Source: Synechococcus sp. CC9311 (GTDB lineage: Bacteria; Cyanobacteriota; Cyanobacteriia; PCC-6307; Cyanobiaceae). Taken from it: DNA of 64,000 bases. The notes below the pieces were generated by a model, which worked only from the letters and a program-made list of their open reading frames with translations, had not been told where the DNA came from and did not search any database. The stretch lies in NCBI RefSeq assembly GCF_000014585.1, contig NC_008319.1, positions 1,178,001 through 1,242,000 of the forward strand. Direction: 5' to 3'. A program made the translations under genes and the position numbers. Below are positions 1 through 64,000 of this stretch, piece by piece (position 1 is the first letter of the stretch; every line of letters begins with the position of its first letter).

Positions 1-447
1 GCTAATGCGCTTGAGTTGTAGATCGATCGCTGTGAGTTCTTCGCTCCAATCCTCTGGGTCTGTGGGTGCTTCGCTCGGCTCCGTATTGGATTCCGTGAGC
101 TGTTCGTTGGTTGGAGCGGATATTGGAAAAGCTGGCATGGCAGGCTTGATTGGCTTGGATTCACTGCTGTCAGGTTCCTTGTTGTCAGATTTGCTGGCCG
201 GTTTTGGTTGTTGAGCCTCGGGTTCTGGTTGTTTTTTGTTGGCAGCTTGCAGGGTTCGTTTTGGCTCATTCCTTTGATTTTGTCTCAGGTGACGTTCCTC
301 TAACCGCTGTCTCGCTCTGTCTTCTGCTTCCTCAGCATCGGCAGCTTCTCCTAGTGAGCTTCCAAGCTCTTGTTCGCCATCAAAGCCGCTGACACGCACT
401 ACACATCGGTTGCTATCGATGTGGCAAATCTCCACCTTTGTTTTCAT
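1..447 (-). CDS. Conserved hypothetical protein, 5' part only (runs off left edge)
   Basis: An open frame on the minus strand starts at ATG 447-445 and stays open for 149 codons to base 1, so the C-terminus lies outside the window. The first 45 or so residues look like a small folded region (MKTKVEICHIDSNRCVVRV at the start). They are followed by a charged, Glu/Arg-rich helix and then a long low-complexity stretch rich in Pro, Gln, Lys, Ser and Glu, typical of a disordered linker. It is divergent from the TerC gene with only 37 bases between the two starts. I do not recognise a family and assign no function. The unbroken frame and the ordered N-terminus argue for a real gene. Confidence 0.7.
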   Translation of the reverse strand, partial: MKTKVEICHIDSNRCVVRVSGFDGEQELGSSLGEAADAEEAEDRARQRLEERHLRQNQRNEPKRTLQAANKKQPEPEAQQPKPASKSDNKEPDSSESKPIKPAMPAFPISAPTNEQLTESNTEPSEAPTDPEDWSEELTAIDLQLKRIS

Positions 448-484
448 GCCTCTGGAGGGGGGTAACCATTTCTAAGCTGTTGCG

Positions 485-1207
485 ATGGATTCAGCTGCCC
501 TATCTTCACTGACGCCTCTTCTTGATGGTGTTGATCAATGGGCTGAGCTGCTGCCCCTCCTTCCAGTGCTCGTGGCCTTGGAACTGGTTCTTTCCGCTGA
601 CAATGCGATTGCTTTAGCGGCTGTAGCTCGAAAGCAAAACGACCCCATTAAGGAAAAAAAAGCGCTGGACCTTGGAATTGCGATTGCTTTTTTTCTCAGG
701 GTTGCTCTGATTTTATTGGCTCAGTGGGTGTTGGCTTTCAAGCCATTGCAACTCATTGCTGGTTTTTATTTGCTGTGGCTATTCCTATCCCATATCTGGG
801 TCAAGCCATCAGGCTCTCAAGATCGGTCCGGGTCTTCAGAGCATCCACCATCAACCTCCTTCACGCGAACGATCGTTGCCTTGGCCCTAACGGATCTAGC
901 TTTTTCTGTTGATAGTGTTGCTGCTGCTGTAGCGATTAGTGATCAACTTATTCTGGTGATTACTGGGGCTTTTATTGGTGTTGTTGCTTTACGATTTACC
1001 TCGGGATTGTTTATTCGTTGGCTTCAAATTTATACTCGCTTGGAAACAGCCGGATATCTTGCGGTCGCTTTGGTAGGAGTCAAACTTATTTTAACTCTGG
1101 CCTTGCCTGGCTTACAGCCACCCGAATGGTGGACCCTGTTAACTGTTGCTTTGCTCATGATTTGGGGCTTTTCCGAGCGCAAAGAGACGTTGGGACACGA
1201 AGTTTGA
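485..1207 (+). CDS. TerC family integral membrane protein
   Basis: 240-residue polytopic membrane protein with about seven hydrophobic segments. The two family signatures are visible: ALELVLSADNAIALA near residue 35 and DLAFSVDSVAAAVAIS near residue 140. Each carries the paired acidic/polar residues typical of TerC (PF03741). TerC proteins are inner-membrane or thylakoid proteins. Bacterial ones are linked to metal (manganese) export or metalation of secreted proteins, and the plant homologue helps insert thylakoid membrane proteins. The substrate here cannot be read from sequence. It starts at ATG 485 and is followed after 4 bases by a DUF6464 gene, so it probably heads a short operon. The name does not imply tellurite resistance. 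Confidence 0.88.
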   Translation: MDSAALSSLTPLLDGVDQWAELLPLLPVLVALELVLSADNAIALAAVARKQNDPIKEKKALDLGIAIAFFLRVALILLAQWVLAFKPLQLIAGFYLLWLFLSHIWVKPSGSQDRSGSSEHPPSTSFTRTIVALALTDLAFSVDSVAAAVAISDQLILVITGAFIGVVALRFTSGLFIRWLQIYTRLETAGYLAVALVGVKLILTLALPGLQPPEWWTLLTVALLMIWGFSERKETLGHEV

Positions 1208-1211
1208 TCCA

Positions 1212-1553
1212 ATGCTTGTTGAAATGCGTCAGTCAGTCACTCAGATTCTGCTCGACCGCTTTGAGTTGAGTGATCCTCCAATGCCCGGCCAATGGTTTTT
1301 TCATCAACAAACCAGTTATCTTGTCATGCAAAGAAGGCATCGGTATAAGTTGCTTTCAGGTCATTATGAACTCTCTTCTATTGTTTTACTTGTTAAGCCA
1401 CAAAAACAGCCTGCTGACGCACAATTTGTTGGTCATGGTTGGGTAATCGGAGATGCTGATTGCCGATTTAATGCCTTGACCCCTTTGCTTCGTTGTGCCG
1501 TTCTCCCTGATGGACCATGTGATCGTTGTGTTCACCGGGAAGAACGTCTATGA
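1212..1553 (+). CDS. DUF6464-like small conserved protein
   Basis: 113 residues. The C-terminal half contains the pattern DADCRFNALTPLLRCAV followed by PDGPCDRC, that is several conserved cysteines around RFNA and LRCAVxPxGPC. I associate this with the cyanobacterial DUF6464 family (recognised by eye). The spaced cysteines could bind a metal, but that is inference. It begins 4 bases after the TerC stop. Its TGA overlaps the ATG of the next gene in an ATGA arrangement, which suggests translational coupling. A start at Met5 (1224) is also possible. Function unknown. Confidence 0.7.
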   Translation: MLVEMRQSVTQILLDRFELSDPPMPGQWFFHQQTSYLVMQRRHRYKLLSGHYELSSIVLLVKPQKQPADAQFVGHGWVIGDADCRFNALTPLLRCAVLPDGPCDRCVHREERL

Positions 1554-2035
1554 CTTCTCTTAGATGGCATGCTGCCGTTCTCCTAAAGGGGCACGGTGTT
1601 GCTTCAGGTCAAGCTTCGGGCTCTGGTGCATCACGGAGGTCTCCCTATCCCAAGGGGACTATTGCGATGCAATCGCCCTTTTTTGCAGCCTTAGGCCTTG
1701 ATCTTTCTCCTTATTGGCCTGGAACATTGAATTTGTCATTCTCTCCTTCTGAGCTACATCTTAGCCGTCCAGATTATTTATTTCGTGATGTGGAATGGAC
1801 CCACTTGCATCCCCCTGAATCCTTTTCGTTTTGGAGGATTCGCTTGCGTTCTGTTGGCATTTACGATTTTAATGTTCCGGGTTTGGTTTATTGGCCACAT
1901 CCAGAAACAAAGGTAAGACATTGGCAAAGTCGATCTACTCTGGAAATTTTAGCTCCTTACGTTGAACATCTCTCATTGGGGCAAATATTTGAGCTTGGGG
2001 TTAATTCTGCTGCGATTCAGGTTTTAAATTCCTAG
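1550..2035 (+). CDS. Conserved hypothetical protein with a RibK-like pattern
   Basis: 161 residues if started at ATG 1550, which overlaps the upstream stop as ATGA; an upstream TTG in the same frame is less likely. The N-terminal half reads as a glycine-rich segment (GHGVASGQASGSG), then PKGTIAMQSPFFAALGLDL, then YWPGTLNLSF. The spacing and the PGTLN motif resemble archaeal CTP-dependent riboflavin kinase (DUF120/RibK), where PYPGTLN lines the substrate pocket. The match is by eye and weak, and cyanobacteria normally have a bifunctional RibF. I therefore call it conserved hypothetical, third gene of a TerC operon. Confidence 0.6.
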   Translation: MTSLRWHAAVLLKGHGVASGQASGSGASRRSPYPKGTIAMQSPFFAALGLDLSPYWPGTLNLSFSPSELHLSRPDYLFRDVEWTHLHPPESFSFWRIRLRSVGIYDFNVPGLVYWPHPETKVRHWQSRSTLEILAPYVEHLSLGQIFELGVNSAAIQVLNS

Positions 2036-2172
2036 TGTAGGTCTTGGTTTGTGGTGCATTATTTGCGATTTTGCGGGCCGCTATTCCCATTGGCTTCATT
2101 TATCGTTGGTTGATTTCTGTTTTCATAAGCAATACTCTTTCTCTGGTGCTACTTCTTGTTGTTTGAATCACG

Positions 2173-2385
2173 ATGACTAATGCTGAACGCATTAAAACTC
2201 GTTCTGTGCTTCTTGAATTTCTGAAATTCAGGGTGTTAGCGGCGGGACAGGAGTTTTTTGATGGCACTGGCATGGAACAGCGTCGTCAGTGGTTGGCTTC
2301 GGTCCACCCGCAAGCACTTGCCCTGTCGGATGAGGACCTAGAGCAGATTTGGAATCAAGCTCGTTCGCTTTACACGGAATGTTGA
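2173..2385 (+). CDS. Small conserved hypothetical protein
   Basis: 70-residue, probably helical protein from ATG 2173, with charged N- and C-terminal helices and a central SVHPQALALSDEDLEQIW segment. No membrane span, signal peptide or known motif is visible. It sits 138 bases after the RibK-like gene and 32 bases before the helicase, so it could share a transcript with the helicase. The 2036-2172 gap before it shows no tRNA or clear terminator. Function unknown. Confidence 0.6.
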   Translation: MTNAERIKTRSVLLEFLKFRVLAAGQEFFDGTGMEQRRQWLASVHPQALALSDEDLEQIWNQARSLYTEC

Positions 2386-2417
2386 AGGTGTGGATTTAGG
2401 CTGAATCTTTCGCCCTA

Positions 2418-3698
2418 TTGGCCATTTCCCCTTCCCCTGTCCCGTCGGAGTCCGCAACCTCTGGTTTTGATTCCCTTGGTTTGAGTCAGCCGCTGCTGAA
2501 GGCTTTGCAGGAGAAGGGATACACCGCTCCGTCGCCGATTCAATTGCAGGCCATCCCCGCTGTGATTTCTGGGCGGGATGTGATGGCTGCTGCGCAAACA
2601 GGAACAGGTAAAACGGCAGGGTTCACGCTCCCGATGTTGGAACGTCTCAACCATGGAGCACGTCCAGGGCGTTTACAGATACGGGCTTTGGTCCTGACCC
2701 CGACTCGAGAGCTGGCCGCACAGGTGTTGGCAAGTGTTCGCGAGTACAGCAAGTATCTCCAGCTCACTAGTGATGTGGTGTTTGGTGGTGTGAAGATCAA
2801 CCCTCAAATTCAGCGTCTGCAGAAGGGCGTTGATGTGTTGGTTGCCACTCCAGGTCGCTTGCTAGATCTGCTCCAACAGGGTGCTGTGCGGTTCGATCGG
2901 GTTGAGTTTTTGGTGCTTGATGAAGCCGATCGAATGTTGGATATGGGCTTTATTCATGACATCCGGCGGGTGATTTCTCGTCTTCCTGATCGTCGTCAGA
3001 CCTTGATGTTTTCGGCCACATTTAGTGCGCCAATTCGGAAATTAGCGACAGGGTTGCTTGACCATCCTGTGCAAATTCAGGTCGCCCCTGCCAACCAAAC
3101 TGTGCGATCTGTGGAGCAGGTTGTTCATCCTTGCGATATGGCCCGCAAAGTTGATCTTTTGAGTCATCTCATTCGCAGCGGTGAGTGGCTTCAGGTGTTG
3201 GTGTTCTCCCGGACAAAACACGGTGCGAATCGCGTCGTGGATCGTCTCAGCCAGCAAGGTCTGTTAGCGGCAGCAATCCATGGAAATAAAAGCCAAGGTG
3301 CACGAACACGGGCTTTGCAAGGATTCAAGGATGGATCGGTGCGCGTTCTTGTTGCCACAGATATTGCTGCTCGAGGGATTGATATTCAGCAGCTCCCTCA
3401 TGTGGTGAATCTCGATCTCCCGAATGTTGCCGAAGACTATGTGCATCGCATCGGACGCACGGGTCGTGCAGGAGAAACCGGCCATGCCATCTCTCTTGTT
3501 GCTGCTGAAGAGGCATTGCTTTTGAAGGCGATTGAGCGCCTCACAGGTGAGTCCTTGCGTCGGGAAAATGTTCCTGGGTTTGAACCCACCGTTCTGAGTG
3601 CTCCTCCCCTCGACCTAAGCGGTGGACGCGGTCGCCGCTCAGGTGGTTCGTCGCGCAGCCGCAAAGACACTCGTAGCACGAGGACGTATCGTCGCTAA
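2418..3698 (+). CDS. DEAD-box ATP-dependent RNA helicase, RhlE-like
   Basis: 426 residues with the full DEAD-box set in order: Q motif (GFDSLGL...PSPIQ), motif I AQTGTGKT, Ia PTRELAAQ, Ib [50 protein letters not shown]. The short tail is Gly/Arg/Ser-rich, as in RhlE-type enzymes. It should unwind RNA duplexes using ATP, in ribosome assembly or mRNA turnover and often in cold adaptation. The only plausible start is TTG 2418, because the first ATG lies inside motif I. No strong ribosome-binding site is seen, so the exact start is uncertain. It converges with fmt, and both stop codons lie in one small palindrome. Confidence 0.9.
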
Positions 3699-3711
3699 CG
3701 CGCATGCGTTA
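3696..3711. terminator. Palindrome holding both stop codons of convergent genes
   Basis: TAACGC-GCAT-GCGTTA is a perfect 6-bp inverted repeat. The left TAA is the helicase stop and the right TTA is the complement of the fmt stop. No T tract follows on either strand, so termination activity is only a possibility. Confidence 0.3.
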
Positions 3712-4737
3712 CGAAAACGTACCGAATTGCTGTTCGGCAGCAGCGTTTAGTTGTTGAATAAGTGAGTCGCCATCGCTCCGCCCTTTCCCTTCCAGCTGTG
3801 CGGCTCGAACCAGGATCGGACAGCCACTCGTGCTCACGACGACCCCGAGCCCCTTCACAGATTCCAACACTGTTCCCGGAGGATGACCTCCTGTGGGCCA
3901 GCGTCCGATGAGGGGATGTACTTCGGCGGGGAGCTCCTCTCTAAGTCGATCGATGAGGGGTTCGCAATGGAGGAGTTTGAGGCGTTTGTCGTTCCAAAGC
4001 GTGACTGCATTGGGATAGAGCGCCATCACTTTGCGATGAATGTTGAGTGCCGAGGCTGACCAGTCGATCTGGTGGTCTTGTTTGGTGAGCATGCGTGCGT
4101 AACTGGCGTCTCCAGAGCGATCGGACTGGTTCATCACCTTGAGGCGTGCCCTGCGTTCGGGCTCGGATCCTTGTCCTGCTGATTCAATCAATGGCATCGC
4201 TTCCACCATGAGTTCAGCGGTGAGAACGCTCATGCGTTCGGCCAGAGTGTGGCCGTTATCCAATAAACCAATCGGTAGGTTTCGCTCAATCAGAACAGGT
4301 CCGGTGTCGAGTCCCTCTTCCATGGCCATGACGCCCACACCCGTTTCGGGGTCTCCTTCAAGAATTGACCACTGAATCGGTCCAGCTCCTCTCCATCGGG
4401 GAAGTAGGGATCCATGTCCGTTCCAGCACCCCAGCGGCGGTTGGTTCAGCACATTTTTTGGCAAGATTTGCCCAAACGCCACCACCACAGACAGGTCAGG
4501 TTGGAGCTCAGCGAGTTGTTGTTGGCAGGTTTCGTCTTGCTTGATGCGCTCCGGGGTGAAAACCCTTAACCCCATTTTGATGGCTTTGGCTTTCACAGCG
4601 GATGGGACCAAAGTCTTGCCACGCCCTCGGCGTCGATCTGGTTGGGTTACCACTCCCACAATCGTGTGGCCAGCCTGATGCAGTGCCATCAGCGTTGGCA
4701 CTGCATAGTCGGGAGTTCCCCAGAACAAAATGTTCAT
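3709..4737 (-). CDS. fmt: Methionyl-tRNA formyltransferase
   Basis: 342 residues, normal for the family. It transfers a formyl group from 10-formyl-THF to Met-tRNAfMet to prime translation. The N-terminus (ILFWGTPDYAVPTL) is the usual Rossmann start. The catalytic region reads WNGHGSLLPRWRGAGPIQ, with the Asn and His of the NxH...SLLPxxRGA signature, followed by GVGVMAMEEGLDTGP and the C-terminal OB-like domain (HRKVMALYPNAV). It lies 10 bases downstream of the PmbA-like gene on the same strand, so it may be the last gene of that operon. Confidence 0.96.
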   Translation of the reverse strand: MNILFWGTPDYAVPTLMALHQAGHTIVGVVTQPDRRRGRGKTLVPSAVKAKAIKMGLRVFTPERIKQDETCQQQLAELQPDLSVVVAFGQILPKNVLNQPPLGCWNGHGSLLPRWRGAGPIQWSILEGDPETGVGVMAMEEGLDTGPVLIERNLPIGLLDNGHTLAERMSVLTAELMVEAMPLIESAGQGSEPERRARLKVMNQSDRSGDASYARMLTKQDHQIDWSASALNIHRKVMALYPNAVTLWNDKRLKLLHCEPLIDRLREELPAEVHPLIGRWPTGGHPPGTVLESVKGLGVVVSTSGCPILVRAAQLEGKGRSDGDSLIQQLNAAAEQQFGTFS

Positions 4738-4747
4738 TGAGAGGAGC

Positions 4748-6115
4748 TCAGGCTTCGCCTGTAATTGCTAGACCATCCACCCAAACATGGGGTGAAACGC
4801 CTTGATGGGTCACCACTTCATTGGGTTCTAAGTGCACGATCCCTTTCAAAACATCTCGGATGTCTCCAGCAATCGTGGCTGCTTCCACTGAGATGCGCTC
4901 ACCATCCTTCACGAGCCAGCCATCAAACGGAAGTGAAAAGGCTCCTTGGCTGGCCTTTACGCCGGCATGAAGTGCATTCAAGCCTTCGATCAACACGAAA
5001 GTATCCCGCGTATTGCGGTGGTCGAGATGCTCCACGGGACGACTAGACCCTTCGCTTGAACTCACTTCAAACCAATCGGGTCCCACGGAAACCTTGGCTC
5101 CCAGGCCGGCGTGACCGGTGGGTTGAACACCAAACTGACGAGCCGTGGCTTCGGAATGAAGCAGATTCTCCAATGTGCCGTTGCCAATCAAACAGAGACG
5201 TTTGGTTGGTGTCCCTTCACCATCAAAGGCAGCTGCTCCCACGTGATCGGGATGCAAACCGTTGTCGTGCAAATTGAAAAACGGAACGGCGATCTGTTGA
5301 CCTAGCGATTCCTTACTGCTCAAGCTGACGCCATCCAAAATGGATCGGGCATTCATCATGCTGCTGAAAGCACCGAGCAGATCAAGGAATGCCTCTGGGG
5401 TGAAACAGACCAAATAGCGACCTGTATCGATCGGTTGGTAATTGAGATGGCTGATCGTGCGTTCGGCTGCTTCGCTGATGCAGCCACTAAGGTCAAGATC
5501 AGCACTTCCAAGCGCTACGCGAACAGCACCGCCGCTGCGTGGCTTTCTTCCATTTTCCTCTGCACGGGCGTACAGGTAGAGGCTGGCCTGAGTGCGTTGC
5601 ATGTGGCGTAGCGCCCCCTCGCTGTTGAGGTAGATCCGCTCGCTATTGCCCTCGTTCAAGCCGTTGTAGGGGACGGTTGCGATTGCAGGGTGCTTGGCAA
5701 GCAGCTCGCCTTCTACATCTTTCAGCGTGCTGAGCAATGTCTGAATGCTCTGAGAGGGTTTGAGAGGCCGATCCAGCTCTGGGATCGGTGCTGTTGCCAG
5801 TGGCGAAAAGCCTGGGATGTCTTCTGCGTTGCCAAACGAACTGGCCTGATAGGCACCATCGAGGGCTTTTTCGAGGCCACCTGGTGAGAGATCAGAGGTG
5901 CTGGTCACACCAACCAATCCTTGCTCATTCCATACTCGGACAGTGATGGAGCTGCGTTGGGCTGCCTTCATTTGCTTGGCCTCACCCCGATCCACTTGGA
6001 CCGAAGCATTCATTCCTCGACTGGCTCCAAGGTCCCACTGACGGATTCCGCTTCTGGTCGCTAAAGCATGGAGCTGGTCCCGCAGCTCTTCCACATTGAG
6101 AGGTGTATGGGTCAT
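4748..6115 (-). CDS. pmbA: TldD/PmbA family protein (PmbA/TldE-like subunit)
   Basis: 455-residue member of the TldD/TldE(PmbA) family (PF01523). In other bacteria TldD and TldE form a complex that cleaves unfolded peptides and matures some modified peptides. Only TldD carries the metal-binding HExxxH, and this protein lacks it, as expected for the TldE partner. Conserved glycine-rich C-terminal segments are visible (TGHAGLGAKVSVGPDWFEV, DRNTRDTFVLIEGL-like). The start ATG lies 2 bases after the TldD stop, so the two subunits are co-transcribed and probably translationally coupled. The natural substrate in cyanobacteria is unknown. Confidence 0.9.
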   Translation of the reverse strand: MTHTPLNVEELRDQLHALATRSGIRQWDLGASRGMNASVQVDRGEAKQMKAAQRSSITVRVWNEQGLVGVTSTSDLSPGGLEKALDGAYQASSFGNAEDIPGFSPLATAPIPELDRPLKPSQSIQTLLSTLKDVEGELLAKHPAIATVPYNGLNEGNSERIYLNSEGALRHMQRTQASLYLYARAEENGRKPRSGGAVRVALGSADLDLSGCISEAAERTISHLNYQPIDTGRYLVCFTPEAFLDLLGAFSSMMNARSILDGVSLSSKESLGQQIAVPFFNLHDNGLHPDHVGAAAFDGEGTPTKRLCLIGNGTLENLLHSEATARQFGVQPTGHAGLGAKVSVGPDWFEVSSSEGSSRPVEHLDHRNTRDTFVLIEGLNALHAGVKASQGAFSLPFDGWLVKDGERISVEAATIAGDIRDVLKGIVHLEPNEVVTHQGVSPHVWVDGLAITGEA

Positions 6116-6117
6116 GG

Positions 6118-7581
6118 TCAGCGGCCTCCCACCGTGATCGAATCAACCTTGATGTGGGGTTGCCCCACCGTGACAAAAATGCTGCCGCTCACCGATCCGC
6201 AGTATCCAGCCGCTAAATCGAGATCGTTGGCGCACATGGAAATCCTTGGCATGACTTCCTTGGCTTCACCGATCAGGGTGGCTCCCTTCACAGGGCGGCC
6301 TAATTGGCCATTTTCAATGATGTAACCCTCTTCCACCGAGAAATTGAATTGTCCGGTTGGTCCCACACTTCCACCGCCCATGGACTTGCAATACAAGCCA
6401 CGATCAACCGATTGGATCAGGTCATCGGTGCTGTGGGGGCCTGCAGCGATATAGGTGTTGCGCATACGACTCGCAGCAGCAAAGCCATGGTTTTGTCGCC
6501 TGCCGCTTCCGGTCCGCGCATGACCGGTGCGCAGTTCACCAGCACGATCACTCAAAAATCCTTTTAAGACGCCATCCTCAATGAGCACCGTCCGCTGTGA
6601 TTCCATCCCCTCATCGTCCATGGAGAGGGAACCAAAGGCGCCTGTGCTGAGGCCTTCATCAATGGCTGTCACAGCAGGGTTGGCAATCGTTTTTCCAACT
6701 TGATCGGCAAACGGGGTTGTGCCGCGTTCCACCTGGGTGGTTTCAAGCAGATGGCCGCAGGCTTCGTGGAAAATGACACCACCAAAACGATTGGCGAGGA
6801 CTACGGGCATCTGTCCTCCATCCACGTAATCGGCATGGAGCATGGTTGCAGCACTGCTGCACACTTCGTTGGCCGCTGCATCCACATCCCATTCCCGTAA
6901 ATCATCCGGGCGATCGCTAGAACCAAAGCGTCGTGCGATGTTTGCGCGATGCTCACCATCTGCAGCTAACACACTGAGGCCACTGGACTGATGCAGGCGA
7001 ATGTCGCGGGCATAAGTTCCATCACTGGCAGCAACAAGGACCTCTTGCCAATCGCGTGAAAAGCTGCCACGACGGACTTCAAGGTGCTGTCCGAGATGAT
7101 CGAGTCGAGCTGTTCCTTCTAACAGTCGTTGTGTGATTTCACTGAGCTCAGGCGACTGAGCGAGCCAGGCGTCCTTATTGGCTCCAAAATCTTTGAGCTG
7201 ACGGAGTCCTTCAAACCCTCGTTGATGTTGGAGGGTGTTGTGCTCCAATTCGAGCATGGCCAAGGCTTGGTCAAGGGCTTGGGCTAAGCCGGATTCACTG
7301 AGATCGTTCGTGCTAACGAAACCGTCTCGATGTCCGAGGAATACGCGGATGCCAGCCCCCATCCCAAAGGATGGAGACACACTGGTAATGCGTTCCTGTT
7401 CAGCAAGAACTCCAAGGTGATCCGTGCGTTCTAGGAACACTTCAACTAGATCAGCTCCAGCCCGGACACCTGTCTGAAGAAGCGTTTCCAGGCGATCTTT
7501 CCAGGGTGTGTGGCCCGGATCCAGATTGAAGGTCTGGTTAAGAGCGGGATGGGTTTCGACCAAGCCCCTCGTCTGCGTCAA
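6118..7581 (-). CDS. tldD: TldD metalloprotease subunit
   Basis: 487 residues. The zinc-binding motif HEACGH (HExxxH) is present in GGVIFHEACGHLLE near residue 270, so this is the catalytic partner of the PmbA-like protein encoded 2 bases downstream. The C-terminal glycine-rich region (SMGGGSVGPTGQFNFSV ... GAT LIGEAKEV) is typical. The start is ATG 7581. It is 61 bases downstream of acsF on the same strand. Cytoplasmic peptidase; no specific substrate can be inferred. Confidence 0.94.
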   Translation of the reverse strand: MTQTRGLVETHPALNQTFNLDPGHTPWKDRLETLLQTGVRAGADLVEVFLERTDHLGVLAEQERITSVSPSFGMGAGIRVFLGHRDGFVSTNDLSESGLAQALDQALAMLELEHNTLQHQRGFEGLRQLKDFGANKDAWLAQSPELSEITQRLLEGTARLDHLGQHLEVRRGSFSRDWQEVLVAASDGTYARDIRLHQSSGLSVLAADGEHRANIARRFGSSDRPDDLREWDVDAAANEVCSSAATMLHADYVDGGQMPVVLANRFGGVIFHEACGHLLETTQVERGTTPFADQVGKTIANPAVTAIDEGLSTGAFGSLSMDDEGMESQRTVLIEDGVLKGFLSDRAGELRTGHARTGSGRRQNHGFAAASRMRNTYIAAGPHSTDDLIQSVDRGLYCKSMGGGSVGPTGQFNFSVEEGYIIENGQLGRPVKGATLIGEAKEVMPRISMCANDLDLAAGYCGSVSGSIFVTVGQPHIKVDSITVGGR

Positions 7582-7642
7582 CCTTGATTATGGAGAATCG
7601 CGGTGGTAATTGGTGACAGAGGCTCTGGTTGATTGCCAGTTC

Positions 7643-8728
7643 TCAACGAACGCTTGGGTGGTAACGATCGCTGCGGATCGGTGCCATTAGAAAAAGGGAT
7701 GCCATTTGAGCTCCGTTGGCCACCCAATGGGGAAGTTTGCGCAGCAGTTTGATGGGGGCAGGGGCTTGCGTGGCATCCACTGCGCTGAGCGCAGCGTTGT
7801 TGTTCACCAAGCGTTCGAGACCGTTGTAAAAGCGAGGATTCTTGACATCGAGGACCACTGGAAACACTCGTGCAGTGTTTTCATTCGTCTTGTCGATAAC
7901 CAAGCGGTCATATTCCCGAGCATCCAGACCTAGGGCTTCGTAAAACTCCTTGCGTGCCACATCTCGCACATACATGGTGGCGAACACCGCGAGAAGAAAG
8001 AAACGACACCAAAGTCGAGCGCGTAATCCCCGCACTGTCTCTGGCTGGGCTTTCATCAATGCATCAAAGAAATCACCGTGGCGATTTTCGTCTTGACACC
8101 AATTCTCGAAGAAGTTGAAGATCGGGAAAATTTTACTGTCTGGATTTTGCTCAAGATGGCGGAAAATGGTGATGTAGCGCCAGTAACCAATTTTTTCAGA
8201 CAGATATGTGGCGTAAAAAATAAATTTTGGTTTGAAAAATGTATAGCTCTTACTGGATGTTAAGAAGCCAAGATCCAGCTGCAGACCAAAATCGCTCATC
8301 GACTTGTTGAGGAAGCCTGCGTGCCGCGCCTCATCACGGGCCATATGCGAGAAGCATTCGGCGAGTAGGGGGTTTTTGGTTTTGATCCGACGGCTGAGTT
8401 CTTTGTAAAGCAAAAACCCGGAAAACTCAGACGTGCAACTTTGTTCTAGAAATTCAACGAATACTTTGCGGGTCTCGGGGTCGAGCTGATCTGCTGCTCC
8501 ATCAAATTCGCCATTGCGCACAAAGTGATGACGGTTGTAATCCTTTCGAAACTCTTCGCAGATTGCCTCTAGCTCTGCCTCATTTGGACGCAGATCCATC
8601 GCGGCCATCGCCTCGAAATCTGTCGTGTAAAAACGAGGAGTCAGGATCGTGTCCTTCGCCGGGTCTTTCGTCGTTACGTTGGACCCTGGTACTGCTGTGG
8701 CTTCCGTAACGGCTGTTGGAGGCACCAT
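7643..8728 (-). CDS. acsF: Mg-protoporphyrin IX monomethyl ester oxidative cyclase (aerobic)
   Basis: 361 residues, full length for the AcsF/ChlE/CHL27 di-iron family. It forms the isocyclic E ring of chlorophyll using O2. The di-iron ligands are visible in [19 protein letters not shown], then [10 protein letters not shown] and [12 protein letters not shown] (two ExxH-type motifs). Membrane-associated at the thylakoid or plasma membrane. The start ATG 8728 has a 74-base gap to the upstream DUF2996 gene. The window also holds hemJ, an earlier step of the same tetrapyrrole pathway, about 53 kb away. Also known as chlE. Confidence 0.97.
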
Positions 8729-8802
8729 CGGTTGCGTCAGTCACTACAACCCATCGTAGGTTGCCCTCTGGTAACCCACAGCCCAGTGTTACGAGCTTTC
8801 AG

Positions 8803-9240
8803 TTAATTCCCACCCAGCCATTTCTGGCCATTCAGACGCTGCAGCAACCGAGACTGGAGAAGGGCCAGGTTGATGCGCTTCTCATCGATCAAAAAGGACT
8901 CCAACAGGCTCGGCTCCGTTCCGGATTCCGCGAGCGCAATGGTTTTACCGGATGTGATCGAATCCGATTCAAAACAGACCCAGAACCGCCGATCGCCAGG
9001 TAACTCTCCGGCGACCATCCAGCATTGGCCTCCCACAACAGGACGATCACCTTCGATGAGATCGATCGAAGCGGTGATCTGATGATTGCTGCTAAGTGCT
9101 TTGCTGAGGGAGGGGATGAGATCGTCCTTAATGAACGCCTGAAAGGGTTTGTCCTCCAGCTTGGGCTTCGGAGCAGGTTTCGCTGCAGGCTTTGCTGCTG
9201 GTTTGGCTGCAGCTTTGGGTGTTTCGGGAGTTTCGCTCAC
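8803..9240 (-). CDS. DUF2996-type cyanobacterial protein
   Basis: 145 residues. The first 28 or so residues are a low-complexity Ala/Lys/Pro repeat (PKAAAKPAAKPAAKPAPKPK). They are followed by a compact domain beginning DKPFQAFIKDDLIPSL and ending LQSRLLQRLNGQKWLGGN, which I recognise as the cyanobacterium-restricted DUF2996 family. No signal peptide or membrane span. The position upstream of acsF is suggestive but proves no link. Function unknown. Confidence 0.75.
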   Translation of the reverse strand: MSETPETPKAAAKPAAKPAAKPAPKPKLEDKPFQAFIKDDLIPSLSKALSSNHQITASIDLIEGDRPVVGGQCWMVAGELPGDRRFWVCFESDSITSGKTIALAESGTEPSLLESFLIDEKRINLALLQSRLLQRLNGQKWLGGN

Positions 9241-9285
9241 CGGATTTTGATTGCTGGGCGAACTGTAGACAGCCCAGTGCTTTGT

Positions 9286-9822
9286 CTACCAATCATCGCC
9301 AATCTGTTGATTCCAATCATCGGGATCAGCCCCTGCTGTTCCCTCTGCGTCGGCCGCAGATGAATGGGCACGTTGTTCCCTTGGCTGAATTGGGCTGCTG
9401 TCCTTGCCTTGGGTTGGTGTTGCGTTGGCTTGATTGCCTCGATGCACCACCCTGAAGGGAACGGAGACGGTTGGAGCTGGATCGCGCACGTCACGTTCAG
9501 GCCAGGGGGTGGGTTGAGCTTGTCTTGCCTGATGGGGTTGCTCACGAGGCAATGGCTCTTGAACATCGGGCCCAGTTACCGGCCGTCGAACCTCTCGCCG
9601 TAGGACAGGTCTCGAGGTCACCATGGCCAATCCACCCACAGCGCTGACGCCCGATCCCAACACCGTTGCGACGGCGATCCAGGCTCCAATAGGCAATGGG
9701 GGTAACCTCCAAGTGAGCACCCGTAACGATGACGCTTGTCCGAGATTGAGTGATGCAATCAACAGCATCAACACCACCGGACTCAGACAGGGAATCAGCA
9801 GCAAGCGTTGAAAGGCTGTCAT
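9286..9822 (-). CDS. Hypothetical membrane protein with disordered tail
   Basis: 178 residues from ATG 9822, whose ATGA overlaps the ubiX stop; this is why I prefer it over an ATG 18 bases upstream. Two hydrophobic segments (about residues 6-27 and 45-70) are followed by a roughly 100-residue tail rich in Pro, Arg and Gln. The tail ends with two Asp-Asp-Trp motifs (DPDDWNQQIGDDW). Similar two-helix proteins ending in DDW are found in picocyanobacteria as far as I recall, without assigned function. Confidence 0.65.
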   Translation of the reverse strand: MTAFQRLLLIPCLSPVVLMLLIASLNLGQASSLRVLTWRLPPLPIGAWIAVATVLGSGVSAVGGLAMVTSRPVLRREVRRPVTGPDVQEPLPREQPHQARQAQPTPWPERDVRDPAPTVSVPFRVVHRGNQANATPTQGKDSSPIQPREQRAHSSAADAEGTAGADPDDWNQQIGDDW

Positions 9823-10439
9823 GGCTGGCGACCCTGCCAACGTTTCAGAGGGCTTAACTCCTCACCAAGGGAATCAAAGAGTCTCACCACTAAGAAATCC
9901 ACCATTTCGCTGAGATTTTGGGGCTGGCTATACCAGGCCGGAATGGGTGGAGCAATTCTTGCTCCTGCTTCAGCCAGAGTTGTGAGGTTGCGGAGATGAA
10001 TCAGGCTCCATGGCATTTCTCTAGGTGCCAGTACAAGGGGTCGTCCTTCCTTGAGATGAACATCAGCACAACGTTCGAGCAGATCACTGGCTACTCCGGC
10101 CGCAATACGCCCCACGGTGCCCATCGAACAAGGAACAATCACCATGCCGCGGGTTGCCACACTTCCACTAGCAATCGTTGCTGCTTGATCTCCCCAGCGA
10201 TGGCAAATTAATGATCCTGTTTGAACATTCAGCCGTGATCTCCAAAAGCGTTCCTGAAGCTCAGGATCGACGGGGACCTGGATGGATTGTTCGGCGAGCC
10301 AAACCTCATGCGCCCCACGACTCATGATCAGGTGAACACTGCGTTCCTTCTGAAGCAAAAGTTGTAAGGCTCGCTCAGCAAGCGGTTGGGCTGAGGCGCC
10401 GCTTACCCCAAGGACATAAGGACGATCAGGGTGCTCCAT
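9819..10439 (-). CDS. ubiX: Flavin prenyltransferase UbiX
   Basis: 206 residues starting at ATG 10439 (MEHPDRPYVLGVSGASAQP); a GTG at 10463 would add 8 residues and overlap zam. UbiX makes prenylated FMN for the UbiD-type decarboxylase of quinone synthesis. Diagnostic features are VLGVSGASAQPLAERAL at the N-terminus (flavin phosphate binding), IVPCSMGTVGRIAAGVASDLLERCADVHLKE in the middle and LVLAPREMPWSLIHLRNL (the RE-P-hxxhhxNM region). It is normally a soluble dodecamer. It lies between zam and the DDW membrane protein in a tight minus-strand cluster. Confidence 0.93.
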   Translation of the reverse strand: MEHPDRPYVLGVSGASAQPLAERALQLLLQKERSVHLIMSRGAHEVWLAEQSIQVPVDPELQERFWRSRLNVQTGSLICHRWGDQAATIASGSVATRGMVIVPCSMGTVGRIAAGVASDLLERCADVHLKEGRPLVLAPREMPWSLIHLRNLTTLAEAGARIAPPIPAWYSQPQNLSEMVDFLVVRLFDSLGEELSPLKRWQGRQP

Positions 10440-10452
10440 GAAGGACACGCCC

Positions 10453-12834
10453 CTAACCCTCACTCACGGCTACAGGCATTGGGGTCTCTTCCTGTTCGTC
10501 TTCCGGGGAAAGCACAATGTCTAGATCGATCTGATTGCGCAGAACGTCCACCTTGGTTACACGCACTGTGACGGGATCTCCAAGTTTGTAAACGCGGCGA
10601 TTACGACGACCCACAAGTCGGTTTTGGCGAGAACGGTATTCGTACCAATCGTCGTTCAAGGAGCTGACATGCACCAGTCCCTCCACCATGGAGGGGGCAA
10701 TTTCCACGAAGAACCCATAACTTTGAACGCCGCTGATCACACCTTGTTGCTCGTGATCGAGCATCGGTTCGGCGCTTCGTGCTTGCGCCATCGCAATCAC
10801 ATCTCTAGAAAGCTCCGCTTGTTGGCGACGCCGAGAATTGAGACGTTGAAGTTTGCGTTCCTGGAGGAGTTCCTGCAATCGTTGTTGGAGAGACCCACTG
10901 AAGAGCGGCCAGGTCAGCGTTGAAGCGGCACCTTTGCTGCCCAAATTGACCGTTTCTTTTTGGCGAACGCTTGGACGATCTTTGCCGTCGTTGAGAAGCT
11001 GACATAACACCTGTTGGTTCAATAAATCGGCGTAATGCAGGGTGGGACAGCACCAAGGAGCGAATAACGGAGTTGATCCATCCTGAGCAGGAGGAGACAT
11101 CGCATCAATGTCTGCTGAAGTGTCGAGCTCTTCATGATCTTTTTTGGTCTCAGTCGCTGATGCCTCGTTTTCACTGGCGAGTGCTATTTGCTTGGCTTTC
11201 GATTGGATCAGGCGGAACTGGCAATCTGGGAGGGTCTGTCGCAGCTGCAGGTTGAGCACCCGTCTGGATGGACTTGTAATTAAGGCTTGCGCGAGTTCGG
11301 ACGCCGAAGTGGTGCCCTCTTCATCCAGGGAGATCGGCAGCTCTAGGGCAATGGCTGCTTTCGCGACGTCATTCAGGGATCCACTCTCGGGATCATTGGC
11401 TTGAAGCACCAGGGCTGGAAGATTGAAATCCAGGCAATGCTGAGTCCAAGTTGAATGCGCTGCTCGTAGGAACGTAGCCAAGATTGAGAAGGGATCCTCT
11501 TCCCTCAGGGGTTCAATCCACTGACGATTGCCACCATCTGGTTCGGTGGCTCGCAGGTCTCCCAGCGTTTCCAAATCGGGGGTTGGAAGATCCAATTCGA
11601 TTTGGCCTTGTCTTAACTCTGCGGCGTGAAGAGCTTTGGCGCAAAAGATCAGTGTCTCGAGTTGTCCGATGTGATCTTTGATTGATTTCAGTGCTGCTGG
11701 GATGGCTCGAGAACGGGGCTTGCGCCCTGCCAAAGCCGTTAAAGCTTGCGAGGTCACTTCAGCGACAGGCCGAATTTGTGTCAAACAGAATTCCCAGTCC
11801 CGAGCTTCGCCTTCAGAGTCAATATCGATGCGAACACTCACTGCAGCTTGTGTTTCTCCAACGTTGAACGCTGCCGCTTTGGAGAGGTTCGGACTCAGCA
11901 GTGGAATCCACTTATTGCCCAAACAAAGAGCTTCGCTTTGCTCGCACAACCATTGATCAAGACTGTTGCCGGGGTTCACTCGTTCAGCGACAGCAGGAGC
12001 GTGAATCCATAGCTGAGTTCCACCTTCATGGGGGATGACATGGGCTGCAGGTAGGTGGGGAGCACCATCAATCACCCAGTTGTTCAGGAGTAAACACGGC
12101 TGATCGGTGAGGTCTTTGCGTCGTTTCTCGACGGGAGCCTTAATCGTTGTTCTTGGTGCAGTTGCTCTGTTGTGTAAGTGGGCCTTAGTGAGTAAGAGAT
12201 CGCGATCAGCATCGACACCACCGTTGAGTGGCAGCGAACGGGCCACATGACCCCGGGCTGGGTGTTGAGCGATCGGGTATCGATCGAGCTGCACTTCAAC
12301 CACTGATGTGGCGGGTCCCTCGAGTTGATAGTTGCTATCTCCCTCCGGTAACTCGATGGAGGCGAGAACACGGTCATCGAGGGGAACGGCGAGCAGTCGC
12401 TCATCCTGTTGTTCCACTTGAGCCAGAAGGCTTGTGGTGGCTCTCTGCAAAATGCATTGCACCCCTCCTTCTGGAGATCGACGGCGGCCTGCATCACGGA
12501 TGATGCGTACCAACACGCGATCACCATTCCAAGCGTGATTCAGCTGATGGTCACGGATATAGACGTCTTCACCGCCGTCATCACGAATGGCAAAACAGAA
12601 TCCTTTGCTGCTGCAGCGCAAACGGGCTTCAATCAACCCAATGTCGTCACCTCGGGAGACTGAACTCTCCTCTTCAAGGCTCAGCACACCAAGTCGATCA
12701 AGTCCCTTCAGCGCAATGCCGAGTGATTGTTTGTCGGCTCGATTGGTTAATCGGAGAATCTTTTCGAGCTTGCTGATCTCAACGGAACCGTCATGGGGGA
12801 CCTGGTCGAGAAGGTCGGCGACCGTGAATTTCAT
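10453..12834 (-). CDS. zam: Zam-type RNase II/R-fold protein with degenerate active site
   Basis: 793 residues from ATG 12834 (MKFTVADLLDQ); the longer frame would need a TTG. Order: N-terminal helical region, cold-shock/OB domain (RCSSKGFCFAIRDDGGEDVYIRDHQL), RNB domain, C-terminal S1 domain (GVISGVQSYGFFVEIAPSMVEGLVHVSSL). The RNB region aligns with RNase R, but the catalytic aspartate cluster (usual IDxxxxxDxDDA) reads VIDGAPHLPAAHV. The usual TSPIRRYxDL reads CCPTLHYADL. It should therefore not be a hydrolytic exonuclease. Size, domains and position next to ubiX fit Zam, the cyanobacterial clade linked to acetazolamide resistance and pigment/photosystem balance, known for a degenerate active site and functional cysteines. 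A Cys-Cys pair is visible just before the degenerate motif. Confidence 0.82.
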   Translation of the reverse strand: MKFTVADLLDQVPHDGSVEISKLEKILRLTNRADKQSLGIALKGLDRLGVLSLEEESSVSRGDDIGLIEARLRCSSKGFCFAIRDDGGEDVYIRDHQLNHAWNGDRVLVRIIRDAGRRRSPEGGVQCILQRATTSLLAQVEQQDERLLAVPLDDRVLASIELPEGDSNYQLEGPATSVVEVQLDRYPIAQHPARGHVARSLPLNGGVDADRDLLLTKAHLHNRATAPRTTIKAPVEKRRKDLTDQPCLLLNNWVIDGAPHLPAAHVIPHEGGTQLWIHAPAVAERVNPGNSLDQWLCEQSEALCLGNKWIPLLSPNLSKAAAFNVGETQAAVSVRIDIDSEGEARDWEFCLTQIRPVAEVTSQALTALAGRKPRSRAIPAALKSIKDHIGQLETLIFCAKALHAAELRQGQIELDLPTPDLETLGDLRATEPDGGNRQWIEPLREEDPFSILATFLRAAHSTWTQHCLDFNLPALVLQANDPESGSLNDVAKAAIALELPISLDEEGTTSASELAQALITSPSRRVLNLQLRQTLPDCQFRLIQSKAKQIALASENEASATETKKDHEELDTSADIDAMSPPAQDGSTPLFAPWCCPTLHYADLLNQQVLCQLLNDGKDRPSVRQKETVNLGSKGAASTLTWPLFSGSLQQRLQELLQERKLQRLNSRRRQQAELSRDVIAMAQARSAEPMLDHEQQGVISGVQSYGFFVEIAPSMVEGLVHVSSLNDDWYEYRSRQNRLVGRRNRRVYKLGDPVTVRVTKVDVLRNQIDLDIVLSPEDEQEETPMPVAVSEG

Positions 12835-12960
12835 CGGAGCATGCAAGAAACCGGCCTTCAGGACCGGGAGTTGAATCAAAACTGCTGCACTCGAGGAGTT
12901 GTAGTGCAAACAGTGAATGACATCCCAACTCTAATCGCCCGACTGTGCGCGATTCCTTCC

Positions 12961-13266
12961 TTAGTCCTCGGCCTGGGTGGATCCAAATCCGGCTTGGAGC
13001 ATGGGCATTAGCAAGCGGCCACCGATCACTAGAAACCCAGTCGAAGCAATCAGTTGAAGCCAGTCGGCAGGAATCACAGCTGATAAAGATCCTCCCGCTA
13101 CAGCGCCAATCAAGCTCGCGAGTACTAAAGCGCTGGATGATCCGAGAAACACCGCTAAGGGTCGATTGGATGTGCCGCTAATAGCCACTGTTGCTAATTG
13201 GGTTTTATCACCGAGCTCTGCCAAGAACACGGTGACAAAAGTGGAAATGAGAAGGGTGAAGTCCAT
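12961..13266 (-). CDS. UPF0016/Gdt1-type half-size membrane transporter, second copy
   Basis: 101 residues with three hydrophobic segments and one copy of the family motif ELGDKTQ (AELGDKTQLAT, near residue 16). UPF0016 (TMEM165/Gdt1/Mnx) proteins exchange Mn2+ or Ca2+ for protons. The motif normally occurs twice in one chain and forms the ion site. This gene and its neighbour 7 bases upstream each carry one half, so they probably work as a heterodimer. In cyanobacteria the family moves manganese across the thylakoid or plasma membrane; which membrane cannot be told here. Confidence 0.88.
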   Translation of the reverse strand: MDFTLLISTFVTVFLAELGDKTQLATVAISGTSNRPLAVFLGSSSALVLASLIGAVAGGSLSAVIPADWLQLIASTGFLVIGGRLLMPMLQAGFGSTQAED

Positions 13267-13273
13267 AACAGTT

Positions 13274-13603
13274 TCAGAGTGATTGGGTCTCCATCAGTGA
13301 CTTCAAGGCCTGACTGCCCAGCCACAAACCCAGTCCCACCATCAGCAAACCTGCCATTTGTTCCAGACGTTCTGGGGGAAGGATTGTGGAGAGCCAGCGT
13401 CCCACCAGAACTCCTACCAGGCTTGAACAGATCAATGCCAGCGCGGCCCCGATAAACACCAACCATGGTTCGCCGGATTGGGCGGATAGAAGGAGGGTGG
13501 CTAATTGGGTTTTATCACCCAATTCAGCTAGAAAAACGGTGGTGAAGGTGCTCAGCAGAATGGTGTTGAATCCAAGCTTGTTGTCGCTACCTGCTTCAGT
13601 CAT
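13274..13603 (-). CDS. UPF0016/Gdt1-type half-size membrane transporter, first copy
   Basis: 109 residues with three membrane segments and the motif AELGDKTQLAT near residue 28, matching the downstream paralogue almost exactly in that stretch. Otherwise the two halves are clearly diverged, so this is an old duplication and not a recent tandem copy. It overlaps the start of the YkgJ-type gene end by 8 bases and leads directly into the second half. It is probably the partner subunit of a split Mn2+/H+ exchanger. Confidence 0.88.
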   Translation of the reverse strand: MTEAGSDNKLGFNTILLSTFTTVFLAELGDKTQLATLLLSAQSGEPWLVFIGAALALICSSLVGVLVGRWLSTILPPERLEQMAGLLMVGLGLWLGSQALKSLMETQSL

Positions 13604-13970
13604 CGGAATTCTGAGGTGAGCGGATCAACCGCTCGAACTTACGCAGTTCGAGGCTTCTTCCGCCATGAACCGAGCGAATTTGCTGTCGACAGCAATCAAT
13701 GGCGAAGGCATTGACCTCCTCCGCTGGCACTGCAAATAAATCGGCTAAACCGCTCACCCGGCAAAAGTCAGGTCTGTCCTCATAAATTCTGCAGCGTCGG
13801 CCTCCCTGGTCGAAATGTCGACACCATCCGTCTTTCCCCACCATTCCTAGGTAGATCGTTTGCTGCTCGTCCGATAGCGCTTCAAGCGCTTCAGGTCGTT
13901 CCGCCGGAGCAAGCCTGCAACAAGCACCGCATTGACTCAGGCAGGACCAGTGAAGGGGAGGGCGGCTCAT
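13596..13970 (-). CDS. YkgJ family cysteine-cluster protein
   Basis: 124 residues. The N-terminus carries CLSQCGACCRL (CxxxCxxCC). Further cysteines sit in WCRHF, CRIYEDRPDFCR and the CC of AIDCCRQ, the pattern of the YkgJ/UPF0153 zinc- or iron-chelating family (PF03692). Its biochemical role is unknown. It overlaps the first UPF0016 half-gene by 8 bases, so the three genes form one operon. That would be consistent with a metal-related role, which is inference. Confidence 0.85.
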   Translation of the reverse strand: MSRPPLHWSCLSQCGACCRLAPAERPEALEALSDEQQTIYLGMVGKDGWCRHFDQGGRRCRIYEDRPDFCRVSGLADLFAVPAEEVNAFAIDCCRQQIRSVHGGRSLELRKFERLIRSPQNSDD

Positions 13971-13988
13971 GGTTCAATTTGGATGGTG

Positions 13989-14007
13989 CTGTGACAAGGC
14001 ATCACAG
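13989..14007. promoter_or_regulatory. Inverted repeat in the ykgJ/psb30 divergent gap
   Basis: CTGTGA-N7-TCACAG is a perfect 6-bp dyad midway between two divergent genes and about 58 bases before the psb30 start. It resembles a CRP-type half-site pair but with 7 instead of 6 central bases. It may be an operator; no -10/-35 pair is clear around it. Confidence 0.3.
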
Positions 14008-14064
14008 TGATACCTCTCTTTAAAGGCAATGCGGTGGAACGCCCCGTACCCTTTTGGAGGCATC

Positions 14065-14196
14065 ATGCTGATCAACTGCTTTCCTCCCATGGGATTTGAT
14101 ATCCACCTGATTGCAAATTTTGGGGCCCTCGCTCTGATCACGCTTGCTGGCCCAGCTGTGATCTTTATCCTCTTTTACAGGCGCGGAGCTCTCTGA
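14065..14196 (+). CDS. psb30: Photosystem II protein Psb30 (Ycf12)
   Basis: A small plus-strand frame encodes one transmembrane helix followed by a basic end: [20 protein letters not shown] then FYRRGAL. The LAGPAVI core and the short RRGAL/RGNL-type C-terminus are those of Psb30/Ycf12, a single-span subunit at the periphery of photosystem II. From ATG 14065 the protein is 43 residues and has a strong GGAGG 5 bases upstream. ATG 14089 would give 35 residues, closer to the usual length, but has no visible ribosome-binding site. The last 22 bases overlap the 3' end of the ClC gene on the other strand. Confidence 0.85.
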
Positions 14197-15539
14197 AGCT
14201 TTGCGAGTGCGTGATACACCGGTGTTCTGGAGACAAGCCGCCCGGTGTAAGCGGCGATTACGGCCGTGAGACAAGCTCCTGCAAATAACTGTTGATCGCC
14301 CACCAGTCGCCAGGAAAAAATGAGGGAGACCAGCGGCAGTTGGGTTGCTCCAGCCAGTCCTGCTGCTAATCCAAGTCCCACACCCACTTGGGTGCTGAAT
14401 CCAATCACCGCACAGATGCTGTAACCGAGCACGGCACCGAAGGTGAGAGCTGGATCGATCAATCCTCCTGGGACTCCTGGTGCCAGGGCGAGCATGGGGC
14501 CAATCACCCGGACCACCGTGATCCAAATGCTCACGAGACCAGAGTGGACATCACTGTGATCTGCCCCCAATTCTGGTAAGCCTCGTTCAAGCAGTTGCTT
14601 CACGAGTGCTTCACCGTCCGCAGTGCTAGTTCCCCAGCTCAACAGGGCAAGCACACTGAGTGCGGCGCCAAGCCATAGGCCGGTGCGCAGTGGACGTTGC
14701 CGCACCATTGGAGCTAAACGCGATGTGGTCCACACCAGACCACGGTTAAAGAATCCACCGACAAGACCAGCGGCGATTCCGATCGGAACGGCCAGCAAGA
14801 GTTGTTCACTTTCGGGTGCAAACACATTGATGAGCCCCAATCCAAAGATGGGCTCCCCTCCAAGGTTCGAAAAACCAGCCGCAGCGATGCACACCAGCAA
14901 AGCTGGCCAGATCGTGAGGATTGAATATTCAGCTGTGAGCTCCTCAAGCATGAAGACAACGCCAAGCAGGGGAGTGTTGAAGCCGCCGGCTAGGCCAGCA
15001 CCTCCGCCAATGGCAACCATCTGTCGTTCGGTAAGAGCCGGCATCCAATTGGGCCAACGTTTCTGACAGGCGCGTGCCACAGCAGAGCCAAATTGCACCA
15101 CCGGGCCTTCCCGTCCCAGAGGAAACATGGCTGCTGTCGCCACCGACCACAGGATTCCTCTGTGCACAGTGCTCCCTGCTTCCATCGCACTGGGCATCAA
15201 CGATGGATCTCCCAGGGCGTTCATCGTTGATGGAATTCCTGATCCAGCTCCTCCACGCCACGGTCCTCGCTGAAGAATCAACAGGATTGGCATCACCAGC
15301 AAAGGAGCGAAAACAATCAGCAGACCGATGGAGGTCCAGGGGTTTTCGCCGGTTGTTGGCAGGAACTGGAACTGCCACTCCTGAATGCGATCAACAAGAT
15401 TCAGTGGGAGGCAAGCCAGCCCGATCAAGACGCCAACAACCAGCAAGCCAATGAAGTGGCGGCCAAGTCGAGTGATCTCGTTGAAAACCGACGCTGTGCC
15501 CCGGAACCGTGAGCTGGTGGATTTGAGTTCAGAAGTCAT
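14175..15539 (-). CDS. ClC-type chloride channel/transporter
   Basis: 454 residues from ATG 15539, which overlaps the recJ stop as ATGA. About ten hydrophobic segments. Signature motifs are GSGIP near residue 100, GREGPVVQ near 140 with the gating glutamate, and [11 protein letters not shown] in the C-terminal half in place of the usual GxFxP. There is no C-terminal CBS domain. It should move Cl- across the cell or thylakoid membrane, as a channel or as an H+ antiporter. The second (proton) glutamate cannot be assigned by eye. It is co-transcribed with recJ. Confidence 0.93.
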
Positions 15540-17431
15540 GGCAGGAGGCCGAGGCCAATGCAAGCGTCTTGAATGAGGTCAGCAACGTAAGGGTGTCTTG
15601 CCCTGTTGTCTTCACTTTCGAAAACTCCATTGCTGTTGACCGATCCAGACAGTCGCTCTCCAGAGGGGTTCCGAATCTCTACGGTTGAGGCGGAGGGGCT
15701 CGAGCAGCGATAAACCCCAAGGCCGCGGTGGAGATCTAAGCAGGCGTGATGTTCTCTTAGAGCTTGGATTTCGAGCTGCAGTTTTGCTTCTCCTTGCCAG
15801 CGGTTGAGGCTGATTCGAAACGCAACATCCACGATGGCTGGCAGTGGTTGAGTTTGTTGCCAGCGCCAAGCAATGGCTTCTCTCTCACAGTTGTCTTGCA
15901 CCAAGGTGAGTTTCAGGTGACCGCCACGGAGCAATCGTTGTGATGTCACCTTGCAACCTCTCGACCAAAACAGTGGCGCTGGATGGCCGATCCCAAAGGG
16001 TTCAAGAGAGAGCAACGCAGACCAGAGTTCGTGATTGATCGCAGTGAGTGATAAAAGTGCTTCTGGTTCCACCAGAATTCCCTCTCCGCGCGTTTGGATC
16101 CAGGACAGAGCTAAGGCATTCAGCTCCTCATGTAGGCGATGCACTTGCGCGGCCTTTACCGTAAATCCTCCTGCGGCTGGGTGGCCGCCATGGCGTTCAA
16201 GAAGGTCTGTGCAGTGGTCGAGTGCTTTGTCGACGGCGAATCCTTCGGGAGCCCGTACAGAGGCTCGCATCAGACCATCGCCATCAGCAGCCAGCAAGGC
16301 GGTTGGGCGTTGAAATCGGTCCATCAGACGTGCTGCAACGATGCCAATCACGCCGTGATGCCAGTGGCCTTGTGCGAGAAGTAGAAAGGGTGGTAAAGGA
16401 TCACGGTCAGACTCCAATAAGGCCAATGCTTCGGCCTCAATGGCATCGCACAGCTCCCGCCGCTGTCGGTTGAGACTGTCGCATTGACGACCCAGCTCAA
16501 TGGCGCTGTTTTGGTCGTCAGCGGTGAGCAAATCCACTACCAACTGGGGATCGCCGATCCGCCCTACCGCGTTAATTCTGGGGGCCAGTTGAAAACCGAT
16601 GTCATCGGCGCGCAGGGGACGATCGCCGAGTCCTGCGAGTTGTTGTAAGGCGCGCACCCCCGGACAGTTACTTCGATGGAGATGAAGCAACCCTTCTCGC
16701 AGGAGAGTCCTATTGGCGCCTGTCAGCGGTGCCATATCGGCCACCGTGCCAATGCAAAACAAATCACGAGCACTGGCGATGGCGGCTGGTTGGCGCATGC
16801 GTTCTGCGAGTTCTCGCGCGACGACATAGGCGAGCCCAACGCCTGCTAACCCGCGATAGGGAGAGTGGTCCGGCGTGGTGGCCGGATGAATCAAAGCGAG
16901 AGCTTTGGGGCGTGTCTTTGGGAGCGTGTGGTGATCGGTCAGTACCACCTCCATGCCCAAATCTTCAGCTCTGCTCAGGGCCTCGTGAGCAGCCACTCCG
17001 TTGTCGACAGTGACAATCAGGCGCACTCCAGCGTCGTGGAGCTCATTCACCATCGAACAGTTCAAGCCGTAGCCATCAGCCATGCGGCTTGGAATCGCTG
17101 CCTGGGGTTCCGCCCCCAAGGTACGCAAGGTGCGCAGCAACAACGCTGTGCTGGTCATGCCATCGGCGTCGTAGTCGCCACAGATCGCAACGCGCTCTGC
17201 CTTCAAACAAGCCTGATGCAAACGTTGGACGGCTTTTTCCAATTCAGGGAAGTGGCCACCAGGCTTTGGTAGGGCTGAATCATTCAGAAGTGCATTCACT
17301 TGAGCCGGCTCTGTCAGACCACGGCGGAACAGCAGTGCACGGAGGGGCAAAGGGAGTGGAACCGAATCCAAAGCAGTGAGGTCTATTCCTCTTGGTAGTT
17401 GCCATTGCTGAACGGACACGGCAGACGGCAA
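15536..17431 (-). CDS. recJ: Single-stranded-DNA-specific exonuclease RecJ
   Basis: 631 residues. DHH-family motifs: AICGDYDADGMTSTALL (motif I, Asp cluster), VTVDNGVAAHEAL, VVLTDHHTLP (DHH), GTVADMAPL, and in the DHHA1 domain GHWHHGVIGIVAARL and RHGGHPAAGGF. It degrades single-stranded DNA 5'-3' in mismatch repair, base excision and RecFOR recombination. The start ATG 17431 is divergent from a HAD gene 52 bases away. The TGA is fused with the ClC start. Confidence 0.95.
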   Translation of the reverse strand: MPSAVSVQQWQLPRGIDLTALDSVPLPLPLRALLFRRGLTEPAQVNALLNDSALPKPGGHFPELEKAVQRLHQACLKAERVAICGDYDADGMTSTALLLRTLRTLGAEPQAAIPSRMADGYGLNCSMVNELHDAGVRLIVTVDNGVAAHEALSRAEDLGMEVVLTDHHTLPKTRPKALALIHPATTPDHSPYRGLAGVGLAYVVARELAERMRQPAAIASARDLFCIGTVADMAPLTGANRTLLREGLLHLHRSNCPGVRALQQLAGLGDRPLRADDIGFQLAPRINAVGRIGDPQLVVDLLTADDQNSAIELGRQCDSLNRQRRELCDAIEAEALALLESDRDPLPPFLLLAQGHWHHGVIGIVAARLMDRFQRPTALLAADGDGLMRASVRAPEGFAVDKALDHCTDLLERHGGHPAAGGFTVKAAQVHRLHEELNALALSWIQTRGEGILVEPEALLSLTAINHELWSALLSLEPFGIGHPAPLFWSRGCKVTSQRLLRGGHLKLTLVQDNCEREAIAWRWQQTQPLPAIVDVAFRISLNRWQGEAKLQLEIQALREHHACLDLHRGLGVYRCSSPSASTVEIRNPSGERLSGSVNSNGVFESEDNRARHPYVADLIQDACIGLGLLP

Positions 17432-17483
17432 CGGGCCAGCGCTTAAGAAGCCTGCATTGTGCTCGGTCCTTCAAGCTGTTGCC

Positions 17484-18257
17484 ATGAATTGCATGGCCGT
17501 CATGCCTGTCTTGAAAACCGTGTTCTGGGATGTGGATGGCACCCTGGCGGACACTGAAATGGATGGGCATCGACCAGCCTTCAACCGAGCTTTTGCGGAA
17601 CAGGGTTTGAATTGGACCTGGGACCCAGAGACCTACAAGCGCTTGCTCAGCATTCCTGGTGGAAGCCTACGGATGAAAACCTTTGCGCAGCAGCAGGGTG
17701 AGGTCTTGAGTGATGCGCAGTTTGCTCAGCTGCGTGTTTCCAAACAACGTCACTATCTCGATGGAGTGCGTGCCGGAGCCGTGTCTCTTCGCCCAGGCGT
17801 AGCAAGAGTGCTTCGTGAGCTTCAGGAAAGTGCGATTGCTCAATGGATTGTGACCAGTAGCGGCGGGCCCTCTGTCTCCGCGCTTTTAGGCACTTTGTTT
17901 CCTGGCGGAGACCATCCGTTTGCTGGGGTGATAAGTGCAGATGATGTATCAAGGCATAAGCCCCGTCCTGAGCCCTATCTGAAAGCGCTCGAATGCAGCA
18001 ACACCGATCCGGATTCAGCTTTGGCGTTTGAGGATTCAACCCCGGGCCTTCTTTCTGCCAAAACGGCTGGCCTGCGTTGTCTCTTGATGCCTTCCCCATG
18101 GGATAAGGAGCTCCATCGTTATCAGGCTCAAGCCGTGGCGGTGCTGGATCATCTTGGGAGTACCCAGGTTCCATGCACTGTTTCGAGCGGCCCCCCTTGT
18201 GTGGATGGGCTTGTCACGCTGGAGTACTTGCAGATGCTTCTCGTCTTACCAGATTGA
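17484..18257 (+). CDS. HAD-superfamily hydrolase, CbbY/phosphoglycolate phosphatase-like
   Basis: 257 residues from ATG 17484; ATG 17493 or 17502 (MPVLKTVFWDVDGTLADTE) are equally plausible starts. Motif I DVDGTLADTE holds the nucleophile and acid Asp. Motif II is VTSSGGPS, followed by the Lys of RHKPRPEPYLKAL and the FEDSTPGLLSAKTAG acidic motif III. It has the helical cap of the CbbY/Gph/beta-phosphoglucomutase group. The substrate could be 2-phosphoglycolate, a pentulose bisphosphate or another sugar phosphate. The glycerate kinase gene of photorespiration lies two genes downstream, which mildly favours a carbon-metabolism role. Its stop overlaps the next start. Confidence 0.85.
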   Translation: MNCMAVMPVLKTVFWDVDGTLADTEMDGHRPAFNRAFAEQGLNWTWDPETYKRLLSIPGGSLRMKTFAQQQGEVLSDAQFAQLRVSKQRHYLDGVRAGAVSLRPGVARVLRELQESAIAQWIVTSSGGPSVSALLGTLFPGGDHPFAGVISADDVSRHKPRPEPYLKALECSNTDPDSALAFEDSTPGLLSAKTAGLRCLLMPSPWDKELHRYQAQAVAVLDHLGSTQVPCTVSSGPPCVDGLVTLEYLQMLLVLPD

Positions 18258-18592
18258 TGACGACCCATCTCACTCGCTATGAACGGTTTCAGCGCCGGAT
18301 TGGTGTTCAACTCACACGAGCGCTAACCGGATCTTGGCGTCGCCGCAGCCTTGGTGTTCTCTCCCTTCTGCTGGGGTTCCTTTTGGGCAGCAACTTCACC
18401 ATGTATTGGTTTCAAAAGATCGGCCAACGCCCAGTAGTCGTTTTCTTGATGGTGGTTGTGATCGAGCTGTTGATTCGAGCACGGACCTATGTCAAGCAAG
18501 AACCTTGGCCGATTGGGTGGCTAGCCCTCGACAACATCCGTATTGGTTGCGTGTTTTCAGTCGTTTTTGAGGCCTTCAAGCTTGGCTCCTGA
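18257..18592 (+). CDS. Ycf20-like (DUF565) membrane protein
   Basis: 111 residues starting at ATG 18257, which shares a base with the upstream TGA. Family pattern: an N-terminal RYERFQRRIGVQLTRAL...SWRRRSLGVLSLLLGFLLGSN and a second hydrophobic segment (RPVVVFLMVVVIELLIRA). This is the Ycf20/DUF565 pattern, in which plant and algal members affect non-photochemical quenching. The molecular role is unknown. Two transmembrane helices are predicted, so it is probably a thylakoid protein. It sits between a HAD hydrolase and glycerate kinase in one operon. Confidence 0.8.
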   Translation: MTTHLTRYERFQRRIGVQLTRALTGSWRRRSLGVLSLLLGFLLGSNFTMYWFQKIGQRPVVVFLMVVVIELLIRARTYVKQEPWPIGWLALDNIRIGCVFSVVFEAFKLGS

Positions 18593-18602
18593 CCCTTTGC
18601 AA

Positions 18603-19538
18603 ATGGCTCCCAAAGGGTTTCCTTTGCTCCTTGAATCTTTGGGTTGGTCAGATCCTGATCTCTGGTGGAGTCATTGGCAGCAACGTGGAGGTTTTCAGCT
18701 TGCCCGTTGCGTCTGGCCCGCGGAAGTAAACGATGAATGGCTGCTCGGAGTGGCCTTGCCATTGCTTTCGCAGGCCGAGTCTCTCTTGAACATTGGTGGA
18801 CGTCCTCTGCTCGGATTAAGTGCTCTCCCTGGATGCGGAAAAACCACCCTTTGCGATTGGCTTGTGCAAGCCAGCTCCGAGTTGGGGTGGTCGATCGCTT
18901 TCCTTTCAATCGATGATTTTTATTGGCCTGGACCAGAGCTTGATCGACGGATGGCAGGAAATCCCTGGGGAGTGCCCAGGGCAATTCCGGGTAGTCACGA
19001 TCTGGAGCTGATGGCCACAGCGCTTGATCAGTGGCGAGAGACGGGGGTGTTGTATGCCCCTCGCTTTGATAAATCGCTCCGTCAAGGTCGAGGGGATCGC
19101 AGTGAATGGGTTCGCTCCACTCCTGATTTGGTTGTTCTGGAGGGATGGTTCGTCGGCGTTCTTGTTCCCGATCAGGTACCTGCAGAGCAGATCTCTTCGC
19201 TTGAAAACTCCCATTCGCTTGAGCTGACAAGGGAAGAACTGGTGTATCGCGAACAGCTCATTCGGCTTGTACCTGACTACGCACCTCTCTGGCACCGAAT
19301 CGATAAGCTTTGGCACCTCAAAGCTCAAAGCGGCACATCAAGCCGGCTTTGGAAGCGACAGCAAGTGGACACCCAAACCAAGACAACCGGGGTTGTCGTG
19401 CCTCAATCGGCTCTTCAAAACTTTGTTCGGATGATTGAAACTGCATTTCCAGTTTCGTGGCTGCAAGATCTGCATCTATCCAACGTTGTGATTGATCTCA
19501 CGAACCAACGCGCTGTTCGTGAGATCACCTTGAAATAA
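18603..19538 (+). CDS. glyK: D-glycerate 3-kinase, plant type
   Basis: 311 residues from ATG 18603; the longer frame needs a TTG and overlaps ycf20. P-loop kinase with Walker A GLSALPGCGKTT at residues 71-82, then LSIDDFYWPG (Walker-B-like with substrate Asp), GVPRAIPGSHDLELM and VVLEGWFVG. This is the GLYK architecture of plants and some cyanobacteria. It makes 3-phosphoglycerate from D-glycerate as the last step of photorespiration, returning carbon to the Calvin cycle. Related P-loop kinases (PanK, uridine kinase) are alternatives but fit the motifs less well. The last codons form one arm of a long hairpin. Confidence 0.85.
   Translation: MAPKGFPLLLESLGWSDPDLWWSHWQQRGGFQLARCVWPAEVNDEWLLGVALPLLSQAESLLNIGGRPLLGLSALPGCGKTTLCDWLVQASSELGWSIAFLSIDDFYWPGPELDRRMAGNPWGVPRAIPGSHDLELMATALDQWRETGVLYAPRFDKSLRQGRGDRSEWVRSTPDLVVLEGWFVGVLVPDQVPAEQISSLENSHSLELTREELVYREQLIRLVPDYAPLWHRIDKLWHLKAQSGTSSRLWKRQQVDTQTKTTGVVVPQSALQNFVRMIETAFPVSWLQDLHLSNVVIDLTNQRAVREITLK
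19493..19527. terminator. 13-bp perfect hairpin at the glyK/rpmF convergence
   Basis: TGATCTCACGAAC (19493-19505) and its exact reverse complement (19515-19527) enclose a 9-base loop. It lies in the last codons of glyK and 14 bases beyond the rpmF stop on the other strand. There is no T run on either side, so it is not a textbook terminator, but it could end or protect both transcripts. Confidence 0.4.
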
Positions 19539-19540
19539 AT

Positions 19541-19711
19541 TCAGTCCTCGCTGTCATCAGCAACCGGATACACAAAACCTTGAGCGCGACCACTCAGCAC
19601 TGATTTGCCGATTGACATGGCACGTTGTGCAGCAGTGGCTGCTTTTGCCTTCCAAACAGCATGCCTTTGATTGCGCTTGCTCTTAGAGGTTTTCTTCTTC
19701 GGTACAGCCAT
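19541..19711 (-). CDS. rpmF: 50S ribosomal protein L32
   Basis: A 56-residue frame on the minus strand reads [20 protein letters not shown] followed by a helical Lys/Ala stretch and an acidic end. This is bacterial bL32: MAVPKKKxSKxxxxxRRxxW start and normal length. There is no zinc CxxC pair, as in the cysteine-free cyanobacterial/plastid form. Two bases separate it from the convergent glyK stop. A good -35/-10 pair lies upstream. Confidence 0.95.
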
Positions 19712-19739
19712 TGCAGCCGGAACTCTTCCAAACGCCCAT

Positions 19740-19767
19740 AATCTACTTTCGAGAGTCCGCTCGTCAA
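19740..19767 (-). promoter_or_regulatory. Probable sigma-70 type promoter of rpmF
   Basis: On the minus strand TTGACG (19767-19762) and TAGATT (19745-19740) are separated by 16 bases, giving 5/6 and 4/6 matches to consensus. The start codon at 19711 is about 29 bases after the -10, a short leader suitable for a ribosomal protein gene. Confidence 0.45.
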
Positions 19768-19798
19768 ATCGCTACTCTTAATAGATCGCAGGAACGGT

Positions 19799-21661
19799 GT
19801 GAGTTCAGGTCAGGAAGATCGTGAAATCATCGTCTCCCAGGCATCTGGGAGCGATTCCAAGGAAAGGTCCACCAATCCTTTTGCTCGTTTTAAATCGGAT
19901 CCACCTCCGAGCTACAGCGAGTTATTGACGCAAATTTCAGAGGGAAAGGTCAAAGATCTGCAATTGGTTCCAGCGCGTCGTGAAGTGATCGTTGAATACG
20001 ACGATGGCCGCAACGCCACCGTCGCCACGCTGGCGAATGATCAACAAATTTTGCGTACAGCTGAATCTGCTGGCGTACCCCTGTCGGTGAAAGATGTTCG
20101 TCAAGAACAAGCGTTGGCTGGGTTGGCAGGAAATTTGGCTTTGATCGCCTTGATTGTGATCGGTCTTTCCTTTCTTCTTCGTCGCTCAGCGCAGGTCGCT
20201 AATAAGGCCATGGGCTTTGGTCGCAGTCAGGCGCGAATCCGCCCCCAGGATGAAATTACCGTTCGTTTTGAGGACGTTGCCGGGATCAGCGAAGCCAAGG
20301 AGGAACTCCAGGAGGTTGTGACCTTCCTGAAGCAACCGGAGAGTTTTATCCGTCTTGGAGCCCGCATCCCTCGGGGTGTTCTGTTGGTGGGACCACCAGG
20401 AACGGGAAAAACTTTGCTTGCCAAAGCTATCGCTGGAGAGGCTGAAGTTCCGTTCTTCTCGATAGCGGCATCGGAGTTTGTTGAGCTTTTTGTGGGTGTT
20501 GGTGCCAGTCGCGTACGCGATCTGTTTCGCAAGGCCAAGGAAAAATCGCCTTGCATCATTTTTATTGATGAGATTGACGCTGTTGGCCGTCAACGCGGTG
20601 CAGGAATTGGGGGAGGAAATGATGAGCGCGAGCAGACCCTGAATCAGTTGCTGACTGAAATGGATGGCTTTGCGGATAATTCAGGTGTGATCCTGCTAGC
20701 GGCTACCAACAGAGCTGATGTACTCGACACAGCTTTGATGCGTCCAGGCCGTTTTGATCGTCGTATTCATGTCGACCTGCCTGATCGCAAAGGGCGTGAA
20801 GCGATTCTTGCGGTCCATGCCCGAAGTAGACCCCTCTCAGACGAAGTGTCTTTAGCTGATTGGGCCTTAAGAACACCAGGTTTTTCAGGTGCTGACTTGG
20901 CCAACCTCATTAATGAGGCCGCGATTCTTACGGCGCGGCATGAGCGTTCTTTTGTGGGGAGCTCAGAGTTAGAAATTGCGTTGGAACGCATCACGATGGG
21001 TTTATCGGCGTCTCCGCTCCAAGACAGTGCCAAGAAACGCTTGATTGCTTACCACGAAATTGGCCACGCCTTGGTTGCAGCCCACACGCCTCATGCCGAT
21101 CCCGTGGACAAGGTGACCCTGCTTCCACGCAGCGGTGGTGTGGGCGGATTCACTCGATTCTTCCCTGATGAGGAGGTCATTGATTCCGGCCTTGTGAGCA
21201 AGGCTTATTTGCGGGCGCGCCTTGTGATGGCACTTGGTGGTCGTGCTGCAGAGATGGTTGTGTTTGGTCCTGGTGAAATCACTCAGGGAGCCAGCGGAGA
21301 TCTGCAGATGGTGTCTCATCTCGCCAGAGAAATGGTGACTCGCTTTGGATTTTCTTCTCTAGGGCCCGTTGCCCTTGAAGGTAGTGATCAGGAGGTCTTT
21401 TTAGGCAGAGATTTAATCCATACCCGTCCTTCTTATGCAGAGAGCACAGGTAAAGCGATTGATGCTTGTGTTCGCCAGCTGGCAATTCAAGCTCTTAATG
21501 AGGCGATCGCCTTGTTGGAGCCGCGTCGGGAGGTGATGGACCGTCTTGTTGAGGCCTTGATTGCGGAAGAGACCCTATCGAGTTCGCGTTTTTATGATTT
21601 AGCCGGTCTTGATGAACCCCTCAGTCAATCCGTTCTGGCTGAAAAGCCAGCTGTGACTTGA
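19799..21661 (+). CDS. ftsH: ATP-dependent zinc metalloprotease FtsH
   Basis: 620 residues starting at GTG 19799, with AGGA a few bases upstream. AAA domain: Walker A GPPGTGKT (about 198-205), Walker [35 protein letters not shown]. Zinc protease motif HEIGH near residue 419. FtsH hexamers extract and degrade membrane proteins, including damaged D1 in photosystem II. Oddity: only one hydrophobic segment (about 108-127) is seen. The usual first helix before the [14 protein letters not shown] region is missing, and the upstream frame meets a stop without adding one. Its stop overlaps the next gene by 4 bases. Confidence 0.95.
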
Positions 21662-24480
21662 TTCGCTCTACTCCAGTGGCAAAGATCATCTGGACGATTG
21701 GGCGGTTTGGGCTCTTGTTGATCCCCTTGATTGTCATTATCTCCAGGCTGCAGGTTGAGTGGTACTGGTTCGATCAATTTGAACTCGGGTCTGTTTACGG
21801 CAAACGCTTACTCCTTCAATTAGGTGGGGCACTGTTTGCTTTTTTGTTTGTTGGTAGTTGTGCTCTTTGGCGTCAGTCTTGGCTGCGCCCGTCTGAATCC
21901 GAAAAAAATGAGCGAAGCCCTGTTCTAACGGGCTATCGCTATGGGTTCTGTCTCCTGGCGTGCCTCCTTGTCCTTCTCTCCGTTCTGGCCATTGACACGC
22001 GACTGGCTTGGCTCGCCTGGATCGAACCTTTTTCATTGTCGTACTGGTGGAGTCTGCCCTTTTCGACAGGTTGGCCGCTGCTGAGTTTGTCGATTCTGAT
22101 GCTGACATTGATCATGTTCGGGCTCACTCGCAGTCGACGTTTAGGTCTCACCCAGGTTTATGGAAGTGTTTGTATTTGTTTGATCGTTGCGCGGAGCTGG
22201 GGACTCTGGAGTCTTGCTTTTTCGATTCCTAATCTCGGCCGCGTTGAACCTATGCTCGGGTCTGATGTGAGCTTTGGTTTAGGTCGTTTTTCTGCAATCG
22301 CGTTTGGCCTCGAGTTAGTGCTTTTGCAGCTTTCACTCACACTGAGTACAGCTTTATGGAGTCGATTAACACGCTCAACTTGCCTAAGTGATTGGGCTTT
22401 TCCAGGATTAACTGCGCGTCAGCGACATGGTTTGAGACCTGGGTTTGCCTTGGTGCTGATGAGCTTCTCAGGATTGATGTGGCTCTCAAGGCACCAGTTG
22501 CTTTGGACTCAGGATGGAATTGTTGCAGGTGCCGGTTGGCTCGATGTTCATCTGCTGCTTCCTCTGAGATCCCTTGGCTCGATTGCGCTGCTTGTGTTGG
22601 CGTTTGTTGTTTTGCCATCACCCTTTTCCAGTGTTCGACGCCGTCAGTTACGGCTGATTCTGGCCTTTATTGCTATCGCGTCCTTTGGCTTGGAGATGGT
22701 GCTCTTCCCTTTGATGCACTGGCTTGTGGTGCGTCCGCGGGAATTACAGCTCGAGCGCCCTTACATAAGTCGAGCGATAGAGGCTACCCGTCACGCTTAT
22801 CAATTGGATGCAATTGAGACTGAGCCTTTTGATCCTTCGTCTCGATTGAGCCGCGAAGATCTTCGGGACGGTGCGAGTACCTTGCGCAATATCCGTTTGT
22901 GGGATAGTCAACCGCTTCTTGCGACCAATCGGCAGCTACAACAGCTCAGGGTTTACTACCGCTTTACCAATGCAGCGGTAGATCGCTATCAGTTGCGTCC
23001 TGAATTACTTGAACGCCAGCAGGTGATCCTTGCTGCTCGTGAACTCGACCAAGCAGCCCTCCCCAAGCGATCACGCACCTGGCAAAACCGTCATTTTGTC
23101 TTTACGCATGGCTTTGGATTCACGATGAGTCCAGTGAACTCAAGAGGAGCAGACGGACTACCTGATTATTTCATTAGCGATATCGGTAGTTCAGAGCGTA
23201 TTAATGGTAATAAAGCTCTTGATATTAGTCGCGCTGATGTCAAAAAAAATGTACCAATTGGCCGGCCTGCATTGTATTTTGGAATGCTACCTTCTCCCTA
23301 TGCCGTTGCTCCAACTCAAATTGAGGAGTTTGATCATCCAGAAGGCGACGTAAACACTTACAACCATTATTCAGGGAGAGCTGGCATTCCTCTGGCATCT
23401 TTTGGACAGCGGATTGCTGCATCGATTTATATCCGTGATCCAAGGTTGCTTAATACGGGCGTTTTGAAACCTGATTCACGTTTGTTGCTTCGACGAGACG
23501 TTAAAAAGCGTGTAAAGGCATTAGCACCATTTCTGCAGTTGAAAGGTGATCCCTATCTTGTTTCTGTTCCCATGGAGTCTGGTCTTGATCAGTATCATGA
23601 CGATCAACATCAGTATTGGATTGTTGATGGATTCACCAGCTCCAATACCTATCCCTATGCCTCAACACTTCCAGACGGTAAGGAGATGCGATATTTGCGC
23701 AACTCGGTGAAGGCGATTGTTGATGCCTATAACGGAACTGTTCATCTTTATGTGAGTGAACCTGACGATCCGATGATTCGTGGTTGGCAGAAGGTGTTTC
23801 CTGAATTGTTCCAACCCTTGGAATCAATGCCCACTTCTTTGCGTCAGCATCTCATGGTTCCTAGTTCCATGTTTGAACTGCAGGTTCAACAATTGCTCCG
23901 TTATCACGTTACCGATCCTCGTATTTTTTATAGTGGTGATGATGTTTGGCAGGTTCCAAAAGAGCTATATGGAAAGACGCAGATTCCTGTTGCTCCATAT
24001 CATATAACAGCACAATTGAAGCGAAGCTTAGACTCTGAATTCTTGCTTTTACAACCACTTACTCCGCTAGCACGTCCCAATCTCTCCGGTTGGTTGGCAG
24101 CCAGAAGTGATGCTGATCATTACGGAGAACTCGTTCTCCTGCGTTTTCCTAGTGATGTACCGATTTTTGGGCCTGAACAGATTCAGGCTTTGATTAATCA
24201 GAATCCTGAAATCAGTCAACAGTTTGGTCTCTGGGATCGCGCGGGTTCTCAAGTTGTGCAAGGCAACCTTTTGGTGGTGCCACTCGGGAATGCTCTTCTC
24301 TATGTGGAGCCGATTTATCTAAGAGCACGTCGTGGTGGCTTGCCAACCCTAACGCGCGTTGTTGTCAGCGATGGAAGTCGTGTGGCGATGGCGAATGATT
24401 TAAATACGGGTCTAGAAGCACTGCTTCAGGGAAGTGGATCGAAGGATGTTGTTGTTCAGGAGCTTGATCAGTCTTCATAG
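21658..24480 (+). CDS. UPF0182 family large membrane protein
   Basis: 940 residues. The N-terminal third has about seven hydrophobic segments (starting GLLLIPLIVIISRLQ, then EWYWFDQFELGSVYGKRLLLQ). The C-terminal two thirds are soluble and include YRFTNAAVDRYQLRPELLERQQVILAAREL, ERPYISRAIEATRHAY and VNSRGADGLPDYFISDI. These are hallmarks of UPF0182 (PF03699), a family of unknown function. Its start TTG 21658 overlaps the ftsH stop (TTGA), and a GTG six codons later is an alternative. Co-transcription with an FtsH protease is notable but proves no functional link. Confidence 0.9.
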   Translation: MIRSTPVAKIIWTIGRFGLLLIPLIVIISRLQVEWYWFDQFELGSVYGKRLLLQLGGALFAFLFVGSCALWRQSWLRPSESEKNERSPVLTGYRYGFCLLACLLVLLSVLAIDTRLAWLAWIEPFSLSYWWSLPFSTGWPLLSLSILMLTLIMFGLTRSRRLGLTQVYGSVCICLIVARSWGLWSLAFSIPNLGRVEPMLGSDVSFGLGRFSAIAFGLELVLLQLSLTLSTALWSRLTRSTCLSDWAFPGLTARQRHGLRPGFALVLMSFSGLMWLSRHQLLWTQDGIVAGAGWLDVHLLLPLRSLGSIALLVLAFVVLPSPFSSVRRRQLRLILAFIAIASFGLEMVLFPLMHWLVVRPRELQLERPYISRAIEATRHAYQLDAIETEPFDPSSRLSREDLRDGASTLRNIRLWDSQPLLATNRQLQQLRVYYRFTNAAVDRYQLRPELLERQQVILAARELDQAALPKRSRTWQNRHFVFTHGFGFTMSPVNSRGADGLPDYFISDIGSSERINGNKALDISRADVKKNVPIGRPALYFGMLPSPYAVAPTQIEEFDHPEGDVNTYNHYSGRAGIPLASFGQRIAASIYIRDPRLLNTGVLKPDSRLLLRRDVKKRVKALAPFLQLKGDPYLVSVPMESGLDQYHDDQHQYWIVDGFTSSNTYPYASTLPDGKEMRYLRNSVKAIVDAYNGTVHLYVSEPDDPMIRGWQKVFPELFQPLESMPTSLRQHLMVPSSMFELQVQQLLRYHVTDPRIFYSGDDVWQVPKELYGKTQIPVAPYHITAQLKRSLDSEFLLLQPLTPLARPNLSGWLAARSDADHYGELVLLRFPSDVPIFGPEQIQALINQNPEISQQFGLWDRAGSQVVQGNLLVVPLGNALLYVEPIYLRARRGGLPTLTRVVVSDGSRVAMANDLNTGLEALLQGSGSKDVVVQELDQSS

Positions 24481-24633
24481 AGCTGGTCCTTTTCACAATG
24501 TTTTACCAGGCTTAAATAAAATAAAAAGCCTCCAAATAAGCAAAAGTGTGATAAATATGCTTGTATAAGTGCCTACTTGTGGTTATCTTTCAATTGCTTA
24601 TTGGGGATGATCTAAGCCAATCACAAAGGCAAT

Positions 24634-24744
24634 TTACACCAGCTTGAACGCAATGCCGAAGCTAATACCGGCTAGGTAATGAGTCAGAGCATGTGTTGCT
24701 GTGTAGGACTGGTTAATGTGCGGCATCAAGGAATGATGAGACAT
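24634..24744 (-). CDS. Tiny ORF, 36 residues, doubtful
   Basis: ATG 24744 opens a 36-codon frame with one short hydrophobic C-terminal stretch (HYLAGISFGIAFKLV) after a His-rich start. It begins directly after the T tract of the prx terminator and has no ribosome-binding site. It would need its own promoter or read-through. Listed because its composition looks protein-like; probably not a gene. Confidence 0.2.
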   Translation of the reverse strand: MSHHSLMPHINQSYTATHALTHYLAGISFGIAFKLV

Positions 24745-24776
24745 AAAAAATCGGGATAGATCACTGATCTATCCCG
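24743..24776 (-). terminator. Intrinsic terminator of prx
   Basis: CGGGATAGATC-ACT-GATCTATCCCG forms an 11-bp perfect stem with a 3-base loop (24752-24776). On the minus strand it is followed by six T residues. It is correctly placed 75 bases downstream of the prx stop. Confidence 0.85.
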
Positions 24777-24809
24777 AACACTCAATCATCAGTTTTGATC
24801 TCCTCAACC

Positions 24810-24835
24810 CCCTGTAAATCATGAAATTTACAGGG
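24810..24835 (-). other. Second hairpin in the prx 3' untranslated region
   Basis: A 10-bp perfect stem (CCCTGTAAAT / ATTTACAGGG) with a 6-base loop lies 16 bases after the prx stop and has no T tract. It may protect the transcript 3' end or pause polymerase before the terminator. Confidence 0.5.
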
Positions 24836-24850
24836 TTATGAAGGTATCAA

Positions 24851-25453
24851 TCAGCCAATTGCAGCAAAAAACTCTTTGCTGCCCTTGGGATCAGGCTTCA
24901 TGGTCTTCTCCCCTGGTGTCCAGTTAGCTGGACAGACTTCATCTGGATTTGACTGAACGTACTGGAATGCCTGAAGTACTCGGAGGGTCTCGTCAACATT
25001 CCGGCCAACAGGCAAGTTGTTGATCGTGGCGTGCATGATCACACCCTCGGGGTCGATGATGAACAAGCCACGCAGAGCCACGCCTTCAGCGTCATCGAGA
25101 ACGTTGTAAGCAGTGGAAATTTCTTTCTTCAGGTCTGAAACGAGCGGATAGTTAATATCGCCGATTCCGCCTTGATTGCGTGCGGTTTGGATCCAGGCAA
25201 GGTGACTGAATTGGCTGTCTACGGAAATACCCAGCACTTCAGTGTTTTTGCTTGAGAAATCGGAGTAGCGATCGCTGAACGCCGTGATTTCTGTTGGGCA
25301 GACAAAGGTGAAGTCTAGAGGGTAGAAAAACAGGACCACATACTTGCCGCGGTACTGAGACAAGCTGATCTCTTGGAACTCCTGATCCACTACAGCGGTG
25401 GCGGTGAAATCAGGGGCCTGTTGGCCCACGCGCAGGCAACCGTTGTCGGTCAT
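24851..25453 (-). CDS. Typical 2-Cys peroxiredoxin
   Basis: 200 residues, AhpC/Prx1 type. The peroxidatic cysteine is in [10 protein letters not shown] near residue 53 and the resolving cysteine in DEVCPANW near residue 175. It reduces H2O2 and organic peroxides using thioredoxin; in cyanobacteria it protects photosynthesis. It starts at ATG 25453. A strong hairpin lies in the 5' leader, and a terminator plus a second hairpin lie in the 3' region, so it is probably a single-gene transcript. Confidence 0.96.
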
Positions 25454-25485
25454 GATGAAAGCTCGATGGGTAGTGACGGAAGCAA

Positions 25486-25514
25486 TGGACCAGACTCAAT
25501 CCAAAGTCGGTCCA
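25486..25514 (-). promoter_or_regulatory. Leader hairpin upstream of prx
   Basis: TGGACC and GACT (separated by one bulged base) pair with AGTC and GGTCCA across an 8-base loop, a 10-bp stem about 33 bases before the prx start codon. It could be an mRNA leader structure or an operator dyad. Confidence 0.4.
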
Positions 25515-25610
25515 ACTTCTAGTTACAAGGCTTAATTTATCACGCCCTCCATGAGTGCCGTGGGGTGAATTTCGAATAGCTTGCTGACGATGGAGCTCTA
25601 ATATCGTTTG

Positions 25611-25904
25611 ATGATTGATCAATCCATGTCTTGGGATCAGGCCTTATTGCGGAAATTCAGCAGTACAGGTCACTTCCGACTCTTAAATCAAGTCCGCAGT
25701 GAGCTCAAAAGTCAGCCATTGAACCGTGACCCTCATACCAGAAATCTCACCCTTCAGGCCAGGCCGCACCATGGGCAGTCTGTACGACAACAGCGACGCC
25801 CAAATCCTGTTCCCGAGGATCAACCAATATTGACGCTTGAAGAAACATCAAAGGACAACCAAACATCTTTCAGAGAAAGACTTAACGCGATCGAAATGCG
25901 CTGA
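25611..25904 (+). CDS. Small conserved hypothetical protein
   Basis: 97 residues from ATG 25611 (Met at 25626, MSWDQALLRKFSSTGHF, is an alternative). The two ends look conserved: SWDQALLRKFSSTGHFRLLNQVRSEL and SFRERLNAIEMR. The middle is a disordered basic/Pro linker. I recall similar short proteins across picocyanobacteria but no function. It is divergent from prx with 157 bases between. Confidence 0.62.
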   Translation: MIDQSMSWDQALLRKFSSTGHFRLLNQVRSELKSQPLNRDPHTRNLTLQARPHHGQSVRQQRRPNPVPEDQPILTLEETSKDNQTSFRERLNAIEMR

Positions 25905-25942
25905 GTTTTAGTCGTATTTAACGATCTGATCAATACATAAAG

Positions 25943-26016
25943 TGGCTCGGGGGAGACTTGAACTCCCGACCTTGGGGTTATGAATCCCACGCTCTAACCA
26001 GCTGAGCTACCGAGCC
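25943..26016 (-). tRNA. tRNA-Met (CAT), elongator type
   Basis: 74 bases. The 7-bp acceptor stem GGCTCGG/CCGAGCC is complete. The D arm has GCTCAGCTGGTTAGAGC, the anticodon loop is TTCATAA, and the T arm is GGGAGTTCAAGTCTCCC. The discriminator is A; CCA is not encoded. The 5' end begins GGCTCGGTAGCTCAG, as in elongator tRNA-Met rather than initiator. A lysidine-modified tRNA-Ile2 also reads CAT in DNA but usually has a different acceptor stem. Confidence 0.9.
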
Positions 26017-26051
26017 ATAACCTCTACATTTTAGACGATCGCCTGAACGTC

Positions 26052-27053
26052 TTAGGCCGGCCGACGTGCAGGAAGCTTCGCCATTGGATCTAATGCTGAA
26101 CCACCACGTTGGCGAATTTCAAAATGCAGATGAGGTCCTGTACTTCTTCCAGTACTTCCCATCAGTGAAATTTTCGCTCCTTGGGGAATGATCTGACCTT
26201 TGCGAACGAGCAGGCGGCTGTTGTGGGCATAACGGCTGGATGAACCGTCGGGGTGAGTCAATTCCACCAAATAACCGTATCCGCTACTCCAACCAGAAAA
26301 TTTCACAACGCCATCTCTGGCAGCAACGATTGGAGTCCCGACGTTGTTTGCAATGTCAATTCCCTTGTGCATTCGACCCCATCGCCATCCGAAACCGGAT
26401 GTAAACACCCCCTTTGTGGGCCACATGAAGCTTTGATTGCCTTCTCCACCCTCTTCGATGCCTGGCAATGCTGGCAGAGAGGGAAAGCTTGCCCCTCCAG
26501 ATCCAGTTGGGCGAATCGCAAGCAGAGCGCGTGGAGAAGCCTTGGCAACTCGCACTTCACTGCCAATTGCTAAACGGGCTAGATCGAGGCCTGGGTTCAG
26601 TGAGCGCAATTCGCTCAAGCTCAGACCTTGATCTCGAGAAAACGTTGATAAAGACTCGTTGGCTTTGATTCGAACAACGGCTTGTGGAGCAGGAGGTGAT
26701 TGAAGTGGTGCCTTGCGAAGAACCGTGGTTCCGTCAACACGGGTAGCGTTAACAAGACTTTCCTCTGCTTCGGCGGGGATGACAATCCATGCCCCAGCTT
26801 TGATGGACTCAAAGGATGACTGGTCGTTAAGTGCAGTTAAATCAGGGGAGGAAAGCCCGAGATCCGCGGCTATATCTTTAAGAGTGCTTCTTTTTGAAAC
26901 CTTTACCCATATTCTGCTTTGGGTTGATGGTGCTGATGCCAAGAGGACAGGGGCCTCTACATGACCGGCATCAGCAAATCCTGGGTGCTGAGACAAAACA
27001 GACAAGGACGTTCCTGATGCGATTGCCGTAACGAGAACGAGAATGGGCTTCAT
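26052..27053 (-). CDS. Secreted M23 metallopeptidase with LysM-like domains
   Basis: 333 residues. An N-terminal signal-type segment is followed by two LysM-like modules (about 49-95 and 127-170, e.g. NESLSTFSRDQGLSLSELRSLNPGLD) and a C-terminal LytM/M23 domain. The zinc motifs are HKGIDIA and GPHLHFE (HxH). Family members cut or regulate cutting of peptidoglycan cross-links during growth and division. With all the zinc ligands visible it is probably active and not an EnvC-like regulator. It lies 35 bases downstream of tRNA-Met, minus strand. Confidence 0.9.
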   Translation of the reverse strand: MKPILVLVTAIASGTSLSVLSQHPGFADAGHVEAPVLLASAPSTQSRIWVKVSKRSTLKDIAADLGLSSPDLTALNDQSSFESIKAGAWIVIPAEAEESLVNATRVDGTTVLRKAPLQSPPAPQAVVRIKANESLSTFSRDQGLSLSELRSLNPGLDLARLAIGSEVRVAKASPRALLAIRPTGSGGASFPSLPALPGIEEGGEGNQSFMWPTKGVFTSGFGWRWGRMHKGIDIANNVGTPIVAARDGVVKFSGWSSGYGYLVELTHPDGSSSRYAHNSRLLVRKGQIIPQGAKISLMGSTGRSTGPHLHFEIRQRGGSALDPMAKLPARRPA

Positions 27054-27162
27054 CTGAGTCAGCGATTTTTAACGCTCCTGGAGAAGCCACCACAGCTCAG
27101 GAACGGGCTGAAAGTAGCGGGTGTGTGAGATCGGCGCAAGGGCTGAAGTGTCAGCTTGCCAA

Positions 27163-27693
27163 TTACCACAGCTGAAGCTGCGAACCTGCTTGATGGCTGA
27201 CGATGGCACAAGCCACAGAAAGATTGAGGCTCCGCACGCCTCCTTGGCCATCTTCTCCGGCACTGCAGGGCATTGAAATGGTCGTGATTTGGTGGCAGCG
27301 GCTGCGTATTGTTTCCGGTAGGCCAGTGTCTTCGCGACCGAACAACAAAACATCTCCTTTTTGGAACTCCATGTTCCGAAGGAGAATCCCTCCGCGACGG
27401 CTACAGCCAATCACCCTTGAGGGCTGAGCTAGTGACTCGAAAAACGCGTCAACATCCTTGTGGATCGTGAGGTCAACGTGGGGCCAATAATCAAGACCAG
27501 CTCTTTTTAAATAACGATCTTCAAGACTGAATCCAAGTGGTTCAATTAGATCCAGTGGTAAACCAAATGCTGCGCAAGTGCGGGCAATGTTTCCTGTATT
27601 TGGAGGAATTCGTGGTTCGAATAGTGCCACCCTTAAGGGTTTTTGGATCAGGGACTGCTCCTCTGATGATTGATTGTTTGAAACTTTGTTCAC
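27163..27693 (-). CDS. trmL: tRNA (cytidine(34)-2'-O)-methyltransferase
   Basis: 176 residues, SPOUT methyltransferase. Knot motifs are visible: IPPNTGNIARTCAAFG, VLLFGREDTGLP and SLNLSVACAIV. The size fits TrmL, which methylates the wobble base of tRNA-Leu. The GTG start at 27693 overlaps the cobU stop (GTGA), and the N-terminal 18 residues are low in conservation. The 109-base gap after it, before the M23 gene, contains nothing recognisable. Confidence 0.9.
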   Translation of the reverse strand: MNKVSNNQSSEEQSLIQKPLRVALFEPRIPPNTGNIARTCAAFGLPLDLIEPLGFSLEDRYLKRAGLDYWPHVDLTIHKDVDAFFESLAQPSRVIGCSRRGGILLRNMEFQKGDVLLFGREDTGLPETIRSRCHQITTISMPCSAGEDGQGGVRSLNLSVACAIVSHQAGSQLQLW

Positions 27694-28256
27694 GGAACGA
27701 GTATGCCTAATTGAGAGAGATTCAAAGCTCTTCCTTGAACAACAAGCCAGCTATCGGTCGCGTGTTGTTCTAAGCGTTGGGCCAGCCAGCCTTGGCGGTC
27801 CCTAAACAATCCACCAATCTTTGTTGCTGGGACAACACCCCAGCCTGTTTCTTCAACCACAATCACGACGGGGCGTTTTCGTGTAAGAAGACTTTGAATC
27901 AACTCTTCTACTTCTTCCTCCCACTGCAGATCATTGTGATCAAGATGCAAGGCAGTAAAACCGCCAAGGGCATCGATCAGTAAGGGTTGATTGGCCTCCT
28001 CTCTTCGAATGCATTCAGCAAGCTTTGATCCTGGTTCGCGCAGCTGCCAGTGCAAGGGGCGTCTCTCTCGATGCAGTCGCATCCGTTCTTCCCAGCTTGG
28101 ATCGTTCGAACGTTGAGCCGAGGTCGCGACGTAGGTCACAGATTCTTGAGCGTTGAGCAAATGTTCAGCCCATCGGCTTTTCCCTCCACGGCTGGGTCCG
28201 CTTACAACAATGATTCCGTTGGGAACATCGGGTTTTATGGCGTTTGGATGCACCAA
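27690..28256 (-). CDS. cobU: Adenosylcobinamide kinase / GTP:cobinamide-phosphate guanylyltransferase
   Basis: 188 residues. P-loop GPSRGGKSRWAE near residue 20, then VTYVATSAQ and SWEERMRLHRERRPLHWQLRE (family motifs with the guanylylated His region), and VIVVEETGWGVVP. It activates cobinamide in the late nucleotide-loop step of cobalamin assembly. The window also has cobN (corrin ring cobalt insertion) and B12-dependent metH. The start is TTG 28256 or GTG 28253, with GGAGG-like bases about 11 upstream. It lies 4 bases after pxcA and overlaps trmL. Confidence 0.88.
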   Translation of the reverse strand: MVHPNAIKPDVPNGIIVVSGPSRGGKSRWAEHLLNAQESVTYVATSAQRSNDPSWEERMRLHRERRPLHWQLREPGSKLAECIRREEANQPLLIDALGGFTALHLDHNDLQWEEEVEELIQSLLTRKRPVVIVVEETGWGVVPATKIGGLFRDRQGWLAQRLEQHATDSWLVVQGRALNLSQLGILVP

Positions 28257-28260
28257 GGAG

Positions 28261-29409
28261 TTATCCGCCTCCGTTCATACCTCGCAATGTGGCAACAGAG
28301 GATGGACTGACGCGGTTGAGATAGCGGAAGATCCAATATTTAAAAATGGTCGCTAAAATCACTGGAAACGTAGCGATGAAAAGAAGAATAAAGTTTTCAC
28401 GGGCTGGGAATCCAAAATGGTTGGCAATTCCATCAAGAAGCACAGTCCAACCTTCTGGACTATGGAATCCAACAAAGATATCTGTAAAAAGAATAATCGC
28501 GAAGGCTTTGGCAGAGTCGCTTAATCCGTAGACAGCTTCATCAAAAAATCCTCGAAGAACTCTGAGCTCTTCACGACTGAACAAGCAGACAACGACAAAG
28601 GCAATCGTGGCAGAAATGTCTGCTAAAACATTTTTCACAGCATGGGTGCTTTCTGCGTCGGCCTCTTCTTTGAGCTCAGAAGCTTTTTTCCCAAGCTGTT
28701 GTTGCAGTTCTTCTTGGCTTGGGATTGTGTCACCGCGAAGCAGTGCATCGAATTCAATTTCTGCCTTGTACACTCTCAATTTTTCTACAGCTTGCTCTTC
28801 GAGTTGTGGCTTTGGGTAACTCAAGAAGGGGAGATCTGGAGCAAAGCGATCTACAGCAGGACTAATGATGTAGGTGCGGCTGACCTGTTGGACTAACAAA
28901 GGCACAAGAATCAGCAGCAAGAGAACTTTCAATGAGATAAGGGTTGAATCCCTTCGTCTCCGAAATCCTGCAACTAATGTCGCTTCCCCAGCTGGATTGA
29001 GCTGCCGTCGCACCTTGTCGAAGACCCCAAGCAGTGATCGCGGAAGCGGATCTGGATCGCGAGTCATGGTCGGAGCGGTCGAGACCCGTTTGGGGCTGTA
29101 CCGGTTCACGACACTTTCAATGAGCTGAAGTTGACGCAGTTCCTGAGGATCCAGCTGAGAGCGCTGGTATTCCAGTTGATCGAGCGATGCTCGACAAACA
29201 TTGATGGCAACACGAAACTTCCGCAGAACGGTTGCCTGGACTGATTTCGGAACAGAGAGCTCTAGATCGGGACGGATGGGTCGGTCGCCGTAGTACTCCA
29301 GCTCCAAGCTCTGGATTAATAAGGCCGCCTCGTAGCCCCGATCGAGATCAGAGTTGACATCAAGGGCGTTGGCCTTTCCAAAGGCTCCTATCCAATTGCG
29401 AAATGCCAT
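28261..29409 (-). CDS. pxcA: Proton extrusion protein PxcA (CemA family)
   Basis: 382 residues. A soluble N-terminal region is followed by hydrophobic segments at about 160-180, 265-285, 310-325 and 340-362. The C-terminal core is typical of CemA/PxcA (ISPAVDRF, GFFDEAVYGLSDSAKAFAIILFTDIFVGFHSPEGW). It supports light-driven Na+-dependent proton extrusion and thereby inorganic carbon uptake; the plastid homologue is CemA in the inner envelope. It is 6 bases downstream of the psb32-like gene and 4 bases upstream of cobU. Confidence 0.93.
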   Translation of the reverse strand: MAFRNWIGAFGKANALDVNSDLDRGYEAALLIQSLELEYYGDRPIRPDLELSVPKSVQATVLRKFRVAINVCRASLDQLEYQRSQLDPQELRQLQLIESVVNRYSPKRVSTAPTMTRDPDPLPRSLLGVFDKVRRQLNPAGEATLVAGFRRRRDSTLISLKVLLLLILVPLLVQQVSRTYIISPAVDRFAPDLPFLSYPKPQLEEQAVEKLRVYKAEIEFDALLRGDTIPSQEELQQQLGKKASELKEEADAESTHAVKNVLADISATIAFVVVCLFSREELRVLRGFFDEAVYGLSDSAKAFAIILFTDIFVGFHSPEGWTVLLDGIANHFGFPARENFILLFIATFPVILATIFKYWIFRYLNRVSPSSVATLRGMNGGG

Positions 29410-29415
29410 ATCTGA

Positions 29416-30096
29416 TCAGCGGGAGAAGACCCACCAAGTGGCCATTGGCACAATGGTTCCGACCACTAGCAGCACAATCACCCAGGTGAAGCCGTTGCTC
29501 TCGCGCGTTTCCTCAACCGTGGGCACGTTTGTGGGAATCGTGGTGCGTTCTATTTCAATCGGAGGACCTGGATCTTCGCCTCCATTGAGAACGACCGCAA
29601 TCCGTTCAATTCCATCCATTGATGCCTGGCGGAATCTCTCTCCATCGCGCATTGGCTGAATCATTGTGGTCCGGCCGGTGCTGCGGAGTAATGCGTCTGG
29701 AAGTTGATCGCTCAGCTCTGGTGAGACAACAACCGCAGCTTGTTTGCTCTGTGTTTCTTCAAGGAAAAGAATGAGAGGACGTTCACTTCTGTTCTCATTG
29801 TTTGACCACCGCTCCACTAACTCTTCTCCAAACCCTGAAAGACTCAGCCCATAGTCCAGTCGCCGCAGTGTGATCAACCGGGCATCAACCTTGGAGGATT
29901 CCAGTTGATTCAGCCGACTTTCAATTTCTTTCTTTCCAGCCCGACTGAGTACATCAGCTGAATCAAGTACGGCTTCTTCCGGCGGCTGAGCTGGTAAATC
30001 TTGGGGAGACAAGGCGAAAACCGCGGGCACTGCCAAAAAGAAGCAGAGGCTTGCGGCGATGAGCAGCTGCAGAGACTTGAAGAGGCTAGGCATCAT
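29416..30096 (-). CDS. psb32: TPM-domain thylakoid protein, Psb32-like
   Basis: 226 residues. An N-terminal signal peptide (cleavage near AVPAVFA-LS) precedes a TPM domain (residues about 40-170, e.g. VLDSADVLSRAGKKEIESRLNQLE and GYGLSLSGFGEELVERW-like text). A C-terminal membrane anchor (TWVIVLLVVGTIVPMATWWVFSR) completes it. This is the layout of cyanobacterial Psb32 and plant TLP18.3, which act in photosystem II repair on the lumen side. The start could be either of two adjacent ATGs. It lies between a TerB-like gene and pxcA on the same strand. Confidence 0.85.
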   Translation of the reverse strand: MMPSLFKSLQLLIAASLCFFLAVPAVFALSPQDLPAQPPEEAVLDSADVLSRAGKKEIESRLNQLESSKVDARLITLRRLDYGLSLSGFGEELVERWSNNENRSERPLILFLEETQSKQAAVVVSPELSDQLPDALLRSTGRTTMIQPMRDGERFRQASMDGIERIAVVLNGGEDPGPPIEIERTTIPTNVPTVEETRESNGFTWVIVLLVVGTIVPMATWWVFSR

Positions 30097-30123
30097 GTGA
30101 CGTTCGATTTGGAGAGTCTGCCG

Positions 30124-30531
30124 TCAGCTGGCAAGGCTGTCGTAATTCAAAGCCATGATCGCGTCCATCACGGCTTGAGCTTTGCCTTGAGGTAGATCAA
30201 CGCTTTGAGCAAGCTCGTTGAGGAACGCTTGTTCCTCTGTGGTCACAGTTCTATCAGCGTGAACAAGTTGAACGGCCACGGCGAGAGCCGTTTCCTTTTG
30301 GGACTCTTTGAGTTGAGGAAGGGCATCTTTGATCAATTGATTTGATCCATGCTCGCGAAGGCGTTTGAGCAGTTGGTCAAACAACATTGCCATTTCACTT
30401 TCGCTTCGATCTTTATATGGAGTTCGATATTCCAGTTGACGTCTTAAAGCATGCGCTTCATCCTTTCCTAATACTCCATCGCAAGCCACTGTGGCCAGCG
30501 CAATTGCGGCAAAGGCTTCAGATTCAGTCAT
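30124..30531 (-). CDS. TerB-like protein
   Basis: 135 residues, all-helical. The repeated features of the TerB fold are visible: an acidic pair in VACDGVLGKDEAHAL and another in LVHADRTVTTEEQAFLNELA (DGxxxxxE and ADxxxxxxE patterns). TerB domains bind metal and often sit in membrane or stress complexes. Here there is no other ter gene next to it, so a tellurite role is not implied. The start ATG 30531 faces the CCB gene, whose start is 68 bases away. Downstream is psb32-like, 27 bases on. Confidence 0.78.
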   Translation of the reverse strand: MTESEAFAAIALATVACDGVLGKDEAHALRRQLEYRTPYKDRSESEMAMLFDQLLKRLREHGSNQLIKDALPQLKESQKETALAVAVQLVHADRTVTTEEQAFLNELAQSVDLPQGKAQAVMDAIMALNYDSLAS

Positions 30532-30598
30532 CAGCGTTGGGGGGTTGCTTCTATTTCAGCAAGAGTGCATCGATCTGACTGCTCATGAGTTGCAAAAT

Positions 30599-31264
30599 AT
30601 GTTGAGATCCTCCCAATGGTGTTTGCTCGCAGGCGTTCTTGTTTTGGGGCTTTCAATCCTTAACGCCAGCACCGCTGAAACCATCACTCCAAGCCTGGAG
30701 CGAGCCGATGTTCTTGCCGGGATGGCGGGCGTTGGTTTGATGCTTGTTTCCATCCTCTGGACACGGGCCTCCCCACGCAGTCCTGAAGCTGTTGAGTTGG
30801 ACGGAGAGCAGGGTTTTGTGCTCTCTTCCAGCTTGACCGATGCTGTACGGGCTGAAATGGCGTGGGGTAGCCATCAATTTCTTACCGCGACCTCTGCAGC
30901 CACGATTCTTGTCTTTTGGAAGGGCTCGGTTCTGCTTCGCCGTGGTCTTTTAGGAACTGGTGATTTTGAACCTGGCCAAATTTGTCGACGAGCCCTTCAA
31001 AAGCAAGAGCTTGTTTCCCTAGTGAAAACAGCCCTCTACCCGGGCAAAGTTGAGTTTGACCCCGTTTTGCCCGGCTTGCCTTCCGTGATGGTGCAACCCC
31101 TCGGAGAAAGTGGCTGGGTTGTGATTGGTGGCTGGTCAGAGCGTTGTTTCAGTCGATCCGATGAACGATGGCTGACGGGTTGGGCTGAAAGACTTAAAAC
31201 AACACTGGAGCTTGAGAACGCTGGGGTGTTTGATCCTGACCATTCTTCTTTTCCTCAATCGTGA
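30599..31264 (+). CDS. Cofactor assembly of complex C subunit B (CCB2/CCB4 family)
   Basis: 221 residues from ATG 30599; a longer frame would run into the divergent TerB-like gene. Two N-terminal transmembrane helices (WCLLAGVLVLGLSIL and AGMAGVGLMLVSILW) precede a soluble domain with ILVFWKGSVLLRRGLLG, FDPVLPGLPSVMVQPLGESGWVVIGGWSERCFSRSDERWL. This matches the cyanobacterial/plastid CCB2/CCB4 family, needed to attach heme ci covalently to cytochrome b6. Its last 71 bases overlap the lptC 3' end on the other strand. Confidence 0.82.
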   Translation: MLRSSQWCLLAGVLVLGLSILNASTAETITPSLERADVLAGMAGVGLMLVSILWTRASPRSPEAVELDGEQGFVLSSSLTDAVRAEMAWGSHQFLTATSAATILVFWKGSVLLRRGLLGTGDFEPGQICRRALQKQELVSLVKTALYPGKVEFDPVLPGLPSVMVQPLGESGWVVIGGWSERCFSRSDERWLTGWAERLKTTLELENAGVFDPDHSSFPQS

Positions 31265-32411
31265 GCTCGGAACGAACTTTGTTTCCTGGAGCTGAGAAAA
31301 TCAGTGATCCTTTCTCTCCTACAGATCCATTGAGCGTTTGTGCCTCTGTAATTTGATTGTTTTCATCTCGTTCTACCCGAACGTTTCCAGTCGCTAATAC
31401 TTCGTCTGTTTCCCAATTCCATCGGCATTTGCGCGCGCGTAACCGTTCGCCTGGTTGTTTGATTCGGCAGCCCTCAGGAATGATCACAGTACTTTGATCG
31501 AGTGCAGCGCTAAAACGTTCACCATTGATCTGGATTTCATCGATCAACCCTTCAAATGGGTCGTTACTTTTGAGGGTTTGTTTACGGAAATTCCAGCTGG
31601 TGTCTTTGGCGCGTAACAAGCCTTTGTTTTTAGGCATGGTTACTATCACAGGAGATTTAACCGTAATGACCCCTTTCTGGGTATTTCCGGTCAATTTTCG
31701 TCCCTCGAGCTGCTCTAAGACAACACCTTCTTGATTACGACGTTGACCAAGAACTGGTCCATCCGCCTCAAGTGCGCCGTTTTCTAGATTCCAAAGTGCA
31801 TTTCCTGTTCGGACAGCGGTATCTGGTTTCACAGTGAGCGCGAGCTTGTCTTGCCAGCGATCGAGTTGAACAGGACCGCTGAGAGTGAGGTCATTAGTGT
31901 CTTGCTGAAGAACGGCAACCGTTGCGGTGATTCGCGAACGAGCATCAAATGCCCTTGGCTTTTCTTCCATCACCAAGCGAGAGAGTTCTGGATTCCAACG
32001 CAATCTTTCTCCTTTGATTAATAGCTTTTGTCCATTTATTTGTTGCAATTGAACATCGCCTTCGAGGATTATCTTCTCGCCATCGTTGATGACTACTGCA
32101 AACTCAGCTCTAATTTCAAAAGATGGTTTGTTTTTGTTGTAGAGGATTCCAACGGGTTGCTTGGCTCTTACTAGTCTGCGTGACAGTTCATAGCGTGCTT
32201 CAGGACTCGAGAGTTTCCAGTCGATATCTCCACTCGATTTTTTTTGTTCGAGTTCCAATTTGCGAAACATAAATGGCAGCGGTGCATCAGTTCCCGAGCG
32301 ATTGCCTGTGGATGAGGTGCATCCGAGCACGAGGGCGCTAACTATTACTGGAGTCATCCAGGTTGCGCTTTTCAGCAAATTGCTGAAGTGGAAGTGCTGA
32401 TCGAAAGTCAA
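31194..32411 (-). CDS. lptC: LptC-like LPS transport lipoprotein
   Basis: About 405 residues if started at TTG 32411, whose TTGA overlaps the metG stop; ATG 32357 would leave a very short signal. A hydrophobic stretch ends in a lipobox (VSALVLGC). The rest is beta-strand-rich with OstA/LptA-type repeats (GEKIILEGDVQLQQINGQKLLIKGERLRWNP, LEADGPVL, VTMPKNKGLLRAKDTSWNF). This is the long cyanobacterial LptC-like form, longer than the roughly 190 residues of E. coli LptC. It should bridge lipopolysaccharide from the inner membrane to LptA. Co-transcribed with metG. Confidence 0.8.
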   Translation of the reverse strand: MTFDQHFHFSNLLKSATWMTPVIVSALVLGCTSSTGNRSGTDAPLPFMFRKLELEQKKSSGDIDWKLSSPEARYELSRRLVRAKQPVGILYNKNKPSFEIRAEFAVVINDGEKIILEGDVQLQQINGQKLLIKGERLRWNPELSRLVMEEKPRAFDARSRITATVAVLQQDTNDLTLSGPVQLDRWQDKLALTVKPDTAVRTGNALWNLENGALEADGPVLGQRRNQEGVVLEQLEGRKLTGNTQKGVITVKSPVIVTMPKNKGLLRAKDTSWNFRKQTLKSNDPFEGLIDEIQINGERFSAALDQSTVIIPEGCRIKQPGERLRARKCRWNWETDEVLATGNVRVERDENNQITEAQTLNGSVGEKGSLIFSAPGNKVRSELTIEEKKNGQDQTPQRSQAPVLF

Positions 32412-33952
32412 AGTGCTTCTTCGAGTTCCAGTCGTTGCATCACTGGCTGAGGTTGGGGTAGGGGATGGCCAGACTCGAGACGTCCCCATACCAGTTGTCC
32501 GCTCCAGTTAGCTGTTGTTGAAGGTTGGTTGAGCTGGGACAGAATCCTCTCGCTCAAATCAGGAACAAGAGGTTTTAGAAGCCATCCCACAAGTCGAGCG
32601 CTTTCTAGAACTCCGTATAGGTCGACCGCGACTTGAGCTTCTTGACCACCCTTCTTCATTTTGCTCCAAGGTGCTTGATCGTTGAGGTATCCGTTCGCTT
32701 GAATGGCGAGTTGAAGGATGGACTCAGCCGCTTTCTGAAAGGCCATGGAGGGCATAGCTTCCCGGGCCGAAGCGATTGCTGTTTCTGCGGCTTGGCGCAA
32801 CGCATGTTGATCGCTGTCTTTGGACGCAACAGTGGGCGTGGACTCGTTAAACCATTTGCGCGACATCGATGAGGTTCGATTGAGCAAATTCCCAATGGTG
32901 TTGGCGAGGTCATTGTTGACGAGATCGACAAAACGTTGTTGTTGGAAATCACCATCGTCTCCAAATTGAATATCCCTTAAGAGATACCAGCGAACGGCAT
33001 CTGTGCCGCAGCGATTCAAGAGCAATTCTGGGTCAAGAACATTTCCAATCGACTTGCCCATTTTTTGCCCTTCTCTGGTTAGAAAACCATGGCCAAATAC
33101 TTTTTTGGGTAAAGGTAAACCTGCTGACATCAACATTGCTGGCCAATACACAGCATGGAAACGCAAGATGTCTTTTCCAATCACGTGTTGATTTGCTGGC
33201 CAGCCAATAGTATTTAAGCGATCAAGGTCAATCGTCCCACCGTCGTCTAATAGAGCTGTGAGGTAGCCGAGTAAAGCATCAAACCAGACATAAAAGGTGT
33301 GACCTTGATGCCCTGGTACGGGCAATCCCCAATCCACATTGACCCTTGAGATGGAAAAGTCTCGCAATCCACCCGCCACAAAATTTTGAATCTCATTGCG
33401 ACGACTCGCTGGTGCAATGAAATCAGACTGTTTGATTATTGCTTCAATTTGTTCTTGGTAGTGCGACAAACAAAAGAAAAGGTTTTCTTCATCTCTCCAC
33501 TCCAATGGTTTCTGGTGAATGGAACAAGTTGGGTTAACTGCTTCGGCAGGATCATCCTTGAACTCCTCGCAGCCAACGCAATACCAACCGGTTTGTCGTC
33601 CACTTCTGATATCCCCTGCTTCTTCACAACGTTGGAAAAACTGTTGGACCAGCGGCAAATGGCGTGGTGATGTGGTTCGGACAAATCGATCGTTGCTGAT
33701 GTCCCATTCGTTCCAGGCTTTTTCATAGCTGGCTGTGATCCGATTGCAGTGATCAATTGGACTAATTCCCTGATCAGCAGCTGTGCGTTGGATCTTTTGA
33801 CCGTGTTCATCCACGCCAGTCACAAACACCACCTCATGGCCTTCCAGTCTCTGAAAGCGGGCTAGTGCATCACAAGCAATCGTGGTGTAAGTGCTTCCTA
33901 AATGTGGTTTGTCATTGACGTAGTAAAGAGGGGTTGTAAGGGTATAAATCAT
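32408..33952 (-). CDS. metG: Methionyl-tRNA synthetase
   Basis: 514 residues, class I synthetase without the C-terminal dimerisation domain. The HIGH-type motif is YYVNDKPHLGS and the KMSKS motif is REGQKMGKSIGN. Zinc-knuckle cysteines appear in GWYCVGCEEF and the CSIHQ that follows. Anticodon-binding helices fill the C-terminus. The start is ATG 33952. It is divergent from the TerB-like/PF06967 gene with 60 bases between. Confidence 0.96.
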   Translation of the reverse strand: MIYTLTTPLYYVNDKPHLGSTYTTIACDALARFQRLEGHEVVFVTGVDEHGQKIQRTAADQGISPIDHCNRITASYEKAWNEWDISNDRFVRTTSPRHLPLVQQFFQRCEEAGDIRSGRQTGWYCVGCEEFKDDPAEAVNPTCSIHQKPLEWRDEENLFFCLSHYQEQIEAIIKQSDFIAPASRRNEIQNFVAGGLRDFSISRVNVDWGLPVPGHQGHTFYVWFDALLGYLTALLDDGGTIDLDRLNTIGWPANQHVIGKDILRFHAVYWPAMLMSAGLPLPKKVFGHGFLTREGQKMGKSIGNVLDPELLLNRCGTDAVRWYLLRDIQFGDDGDFQQQRFVDLVNNDLANTIGNLLNRTSSMSRKWFNESTPTVASKDSDQHALRQAAETAIASAREAMPSMAFQKAAESILQLAIQANGYLNDQAPWSKMKKGGQEAQVAVDLYGVLESARLVGWLLKPLVPDLSERILSQLNQPSTTANWSGQLVWGRLESGHPLPQPQPVMQRLELEEAL

Positions 33953-34012
33953 GGTCGTCTCGGGGTGGTCCCCTTTCGGCCTTGGATCCTAACGACCCCC
34001 CTTCGCTCCGCC

Positions 34013-34663
34013 ATGCCGATTCTCAACCTTGCGTTCGAAGATGAAGCGAGGTCCACTTGGCTTGCGGCGTTGCACCAGTTGGCCCTAGTTGATGGAGACT
34101 TCGATCCTGAGGAACAGCGGCTGCTCGCGGAACAGCTCAATCTCGATTGTCCTCTCCAAGACTTTGATTGGAATCATTGGCAAGCCCCTGATCCGGAAGA
34201 CATCAAACGACTGTTCTCCTCGAACCCCAACAATGCGGAGCAATTTCTGAGGTCAGCTGTAGTGGTTGCTCTCGCTGATGGGCATCTCAGCCAAGTGGAA
34301 CTTGACTTACTGCATATATGGGCCGAAGCGCTTGGCGTTAAAAGAGAATTGATCAGCAGCTTGGTTCCCTGCTCAACTGGGGGCACTCAGCCATGGAAAC
34401 CATTAGCGCCCCTGAAAAATTGGCTTGATGATCTGGACCCCGGTGACGAGAGGATTTCATCCTTCATTGTTCACCTGATTCCTTCCCAGTGCCCGTTTGA
34501 GCGCGACATCATTTTGTTTGGTCGCAAGCTGGTACACATTCCACCGATGTGCAAAATCAACCCTTTGTACGAGCAGCTTGTGGCACTGCGGTTTCGTTGC
34601 CTTGGTCATCTATCAATGGATGAGCAATTGCGGATCAGCTGTCGCGATTCGGCACAGGTATGA
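34013..34663 (+). CDS. TerB-like domain fused to a Mo-dependent nitrogenase C-terminal domain (PF06967-like)
   Basis: 216 residues from ATG 34013 (MPILNLAFEDEA). Residues 1-130 are TerB-like, with paired acidic loops (LALVDGDFDPEEQRLLAEQL and VVALADGHLSQVELDLLHIWAEALGV). The C-terminus LIPSQCPFERDIILFGRKLVHIPPMCKINPLYEQLVALRFRCL matches the cyanobacterial PF06967 domain named after nitrogenase-associated proteins. No nitrogenase genes are in the window, so the name should not be taken as function. The TGA overlaps the start of an FAD oxidoreductase (ATGA), suggesting a two-gene unit. Confidence 0.8.
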   Translation: MPILNLAFEDEARSTWLAALHQLALVDGDFDPEEQRLLAEQLNLDCPLQDFDWNHWQAPDPEDIKRLFSSNPNNAEQFLRSAVVVALADGHLSQVELDLLHIWAEALGVKRELISSLVPCSTGGTQPWKPLAPLKNWLDDLDPGDERISSFIVHLIPSQCPFERDIILFGRKLVHIPPMCKINPLYEQLVALRFRCLGHLSMDEQLRISCRDSAQV

Positions 34664-36486
34664 CAGCGCAAACTTGCCACATCCCAGTGTTGGTTTGGGG
34701 TGGTGGTACTGGAGGTGTTGCCGCTGCACTCCAGGCGTCTCGGTCCGGAGCCACTACGCTTCTGCTCACTCCTGGTCGCTGGCTCGGGGGCATGGTCAGT
34801 ACAGCCGGAGTGTGTTGTCCTGATGGCAATGAACTCGCCCCCTGGCAGACCGGTTTGTGGGGAGCCTTCCTTAGGGCTCTGTATCAAGCCGAGCCTGAAG
34901 GCCTCGATCACAACTGGGTGAGTTGTTTTGGTTACCGGCCAAGCACAGCTGAGGGAATTCTTCAAAACTGGGTGCGGGCACTTCCAAATCTTCAATGGTG
35001 GTCGGACTGTCAGCTGCTGGACGTCGAACGTTCTGGATCTTTGGTCCAAGCAGTGTTGATTCAACGTTCGGATGGTGTCCATCGCATTGCCTGTGACGTG
35101 GTGATCGATGGCAGTGATCGTGGAGATTTACTGCCCTTGGTTGAGACACCCTTTCGGCTTGGCTGGGACGCTCAGGAGAGGTGGGGGGAACCGAGCGCTC
35201 CTAGTGAGCAGCGGCTGAAGTCAGAAGAATTTTTTCGAGATCAGCCTGTGCAGTCCCCCACCTGGGTGGTGATGGGTCAGCTGCAGCGTGATCGTCCTTT
35301 GGCTGATTCTGCTTCAGAGTTTGATCCAAATGGCACACCATTGTTGTTGTCAGAGCCTTTTGAACAGGCCTGCGCAGCCTTTGGTTTACAGCGCACGATC
35401 AGCTACGGCCGCTTGCCGGGGGGATTGGTAATGCTGAATTGGCCCCTGCATGGCAACGACTGGCATCGAGGTTTGGAACGAGCCTTCAATGCCGATCCCA
35501 GGGCGGAGCAGGAATTGATGGCTGAGATGCAAGCTCACAGCCAGCATTTTGCCGATGAGCTTCAGCGTTGTAGTGCCGGTTGGCTAACGCGCGGCGATGC
35601 GTTCCCAAAGGGAGCTGGAAGCCCAGCTCCCTGGTTGGCAGCGATGCCCTACTGGCGGGAGGGGCGCCGGATGATCGGTGTCCATACTTTGATTGAACAG
35701 GAGCTGCTTCCTCAGACGACCGGTCAATCCATCGCGGCACTTCCTTTCAATGATGCTGGTGAGCTGGAATCGATTGCTGTTGGCAATTACGCCAACGACC
35801 ATCACTATCCAGGTTCTGATTGGCCGTTAACCCCAAAAAGCTGTCGATGGGGTGGCCGTTGGTCTGGAACTCCTTTCTGCATCCCTTATCAAGCGCTTGT
35901 GAGTGCTGATTTGGACAATCTGTTGGCTGCTGACAAGTGCTTCAGCACCAGCCATATGGCCAATGGGGCCACAAGGTTGCAGCCACTCATTTTTAATGTG
36001 GGACAGGCTGCTGGAGCTGCGGCGGCCCTGTCGATTCGGCTTCGACTTCCCCTCGCAGCTCTGCCCGTTCGGCTTCTTCAAGACCTCTTAATCAAGGAGC
36101 CCACGGCTCCTTCTGGAATCGTTCCGCTTTGGGACACACCTTGGCACCATCCCCATTGGCAACAAAGGCAGAACGCTTGTCTTGACAACCCTGAGCTACT
36201 TGGCCCGAATGGTTGTTGGCTCGGTCTAGATGAACAGGTTTCGATCGCGCCTCCTTCCCAGCCTAAACAGGCCGTTTGGTCAGGCACATTGTTGCCTGAT
36301 CACAATGGTGGATACGAACTGGAACTGGTGGGTGGCCGCCGTTGGCCCTTGATCACGCTGGAGCCCGAGCTCTGCCATTGGCTTGCGGATCAGGAACGCC
36401 CTACAACTGTTGACTTAATTGCAGTCGCTAACCCCTGGGGACCTTGGCTACGGGCCATCAGCCTGCATGGCTCTAGGGGGATTTAG
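34660..36486 (+). CDS. FAD-dependent oxidoreductase (FAD_oxidored family)
   Basis: 608 residues. The N-terminal dinucleotide-binding motif VLVWGGGTGGVAAALQASRSGATTLLLTP (GxGxxG) is followed by RWLGGMVSTAG, as in the PF12831 FAD_oxidored family. The C-terminal FAD region includes LLAADKCFSTSHMANGATRLQPLIFNVGQAAGAAAAL. No membrane segments. The substrate is not evident. It starts at ATG 34660, overlapping the TerB-like/PF06967 gene, and ends 4 bases into the RNase II 3' end on the other strand. Confidence 0.85.
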   Translation: MTAQTCHIPVLVWGGGTGGVAAALQASRSGATTLLLTPGRWLGGMVSTAGVCCPDGNELAPWQTGLWGAFLRALYQAEPEGLDHNWVSCFGYRPSTAEGILQNWVRALPNLQWWSDCQLLDVERSGSLVQAVLIQRSDGVHRIACDVVIDGSDRGDLLPLVETPFRLGWDAQERWGEPSAPSEQRLKSEEFFRDQPVQSPTWVVMGQLQRDRPLADSASEFDPNGTPLLLSEPFEQACAAFGLQRTISYGRLPGGLVMLNWPLHGNDWHRGLERAFNADPRAEQELMAEMQAHSQHFADELQRCSAGWLTRGDAFPKGAGSPAPWLAAMPYWREGRRMIGVHTLIEQELLPQTTGQSIAALPFNDAGELESIAVGNYANDHHYPGSDWPLTPKSCRWGGRWSGTPFCIPYQALVSADLDNLLAADKCFSTSHMANGATRLQPLIFNVGQAAGAAAALSIRLRLPLAALPVRLLQDLLIKEPTAPSGIVPLWDTPWHHPHWQQRQNACLDNPELLGPNGCWLGLDEQVSIAPPSQPKQAVWSGTLLPDHNGGYELELVGGRRWPLITLEPELCHWLADQERPTTVDLIAVANPWGPWLRAISLHGSRGI

Positions 36487-38573
36487 TGGGCTGAGGCCAC
36501 CAGTCTGAGTTGATCACGCACCGAGTCAACATGATGCACCCTCACGAGCATGCTTTCCCCTGGTTCTGCATCTCTTGGGCATTCAGCCGCCACATCCATG
36601 GCTAGGTCGTCAATTCGCACGAGTCCCAGCTGATCCTGAGGGCGCAACCAGCGCAAGAACTGAGCAGCCCACTCCTGCTTGCGATGGGTTTCAAACCAAA
36701 CCTGCTGCCAGTGCCGTTGGTCTTCTCTGGAAATACCAATGCCTTCACGTACCGCTGCATCGAAATCACTGATCAGGGTTTGAAGGACATCGCGATCAAG
36801 CGGATCTTCTCCACTGAGTTGTGCTTGCAGTTGCCTCTGTACAACAAGATCGCCATAGCGGCGAATGGGGGAGGTGGCTTGGGCGTAGGAGGCAAGTCCC
36901 AAACTGAAGTGGGCGGCAGGTTGCGTTCCCATCAGTCCGCGACTGAGACAGCGCTTGATGGCGGCGAATCGAACGGCCCCATCTGGGAGTGCCTCCAATT
37001 CGGAACTGGGGGGGAGGTCAGCTGGAAGCTGGCTGCGGAACGGTAAGGCCAGGTCATGCACTTCCGCAAAACGAGCCACCACTGCACCAGCCAAAATCAT
37101 GGCTTCGGCCACCATCTGCCTTGCTCGACCAGGTTCACTGACCTCGAGAGACGGTTGACCATCTCGACAACGGATCCGGCCTTCTGGCAGATCCATGAGC
37201 AGGGCTCCATTGCGGACTCGGAAGTCTCGCCTTCGGCTTAAGAGCGCATCTAACTCCGCCAAGTCGGTGTCTTCTGGGGGTGCCAATTCGATCAACTCAT
37301 CGGCATCGTCGTAACTGAGTCGATAAGTGGGTTGGACCCAGCTGCGATGGATTCCGTGATCTCCGAGCTCGCCTTCGCTGGTCAGTTCGGCCCAGATGCT
37401 CCAGGCAGCTGTTCGAGTCCGTGCTCGCAAACTGAAAGGCCCCGTGGATAGGGATTCTGGAAACATCGGCAGATTGCCTTTCGCCAAATAAAGGCTGCTA
37501 CCGCGACGCCTCGCTTCCAGATCGAGGGCTGAGTCTGACTCGATCAGCCGACCGGGGTCAGCGATGTGTATCCATAGTCTTTGCGAGCCATCCTCGCGAC
37601 GTTCCAGCGCTATCCCGTCATCAATATCTCGCGTGTCTTCATCATCGATCGTGACGCAGCGTTGATGGCAAAGATCGATGCGCTCGGAGTCACCAGGGCA
37701 TTCGCTTGCATTGAGCTCCACCAACCGTTCAGCCTCTTCGAGTAAAGCTGGGCTGAAACCTGATGACCAGGTTGTGCCGGCCATCGATGCCAGTTGATGA
37801 GGGTCCCAAAGGCCGAGATCCACCAAGAGAAGTCGAAGCTCAGCTCTGTCTTGATCAAGACGTAGACCCATCAGGCTCTGCTGAATAGGCCGGTCAAGTT
37901 GTGCGAATTCGATGGAACCTGAAACCAAGTCCTTGAGCTGCTCGAACCTGTCGCATAGGGATTGGGGGAGACTTGCCAGGTCCACCTGTTTGCGGGTGCT
38001 CAACAGCTGTTTCCAGCGTTGTTCCTTTTGCTGTTCAAGAACTTTGAGCCGGTGTTGTCGGCGCAACGGTTTGAGTTCTGCCGCTGAGCGCGCCTTGATC
38101 TGATTTTGCTTGTAACGGAACCACAGTTGCGGGCCCATCAAGGCCAGCCAACAGAGCGCTAATTGGCTTGGACTGGTTCCTCCGCAAACCAGATCGCTGA
38201 AAAAGTCAATCTCAACGGTCTCATCAGTCTCTAAAAGCAAGACCCATGCTGAGCCCCAGCTGCGACGGTCGAGACAGTCAGGATTGACTTGTTCGGCTTT
38301 CAGGTTCCATGGAGAAGCCCCCAGTCCATCGGGAAGCTCAGCTCCGGATGGCAGGGGGCAAATAAGATCCAATTGCCGCTGGGGCAAAACAACGGGCTTG
38401 CGATCGAACCCGAGTTTCAAGCGCGCTTTGCTGCCTTGAAGAGATTCGACGACAGCCAGATAATTCCCCTTCGACTCTTGGACGCCGACAAGATCTCCTG
38501 GTTGGAGAGAGGGTGAAGCCAGTGGATCAGCCTTCAGGATTGACGAAGGGCAGCAATGCAACGATGCGTGCAC
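36483..38573 (-). CDS. RNase II/R family exoribonuclease, catalytic residues intact
   Basis: About 696 residues. The RNB domain has the complete aspartate cluster [14 protein letters not shown] and the RNA-end motif [11 protein letters not shown], so it should be an active 3'-5' hydrolytic exoribonuclease. It corresponds in size to the shorter cyanobacterial RNase II. The C-terminal OB/S1-type end ([17 protein letters not shown]...[15 protein letters not shown]) is short. The start is uncertain: GTG 38573 overlaps rpsR by 47 bases, and TTG 38561 is an alternative. The arrangement rpmG-rpsR-RNase is one minus-strand unit. Confidence 0.9.
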
Positions 38574-38748
38574 GCTTCACCGCATTCGTCAGGTCGCGCT
38601 GCTGCTTCGCAGTCAGCCCGGTGAGACGACGGGGAAGAATCTTTCCTCGCTCGGTGATGAATTTCTTCAGCAGATCCACATCTTTGTAGTCAATGGGATC
38701 TCCAGGTTTGATTGGAGAAAGACGCTTCTTAAAGAAGGAACTAGACAT
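38527..38748 (-). CDS. rpsR: 30S ribosomal protein S18
   Basis: 73 residues. [38 protein letters not shown] is the bS18 core, followed by [24 protein letters not shown]. Start ATG 38748. It lies 38 bases after rpmG and overlaps the start of the exoribonuclease. Confidence 0.97.
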
Positions 38749-38786
38749 AACTCAGGAAAGCTGTTGAACGAAGAACACCTGCAAAA

Positions 38787-38987
38787 TCACTTGATTTCCT
38801 TGTGGAGAGTCATTTTGTTGAGCTGGGGACAGAATTTCATGATCTCCAGTCGCTCAGTGGTGTTCCGTCGGTTCTTCTCCGTCGTGTACCTGGACACGCC
38901 GGGAGAACGCTTTTCAGAGGCGGAGGCGGACCGGCATTCAGTGCACTCGAGAGTGATCACGATCCGGACGCCCTTGTTTTTAGCCAT
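38787..38987 (-). CDS. rpmG: 50S ribosomal protein L33
   Basis: 66 residues from ATG 38987 ([18 protein letters not shown]); a longer in-frame upstream stretch is not part of the family. bL33 features: [10 protein letters not shown], a CxxC without the second pair, and [24 protein letters not shown]. It is first in the rpmG-rpsR-RNase unit and divergent from pheT. Confidence 0.96.
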
Positions 38988-39064
38988 AAAGGACGTTGCG
39001 CCGCAAAAGCGAAGCGTAGTAACAAACGATGACTTTACATCTTCAGCTGACACCTCAAAGAGTT

Positions 39065-39092
39065 TTGATCATTCCTCGGAGCTTCGTAAGAT
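39065..39092 (+). promoter_or_regulatory. Possible pheT promoter
   Basis: TTGATC (39065-39070) and TAAGAT (39087-39092) are 16 bases apart, each 4/6 to consensus. The pheT GTG is 24 bases after the -10. Plausible, not certain. Confidence 0.35.
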
Positions 39093-39115
39093 TCCTATTC
39101 GATTGAATCGTTGAC

Positions 39116-41566
39116 GTGCGGGTCTCCCTTTCCTGGTTGCAGGATCTCGTCCAGGTAACTGAAGCCGCTGATCAACTAGGCGAACGCCTTTCAATGGCTG
39201 GATTTGAGGTGGAGGAGATCGACGATTTGAGTCGATTGGCTCAAGGTGTTGTGGTCGGCCATGTTTTGAAGCGCGACAAACATCCCAATGCCGACAAACT
39301 CAGTGTCTGTGTTGTGGACATTGGGGCGGAAGAGACGGTTCAGATCGTTTGTGGTGCGAGCAACGTGAGGGCAGGAATTCATGTTCCTGTCGCCACCATT
39401 GGCGCTGTTCTTCCTGCGGTGAATCTCACGATTAAGGCTGGTGAGCTGCGTGGGGTTGCGAGCCAGGGAATGATTTGTTCGCTCGCTGAATTAGGGCAAG
39501 CCACGGATGTTGACGGTATTGCTGTCTTGGACGATCTGCTGGAAAGCCTGCCTGCACCGGGTACGGCAGTGGCGTCGTGCCTCGGTTTGGATGACACCGT
39601 TTTGGATTTGGCGATCACGGCAAATCGGCCTGATGGTCTGTCGATGACAGGAATTGCAAGGGAAGTGGCGGCACTGACAGGAGCACCACTGCATTTGCCT
39701 CAGCCGGTAGCTCCACAGTCAGTGACTGATTTGAACCCTTCTGAAGAACACGCTGCCGCAATGAAGGAGGGCGGTGTGTACGCCTTAACCGAAGTTAGCG
39801 GTCTCGATGGTGGACAAGTTGCTCCCTCCTGGGTCCAACAGAGACTTCTCCGCGCTGGTGTGAAACCTGTTAACGCAATTGTGGACATCACCAATTTGGT
39901 GATGTTGGAACAAGGTCAACCCCTTCATGCTTTCGACCTTGATGCTTTGGAACGGCTATGTGGCAGCGACCTGACGCCTTCTGATTTTGGCCTTAGGCAA
40001 GGTCGGGCAAAGGAGTCCTTCACAGGGTTAGACGGCCGCACCATCGAACTTGATGAACGCGTCCAGTTGGTGACTTGTCGCGATCGGCCGGTTGCAATTG
40101 CGGGAGTGATCGGCAGTGCTGAGAGTGGAGTAACGGAAACGACTCGCAAGATTTTGCTGGAATCAGCCTTGTTCACTCCTGCCTCGATCCGTAGCAGTAG
40201 TCGTGCAACAGGACTGCGCACAGATGCAAGTTCTCGTTACGAGAAGGGTTTACCGCGTCAGATCACCTTGCCTGCAGCGGGTCGTGCGCTTGAACTCATG
40301 GAACAACTTCTAGGAGGGATGGCAGGCCTTAGTTGGCAGTGCTGTTCCGATGAAGGCCCAGAACCTTTGGTGACCTTGCGTCGTCACGCTCTTCATCAAC
40401 TTCTTGGTCCATTGGTTGCTGAAGACGGTGAAGCAACCGATGTAAGTGACCAACAGGTGGAGGAGTGTCTTTCAGCACTGGGCTGCCACCTCAACTCTTC
40501 TGAGGAAGGTTGGACGGTGTTGGTGCCCCCCTCCCGTCGGATGGATCTTCTTCGGGAGGTGGATCTGATCGAGGAGGTGGCGCGTCTTGTGGGTTTCGAC
40601 TCTTTTGGTGCTCACTTGCCTGACCCACTGGCTCCAGGAGGGCTTACCGATAGGCAGCAGGCGGAGCGTCGGTTACGTCGTCGCCTTTGTAGTGCTGGGC
40701 TTCAAGAGATCACTTGCTTATCGCTTACCGGTGCAGACGCAGATGATCCCAATCGGATTCCCATCAGTAATCCACTGTTGGCGGAAACCAGCCATCTCAG
40801 AACCGCTCTATGGCAAGAGCATCTTCAGATCTGCCAACGCAACCTTCAGGCCTCCCAGCCCGGTTGTTGGGTGTTTGAAATTGGCCATGTTTTTCATCCT
40901 CTGGACCGAGAGATTGTGCAGTCAGCACGTCTTGGCGGAGTGATTTGCGGAGAACGGCGTGTTTCACGCTGGGCCACCAGCGGCAAGGCACTCGTGCCTG
41001 ATTACTTCATGGCTCGCGGAGCACTCGCCACAGTCTTCAATTCCTTAGGACTTGAGACCCAGGACCGACCCTTGGCGGACGACCCGCGTCTTCATCCCGG
41101 ACGGGCTGCAGCCGTGGTGGTGGAGGGCCGAACCCTTGGTTGCTTTGGTCAGCTCCATCCCATGTTGTGTGCTCAGTACGAGCTCCCCGATGCCACCTAT
41201 CTGTTTGATCTAGATCTTCAACGACTCCTGGAAGCGGTGACACGTCGCAACCGCTGGGTGCCTTCCTTCAAAGCCTTCTCCACACTTCCAGCAATGGAGA
41301 GAGATCTCGCGATGCTTGTACCGAAGACACTGCCATCTGCTGACTTAATGCAGGCCATTCGTAAGGCTGGAAAGCCACTTCTAGAAAGTGTTGAGTTGAT
41401 CGATCGTTTTGAAGGAGGTCAACTCCCTGATGATCAATGCAGCCAAGCCTTCAGGCTTCGGTATCGCGGCAAGGACAGTACGCTTACTGATGAACAACTT
41501 CAGCCAGTGCAAGACAAGGTTCGACAGGCTTTGGTTAAACAATTCAAGGTTGAACTTCGCAGTTGA
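39116..41566 (+). CDS. pheT: Phenylalanyl-tRNA synthetase beta subunit
   Basis: 816 residues from GTG 39116. Order: N-terminal EMAP/tRNA-binding OB domain (residues about 40-150, HPNADKLSVCVVDIG), B3/B4 domain (KPVNAIVDITNLVMLEQGQPLHAFD), B5 domain, catalytic-like core, and C-terminal ferredoxin-fold anticodon domain (FKAFSTLPAMERDLAMLVPKTL). It pairs with PheS, which is not in the window. Its 3' end overlaps rlmD by 23 bases. Confidence 0.97.
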   Translation: MRVSLSWLQDLVQVTEAADQLGERLSMAGFEVEEIDDLSRLAQGVVVGHVLKRDKHPNADKLSVCVVDIGAEETVQIVCGASNVRAGIHVPVATIGAVLPAVNLTIKAGELRGVASQGMICSLAELGQATDVDGIAVLDDLLESLPAPGTAVASCLGLDDTVLDLAITANRPDGLSMTGIAREVAALTGAPLHLPQPVAPQSVTDLNPSEEHAAAMKEGGVYALTEVSGLDGGQVAPSWVQQRLLRAGVKPVNAIVDITNLVMLEQGQPLHAFDLDALERLCGSDLTPSDFGLRQGRAKESFTGLDGRTIELDERVQLVTCRDRPVAIAGVIGSAESGVTETTRKILLESALFTPASIRSSSRATGLRTDASSRYEKGLPRQITLPAAGRALELMEQLLGGMAGLSWQCCSDEGPEPLVTLRRHALHQLLGPLVAEDGEATDVSDQQVEECLSALGCHLNSSEEGWTVLVPPSRRMDLLREVDLIEEVARLVGFDSFGAHLPDPLAPGGLTDRQQAERRLRRRLCSAGLQEITCLSLTGADADDPNRIPISNPLLAETSHLRTALWQEHLQICQRNLQASQPGCWVFEIGHVFHPLDREIVQSARLGGVICGERRVSRWATSGKALVPDYFMARGALATVFNSLGLETQDRPLADDPRLHPGRAAAVVVEGRTLGCFGQLHPMLCAQYELPDATYLFDLDLQRLLEAVTRRNRWVPSFKAFSTLPAMERDLAMLVPKTLPSADLMQAIRKAGKPLLESVELIDRFEGGQLPDDQCSQAFRLRYRGKDSTLTDEQLQPVQDKVRQALVKQFKVELRS

Positions 41567-42938
41567 CGCGCTCCATGAGGACAAGACATTCCAGATGCGT
41601 TGTTTGGGGAAAAAAGTCCACAGGTTGAATGCGATCTATGGCGTAGGGACCGTTATCTGAGACCAGTCGCTTGAGGTCCCTTGCCAAGGTTGCCGAGTCA
41701 CAACTCAAGTAGGCCAGCCTCTTGGGCGGGCAATTCAAAATGGCGTCAAGCACATCTGATGCCAATCCTTTTCGCGGTGGATCCACCACAAGAGCATCGT
41801 GATCTGGAAGGTAATCACTCAGCAGCGAGGCCACATCACCGGCTTCAAACTTGGCATCAGTGAGTCCATTCAAGGCCGCATTTTGTCGTGCCTGTTGAAC
41901 AGAGGCGGGATTTATCTCCAGACCAACCACGCCAATTCCAGCTGCAGCAACTGGCAAGCTGATCGTTCCGATTCCGCAATAGGCATCAATTAAGCGTTTG
42001 CAGTCCCCACGCTGGAGAAGCCAATTGCGCAAAACCATCACGATCTGCTCGGCACGATCGGTGTTGATTTGAAAGAAGGTGGTAGTTCCAAGAAGGAGTT
42101 GAAGATTGCAAAAGCGTTCGCTGATGCAATCCCGACCAGCGAGGGTATGGGTGATCGCACCGAGGATGGTATTGCTACGGCGTGGTTGCAGATTCAAGGT
42201 CACACCGGTTACGGCAGGCCATCGGTTCATCCACTCCACTGCCAGGTCTTTCATACCGTTGAGTTCGGCTGTTGCACTGACCAACGTGATCAGCAGTTCT
42301 CCGGTTCGCACACCCACGCGTAAACCAAGATGACGAAGACCGAGTTCGCCATGCAAGTCAGCATCAGCTGGCCACCCGCTGCCTTCAAGGTCTTGTTTTA
42401 GGGGTTTGATGAGTGCATCGATGCGTGGGTCCAAGACAGGACAACGACTGAGGTTCACGATGCGATGGCTTCCGCGCCGGTAGTACCCCAAACGCATCTG
42501 ATCCTCTTTTCGCAGCAGTGGAATCAGAGCTCGATTGCGGTAGCCCAAGTGTTCAAGATCGTTGTTGATCGGGGCAGGCGACTGGATGTTGATCCCACCG
42601 ATTCGTTTCAGGGTCTGTTCAAGACGGCTGCGCTTCCATTCCGCCTGGATGCTCTCCTCGAGGTGTTGAAGAGAACAGCCTCCACAGTCTTTGGCAAGGA
42701 TGCAGGGAGGCTTCCTTGCGCCTGGAGCGGCAACGAGCGTTTTGAGATGGCGTGCAAACCATTGCGACTTCTTGCGTTGTAGCAATTGCACCTGGGCCTC
42801 CTCACCCGGAAGCAACTGGGGAACAATCACAACCCAGCCCTGCCAGCGAGCCAGGCCGAGGCCCTGGTGATTGAGATCGGTCCCCAAAACTGTGATGATT
42901 TGACCAGCTACTGGTGGGTCGCTCAAGGACTGGGCCAT
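41544..42938 (-). CDS. rlmD: 23S rRNA (uracil-C5)-methyltransferase, RlmD/RumA family
   Basis: 464 residues from ATG 42938 (MAQSLSDPPVAG); a longer frame exists but only adds unconserved residues. An N-terminal TRAM domain is followed by the Fe-S cysteine cluster PPCILAKDCGGCSLQHL, methyltransferase motif DAYCGIGTISLPVA, VVDPPRKGL and the nucleophile region AYLSCDSATLARDL. The exact target uracil (1939 or 747) is not provable from sequence. It is divergent from apcD (80-base gap) and convergent with pheT. Confidence 0.92.
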   Translation of the reverse strand: MAQSLSDPPVAGQIITVLGTDLNHQGLGLARWQGWVVIVPQLLPGEEAQVQLLQRKKSQWFARHLKTLVAAPGARKPPCILAKDCGGCSLQHLEESIQAEWKRSRLEQTLKRIGGINIQSPAPINNDLEHLGYRNRALIPLLRKEDQMRLGYYRRGSHRIVNLSRCPVLDPRIDALIKPLKQDLEGSGWPADADLHGELGLRHLGLRVGVRTGELLITLVSATAELNGMKDLAVEWMNRWPAVTGVTLNLQPRRSNTILGAITHTLAGRDCISERFCNLQLLLGTTTFFQINTDRAEQIVMVLRNWLLQRGDCKRLIDAYCGIGTISLPVAAAGIGVVGLEINPASVQQARQNAALNGLTDAKFEAGDVASLLSDYLPDHDALVVDPPRKGLASDVLDAILNCPPKRLAYLSCDSATLARDLKRLVSDNGPYAIDRIQPVDFFPQTTHLECLVLMERVNCEVQP

Positions 42939-43018
42939 TGCAAAGGCGTAACACCAATCGCTGCAAGTGCATGCGAAGCGATCGATAGCTCTAGACTCAT
43001 TCAAGCTTGCCAGCTGTC

Positions 43019-43513
43019 ATGAGCGTTGTTCGGGATCTGATTCTCAAAGCAGATGACGATCTGCGTTACCCAAGCAGCGGTGAACTGCGATCAATGGTTG
43101 ATTTCCTCAGCCAGGGTTCAATTCGTTTATCTGTTGTTCGAAGTCTCACTGAGAACGAGAAGAAGATCATCGATGAATCAGCAAAACAGCTGTTTAGTCG
43201 TAAACCTGAATACGTTGCGCCGGGAGGCAACGCCTTCGGTCAGAAGCAACGTGCCCAGTGCCTCCGTGACTACAGCTGGTATCTGCGCCTTGTGACCTAC
43301 GGAGTTCTTGCAGGGAGCACTGAGCTCATCGAACAGATTGGTCTTGTGGGCGCCCGTGAGATGTACAACAGTCTTGGTGTGCCGATGCCTGGCATGGTGG
43401 AAGCCATGCGCTGTATGAGAGATGCTTCCTTGTCACTACTTTCCGAAGACCAGCAAGCACTCGCAGCTCCTTATTTCGAGTACCTGATTCAAGGGATGCA
43501 GACCCCGACCTAA
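43019..43513 (+). CDS. apcD: Allophycocyanin alpha-B subunit
   Basis: 164 residues from ATG 43019 (MSVVRDLILKADDDLRYPSSGEL). It is an allophycocyanin-type globin; the phycocyanobilin-binding cysteine is Cys81 in QRAQCLRDYSWYLRLVTYGVLAG. MYNSLGVPMPGMVEAM and a C-terminal PYFEYLIQGM fit ApcD rather than ApcA/B/F. ApcD is one of the terminal emitters of the phycobilisome core and passes energy to the photosystems. The gene stands alone, away from apcABC. Confidence 0.92.
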   Translation: MSVVRDLILKADDDLRYPSSGELRSMVDFLSQGSIRLSVVRSLTENEKKIIDESAKQLFSRKPEYVAPGGNAFGQKQRAQCLRDYSWYLRLVTYGVLAGSTELIEQIGLVGAREMYNSLGVPMPGMVEAMRCMRDASLSLLSEDQQALAAPYFEYLIQGMQTPT

Positions 43514-43528
43514 ACGGTCTTGTTTTTA
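43500..43528 (+). terminator. Possible apcD terminator
   Basis: AGACC ... GGTCT (43500-43504 and 43516-43520) brackets the apcD stop codon and is followed by TGTTTTT. The stem is short (5 bp), so the call is tentative. Confidence 0.4.
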
Positions 43529-44252
43529 TCCCATAGCCGCCTGAACAATCTCATCTCATGCGAGACGTTTGATGAGTCTTGCTTTCAACTTGGGTGATGT
43601 AGCTAGGCATGGCGCTTTGTCCCCTATGTGAGTAGCGGAGCCAAGCTGCTTTGCATGAGCGGAGTGCAGCATATTTGCGCTAAGGCAAGCAACTCATGAT
43701 CGCGAGCGACTTGTGGAATTTAGCCTCGCTAGTCCCAGTTGAGACTCGGTTTGGGTCTAGCTGTGAGATTTGATTGAGATAAATGCGTCTGCTTTTGTGC
43801 GCTGAAGGCTGATGCCAGTGTTTGGCTCTGAGGATGCTGGTACGGGCTAAAGGACTCGCTAGGGCTGAACAGCGAGGCCATTGTTCTTGCGTCACTGTGT
43901 CTACAGCAGGTACGCAGGTTTCGAGAGTGTTGCAATCACATGCATTTTTCTTGGCCAGGATGGTCTTGGACATTCAATCGTCAGGCTTGGACGGGGAATA
44001 GGGGGTCGTTTTTTGCTGTGCGCAGCTCAATGGGGCTTCCTTCTTGAATGATCTTTTGGTTTTTGTTGGCTCAGACGACAAGCAGCCGAAGGTTTCTGCA
44101 TTTAAAACAATGGAAAAATAGGTTCATTGAAATAAATCATTCACGAGTCTTGGATGAGACTTTTAACTAGACTCGCTTTGAGACTTATTTGAGATTTAAT
44201 ACTCTAAAGAGTCTTGACTGTGTCTTGCGATGAGTCCTGTTTTGGCTCTCAA
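43514..44252. other. 740-base gap rich in GAGTC/GAGAC motifs
   Basis: The longest non-coding stretch of the window, between apcD and the minus-strand J-domain gene. GAGTCTTG occurs three times (43574, 44145, 44209), and several TGAGACTT/TGAGACTC copies lie between, densest at 44140-44260. The 44080-44210 part is clearly AT-rich. A 97-codon minus-strand frame (43680-43973) has no recognisable features, and I do not call it a gene. No tRNA or known small RNA was recognised. Confidence 0.5.
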
Positions 44253-45326
44253 TTAAGACTGTTGAGGCGCTTTGTCTCTGTAAAGCTCGCGCAGCATTTG
44301 GTAGGCCTCGTTGAGTCGCCTCATTCCGTCCGTAGAGCCACCTGCATCTGGATGGGCTTCGATCGCCTTTCTTTTGTAGGCGTCTCGGATGGTACGCAGG
44401 GTGAGTGATGCTCCAGCCTGTGTGGGCAGATCTAACAAACGCAGAGCACCATGCAGGGTCATGGTGGATTCCAAGGTTTCAAATGACGTCACTCGCCTGC
44501 TTCGTTTGAAGCGGTTCACAAAGCGGCGTATCAAGGTTGGAATGCGATCTTCCAAGCTGCCTGCGGCAAATGGATCTTCGAGAACCGCAGCCGCGACAAT
44601 CACATGTTCAAATTTTGGAGACTGCACTGACCAATCCGCGCAGACATCCTGCATTGACTGGTTCACCTGACTCCAGGTGAAGGTGCGCCCTTCGCTTCCA
44701 TCTAATTGGGGCCAAATATCTCTGGCCATCCAGAGCATCACTGCTTCAAGAACGGTTGCTCCTGGCATTGATCCATAGAGATTAGTCCAATGATCAATGG
44801 CTTTAGCGCAGCAAGCGATGAGATGGTCATAACTGACCACTGGTACAAAGGGACTGTCAGGCCGTTCTTCTGGTACTTGAGGTTGTTGGAGGCTGGTTCG
44901 GATCGCTTGTGTTCGGCTTCGAACAAATCCTGGTAGGTCAATGCCTCGACTTTTCGTGTTGCTTTCTCTCGGCTGACTGGTCTCATTGTTGAAGAGCGAA
45001 GCTGTGTCTTGCTCCTTAGGGTCCTGACTTCTGCGCACTAAAACGATGGCCCGGTCTTCGTCGTAAGAAGGTTTCGTGGGTTGCTGGTCTGGAGTGGTTC
45101 CGCTGGCATCAGGCGAGCTTGAGACTGAAAAGACCGCTGGATCCTCGATGGCTCCGTTCTCGAGTAGATCATTGACCACAGTCTCGAGATTTGTCTCATC
45201 AGGCCAGATCTCTTCCAGCAGCCGCGTTAAGCAATCGCCTCTAGATCTGATGCACCACTCTTTCTTCAGCTCGTCGAGGCGATCAACGAGATGATCAGGA
45301 AGTTCAAGTGTGATCCGACGCCCCAT
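44253..45326 (-). CDS. Ribbon-helix-helix / J-domain fusion protein
   Basis: 357 residues. The N-terminus MGRRITLELPDHLVDRLDEL followed by RSRGDCLTRLLEEIW has the strand plus two helices of a CopG/Arc-type ribbon-helix-helix DNA-binding domain. Residues 45-170 are charged and probably disordered. Residues 170-290 form a helical domain I do not recognise. The C-terminus is a J-domain-like segment, IRDAYKRKAIEAHPDAGG...MRRLNEAYQMLREL, with the HPD tripeptide that stimulates Hsp70. The layout suggests a chaperone adaptor acting at DNA, which is inference. It is followed downstream by the GAGTC-rich gap. Confidence 0.75.
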   Translation of the reverse strand: MGRRITLELPDHLVDRLDELKKEWCIRSRGDCLTRLLEEIWPDETNLETVVNDLLENGAIEDPAVFSVSSSPDASGTTPDQQPTKPSYDEDRAIVLVRRSQDPKEQDTASLFNNETSQPRESNTKSRGIDLPGFVRSRTQAIRTSLQQPQVPEERPDSPFVPVVSYDHLIACCAKAIDHWTNLYGSMPGATVLEAVMLWMARDIWPQLDGSEGRTFTWSQVNQSMQDVCADWSVQSPKFEHVIVAAAVLEDPFAAGSLEDRIPTLIRRFVNRFKRSRRVTSFETLESTMTLHGALRLLDLPTQAGASLTLRTIRDAYKRKAIEAHPDAGGSTDGMRRLNEAYQMLRELYRDKAPQQS

Positions 45327-45368
45327 TCAGCCTGCCGCGATGATTCGAGTAAATGAAATGCGCGAAAC

Positions 45369-47036
45369 CTATTGACCTTGTAGTCGGCGCAACCAATCCT
45401 GTTGAGCCTTGATTGCATCGCGATAGCGTTGCTCCAACGAGTCATTCACACGCTGAGGCATGATCATTGCTGACGGCAACTGATTGGCACCACTTGATGG
45501 TGCGGCAAGCGTTGGAGGCGGAATCTTTGGGGCTGGTTTGGGATAAGTCCGAGGTGTGGCTTGAGGTTGGGGAGATCTAATGATCTGCGTTGGCTTGTTC
45601 TCTTTGGCCTGACGGGATTTTGGTTGTGAATTGATCGCCGGTGGTGGCGTTGAAGGAACAACTTTGCGCTTTTTAGCCGCTGCTTCAGCTTTTCTTGCCG
45701 CTTCCAGCATCTCTTCACGTCGGCGAAGCATGGCGAGCTGGGTTACTGGAACCACGCTTAAGAGATGACCTGGTGTTGCATCCGCTGGATAAACAAGGCT
45801 TACCGTAACTGGATTGACAGAGTTTGCCTTAGCGGTGATTTGTCCAAGGGGCAGACTCTGCCCTGATTTCATCCCAACATGAACCTCTCGATAGCCTTCG
45901 GAAGTTTTAATTCCGATTGATCCTCGAAACGCAGTGAAAGGTTTTCGACCTGACGCCACTGGATGGCTTAAAACTAATTCGTGAGCACCAACTCCTGAGA
46001 GATTCATCTCAACATCAAATCGAACGCCATAGGTGCCCACATTATTGAGTGCAGAATCAATCATTCGTGTTGATAATTGATTGACCTGTATATCTCTGGT
46101 TCCAAAATGATGCTTGCGAGTGCTTGTTAGTGGAATGTGCAGAGCCCCCTGCGAGAGATCGTGATTAATCGAGGCCTTGTACTGATCGCCAAGGGCTACA
46201 CCAGCAACTCTCGAAAAGACTTTGCCGGTACGAATCTCATTGAGACGGTTTAAATAAATACGACCTGGGGCCAGCCTCTTGCTGTCAAGAACGGAGATTA
46301 GTTCTTGCTCTTGGTTGGTTTCTTCTGCTGCAATTACAGCTAATTGGAAAGGTCCGTCACTGCGACCCCTAAGCAGCCCATTCATAATTCCTCTGGCAGG
46401 AAGAACAGAACTCACAATCACTTTACGACTTCGAGCCGGGATCGTTATCTCAGGAGGGAGCTTGCGATCGAGTTCTCCTCGCAGCATTTGTACAGCTGTA
46501 GCGTCACCAGGACCTGTATTCCAAGGGCGGCGGCCGAGGGGCTTAACCCCCATTAAACGGTTGGGGTGATAAGGAGCCTCAAAACTGTTTTTAACAGAGC
46601 CTCTTTTAAACTTAAGGGTAACGGGTTTATTTCCTGGGTTAATAGCTATTGCAGCAACCGTTAATAAGCCTCTTGCTCGCCGTCCACCTAATTTACTGCT
46701 GTCTTGTGGATAGTATTTATGGTGCATATGCAATCCAAATTCGCCATTAAAAGTAAATTCAGCATTTTTTATTGGTTGGTTGTTTTCTGCGGCAGTCGCA
46801 GACCCTGGTGCTGTGTTGACGAGGATTCCAGGTCCTTTAACAATTTCGGGTTGATTGGAATGCAGGACTGGAACGTTATTAAAGGTGCCATTGAGAGCAC
46901 GAGCCCTTTGTCCTGCCATCAGTGGCACATAGGCGTGCGCACGCTCCATGACACCTAAATCTACCGTCGCAAATGCGACGCTGATTAAGACCAGTTTTGA
47001 TAATCGGTGAGACACGCGAGACTGGTTTTTGAGCAC
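45369..47036 (-). CDS. DUF3370 secreted protein with proline-rich C-terminus
   Basis: 555 residues from GTG 47036; a TTG at 47057 would add 7. Signal peptide ending near ERAHA-YVPLM. The body matches the cyanobacterial DUF3370 family: ALNGTFNNVPVLHSNQPEIVKGPGILVNT near the N-terminus, then EFTFNGEFGLHMHHKYYP. After residue 430 comes an Ala/Lys/Pro-rich stretch (coiled or disordered) ending in a helical QRYRDAIKAQQDWLRRLQGQ. Probably periplasmic or cell-surface; function unknown. Divergent from the small 47237 gene. Confidence 0.82.
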   Translation of the reverse strand: MLKNQSRVSHRLSKLVLISVAFATVDLGVMERAHAYVPLMAGQRARALNGTFNNVPVLHSNQPEIVKGPGILVNTAPGSATAAENNQPIKNAEFTFNGEFGLHMHHKYYPQDSSKLGGRRARGLLTVAAIAINPGNKPVTLKFKRGSVKNSFEAPYHPNRLMGVKPLGRRPWNTGPGDATAVQMLRGELDRKLPPEITIPARSRKVIVSSVLPARGIMNGLLRGRSDGPFQLAVIAAEETNQEQELISVLDSKRLAPGRIYLNRLNEIRTGKVFSRVAGVALGDQYKASINHDLSQGALHIPLTSTRKHHFGTRDIQVNQLSTRMIDSALNNVGTYGVRFDVEMNLSGVGAHELVLSHPVASGRKPFTAFRGSIGIKTSEGYREVHVGMKSGQSLPLGQITAKANSVNPVTVSLVYPADATPGHLLSVVPVTQLAMLRRREEMLEAARKAEAAAKKRKVVPSTPPPAINSQPKSRQAKENKPTQIIRSPQPQATPRTYPKPAPKIPPPTLAAPSSGANQLPSAMIMPQRVNDSLEQRYRDAIKAQQDWLRRLQGQ

Positions 47037-47236
47037 TGCGGCTTGAGCTTTCCGCAAGTTCCAAACCTAATCGTCTGGTTCAGAAGCGCCAAGTGTGTGT
47101 TGGCAGTCCCGATTTCTGGAACAATTCGCCAGGATTATGGGAGATCGTGTGTTTACTCATGCTGCCTCCCTTTTTCTGCCAACCCTCATGTGAGTCCAGT
47201 CATTGGCGCAGTCACCATCAGCAACGCAAGCTGGAG

Positions 47237-47344
47237 ATGCTCCGTTTTTGGCGTGATGGCCTTGAGCGTCAACTTGCTGCTGTAACAGCAGCGATGTCCA
47301 CACTTGAGGGGCAAATTCAGCGGGACCACAGCGACGAATCCTGA
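47237..47344 (+). CDS. Small ORF, possible conserved peptide
   Basis: 35 residues from ATG 47237: MLRFWRDGLERQLAAVTAAM then STLEGQIQRDHSDES, an amphipathic helix with an acidic end. An upstream in-frame ATG at 47156 exists, but the added part looks non-coding. I recall similar short helical proteins in picocyanobacteria. The stop overlaps the sigma-factor 3' end by 28 bases. The ribosome-binding site is not convincing. Confidence 0.45.
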   Translation: MLRFWRDGLERQLAAVTAAMSTLEGQIQRDHSDES

Positions 47345-47973
47345 TCGGCAAGCTCTTGTCGCAACTGGGCTAGGGCGCGCTTCAGCCTCCGCTGCATTGT
47401 CATCGCGCTAACTCCCAGCTTTGTTCCAGCTCCACGCAGGCTGGCACCTTCCAGAACCACTTCATTTAGCGCCCTCTTCTCTGAAGGCGCTAATCGGTTG
47501 ATTGCTTTCCAGATCCGTTTGGCCCGCTCCTGCCTCAACAGTGGTTGCCATCCAGGTACGTCTGCTGCAACCCTTCCCTCGTCTAGAGGTTCCCATGTCT
47601 GTCGGCAACGATAGGCATGCACGTTCAGCTCCAGCTCAGCAGACATCGCCTGTCTTCGTTGTGGTTCTGCAGTGCTGTTTTTAATCGTGTTCTGAGCTTG
47701 TTCTTGGAGTCGTCTGGGAAGTCTGACTAGTCCCACACTGTCCCTGAGGTAATGAAGGATTGCTCCTCTGATATGGGGCCTTGCATACACCTCAAATGGT
47801 TTCTCTTGGCCTTGCTCATAGCCCTCCGCAGCACGTAACAACCCAAGCATTCCCACCTGTTTGAGATCATCTCGATCTAGTCCTGATCGCTTGGCGTAAT
47901 GGCCAGCAATTGGATCAACAAGTTTCAGATGACGCTCGATCCGTTGATTTCTGAGTGCGTGGGTTTTGTTCAT
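47317..47973 (-). CDS. Group 3 sigma-70 family RNA polymerase sigma factor
   Basis: 218 residues. Region 2 is visible: LDRDDLKQVGMLGLLRAAEGYEQGQEKPFEVYARPHIRGAILHYLRD. Region 4 helix-turn-helix: LAPSEKRALNEVVLEGASLRGAGTKLGVSAMTMQRRLKRALAQLR. Region 1 is absent and region 3 is short, as in alternative (group 3, SigF/flagellar-like) sigma factors. Its regulon cannot be told from sequence. No anti-sigma gene is adjacent. Start ATG 47973. Confidence 0.9.
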   Translation of the reverse strand: MNKTHALRNQRIERHLKLVDPIAGHYAKRSGLDRDDLKQVGMLGLLRAAEGYEQGQEKPFEVYARPHIRGAILHYLRDSVGLVRLPRRLQEQAQNTIKNSTAEPQRRQAMSAELELNVHAYRCRQTWEPLDEGRVAADVPGWQPLLRQERAKRIWKAINRLAPSEKRALNEVVLEGASLRGAGTKLGVSAMTMQRRLKRALAQLRQELADQDSSLWSR

Positions 47974-48038
47974 GGCTGTTGTCGAAGAAGTGGTCGGTAT
48001 CGGCCGGTTGTCCTTCCTCAGACAGCCATCTAGGGGGA

Positions 48039-48926
48039 TTACTCCACAACCGTGTTTTCACTGATTTCGAGAATCACTTCACGCAATAAAGCCTCGGGTC
48101 CGTGCCTCTTCAGCCAGTTCACATCTGAGTTTGCAGTGGCCAATAGATATCCAGCAAATCCAAGGGCATTAATGCTGAAACCTGCAGCACCCTCTCTCCC
48201 TCGCCTCACCATCGCCATCCATTGCGGAGTCAATAACAGGTTGTAAAAAGATCTTGGCCGTTGATCTTGAGAAGGGTGACCAATGCCCAACTTTTCAGAA
48301 AGTGATAGGTAATCTTTGTAGAGGTCTTGTGCTTGCTTATTGGGATCTTTGTTGTGACTTAATCGCGAGACAACAGAACAGCCGTTGAATAAAGGATCGC
48401 TAGAAGATTCGTTTGTTCTTTGTGATATCAATCGGTTTTGAAACCAGAGATCTCTGGGACAGCTTGTCTCGTCTTTGCTGCGCGGTAGGAGTTGAAGATG
48501 TCGGTGTGGCTGACTTGCGCCTGCAATTGGTCCGCTGTTGAAAAACCACAGTCCTGTTGTGTCTTGGTCAACGTGAACGAATGCTGTCCAGTCAGCCAAA
48601 TTAAGCCAGCCATCTTGAGCGGCCCAATCGGAAGTAATTAGCAGCATGTGTCCGCGTTGGACAGGGTATTTGTTCAGGATGACGGCATGGCCTGGATCCA
48701 GGCGCGCAACTTCCAGCTGCTGATCCCATGGTTGGAATGGATTGGGTTTAGGACCTTTTCTTTTTAAATGTTTAGGAAGGCTGCTTTCGAGTGTTCGCAA
48801 TTCAAAATTGTTTTCTGAACTGCTAAAAAGATGCTCTAATGATGTACTTAGTGGGACCAATGAACCCGACTTCAATGCCCTCTCGCTTTGCTGGAGAGCT
48901 CGTTTCCAGTACGTCTCAGCTTTCAT
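48039..48926 (-). CDS. ATP adenylyltransferase (Ap4A phosphorylase)
   Basis: 295 residues, HIT-superfamily Ap4A phosphorylase. The histidine triad is NSGPIAGASQPHRHLQLLP, and the substrate region is VILNKYPVQRGHMLLITSDW. The enzyme splits diadenosine tetraphosphate with phosphate into ATP and ADP and so controls alarmone level. It overlaps the SpoIID-like gene end by 11 bases, which suggests co-transcription. Confidence 0.88.
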   Translation of the reverse strand: MKAETYWKRALQQSERALKSGSLVPLSTSLEHLFSSSENNFELRTLESSLPKHLKRKGPKPNPFQPWDQQLEVARLDPGHAVILNKYPVQRGHMLLITSDWAAQDGWLNLADWTAFVHVDQDTTGLWFFNSGPIAGASQPHRHLQLLPRSKDETSCPRDLWFQNRLISQRTNESSSDPLFNGCSVVSRLSHNKDPNKQAQDLYKDYLSLSEKLGIGHPSQDQRPRSFYNLLLTPQWMAMVRRGREGAAGFSINALGFAGYLLATANSDVNWLKRHGPEALLREVILEISENTVVE

Positions 48927-49866
48927 TTGTTTTGAGACTTGCTAGGGATGCACCCACGTAATAATGTCCGAGGATTTCATTGAATTTGAGCCCCTTCGTA
49001 GCGAGGTTTTGTGCTCCATGCTGACTCATGCTTGCTCCTAAATGACTGTGCGCTTCAGCAACAATTTCACTGGTGGATGCATACAGCGATTCAACGAGTC
49101 CTCCTTGAAAACTAAGCACGAGACCCTTGGTGGCTTTTGTAGCGGCGGCTGTACGCACGCTCTGAGTGTTGAGGCCTCCATAGGCTTGCCATCGGGTTGT
49201 ATCGCCAAGATTGAAATCGGAATCTGCAGGACGCACAAGATGCACGAGGGCATAGGAGCGTGCGGCTACAGCTTGTGCCTTTAGGGCTTCAGGATTCCAA
49301 TGACTCGGCATTTCCGCGCCAACCACAGAGGCAACATATCGCTCCAGAGGCAGTTGATTAATGACAATCCAACCTGTACCTCTGTTGAGGAAATAAACAG
49401 TCTCTGGATAGGAGCGTTCATTGACAACCACGGCACCATTTTGGCCCGACTGGCAGGTCACCAAATTTGAACGACGTTCAGCCAGCACCATTTCAAGTGT
49501 TCTTTTTTCAACGATTTCACCATTGCTAAATCTGCACTCGGCCTGCCCTGATAAGTCCACGGCACGAGGTGGCGATTGACTCAACAAAGCAACACGCACA
49601 ATCGGGTTGCCAGGTGCACCTATCGGTTTTGCGCCAGGTGTTGGGTGCTGAACCGATTTGGATGGATCGGATGAGTTAACGGAGGAATCAGCAGAAGAGT
49701 GCGCAGTTTGCTGATCTGTTGAGGAGTTCTCTAGCAGCTTTTCAAGGGTGTGTTTTTGGCTGCGCTGTTGTTCGAGCTGCCCTATCGCTTTGATGGTCAA
49801 GGAGACCACAGCAATCAGTCCCGCGGTGGCGGTCATGCCCAGCAAGAGTGGGGTGAGCTGTCTCAC
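48916..49866 (-). CDS. SpoIID/LytB domain protein
   Basis: 316 residues. An N-terminal membrane anchor (about 8-28) and a Ser-rich linker are followed by the SpoIID domain: LPLERYVASVVGAEMPSHWNPEALKAQAVAARSYAL and the C-terminal SMSQHGAQNLATKGLKFNEILGHYY. Family members are peptidoglycan lytic transglycosylases or amidase activators. In a non-sporulating cyanobacterium this is probably wall remodelling. Divergent from the SDR gene with only 25 bases between the starts. Confidence 0.87.
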   Translation of the reverse strand: MRQLTPLLLGMTATAGLIAVVSLTIKAIGQLEQQRSQKHTLEKLLENSSTDQQTAHSSADSSVNSSDPSKSVQHPTPGAKPIGAPGNPIVRVALLSQSPPRAVDLSGQAECRFSNGEIVEKRTLEMVLAERRSNLVTCQSGQNGAVVVNERSYPETVYFLNRGTGWIVINQLPLERYVASVVGAEMPSHWNPEALKAQAVAARSYALVHLVRPADSDFNLGDTTRWQAYGGLNTQSVRTAAATKATKGLVLSFQGGLVESLYASTSEIVAEAHSHLGASMSQHGAQNLATKGLKFNEILGHYYVGASLASLKTNES

Positions 49867-49891
49867 TGTCCCTCGGACAACGTTTTAGATC

Positions 49892-50620
49892 ATGCCTGAA
49901 ATCAACAGAGATGCTTGGGTTGGCCGTGCATTGATCGTTGGTCGTGGTGGTCTTGGTACGGCAATTGCGCAGGAACTGCAACGCCGTCATCCCGCTCTGG
50001 GAGTCATGCTCTGCGGTCGAACCTTGGGTTCAGCAGATGATTGGCTGGTGGACCTTCAGTCCCCAAAGAGCCTCGAGGCGTTGTCCCAGAGGCTCCTGGA
50101 GGATCTACAGCCCCTACGTTTAGTGATTAACGCCACAGGGCGACTGCATGGAGGCTCCCTGTCCCCTGAGAAGCGTCTGCAGCAGGTTCATGCAGAGCAT
50201 TTGATGGAATCCTTTGCAATCAATGCTGCGGGTCCTCTGCTGCTGGCCAAGGCGATTGAGCCTGCTTTGAAGCGAGACCATCTTTTTCACTTTGCGAGTC
50301 TCAGTGCGCGAGTGGGAAGCATCGGCGACAACAGAACTGGGGGCTGGTACGCCTATCGCGGTGCCAAAGCCGCCCAGAATATGTATTTGCGTTCATTGAG
50401 TGTGGAGTGGGCGCGGCGATTTCCACTCGCCACAGTCACGATGTTGCATCCAGGAACTACCGATACAGCCCTTTCCAAGCCGTTTCAAAATTTTGTTCCG
50501 CCGGATCGCCTTTTCAGTCCTCAGAAAGCGGCAGCGCTCTTGCTGGATGTTTTGCTCGAGCAATCAGCAGAGGACAGCGGACGTTTTCTGGCTTGGGATG
50601 GTCAGGAGATTCCCTGGTGA
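49892..50620 (+). CDS. Short-chain dehydrogenase/reductase (CsgA-like)
   Basis: 242 residues. Rossmann N-terminus ALIVGRGGLGTAIAQEL with a glycine pattern that differs from TGxxxGxG, NATG, the active-site Tyr-Lys in YAYRGAKAAQNM, and PGTTDTALSKPF. It fits the C-factor (CsgA)-like SDR subgroup with NAD(P) cofactor; substrate unknown. The last 19 bases overlap the DUF2237 3' end on the other strand. Confidence 0.85.
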   Translation: MPEINRDAWVGRALIVGRGGLGTAIAQELQRRHPALGVMLCGRTLGSADDWLVDLQSPKSLEALSQRLLEDLQPLRLVINATGRLHGGSLSPEKRLQQVHAEHLMESFAINAAGPLLLAKAIEPALKRDHLFHFASLSARVGSIGDNRTGGWYAYRGAKAAQNMYLRSLSVEWARRFPLATVTMLHPGTTDTALSKPFQNFVPPDRLFSPQKAAALLLDVLLEQSAEDSGRFLAWDGQEIPW

Positions 50621-51009
50621 GCATGCGACTTGAGGATGTCTAGAGGGATCACCTGCAAGGTTGTGTGTTCGGTTGCTTCGAGTCGGACTGGCGGAGCCAT
50701 TCCGTCGTCATAGGCCTGTTTCCAGCGTGGGGCGCATACGCACCAGTGATCGCCTGGTTTGAGGCCAGTGAAGCCAAATTCGGGCACTGGAGTGCTCAGG
50801 TCATTTCCCTGGGCCTTGCTGTAATTCAGAAATCGTTCGGACATCACGCAGCAGACGCTGTGTTGTCCCAAGTCGCTGGGATCGGTGCGACAAAGTCCAT
50901 CTCGAAACCAACCTGTCATCGGCTCACAACTACAGCCTTCAAGCGCGCCACCTAAAACATTCAAATCACCCTGCCCAACTGGCTTTTGCTCTTGTTGTTG
51001 TGACGGCAT
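50602..51009 (-). CDS. DUF2237 family protein
   Basis: 135 residues from ATG 51009; the longer frame needs a GTG. It carries the very conserved DUF2237 block NVLGGALEGCSCEPMTGWFRDGLCRTDPSDLGQHSVCCVMSERFLNYSKAQGNDLSTPVPEFGFTGLKPGDHWCVCAPRW, rich in conserved Cys and Trp. The structure and function of the family are unknown. Convergent with the SDR gene. Confidence 0.88.
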   Translation of the reverse strand: MPSQQQEQKPVGQGDLNVLGGALEGCSCEPMTGWFRDGLCRTDPSDLGQHSVCCVMSERFLNYSKAQGNDLSTPVPEFGFTGLKPGDHWCVCAPRWKQAYDDGMAPPVRLEATEHTTLQVIPLDILKSHAHQGIS

Positions 51010-51120
51010 TTGCTTGCTTTGTCTGCCAGGAGTCTGCCGAACGACTGGCACATTCTGAGACGAGATGGTTGACGGAACACGGGGGTTAGGCGTTAAAGGT
51101 CGTTCAGTTATGCCTCCTCG

Positions 51121-51351
51121 ATGGATTGGGAGTTCACTGAAGACGCGGCGTTCATCGCCCTCTGCGATGCGTTCCGCGAAAGTGGCGAGTCATCGGCTAT
51201 TGAGTTCCTTGCCAATGGCGAGGGAGCCTTCCACTTTCAGGATCTTGCGCAGAACGCTGCGGGAGAAGGATTTGATTTGAGCGAGTCCAGTGCGCTGGAT
51301 GATTTTCAGCAGGAAGTCATCGACACGATGGAAAAGCTCTGCCAGGAGTAA
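51121..51351 (+). CDS. Small acidic hypothetical protein
   Basis: 76 residues from ATG 51121, strongly acidic and helical (MDWEFTEDAAFIALCDAFRE; ...HFQDLAQNAAGEGFDLSESSALDDFQQEV). The second half faintly recalls the Nif11 leader-peptide helix pattern (xxLAxxAGFxxSxxEL), but there are no neighbouring modification genes, so I do not assign it. No good ribosome-binding site is seen. It lies between divergent DUF2237 and convergent DUF4090. Confidence 0.55.
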   Translation: MDWEFTEDAAFIALCDAFRESGESSAIEFLANGEGAFHFQDLAQNAAGEGFDLSESSALDDFQQEVIDTMEKLCQE

Positions 51352-51380
51352 TCCTGCAGAGCTCGGACTGAAATGTTCTG

Positions 51381-51701
51381 TCAGCTGAAGTAAAAACTGA
51401 TTTCCTTGTCCTTGAGGCCTTCCCAGCCGGCCTCGATTAAGCGAGCGTTCAAGACCTCTCTGCTGAAATGTTTGGCACCCGTGCGCACGATGCGGTTCCT
51501 CATCGACTTCTTCACTCCACTGCGCTTTCGTTGAGCCTCTTGATCCATCACCTCGCGATACAGAGTGAGCATCGCAACGGGAAGAGGGCTTCCATCGATG
51601 TCCAATCCAGCCTTAATCGCATGATCGATGGCGTCGGGGCCGCTGAAGTCCATTGGAGCTATTGCAGTGCCTAGGAATTCTGAGGCACCACATTGCTGCA
51701 T
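51381..51701 (-). CDS. DUF4090-like conserved protein
   Basis: 106 residues from ATG 51701; an in-frame extension to 52160 is antiparallel reading through metH and is not protein-like. The core DFSGPDAIDHAIKAGLDIDGSPLPVAMLTLYREVM and QRKRSGVKKSMRNRIVRTGAKHF is what I know as DUF4090 of cyanobacteria. Met17 at 51653 is an alternative start. It begins 5 bases after metH, so it is probably in the same transcript. Function unknown. Confidence 0.78.
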   Translation of the reverse strand: MQQCGASEFLGTAIAPMDFSGPDAIDHAIKAGLDIDGSPLPVAMLTLYREVMDQEAQRKRSGVKKSMRNRIVRTGAKHFSREVLNARLIEAGWEGLKDKEISFYFS

Positions 51702-51706
51702 GGTTT

Positions 51707-54700
51707 CTAGGCGCTGAAGTAGCGAGCGGTGCTGTGCAGGGCAACCAGGGCGGTTGTGCTCTGTTCTGGATGCAGTTGGTCGCTTTCGTCCATGGTCAGA
51801 CCAATCCGATCGGCCTGTAGCCATTCCAGTTGTTGGCGAGAATCCGCCACGTTGGGACAGGCTGGGTAGCCAAAGGAGTAACGACTTCCCCTGTAGCGCT
51901 GGGCAAGAATGTCTCTGAGAGGCATCCCGTCGGGATCGGAGAAGCCGCATTCGCGGCGAATGCGCGCATGGGTCCACTCCGCAAGCGCCTCTGCCATCTG
52001 AACCGCTAATCCGTGAAAAAACAGATAGTCGCTGTATGCATCGTTGCGAAACAGCTCTTCGCTGAAGCGACTGGCTTCCGCACCCATGGTGACGGCTTGC
52101 ATCGGCAGCACATCGCAGGGTTCCCCCTCGTTGAGGTCTAGGAAAAAATCGGCGATGCAATAGCGATTGCCACTGCGTTGACGGGGGACGTCAAACCGTC
52201 CCAGTTCTGCACCACCTTCAGGGTTGAATACCACCACTGAATTGCCGTCACGGCCGGAGGGGAAATAGCCATAAGCAACTGCCGGCTGCAGCAGTTGGTC
52301 TTCCTTCGCGCGCGCCAGCCATTTTTGAAGGATGGGCTCAGCCTTGTCTGAGAGATCTTGCTCGTACTCTTCACGGCTTTGGTTTTTGGCTTTTCGCATC
52401 TGCCACTGCCCTGCAAACAGTGCTTGGCGGTCGAGGAACGCAATCACCTCATCAAGCGGAATCTGATCCTCTCCCTGCAGGACGGATGCACCGAGGAAAG
52501 GAGTGATGACGGCCTTCTCTTCAGGAACGGCATCTGATCGATGGTATGTAACTGGAAGCTTGAGATCAGGCGTCTCAACCTGCTGAGAGGAGCTTTGAGT
52601 CGATGCGTTGGCTGAATCTGAGTGGTCCGCATCACCGCCGATTGAGAGGCCCTCAGGGGTGCCATCGAGAAAGCCAGAGCGATCGTCCCAGCGATCCTTG
52701 GACTTGGCAGCTACGAGGGCATCCATAAAACGCAGATCAGTGAATGCATCTCGTCCATAAATGACCTTGCCGTCATACACATCGCTGCAATCTTTGTTAA
52801 CAAATCTTGGGGTTAATGCTGCACCTCCGAGTACCACTGGAACGTTGATTCCAGCTTCATTAAATGCTTTTAGGTTGTCTTTCATGAACGCTGTAGATTT
52901 CACCAGTAGGCCGCTCATGGCAATGCAATCTGCTTGATGTTCTTCTTGGGCAGCAATTATTGCGTTTACATCTTGCTTGATTCCAAGGTTGATAACTTCG
53001 TATCCGTTATTCGTTAAAATAATGTCTACAAGATTTTTCCCAATGTCATGAACGTCGCCTTTAACTGTTGCGATTAAAAACTTTGCTTTTGCTGATCTTT
53101 CGCCTTCCTCTTTCTCCATGAATGGCTCGAGAAAAGCAACAGCCGATTTCATCGTTTCGGCCGATTGAAGGACAAAGGGAAGTTGCATTTGTCCGGAGCC
53201 AAATAGCTCCCCAACTACTTTCATTCCGTCAAGTAAAAATGTGTTGACGATTTCCAACGGGGGATAACTGCTTAACCCTTCCTTGAGAGCATCTTCCAGT
53301 CCAATCCGTTCGCCATCAATGATGTGCTGTTTCAGTCGTTCTTCGACGGGAAGATCGCTCAAGGATGGCCCTGATTCACGAGCCGCTTTAGCGCTTACGC
53401 CTTCGAATAAGGTTGTTAATTCTGTAAGGGGATCATAAGTGCAAACATCACCTTCAAATCCACGGCGATCATTAATCAAGTCTCGACAAACTTTCTGATG
53501 CTCTTCGCTAATTTTGATGAGGGGAAGAATCTTGGCTGGTGAAATAATGGCCGCATCCATTCCAGCCTCACAGCAATCATGCAAAAAGACTGAATTCAGC
53601 GTGATTCTGGCAGCAGGAGATAAGCCAAAGCTCACATTGGACACACCGAGAACGATGTGAACTTGGGGAAGATCTTCGCGAATCCTGCGAATGGCTTCGA
53701 TTGTTTCAGCCCCGTTGCGTCGATCTTCTTCGATGCCTGTTGAGATTGGAAGTGCAAGTGCGTCGTAAAAAATTTCACGAGCTGGAATCCCAAACTCCAC
53801 AGCATCTCGATAGGCTCTTTTCGCAATCGCAACTTTTTGGTCTGCAGTACGGGCCATGCCATCTTCGTCGATTGTTCCAATTACCACTCCAGCCCCATAC
53901 CTTTTAGAAATCTCTAATACTTTGAAAAAACGTTCATCACCATCTTCATAGTTGGTTGAATTAAGGATGCATTTACCACCTGCAACTTTCAGGCCTGCCT
54001 CCATTTTTTGCCACTCCGTTGAGTCGAGCATCAATGGCAGGTTCACGTTGGTTACCACTCGATTCACGAGTTCTTGCATATCCCTTTCGCCATCGCGGCC
54101 TACATAGTCGACATTCACATCCAAGATGTGTGCATTTTCTTTGACCTGGCCTCTAGCAACAGCCACTAGCCCGTCCCAGTCCTCTTTATTCAATAATTCA
54201 CGCACTTTTTTGGATCCACTGGCATTCAGCCGTTCACCAATGATGAGGAATGAATTGTCTTGTAAATAAGGCGTTGCACCATAAATTGACGACGCGGCGG
54301 CTTCGTAACTGAGAGCTTTTCTCTCATGGTGATGAGAGCGTACCTTTCTTGGTGCGGCACTCAGCTCTGAGGAGATTTCAGAGAGTGCTGCAATATGTGC
54401 AGGCGTTGTTCCGCAACATCCACCAATAACCTGAACACCAAGATCTTCAACGAAGTGCATGAGTTGCATCTTCAGTTCCAGCGGTGTCAGCCGGTAATGC
54501 GCCACCCCACCAACATTTTCAGGTAAGCCTGCGTTGGGAATGCAGCTCACTACAAAAGGAGCATTCTCTGTCAGATAACGCATGTGCTCTTTCATTTGTT
54601 CAGGTCCTGTTGCGCAGTTCAGGCCAAGAACATCAATTGGGAACGGCTCAAGAATGGCAACAACAGCCGCAATATCGGAACCCACCAGCATCGTGCCTGT

Positions 54701-55327
54701 GGTTTCCATCGTCACGGAAACCATCAAGGGGCGGCGTTCGCCGCTGGTTTCAAAGGCTTGCTCAATTCCTTGGAGCGCTGCCTTGATCTGAAGAACGTCT
54801 TGACAGGTTTCAATGATGAGTAGATCCACATCCCCTGCAATCAGTCCTTCCGCTTGCTCTTGATAGGAATCACGAAGGAGATCAAAACTGATGTGTCCGA
54901 GCGTGGGTAACTTTGTGGTGGGTCCCATCGATCCAGCCACGAATCGTGGCTTTTCATCGGTGCTGTATTCCATCGCCACCTCTTTGGCCAGCTCAGCAGC
55001 ACGCTTGTTGAGCTCAAAGGTTTTGCTTTCTAGGCCGTACTCGGCAAGGACGACAGAAGCCGCTCCAAAGGTATCGGTTTCGATGACATCACAACCGGCG
55101 TCAAGAAACTGTCGATGCACGCTTTGAACGGCATCGGGTCGTGTGACCACCAGGTTTTCGTTACAACCTTCCAGGGCTTCTCCACCGAAATCCTCTGCGG
55201 ATAGGTCCATCTGCTGCAGAGAAGTGCCTGTCGCTCCGTCAAACACCAAGACGGGCCGTGACGGATCGTGCAGACGCTTTAAAAACCGTGAGGCGACCAG
55301 GGTTGGGGTCTCGGTGACGGCCTGCAT
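51707..55327 (-). CDS. metH: Cobalamin-dependent methionine synthase
   Basis: 1206 residues, all four modules. Homocysteine-binding domain with zinc cysteines ([11 protein letters not shown] and [13 protein letters not shown]). Pterin domain ([32 protein letters not shown]). B12 domain with [11 protein letters not shown] (DxHxxG histidine ligand) and GxxxVxS-type loop. C-terminal reactivation domain ([16 protein letters not shown]..., [10 protein letters not shown]). It transfers the methyl from methyl-THF to homocysteine. 58 bases separate it from ilvE upstream. No cobalamin riboswitch fits in that gap. cobN and cobU in the window supply the cofactor pathway. Confidence 0.97.
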
Positions 55328-55385
55328 CGCTCGGTTACTTTTCTCATTCCATTCTATGAATCGCTCTTGATCCCATGGCCGATTC

Positions 55386-56303
55386 TTAGGTTTCGAGCTC
55401 GATCCTGGTCACCCAGTGTCTGAATTCAGGATCTCTTCCTTCTGTAATCGACACCAGGCGTTTTCTTAAGGCATCCATCACCGGACGGTTGGTCGGTAAG
55501 AGCGTGGATTCGAGTTGACGAATCGGCGTAATTTTCGCCGCCGTGCCTGTAAGGAAGACTTCATCAGCGATACACAGTTCTGTTTTGTCAACGGGGCGTT
55601 CGATTACCTGCAATCCCATGTGCTTTGCCAGCTCAATCACGCTGGAGCGAGTGATTCCCTCAAGAATGTCCTGATCAACGCCAGGTGTGATCAGGACGCC
55701 ATCGCGCACCAAAAACAGATTCATGCCGCTGGCTTCGCTCACCTTTCCCCGGGTGTTCATCAGCAGGGCTTCGTCGAATCCGCTGTTGACGGCCTCCGTT
55801 TTGGCAAGCGAGCTAGTGATGTATGCACCACTGATTTTTCCGCGCAGGGGAAGTGAGCGATCTTCCTGCCTGGTCCAACTACTAATGCGGCAACTCACGC
55901 CATCAGGGGAGAGGTAATCGCCGAGCTCTAAGCCGTAAATCAGGAAATCAGTCTCGATGTTGTGCAGACGAGGGGCGATGCCTAGATCACTGGTGTAAAC
56001 AAACGGCCTCAGGTAGATCGGCGTGGTGGGCTTGTTGGCCCTTAATACCGCAACCAAAGCTTCCATCACGGTGTCTTCGCTTAGATCAGCGAGCAGGAGC
56101 TTTGCGCTTTGGGAGAGCCGTCTGGCATGGCGGTCCGGTCGAAACAACAGCATGCCGCCAGGCTTTTCTGGATCTGGAATCGCACGCATGCCGCCGAAAG
56201 CACCAGTGCCGTAGTGAAGGGCATGCGTAGCGATTGAAACTTTGGCCTGTTCAAACGGGATGCAGCGGCCTTCAAACCAGGCGTAGGGAAGGAACTGATG
56301 CAT
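55386..56303 (-). CDS. ilvE: Branched-chain amino acid aminotransferase
   Basis: 305 residues, class IV PLP aminotransferase. [27 protein letters not shown], the PLP lysine in [17 protein letters not shown], and [19 protein letters not shown] followed by [13 protein letters not shown] are all family features. It carries out the last step of Leu, Ile and Val synthesis. It is divergent from cobN (76-base gap) and upstream of metH on the same strand. Confidence 0.94.
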
Positions 56304-56333
56304 CGCTCATGGATCGATGCTCAAATTTTCTCA

Positions 56334-56355
56334 CTCACCTTGCTCGCTTGGTGAG
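56334..56355. promoter_or_regulatory. Inverted repeat in the ilvE/cobN divergent gap
   Basis: CTCACC-N10-GGTGAG is a 6-bp dyad about 24 bases before the cobN ATG and 30 bases before the ilvE ATG. It may be an operator shared by both promoters. A GGAG ribosome-binding site follows for cobN. Confidence 0.28.
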
Positions 56356-56379
56356 ATGTGATCAGACCAGAATGGAGAC

Positions 56380-59300
56380 ATGCATCGACTGAGCAGTCTT
56401 CCTGGCGCTGAAAGCAACGAGGATTTCACCGTTGTGGAGCAACCGCCGGCTCCCATTCTCTTTCTGACGAGCGCTGCGACCGACATCAGTACGCTCTCAG
56501 CCTGTCTTCATCAGCCAGAGCTGGGGCACTTGAAGGAGCAATTGCGTGCTTTGCCACTTGATTGTCTGCGTCATCCAGCTCAGATTGATCATTATTTGTC
56601 CATCACGGGTCGTACGGCTCGTGTGCTCGTGGTGCGCTTGTTGGGAGGGCGGGGCCACTGGAGCTACGGGCTTGAGCAGTGCCGTCGTTGGCAGTCGTCT
56701 GCTCAACATCGAACATTGATCGTCCTGGCCGGCACCGCGGATCAAAACGACGAACTCCATCCGATTGGATCGGTGTCATCCACGCTGTCTCAACAGCTCG
56801 CTCTGTTGCTGCGCGAAGGCGGGATACCCAACATGACCAAGGTTTTGAAGGCGATTCATCCCTTCATCACCCGGTGCAAGGACCCTGACCCCCTCAATGA
56901 CGACATCGATCTTCAGCCGGAACGGATGGCTGATCCAGCCCCGTTTGATTGGTGCGATGAACCTGGTGCGAAGGTCGGAGTCCTGCTGTATCGGGCTCAT
57001 GCCCGTGCCGCAGACACGGACTGGTGTTATCAACTTTTAACGGCGTTGCGCAACCGTGGATTAGCACCGCGTGCCCTCTGGGTGAGCAGTTTGAGAGATC
57101 CCGTGGTTCAAGAGGGGGTGCAACGAGCATTTCAAGCGCAGGATGTGCAGCTGGTCGTGAGCACCACGGCATTTGCATCTGTGCAGTTTCAAGAGGCGGG
57201 GCTTGGCACTCCGCTTTGGGATGGCCTTGATCTGCCTGTGTTGCAGCTGCTTTGCTCGGGACGATCCAAGCAGGCCTGGGACGCCAGTACCCAGGGGCTC
57301 GACCCCATTGATCTCTCCCTTCAAGTGGTGCTTCCTGAGTTGGATGGTCGCATCACCACAAGAATCGGTGCCTTCCGTGAAGTTCGGGATGCGGAATCCA
57401 GTTTGTCGACGGCAGTTAAAGGGTTGGTTCCCGACTCTGTTGGCCTGAATTGGCTGGCCGACCATGCCCGTGGTTGGGTGGATCTTCGTCAAACGGAATC
57501 AGCTGACAAGCGCGTGGCATTGGTGCTTGCGAATTACCCCGTTCGCAATGGACGTTTGGCCAATGGAGTTGGTCTGGACACACCTGCCAGCACCATCAAT
57601 ATTTTGAATTGGCTTGCTGAAGCAGGCGTTGATCTTGGCAGCCAGTCGCGTCCCGATGCGTCGCAGGCGCTGATGGCCCAACTGTTGTCGGGACGCAGCA
57701 ACGATCCAGAGAGTTTTCATCTTCAGCCGCTTGCCTATCTGCCTCTCAACCACTACTTGCGCTGGTGGAGAGAGCTCACACCTGTAGCTCGAGCTCTGAT
57801 TGAGCGCCGCTGGGGCTCCCCAGAACAGGCTGTGGATCTGGAGGAGAAGGGGTTTGCTGTCCATGGACTGCTGCTGGGTCATGTGGCCGTGTTGATTCAG
57901 CCCAGCCGCGGCTACGACCCCGATCAGATCAGTGATCTTCATTCGCCTGATCTTCCTCCCCCGCATCGTTATTTGGCCCAATATCTCTGGCTGCAGGAGG
58001 TGCATGGCACCCAGCTAATGGTCCATATGGGGAAACATGGCAGTGCCGAATGGTTACCAGGCAAGTCGGTTGGACTGAGTGACGCCTGTGGGCCAGGACT
58101 GGCGCTTGCTCCGATCCCTCACGTTTATCCGTTCATCGTTAATGATCCGGGGGAGGGATCCCAAGCCAAGCGTCGGGGACATGCTGTGATCCTTGACCAC
58201 CTCACTCCGCCCTTGGGTCGGGCTGGGTTGCACGGATCTTTGCTGTCTCTGGAAGCCTTGCTGGATGAGTATGTCGAGGCTCGTCAAGTTGCTGCTGAAC
58301 GCTGCGATGTGCTCGAGCAGCAAATCAAGCAGTTGCTTCAACACCTTGATTGGCCATCCTTCCCCAATTCATCAAACGATCCATCCAGCGCTGCTGATCA
58401 AGACAACGATTCTTGGGCCCGCTGCCTTGATCAGGTTGAGACCTATCTCTGTGAGTTGAAGGAGGCGCAAATCAGAACGGGCCTGCACCGTTTTGGCAGT
58501 CAGCCTGAGCGATCGATTCAAAGAGAACTCCTGCTGGCGATTGCGCGATCACCATCCGGTGGTTGCCAAGGCATCACTCAGGCGATGGCCAAGGTGGTTG
58601 GACTGGAATGCGACCCCTGGTCGGATGAAGATGGTGCCCGTCTAAGTGACCACGACTGCAGAATCCTCGAGCAGTTGGGTTGTGATCAGCCCCGACGTGT
58701 ATCGGCTGCTGTGAGTTGGCTCGATGGTCAAGCGCTTCGCTTACTGGAGCAGATCACAGACGAGCCCTCGGAACCGCTATGTCCAGCGTTGCAGCAGTGG
58801 CTCCACGACAAAAAGGAGCCTGCTTTGCTGCGCTTGCACGATGAGCTATTACCGCGATTGTTGGCTTGTGCCTCGAGTGAAAAGAAGGCCTTCCTTGCTG
58901 CTTTGTCTGGACGACGGATCGCGAGTGGACCTTCCGGAGCGCCAACGCGTGGTCGTCCAGATGTGTTGCCAACGGGTCGAAATTTCTATTCCGTTGACTT
59001 GCGTGGTCTTCCAACCGAAGCGGCCTGGGATTTAGGACGGCGTAGCGCTGAGCAATTGTTAGATCTCTACCGACTCGAGGAAGGAGAAGATCTGCGTCAC
59101 CTTGCCCTATCGGTGTGGGGAACAGCCACGATGCGAAACGGGGGTGAAGACATCGCACAGATGTTGGCTCTCCTTGGCGTTCGTCCTCTTTGGGATGGCC
59201 CAACCCGGCGAATGGTGGACCTTGAAGTGATTCCTTTGAGCCTGTTGGCTCGACCCCGGGTTGATGTCACCTTGCGGATGTCAGGACTGTTCCGCGATGC

Positions 59301-60144
59301 CTTCCCGCAGCTTGTGGGTTGGGTGAATCGCGCTGTGCAACTCGTCTCAACACTCGATGAAACAGACGATGAGAATCCGCTTGCCTCGATCACCCGCCAG
59401 GAAGGTCCTCAAGCCAGGATTTTTGGTTCTGCACCGGGTGCATATGGCGCCGGATTGCAGGCCTTGATCGATTCGGGTCAATGGGAGCACCAGGAACAAC
59501 TTGGCGAGGCGTTTTTAGCCTGGAGTTCCTGGAGTTACGACGGCGATGTTCAAGCTCGTGCCAATCGCAAAGGGTTAGAAGGTGCTCTGCGGTACGTGCA
59601 GGTTGTCCTCCATAACCAAGACAATCGTGAGCACGATTTACTCGATTCTGATGACTACTACCAGTTTCATGGAGGGATGACCGCAGCGGTGCGTCGCTCT
59701 GGAGGGACCAGCGTGCAGCCCTGGTTTGCAGATCATTCTCGCCAGCAACGACTTCGCATTCATTCGCTCAGCCGTGAAATCGACAAGGTGGTGAGAAGCC
59801 GTTTATTGAACCCACGCTGGATCCAAGGAATGCAACAGCATGGCTACAAAGGAGCGTTCGAAATGGGCGCCAGCCTCGATTATCTGTTTGCCTACGACGC
59901 TTCAACTGAAGCAGTTCCAGATTGGTGCTACGGGGCCATCTGCGATCAGTGGCTGCTCGAAGAGAGCACTCAAGAGTTTTTAAGGAGGTCTAACCCGTGG
60001 GTTCTCAGAGATATGGCCGAACGCCTTTTGGAAGCTGCAAATCGAGGATTGTGGTCACAACCTTCCCCCGATCAGCTTGAGCAGATCAGGGGATTGGTTC
60101 TTCAAGCTGAGGAGGCTGTCGAGAAAGGAGGCCTCAGCTGTTGA
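56380..60144 (+). CDS. cobN: Cobaltochelatase subunit CobN
   Basis: 1254 residues, CobN/BchH family; length and motifs fit CobN better than the longer ChlH. Typical blocks: HMGKHGSAEWLPGKSVGLSDACGP, GRNFYSVDLRGLPTEAAWDLG, RVDVTLRMSGLFRDAFPQLVGWVNRAVQLV and ARIFGSAPGAYGAGL. It inserts cobalt into the corrin ring in the aerobic pathway. Cyanobacteria usually have no CobST and are thought to use ChlI/ChlD-type AAA partners, not in this window. The start ATG 56380 has GGAG 3 bases upstream. The last 11 bases overlap the next minus-strand gene. Confidence 0.93.
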   Translation: MHRLSSLPGAESNEDFTVVEQPPAPILFLTSAATDISTLSACLHQPELGHLKEQLRALPLDCLRHPAQIDHYLSITGRTARVLVVRLLGGRGHWSYGLEQCRRWQSSAQHRTLIVLAGTADQNDELHPIGSVSSTLSQQLALLLREGGIPNMTKVLKAIHPFITRCKDPDPLNDDIDLQPERMADPAPFDWCDEPGAKVGVLLYRAHARAADTDWCYQLLTALRNRGLAPRALWVSSLRDPVVQEGVQRAFQAQDVQLVVSTTAFASVQFQEAGLGTPLWDGLDLPVLQLLCSGRSKQAWDASTQGLDPIDLSLQVVLPELDGRITTRIGAFREVRDAESSLSTAVKGLVPDSVGLNWLADHARGWVDLRQTESADKRVALVLANYPVRNGRLANGVGLDTPASTINILNWLAEAGVDLGSQSRPDASQALMAQLLSGRSNDPESFHLQPLAYLPLNHYLRWWRELTPVARALIERRWGSPEQAVDLEEKGFAVHGLLLGHVAVLIQPSRGYDPDQISDLHSPDLPPPHRYLAQYLWLQEVHGTQLMVHMGKHGSAEWLPGKSVGLSDACGPGLALAPIPHVYPFIVNDPGEGSQAKRRGHAVILDHLTPPLGRAGLHGSLLSLEALLDEYVEARQVAAERCDVLEQQIKQLLQHLDWPSFPNSSNDPSSAADQDNDSWARCLDQVETYLCELKEAQIRTGLHRFGSQPERSIQRELLLAIARSPSGGCQGITQAMAKVVGLECDPWSDEDGARLSDHDCRILEQLGCDQPRRVSAAVSWLDGQALRLLEQITDEPSEPLCPALQQWLHDKKEPALLRLHDELLPRLLACASSEKKAFLAALSGRRIASGPSGAPTRGRPDVLPTGRNFYSVDLRGLPTEAAWDLGRRSAEQLLDLYRLEEGEDLRHLALSVWGTATMRNGGEDIAQMLALLGVRPLWDGPTRRMVDLEVIPLSLLARPRVDVTLRMSGLFRDAFPQLVGWVNRAVQLVSTLDETDDENPLASITRQEGPQARIFGSAPGAYGAGLQALIDSGQWEHQEQLGEAFLAWSSWSYDGDVQARANRKGLEGALRYVQVVLHNQDNREHDLLDSDDYYQFHGGMTAAVRRSGGTSVQPWFADHSRQQRLRIHSLSREIDKVVRSRLLNPRWIQGMQQHGYKGAFEMGASLDYLFAYDASTEAVPDWCYGAICDQWLLEESTQEFLRRSNPWVLRDMAERLLEAANRGLWSQPSPDQLEQIRGLVLQAEEAVEKGGLSC

Positions 60145-60712
60145 GGTCGCGGACCATGGCTTTGAAAGGATCGATCGATCCAGGTTTTGATGAAGGAGCC
60201 GCTTTAGAGGATGAAGATGCAGCTGGCTTGATTTCAGATTCGGGCTTCAACTCTTCTTTGCGACCCGCAGGGGCTGCATTCGGAGCCATCGGTGTATTGA
60301 CACCAGCTGTGCGCAACGCGTTGCCCTTGAGTTTCTGATCCAATTGCTCCTTCGTCATCGCCTCGGCGAACGTTTTTTTCACAGGGGTTGGGACACCACT
60401 TGAAAAAACAGATGGGATCGAGGGCTCTTCGTTGGGTTTTTCAGCGCCCAATCCCTTGGAACGAGTATCAACTTTCAGATCCATTGCATCAACTTCTGTC
60501 ACCAGTTCCTTATTGCCTGGATTGTCGGCGGATCCTGGGAAGGTGCGGCGGATGGTTTTGGCTTCCCGCATGTAGTCAACATTTCCGTAGGAGGAGGAAG
60601 TGTCTGAATCGAGGTAGAAGGCCTCTGCTTTCGGTTTGACACTGTCCTTAGGAAGGCCCTGTTGACCGTCGTTTTTGGAGCCTGACTTCAGCAGCCGATC
60701 GAAAAGACCCAT
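60134..60712 (-). CDS. Conserved hypothetical protein (MGLFDRLLKS type)
   Basis: 192 residues from ATG 60712 (ATG 60721 adds 3). A short ordered N-terminus, MGLFDRLLKSG, is followed by AFYLDSDTSSSYGNVDYMREAKTIRRTFPGS, which I recall as a conserved motif of a cyanobacterial unknown family. The rest is mostly disordered (Pro/Ser/Lys-rich) with a short C-terminal IDPFKAMVRDLNS. No membrane span. The two terminal motifs resemble docking peptides; function unknown. Confidence 0.65.
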   Translation of the reverse strand: MGLFDRLLKSGSKNDGQQGLPKDSVKPKAEAFYLDSDTSSSYGNVDYMREAKTIRRTFPGSADNPGNKELVTEVDAMDLKVDTRSKGLGAEKPNEEPSIPSVFSSGVPTPVKKTFAEAMTKEQLDQKLKGNALRTAGVNTPMAPNAAPAGRKEELKPESEIKPAASSSSKAAPSSKPGSIDPFKAMVRDLNS

Positions 60713-60739
60713 TTCAACCATCCAGATCGATAAGTGAAC

Positions 60740-61396
60740 TTAGCGGCCTTTTAGGTCTATTCCGTGGGTATCGGTGCCGCAAGTACGCAAAAGGCCAAGG
60801 TTTTTTAACTGTTTGTCGATCGATTCGCAGATCAATGGCGTGGGTGCCCAGAGTTGTTGCATGTCGTAGTCGTACCAGGCTTCACCACCATCGAAACCGA
60901 GCTCAGCGGCTGCATCAATCAAATCTGAGAACCCCAATCTGTAGCGACCTGGATGGGCAAGAATTGCAATCCCACCCGCTTCATGAATGGCTTTGCGGAC
61001 CTCTCCGGCCCTCAGAGGTGCACCAACCGCAGCATCGCCGCTGGAGTAAGGCAACAAAGCGGTATGTCCTGGAGTGAAGCCCAGAGCTAAGACGTGGACC
61101 AAACAACCACGCAGGATGCAACTAATTTCCATCCCACTCCATAGGGTCGGGGTGCTCTCGCCCCGATCCCGGGCCTGATTCAGCCAATCGACCATCGGTT
61201 TGTAGGCAGCGATCGAGTGGTGATCGGTCACCGCAATGTGAAGCAGTTTTCGGACAGTTGCTTGTTCAATCAGTGCGATGGGTTCCAGGCTTCCGTCGCT
61301 GCAAATGGTGTGGCAATGAAGATTGATGCGTTCTGGACAGCTCTCAGGTCCGACCGTGTTCAGAACAGCCCGCAGTGGGTGCTGGTCATGCGTCAC
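60740..61396 (-). CDS. PHP-domain phosphoesterase
   Basis: 218 residues from GTG 61396, overlapping hemJ by 11 bases; the longer frame would run through hemJ. PHP motifs: INLHCHTICSDGSL (HxHxxxSDG), AVTDHHSIAAY, GMEIS, LAHPGRYRL and CGTDTHG. This places it with the small PHP proteins near YciV/RnmA (nucleoside 3',5'-bisphosphate or 5' RNA phosphatases). The exact substrate is unknown. The metal ligands look complete. Confidence 0.88.
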   Translation of the reverse strand: MTHDQHPLRAVLNTVGPESCPERINLHCHTICSDGSLEPIALIEQATVRKLLHIAVTDHHSIAAYKPMVDWLNQARDRGESTPTLWSGMEISCILRGCLVHVLALGFTPGHTALLPYSSGDAAVGAPLRAGEVRKAIHEAGGIAILAHPGRYRLGFSDLIDAAAELGFDGGEAWYDYDMQQLWAPTPLICESIDKQLKNLGLLRTCGTDTHGIDLKGR

Positions 61397-61979
61397 TGGC
61401 TGACTCCTGCGCGAGCGCTGCTTCGCGCAGACGTCGCCAGCGGGCATAAAACTGAATGGTTCCGGCCATGAACACCACGAGTCCAACGGTTAACCAGGTT
61501 GCTGCTCCTGTGGGGAACTGGGTCTTGAAGACCACCAGCATCACCACGAGGACGAGCAACAGGGTTGGCAGCTCGTTGAGAGCACGGAGTTGCCTTCCGC
61601 TCCACTGGCAGACCCCAGCCTGCAGTTGCCCCATGAGTCGATAGCAGAACACGTGATAGGCCAGCAACAAGCCCACAAATCCGAGCTTTGCGTGCATCCA
61701 GCCTTGCTGCAGCCAGGACGGTTGCGTGATCAACAGACCTGCAGCCATCGTCACTGTGAGGATCAGTCCAGGTGTGGTGATGATGTTGGCCAGTCGCCTT
61801 TCCATAACGGCGTACTGGGCTTTGAAGGCTTCGCGAACAGGTGACGACTCCTCTTCCGCTTCAACGTGATAGATGAACAGTCGAACGAGATAAAACAGAC
61901 CCGCGAACCAGACCACCACGCCAACGATGTGAAGGGTCTTGAACCACAGGTAAGCCTCAGGAGGAAGCGTCAGTGTCAT
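61386..61979 (-). CDS. hemJ: Protoporphyrinogen IX oxidase HemJ
   Basis: 197 residues with four to five membrane helices. HemJ/UPF0093 signatures: KTLHIVGVVVWFAGLFYLVRLFIYHVEA (conserved His), HAKLGFVGLLLAYH (conserved His and Lys) and ARWRRLREA near the end. It oxidises protoporphyrinogen IX to protoporphyrin IX for heme and chlorophyll. Start ATG 61979. Its stop overlaps the PHP gene start. Confidence 0.9.
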   Translation of the reverse strand: MTLTLPPEAYLWFKTLHIVGVVVWFAGLFYLVRLFIYHVEAEEESSPVREAFKAQYAVMERRLANIITTPGLILTVTMAAGLLITQPSWLQQGWMHAKLGFVGLLLAYHVFCYRLMGQLQAGVCQWSGRQLRALNELPTLLLVLVVMLVVFKTQFPTGAATWLTVGLVVFMAGTIQFYARWRRLREAALAQESASDA

Positions 61980-62014
61980 GACCCCATCAATTTCATCTCG
62001 ACAATAGAAAGCCG

Positions 62015-63421
62015 CTAGCTGAGCGAGTCAAGAAACTGTTGCGCGTTGGAGTAATGCGTTTCCATCACGTCGGGTGCCATGCGATCAAGATTTCGAGTCA
62101 TCATCGCCAATCTTGGTTGTGAACGAAAAAAGTCTTCATGACGATGAATAAAACTCCAGAACAAGCCATCCCATATCCCACACCACTCTCCGGGTTTGTA
62201 GTCAGACATTTTGCGAACGTAATTTGATCCTGATAAGTAAGGTTTGCTCGTAAAGATTCCACCATCGGCAAACTGACTCATTCCATAAATATTGGGAACC
62301 ATGACCCAATCGTAAGCATCCACGAATAGTTCCATAAACCAGGTGTAGATGCGAGTGGGATGGAAACCACAAAGAAGCATTATGTTTCCGAGAAGCATCA
62401 AGCGCTCAATGTGATGACAATATCCAGTGTTGAGGGCGCGTTTAATTGCATCGTCAATAGGTGGAAGTCCTGTGGTCCCTTGGTAAAATGCATCTGGAAT
62501 AGGCCGATCATCAAAGTTCCAAAAATTGCTGTTGCGCATCGTTACTCCATGGCGCAGATACATAGCAGCCATGAATTCACGCCAACCAATGATTTGCCTC
62601 AGAAACCCTTCCAGAGAATTCAGGGGGATCTCACTCGTTTCTGCAACTGCGAGCGTTTGGTTGAGAACCTGCTGGGGAGTAAGCAGTCCGAGGTTGAGCA
62701 TCGGCGTTAAAACGCTATGCCACATCACGCGGTGCTTTGAGCTGATGGCATCTTCAAAGGTTCCGAAACCAGAAAGTCTCTGTTCCAAAAAGGTGTCAAG
62801 CCATTGTTTTGCTGATCGGTGATCAACGGGTAAATCAATCGATGGTTCTTCAGGAACATTGATTCCTTTGGGAAGTTTTTTACGGTTATCGGCGTCATAA
62901 CTCCAACGCCCACCGACAGGAGCTCCCTGATCATCGATCAAAACCCCTAAGCGCTTGCGCTGCATTTGATAGAAATTGGCCATCATTGGTTTGCGTCGGC
63001 CATTGAAATGTTCATCCATTACTTCGGTTGGTGTCAGTAACATCGGAGTGGGCAGAACATTGAGAACGCAATGGCGCCGTTCCAAGGTGTTTCTGACTCT
63101 TTTGCTTAATAAATCATCGATTGGATTCACCAAGTAAAATGTTTTATATCCAGAATCGACTAGTTGGTTGAGAAGATCTGATGTTTGCTGATTTTGCTTG
63201 GGTGTGAGTGTAAAAACGCTAAAACCTTTTAACTCAAGATGCTTTTGATAGGCAAGCATCGATTCTTGATGCAACTGGAGCTTGCGTGGGTGGATCGTGA
63301 GCGGCCATTGAGGATCACCTCCGAGGATCAAGCCGTCTGCAATCAAGGCGATGCTTCTGTTGTCACAAATTCCGGGATGGTGTTCGAAAAGCTGATGGGG
63401 AAAAACAAGCGTGATTTCCAT
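62015..63421 (-). CDS. Cryptochrome/photolyase-related protein, FeS-BCP family, lacking cluster cysteines
   Basis: 468 residues. The N-terminal alpha/beta antenna domain (LVFPHQLFEHHP) and C-terminal FAD domain (GYCHHIERLMLLGN, SGNYVRKMSDY-like, MVPNIYGMSQFADGG) are those of the prokaryotic (6-4) photolyase/CryB family. Members normally hold a [4Fe-4S] cluster with four Cys, three of them in MSDYCxxCx(n)CPF. Here that region reads MSDYKPGEWCGIWDGLFWSF, and the usual upstream ligand position in front of HHIERLM carries no cysteine. The cluster is therefore probably absent. FAD binding looks kept. Photorepair or light sensing are both possible. Confidence 0.85.
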   Translation of the reverse strand: MEITLVFPHQLFEHHPGICDNRSIALIADGLILGGDPQWPLTIHPRKLQLHQESMLAYQKHLELKGFSVFTLTPKQNQQTSDLLNQLVDSGYKTFYLVNPIDDLLSKRVRNTLERRHCVLNVLPTPMLLTPTEVMDEHFNGRRKPMMANFYQMQRKRLGVLIDDQGAPVGGRWSYDADNRKKLPKGINVPEEPSIDLPVDHRSAKQWLDTFLEQRLSGFGTFEDAISSKHRVMWHSVLTPMLNLGLLTPQQVLNQTLAVAETSEIPLNSLEGFLRQIIGWREFMAAMYLRHGVTMRNSNFWNFDDRPIPDAFYQGTTGLPPIDDAIKRALNTGYCHHIERLMLLGNIMLLCGFHPTRIYTWFMELFVDAYDWVMVPNIYGMSQFADGGIFTSKPYLSGSNYVRKMSDYKPGEWCGIWDGLFWSFIHRHEDFFRSQPRLAMMTRNLDRMAPDVMETHYSNAQQFLDSLS

Positions 63422-63427
63422 AACGTC

Positions 63428-63742
63428 TTATCCGGCTTCTCCCGCTAGTCGGCAGGCACGCCGTCCGAGCGCTGTGGCTGGGATGCGATCCACCAGTCCG
63501 CCTCGTGGGCTGAGCTGCTGGTTTCGGCAGTCCATCACGACACGCTCCCGATGCCCTTGTTGATCTTCCAGGCGCATGCGCAGTTGCCAGTGATTTTTAG
63601 CGCTGCGGGTGATCTCATCGGCGCACACCACACCCGTGCACAGGCCCGGTGCCGCCAAGGCACGATCAGGACTGATCAGAGAGATGGCGACTGCGATCAA
63701 AACAGTGAAGATCAGTTTTGTGGCTTGAAAGCAGCGTTTCAT
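63428..63742 (-). CDS. Secreted hypothetical protein
   Basis: 104 residues from ATG 63742, whose ATGA overlaps the uvrC stop. Signal peptide: basic start, hydrophobic LIFTVLIAVAISLIS, cleavage near DRALA-APG. The mature part is about 75 residues with four cysteines (LCTGVVCADE, MDCRNQ, RRACRL). These could form two disulfides in the periplasm. No family recognised. Confidence 0.65.
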   Translation of the reverse strand: MKRCFQATKLIFTVLIAVAISLISPDRALAAPGLCTGVVCADEITRSAKNHWQLRMRLEDQQGHRERVVMDCRNQQLSPRGGLVDRIPATALGRRACRLAGEAG

Positions 63743-64000
63743 GCCATGTCCTCACCTGCCATCGCCATATTGTCCTCATCCATTTCCTGTGGATGAAAAT
63801 AGGCACGGATCTGCTTCGCCAGCGAGAGACCAACTCCGGGGGCTTGATGCAGTTGGTCCACGCTGGCCAGCTGAATGGCGTCAATCGATTGAAAGTGGGC
63901 CAATAGATCACGCACGCGTTTAGGCCCTAACCCTGGAATGTCAGATAGCCGAGAGCGCTTCATCCGCTGGCCTCGCTGCTGTCGATGGAAGGTCACTGCG
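63739..64000 (-). CDS. uvrC: Excinuclease ABC subunit C, C-terminal end (runs off right edge)
   Basis: The frame enters from base 64000 as ...AVTFHRQQRGQRMKRSRLSDIPGLGPKRV and ends with a double helix-hairpin-helix (IPGLGPKRVRDLLAHF and APGVGLSLAKQIRAYF). This is the C-terminus of UvrC with the end of its RNase H-like nuclease domain (FHRQQR). UvrC makes the two incisions in nucleotide excision repair. The internal GTG at 63996 is not the true start; most of the gene lies outside. Confidence 0.92.
   Translation of the reverse strand, partial: AVTFHRQQRGQRMKRSRLSDIPGLGPKRVRDLLAHFQSIDAIQLASVDQLHQAPGVGLSLAKQIRAYFHPQEMDEDNMAMAGEDMA

Follow-up and report, generated by a model that had tools for sequence, protein, structure and literature searches.

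Results

The phr2 locus and its product

The window, a stretch of 64 000 nucleotides from Synechococcus sp. CC9311, carries on its reverse strand the 3′ end of uvrC (63739..64000), a gene that runs on outside the window and whose ORF, extended in locus L036, matched UvrC_RNaseH_dom with 163.5 bits. The same strand continues with a small ORF (63428..63742) that gave no Pfam match and was found beside both of the photolyase types described below, then with phr2 (62015..63421), and downstream of this with a hemJ-like gene (61386..61979; UPF0093, 159.7 bits), hemJ being the name that we take to belong to the UPF0093 family. A PHP-domain gene is next in the conserved order (60740..61486, reverse strand; PF02811, 24.6 bits, just below the cut-off of 26.4), which ends with a CobN/magnesium-chelatase gene on the forward strand (56380..60144; PF02514, 1130 bits).

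Gene phr2 starts with ATG and encodes 468 aa, identified by Pfam and structure as a cluster-free prokaryotic 6-4-type photolyase. Its N-terminal DPRP (antenna) domain spans residues 5–205 (62807..63409, reverse strand; PF04244, 131.8 bits, cut-off 22.1) and a FAD_binding_7 match covers residues 278–373 (62303..62590, reverse strand; PF03441, 31.6 bits, cut-off 27). The nearest solved relatives found by phmmer were Fe-S (6-4) photolyases (8ijy, 9hnk, 7ykn, 3zxs and 4dja), and in these alignments the C-terminal region of the window Phr2 was shorter where the relatives have CxxC...CPF.

A preliminary description of the gene had proposed a relative of the FeS-BCP photolyases that appears to have lost its Fe-S cluster, and the absence of the ligands was borne out. 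The C-terminal text quoted there, YKPGEWCGIWDG, is present in the window Phr2, and the upstream ligand cysteine is missing as described, the Cys1 column (PhrB C350) being occupied by Pro321 (62459..62461, reverse strand). A deletion of about 10 residues at Y408–G415 (YKPGEWCG; 62177..62200, reverse strand) takes out Cys2 and Cys3 (CxxC), leaving gaps in these two columns and Gly415 at the Cys4 column. No set of four shifted ligands was seen in the alignment; the protein has five cysteines in all (19, 118, 335, 351 and 414), each of them outside the ligand columns, with C414 one residue before the Cys4 column. Sequencing error is excluded, because eight other genomes of the genus gave full-length matches, at 79–91 % identity, whose ligand columns are likewise without Cys.

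The DPRP and FAD domains and a whole-length fold match place the protein among the prokaryotic (6-4) photolyases, as do H337, Y395, Y401, M381 and L341, which correspond to His366, Tyr424, Tyr430, Met410 and Leu370 of PhrB. With none of the four Cys ligands it was not filed as an FeS-BCP; the absent ligands and its separate branch assign it to the cluster-free subtype formed by PromaPL, subgroup M and Phr2 without the Cys. Both its sequence type and its locus identify the window gene as the marine Synechococcus Phr2.

The observation in the preliminary description was therefore correct and already known, and its doubt as to whether the variant had been described is answered, marine Synechococcus Phr2 being among the cases in print. 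According to the respective papers, the Cys are lacking in 7 % of 464 FeS-BCP members (Graf 2015, PMC4619345), in PromaPL and a 20-member subgroup M (NAR 2022, PMC9178010), and in every Synechococcus 5.1 member and three out of six Cyanobium (mBio 2022, PMC9426592); the last of these divides Phr2 into two subclades, one with the Cys, and a further paper allows that some family members may do without the cluster (PMC12082625). The window Phr2 resembles RS9916 Phr2, PromaPL and subgroup M in combining a PhrB-like N-terminal domain with the absence of ligands, and it resembles RS9916 phr2, as published, in its place beside uvrC, with the small ORF between the two in the window.

Ligand pattern among homologues

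The first alignment set the window protein against 119 homologues, taken from genomes of its genus, family and phylum. Of its 120 rows, 54 had Cys in all four ligand columns and 66, counting that of the window, had none, with no row in between. When named genomes were searched with an alignment (A1) of 19 cluster-free proteins as query, at least 590 confirmed relatives were returned, of which the best 80 were kept, and a viral scan with the same kind of query returned two; all four ligands were absent in 82/82 of these rows (the best 80 of at least 590 relatives from named genomes, and the two viral ones). Four phyla, those to which a Ruegeria, a Cellulophaga, a Verrucomicrobium and a Planctomycete belong, were sampled in addition, and the domain family was present in 38 of 200, 34 of 118, 20 of 145 and 24 of 149 genomes, respectively.

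Pooling gave 312 rows, from which 10 duplicates with identical last 300 residues were dropped. The 302 non-redundant rows comprised 137 with four ligands, 164 with none and one that was truncated, counts that are not to be read as frequencies or prevalence, since the query behind 82 loci was cluster-free and the remaining loci were taken from best or listed matches. No intermediate with one to three ligands was found among the 301 classed rows. One apparent intermediate, L308, was set aside, its sequence ending soon after Cys1.

The emptied cluster site

Among the 164 cluster-free rows the Cys1 column is Pro in 163 and the position of PhrB F456 is Trp in 161, and the motif W[CQ]xxWDxL[FY]W occurs in 143, against 0 of the 137 Fe-S rows. 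The column of C351 holds Cys in 155/164 cluster-free rows and in 2/137 Fe-S rows, in which Ala is commonest in our counts (85/137); that of C414 holds Cys in 127/164 and 0/137, with Ala in 119/137 Fe-S rows. These changed columns are read as repacking, in which the roof subdomain would be closed without the cluster by a loop about 10 residues shorter, by the proline at Cys1 and by the above motif. In PhrB, the Cys mutants are reported as not expressed or insoluble (PMC4619345), and the [4Fe-4S] cluster of that enzyme therefore seems to hold the fold.

The high Cys counts at the C351 and C414 columns, set against their near absence from the Fe-S rows, could also be taken to mean that Cys351 and Cys414, with their neighbours, hold zinc or a smaller cluster. 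We consider such a site extremely improbable, as the residue at the C414 column is Gln in 19 rows and one of Thr, Ala, Asn, Ser, Asp and Glu in another 17, and two Cys on their own would be insufficient for it; an alternative metal site was rejected on this lack of strict conservation.

Structure, repair residues and lesion specificity

An AlphaFold2 model of the window Phr2 (pLDDT 88.2, pTM 0.89) was compared with solved structures, and its ten best chains (Z 37.3–39.3) were all prokaryotic 6-4 photolyases or CryB, the next family in the ranking being represented by the Thermus photolyase at Z 26.6. The best match was SePhrB of Synechococcus elongatus (8ijy; Z 39.3, 2.4 Å over 453 residues, 29 % identity), a cyanobacterial 6-4 photolyase with 8-HDF that, unlike the window Phr2, bears the cluster; L078, which over the stretches compared closely matches SePhrB, sits in a separate cyanobacterial cluster-bearing clade. 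PhrB of Agrobacterium (4dja) and CryB of Rhodobacter (3zxs) share the whole-length fold (Z 38.0 and 37.9, respectively) and the key repair residues with the window Phr2, but they hold [4Fe-4S] on four Cys and are only 27–28 % identical to it.

PhrB numbering was mapped onto the rows through L076. On this numbering D179, R183, D254, H366, L370, M410, Y424 and Y430 are identical in 137/137 Fe-S and 164/164 cluster-free rows; D179 and D254 presumably correspond to the pair of Mg2+ aspartates reported by Ma 2019. The cluster-free rows retain W390 in 163 of 164 cases, and E403, near FAD N5, is Met in all of them. The outer electron-relay tryptophan, W342, is Tyr in 119/164, so that the reduction path of the cluster-free type may differ.

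The chemistry suggested by these residues is that of a (6-4) photolyase. FAD in its reduced state, excited either by blue light itself or via an antenna pigment, would give an electron to the (6-4) photoproduct; His337 (62411..62413, reverse strand), the equivalent of the (6-4)-repair histidine His366 and invariant in both types, would protonate the lesion, while Tyr395 (Tyr424) would bind it and Tyr401 (Tyr430) would help in repair. In PhrB itself, the substitutions H366A and Y424F are reported to abolish (6-4) repair, and L370 is described as not essential (PMC4619345).

A different specificity has been put forward in print, the authors of PMC9426592 inferring from the missing Cys that the enzyme 'is likely to act as a CPD photolyase', which would mend cyclobutane dimers instead of (6-4) photoproducts. 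In their experiments, disruption of phr2 in Synechococcus RS9916 lowered UV-B survival about 1000-fold, and RS9916 phr2 in E. coli raised survival nearly 10-fold in the light and not in the dark (PMC9426592). These published survival assays do not tell the two lesions apart. However, His366, Leu370, Met410, Tyr424 and Tyr430 are all among the residues invariant in the 164 cluster-free rows, and cluster-free PromaPL is named a prokaryotic 6-4 photolyase in PMC9178010, citing Ma 2019, so that CPD specificity appears unlikely. The kept (6-4)-repair residues argue against it for the window Phr2.

Linker and antenna pocket

The clade of the window protein comprises nine rows (the window and L037–L044), from nine of the 30 genomes of the genus with a match, and is set apart by two further changes. 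The interdomain linker between R180 and W207 (62804..62881, reverse strand) is 26 residues long in 9/9 of these rows, against 53 to 63 in the other measured cluster-free rows, with the exceptions of L045 (36) and L046 (39), and 52 to 61 in cluster-bearing rows. The column of PhrB Glu33, one of the six antenna sites reported as most conserved in FeS-BCPs (PMC9178010), is Glu in 136/137 Fe-S and 149/164 cluster-free rows; it is Ala in 9/9 rows of the clade, as Ala28 (63338..63340, reverse strand) in the window Phr2, and in one unrelated row, L168. In the cluster-free clade, P and H/N mostly stand where PhrB has the antenna residues G9 and D10.

The window's clade thus differs from published Phr2 relatives, with a linker of 26 residues as opposed to 53 or more and Ala for the antenna Glu33, and neither the short linker nor Glu33Ala was found in the available parts of the published Phr2 and PromaPL accounts. 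It is possible that the antenna of this clade is changed or lost. Faster evolution of the N-domain was considered and discarded, as the N/FAD divergence ratio, at 2.44 vs 2.18 among sisters, was little raised, and only the linker loss and Glu33Ala are therefore claimed for the clade.

Phylogenetic inference

Two trees were inferred. The quick tree was built from 156 rows after removal of the ligand columns and of the deletion; L308, rows below 430 aa and rows at least 68 % identical to another retained row of their type were left out, and up to five rows of interest were restored after filtering. The careful tree contained 71 rows and also left out L203, L206, L207 and L275. Presence or absence of the cluster required a single change on the 156-row tree, on a branch with SH-aLRT 100, and the same split had a support of 100/100 in the careful tree. 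The 156-row tree gives no root; the cluster has been argued to be the older state from its sharing with the primase PriL (PMC4619345).

The cluster-free side held Bacteroidota, Verrucomicrobiota, Planctomycetota, Balneolota, Myxococcota, one Ruegeria isolate and several cyanobacterial groups. Its genera include Chitinophaga and Mucilaginibacter, which are known from soil. Two contigs were not relied on: L133, labelled as a Rhodobacteraceae MAG and holding a Prochlorococcus-type copy, is probably mis-binned, and L162 (Microbacteriaceae MAG) may be. For DISPLACEMENT, 21 of the 24 cluster-bearing cyanobacterial rows of the quick tree formed one clade (SH-aLRT 100).

Within the cluster-free side the cyanobacterial rows did not hold together. 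A single clade of all 14 was rejected in the careful tree (p-AU 1.4e-09), as was a clade of marine Synechococcus, Prochlorococcus and a third picocyanobacterial type (p-AU 0.001), the groups for these AU tests having been named after sight of the quick tree. In the quick tree, in which 59 of 153 forks were open and 55 rows had an uneven letter make-up, marine Synechococcus joined four Verrucomicrobiota rows (support 97) and the Prochlorococcus-type rows stood elsewhere. The careful tree grouped five marine Synechococcus, three Prochlorococcus-type and four Verrucomicrobiota rows (100/98), with only 80/56 for the pairing of Synechococcus and Prochlorococcus. The label 'Prochlorococcus-type' denotes likeness to named loci such as L131–L150, and the Verrucomicrobiota rows are mostly MAG contigs.

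Gene order around both photolyase types

The gene order of the window was common to L327, L328 and L337. The last of these has the full order around a cluster-bearing phr2, its neighbours being 55–77 % identical to those of the window and phr2 only 32 %; across the shared locus, phr2 identity was 32–33 % while that of the neighbours was 55–79 %. Among the cluster-free loci of the genus, that of the window excluded, uvrC was in the flank in 29/29 and hemJ in 28/29. The cluster-bearing loci of the family (n=30) had uvrC in the flank in 25 cases and hemJ in 24; four had none of the neighbours of this gene order and one lacked uvrC only. Outside the family, a cluster-bearing phr2 precedes hemJ in G333.

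This shared position could be taken to mean that the cluster-bearing gene of cyanobacteria was passed down to marine Synechococcus, where it lost its ligands in place in the ocean to save iron, and the oceans are indeed iron-poor; the preliminary description had suggested an iron-saving change of this kind. Our data did not support it. The single, supported and deep change on the tree, with several phyla on its cluster-free side, speaks against a local loss, as does the grouping of the marine rows with Verrucomicrobiota in both trees (in the careful one together with the Prochlorococcus type). The drop in identity at phr2, between well-conserved neighbours, points the same way. Furthermore, the CC9311 genome keeps a second photolyase-family protein, a phr4-like FAD-domain protein (L004:1272–2226, reverse strand) with Cys in NLACMDG and in a CQEC...CPF arrangement (C...CxxC...CPF), and has thus not dropped cluster ligands in all photolyase relatives. 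Taken together, this makes a local, iron-saving loss very improbable.

The hemJ locus was examined in 20 genomes, of which 18 had a match. In ten genomes whose cluster-free gene lies elsewhere (G083, G243, G048, G081, G090, G102, G056, G110, G017 and G152), uvrC and hemJ were found together with no phr2 match between them, and in three of the ten the small ORF was still in that position. In G035 (L344), a cluster-type phr2 was present in the slot only as two fragments, which align with residues 53–81 and 510–607 of the L020 frame, the latter fragment being 86 % identical, and the cluster-free gene was on another contig. The cluster type occupied the slot in G024, and in G072 it followed uvrC and the small ORF, with hemJ about 15 kb further on. 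In G342, G391 and G525, hemJ was seen without uvrC or phr2 in a short flank. As a separate observation, the hemJ match of L352 (G017, a Prochlorococcus-type genome) contained one in-frame TAG.

The presence of both types in the same slot in different genera could also be explained if a cyanobacterial ancestor had carried the two side by side, with each lineage keeping one. G099 might be read in this way. Its small ORF and hemJ are some 20 kb apart, and the cluster-free gene, of the third type, is found between them, at about 5 kb from the former and 15 kb from the latter; with the slot so stretched, this gene is not clearly outside it. However, none of the loci examined held an intact pair in the slot, the rejection of one clade of all cyanobacterial cluster-free rows does not fit such a descent, and neither do the ten genomes in which uvrC and hemJ adjoin without phr2 and the cluster-free gene is elsewhere. 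We therefore regard ancient paralogues as quite improbable.

Relatives on mobile elements

Neither the window protein nor the L206 protein had a match in 50 697 phage records, and the 87 plasmid records with a match were all below 60 % identity. L206, an IMG/VR contig (IMGVR_UViG_3300006481_000154), has a cluster-free photolyase ORF at 504–2183 and, as neighbours, a PMSR gene, a phage exonuclease family (phrog_298) and a T4 gp59-type helicase loader, from which it appears that a T4-like phage carries a cluster-free photolyase. A very divergent cluster-free relative was seen on L207, an 83-kb viral contig (ORF 2863–4413), adjoining a fused DHFR-thymidylate synthase and a NUDIX gene.

Discussion

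Our study suggests that the window gene is not a decayed cyanobacterial cluster enzyme, but a member of one old cluster-free clade spread over several phyla. We think it likely that this (6-4)-type photolyase replaced a cluster-bearing gene in marine Synechococcus, which fits its grouping with Verrucomicrobiota at a locus occupied by the cluster-bearing gene in other picocyanobacteria. In the simplest account, the cluster-bearing gene would have been the original occupant of the position between uvrC and hemJ, where the incoming gene would have taken its place in marine Synechococcus; in other picocyanobacteria, the cluster-bearing gene would have been lost and the cluster-free gene would have settled elsewhere. 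We infer that marine picocyanobacteria received the cluster-free gene from a relative of the Verrucomicrobiota lineage.

Several observations weigh against this reading, among them that a clean swap at the slot would have exchanged genes of only about 33 % identity and that the Prochlorococcus-type rows shift position between the quick and the careful tree. With somewhat less confidence, we favour a fuller account in which the cluster-free type had one origin, the cluster-bearing enzyme was displaced at least twice in picocyanobacteria (once in place in marine Synechococcus, and once, in Prochlorococcus-type and other picocyanobacterial genomes, by a gene elsewhere, with an empty or decayed slot), and the window's clade later trimmed its linker and changed its antenna pocket, perhaps dropping the antenna pigment. 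Displacement in place was not found in the literature by full-text searches and searches of titles and starts of abstracts, and the main text of PMC9426592 contains no wording of horizontal or lateral transfer, replacement or acquisition.

In summary, the published phr2 mutants had already indicated that an enzyme of this family works in cells without the cluster. The present analysis adds a natural experiment, in which both types, with the same repair residues, occupy the same chromosomal slot in relatives, and it speaks against a local loss for iron saving in the ocean and against a CPD specificity inferred from the missing Cys. As removal of the cluster from PhrB leaves a poorly expressed or insoluble protein, such natural pairs offer a direct route to the role of the cluster. 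If repeated displacement is true, that role would be testable by nature's own swaps.
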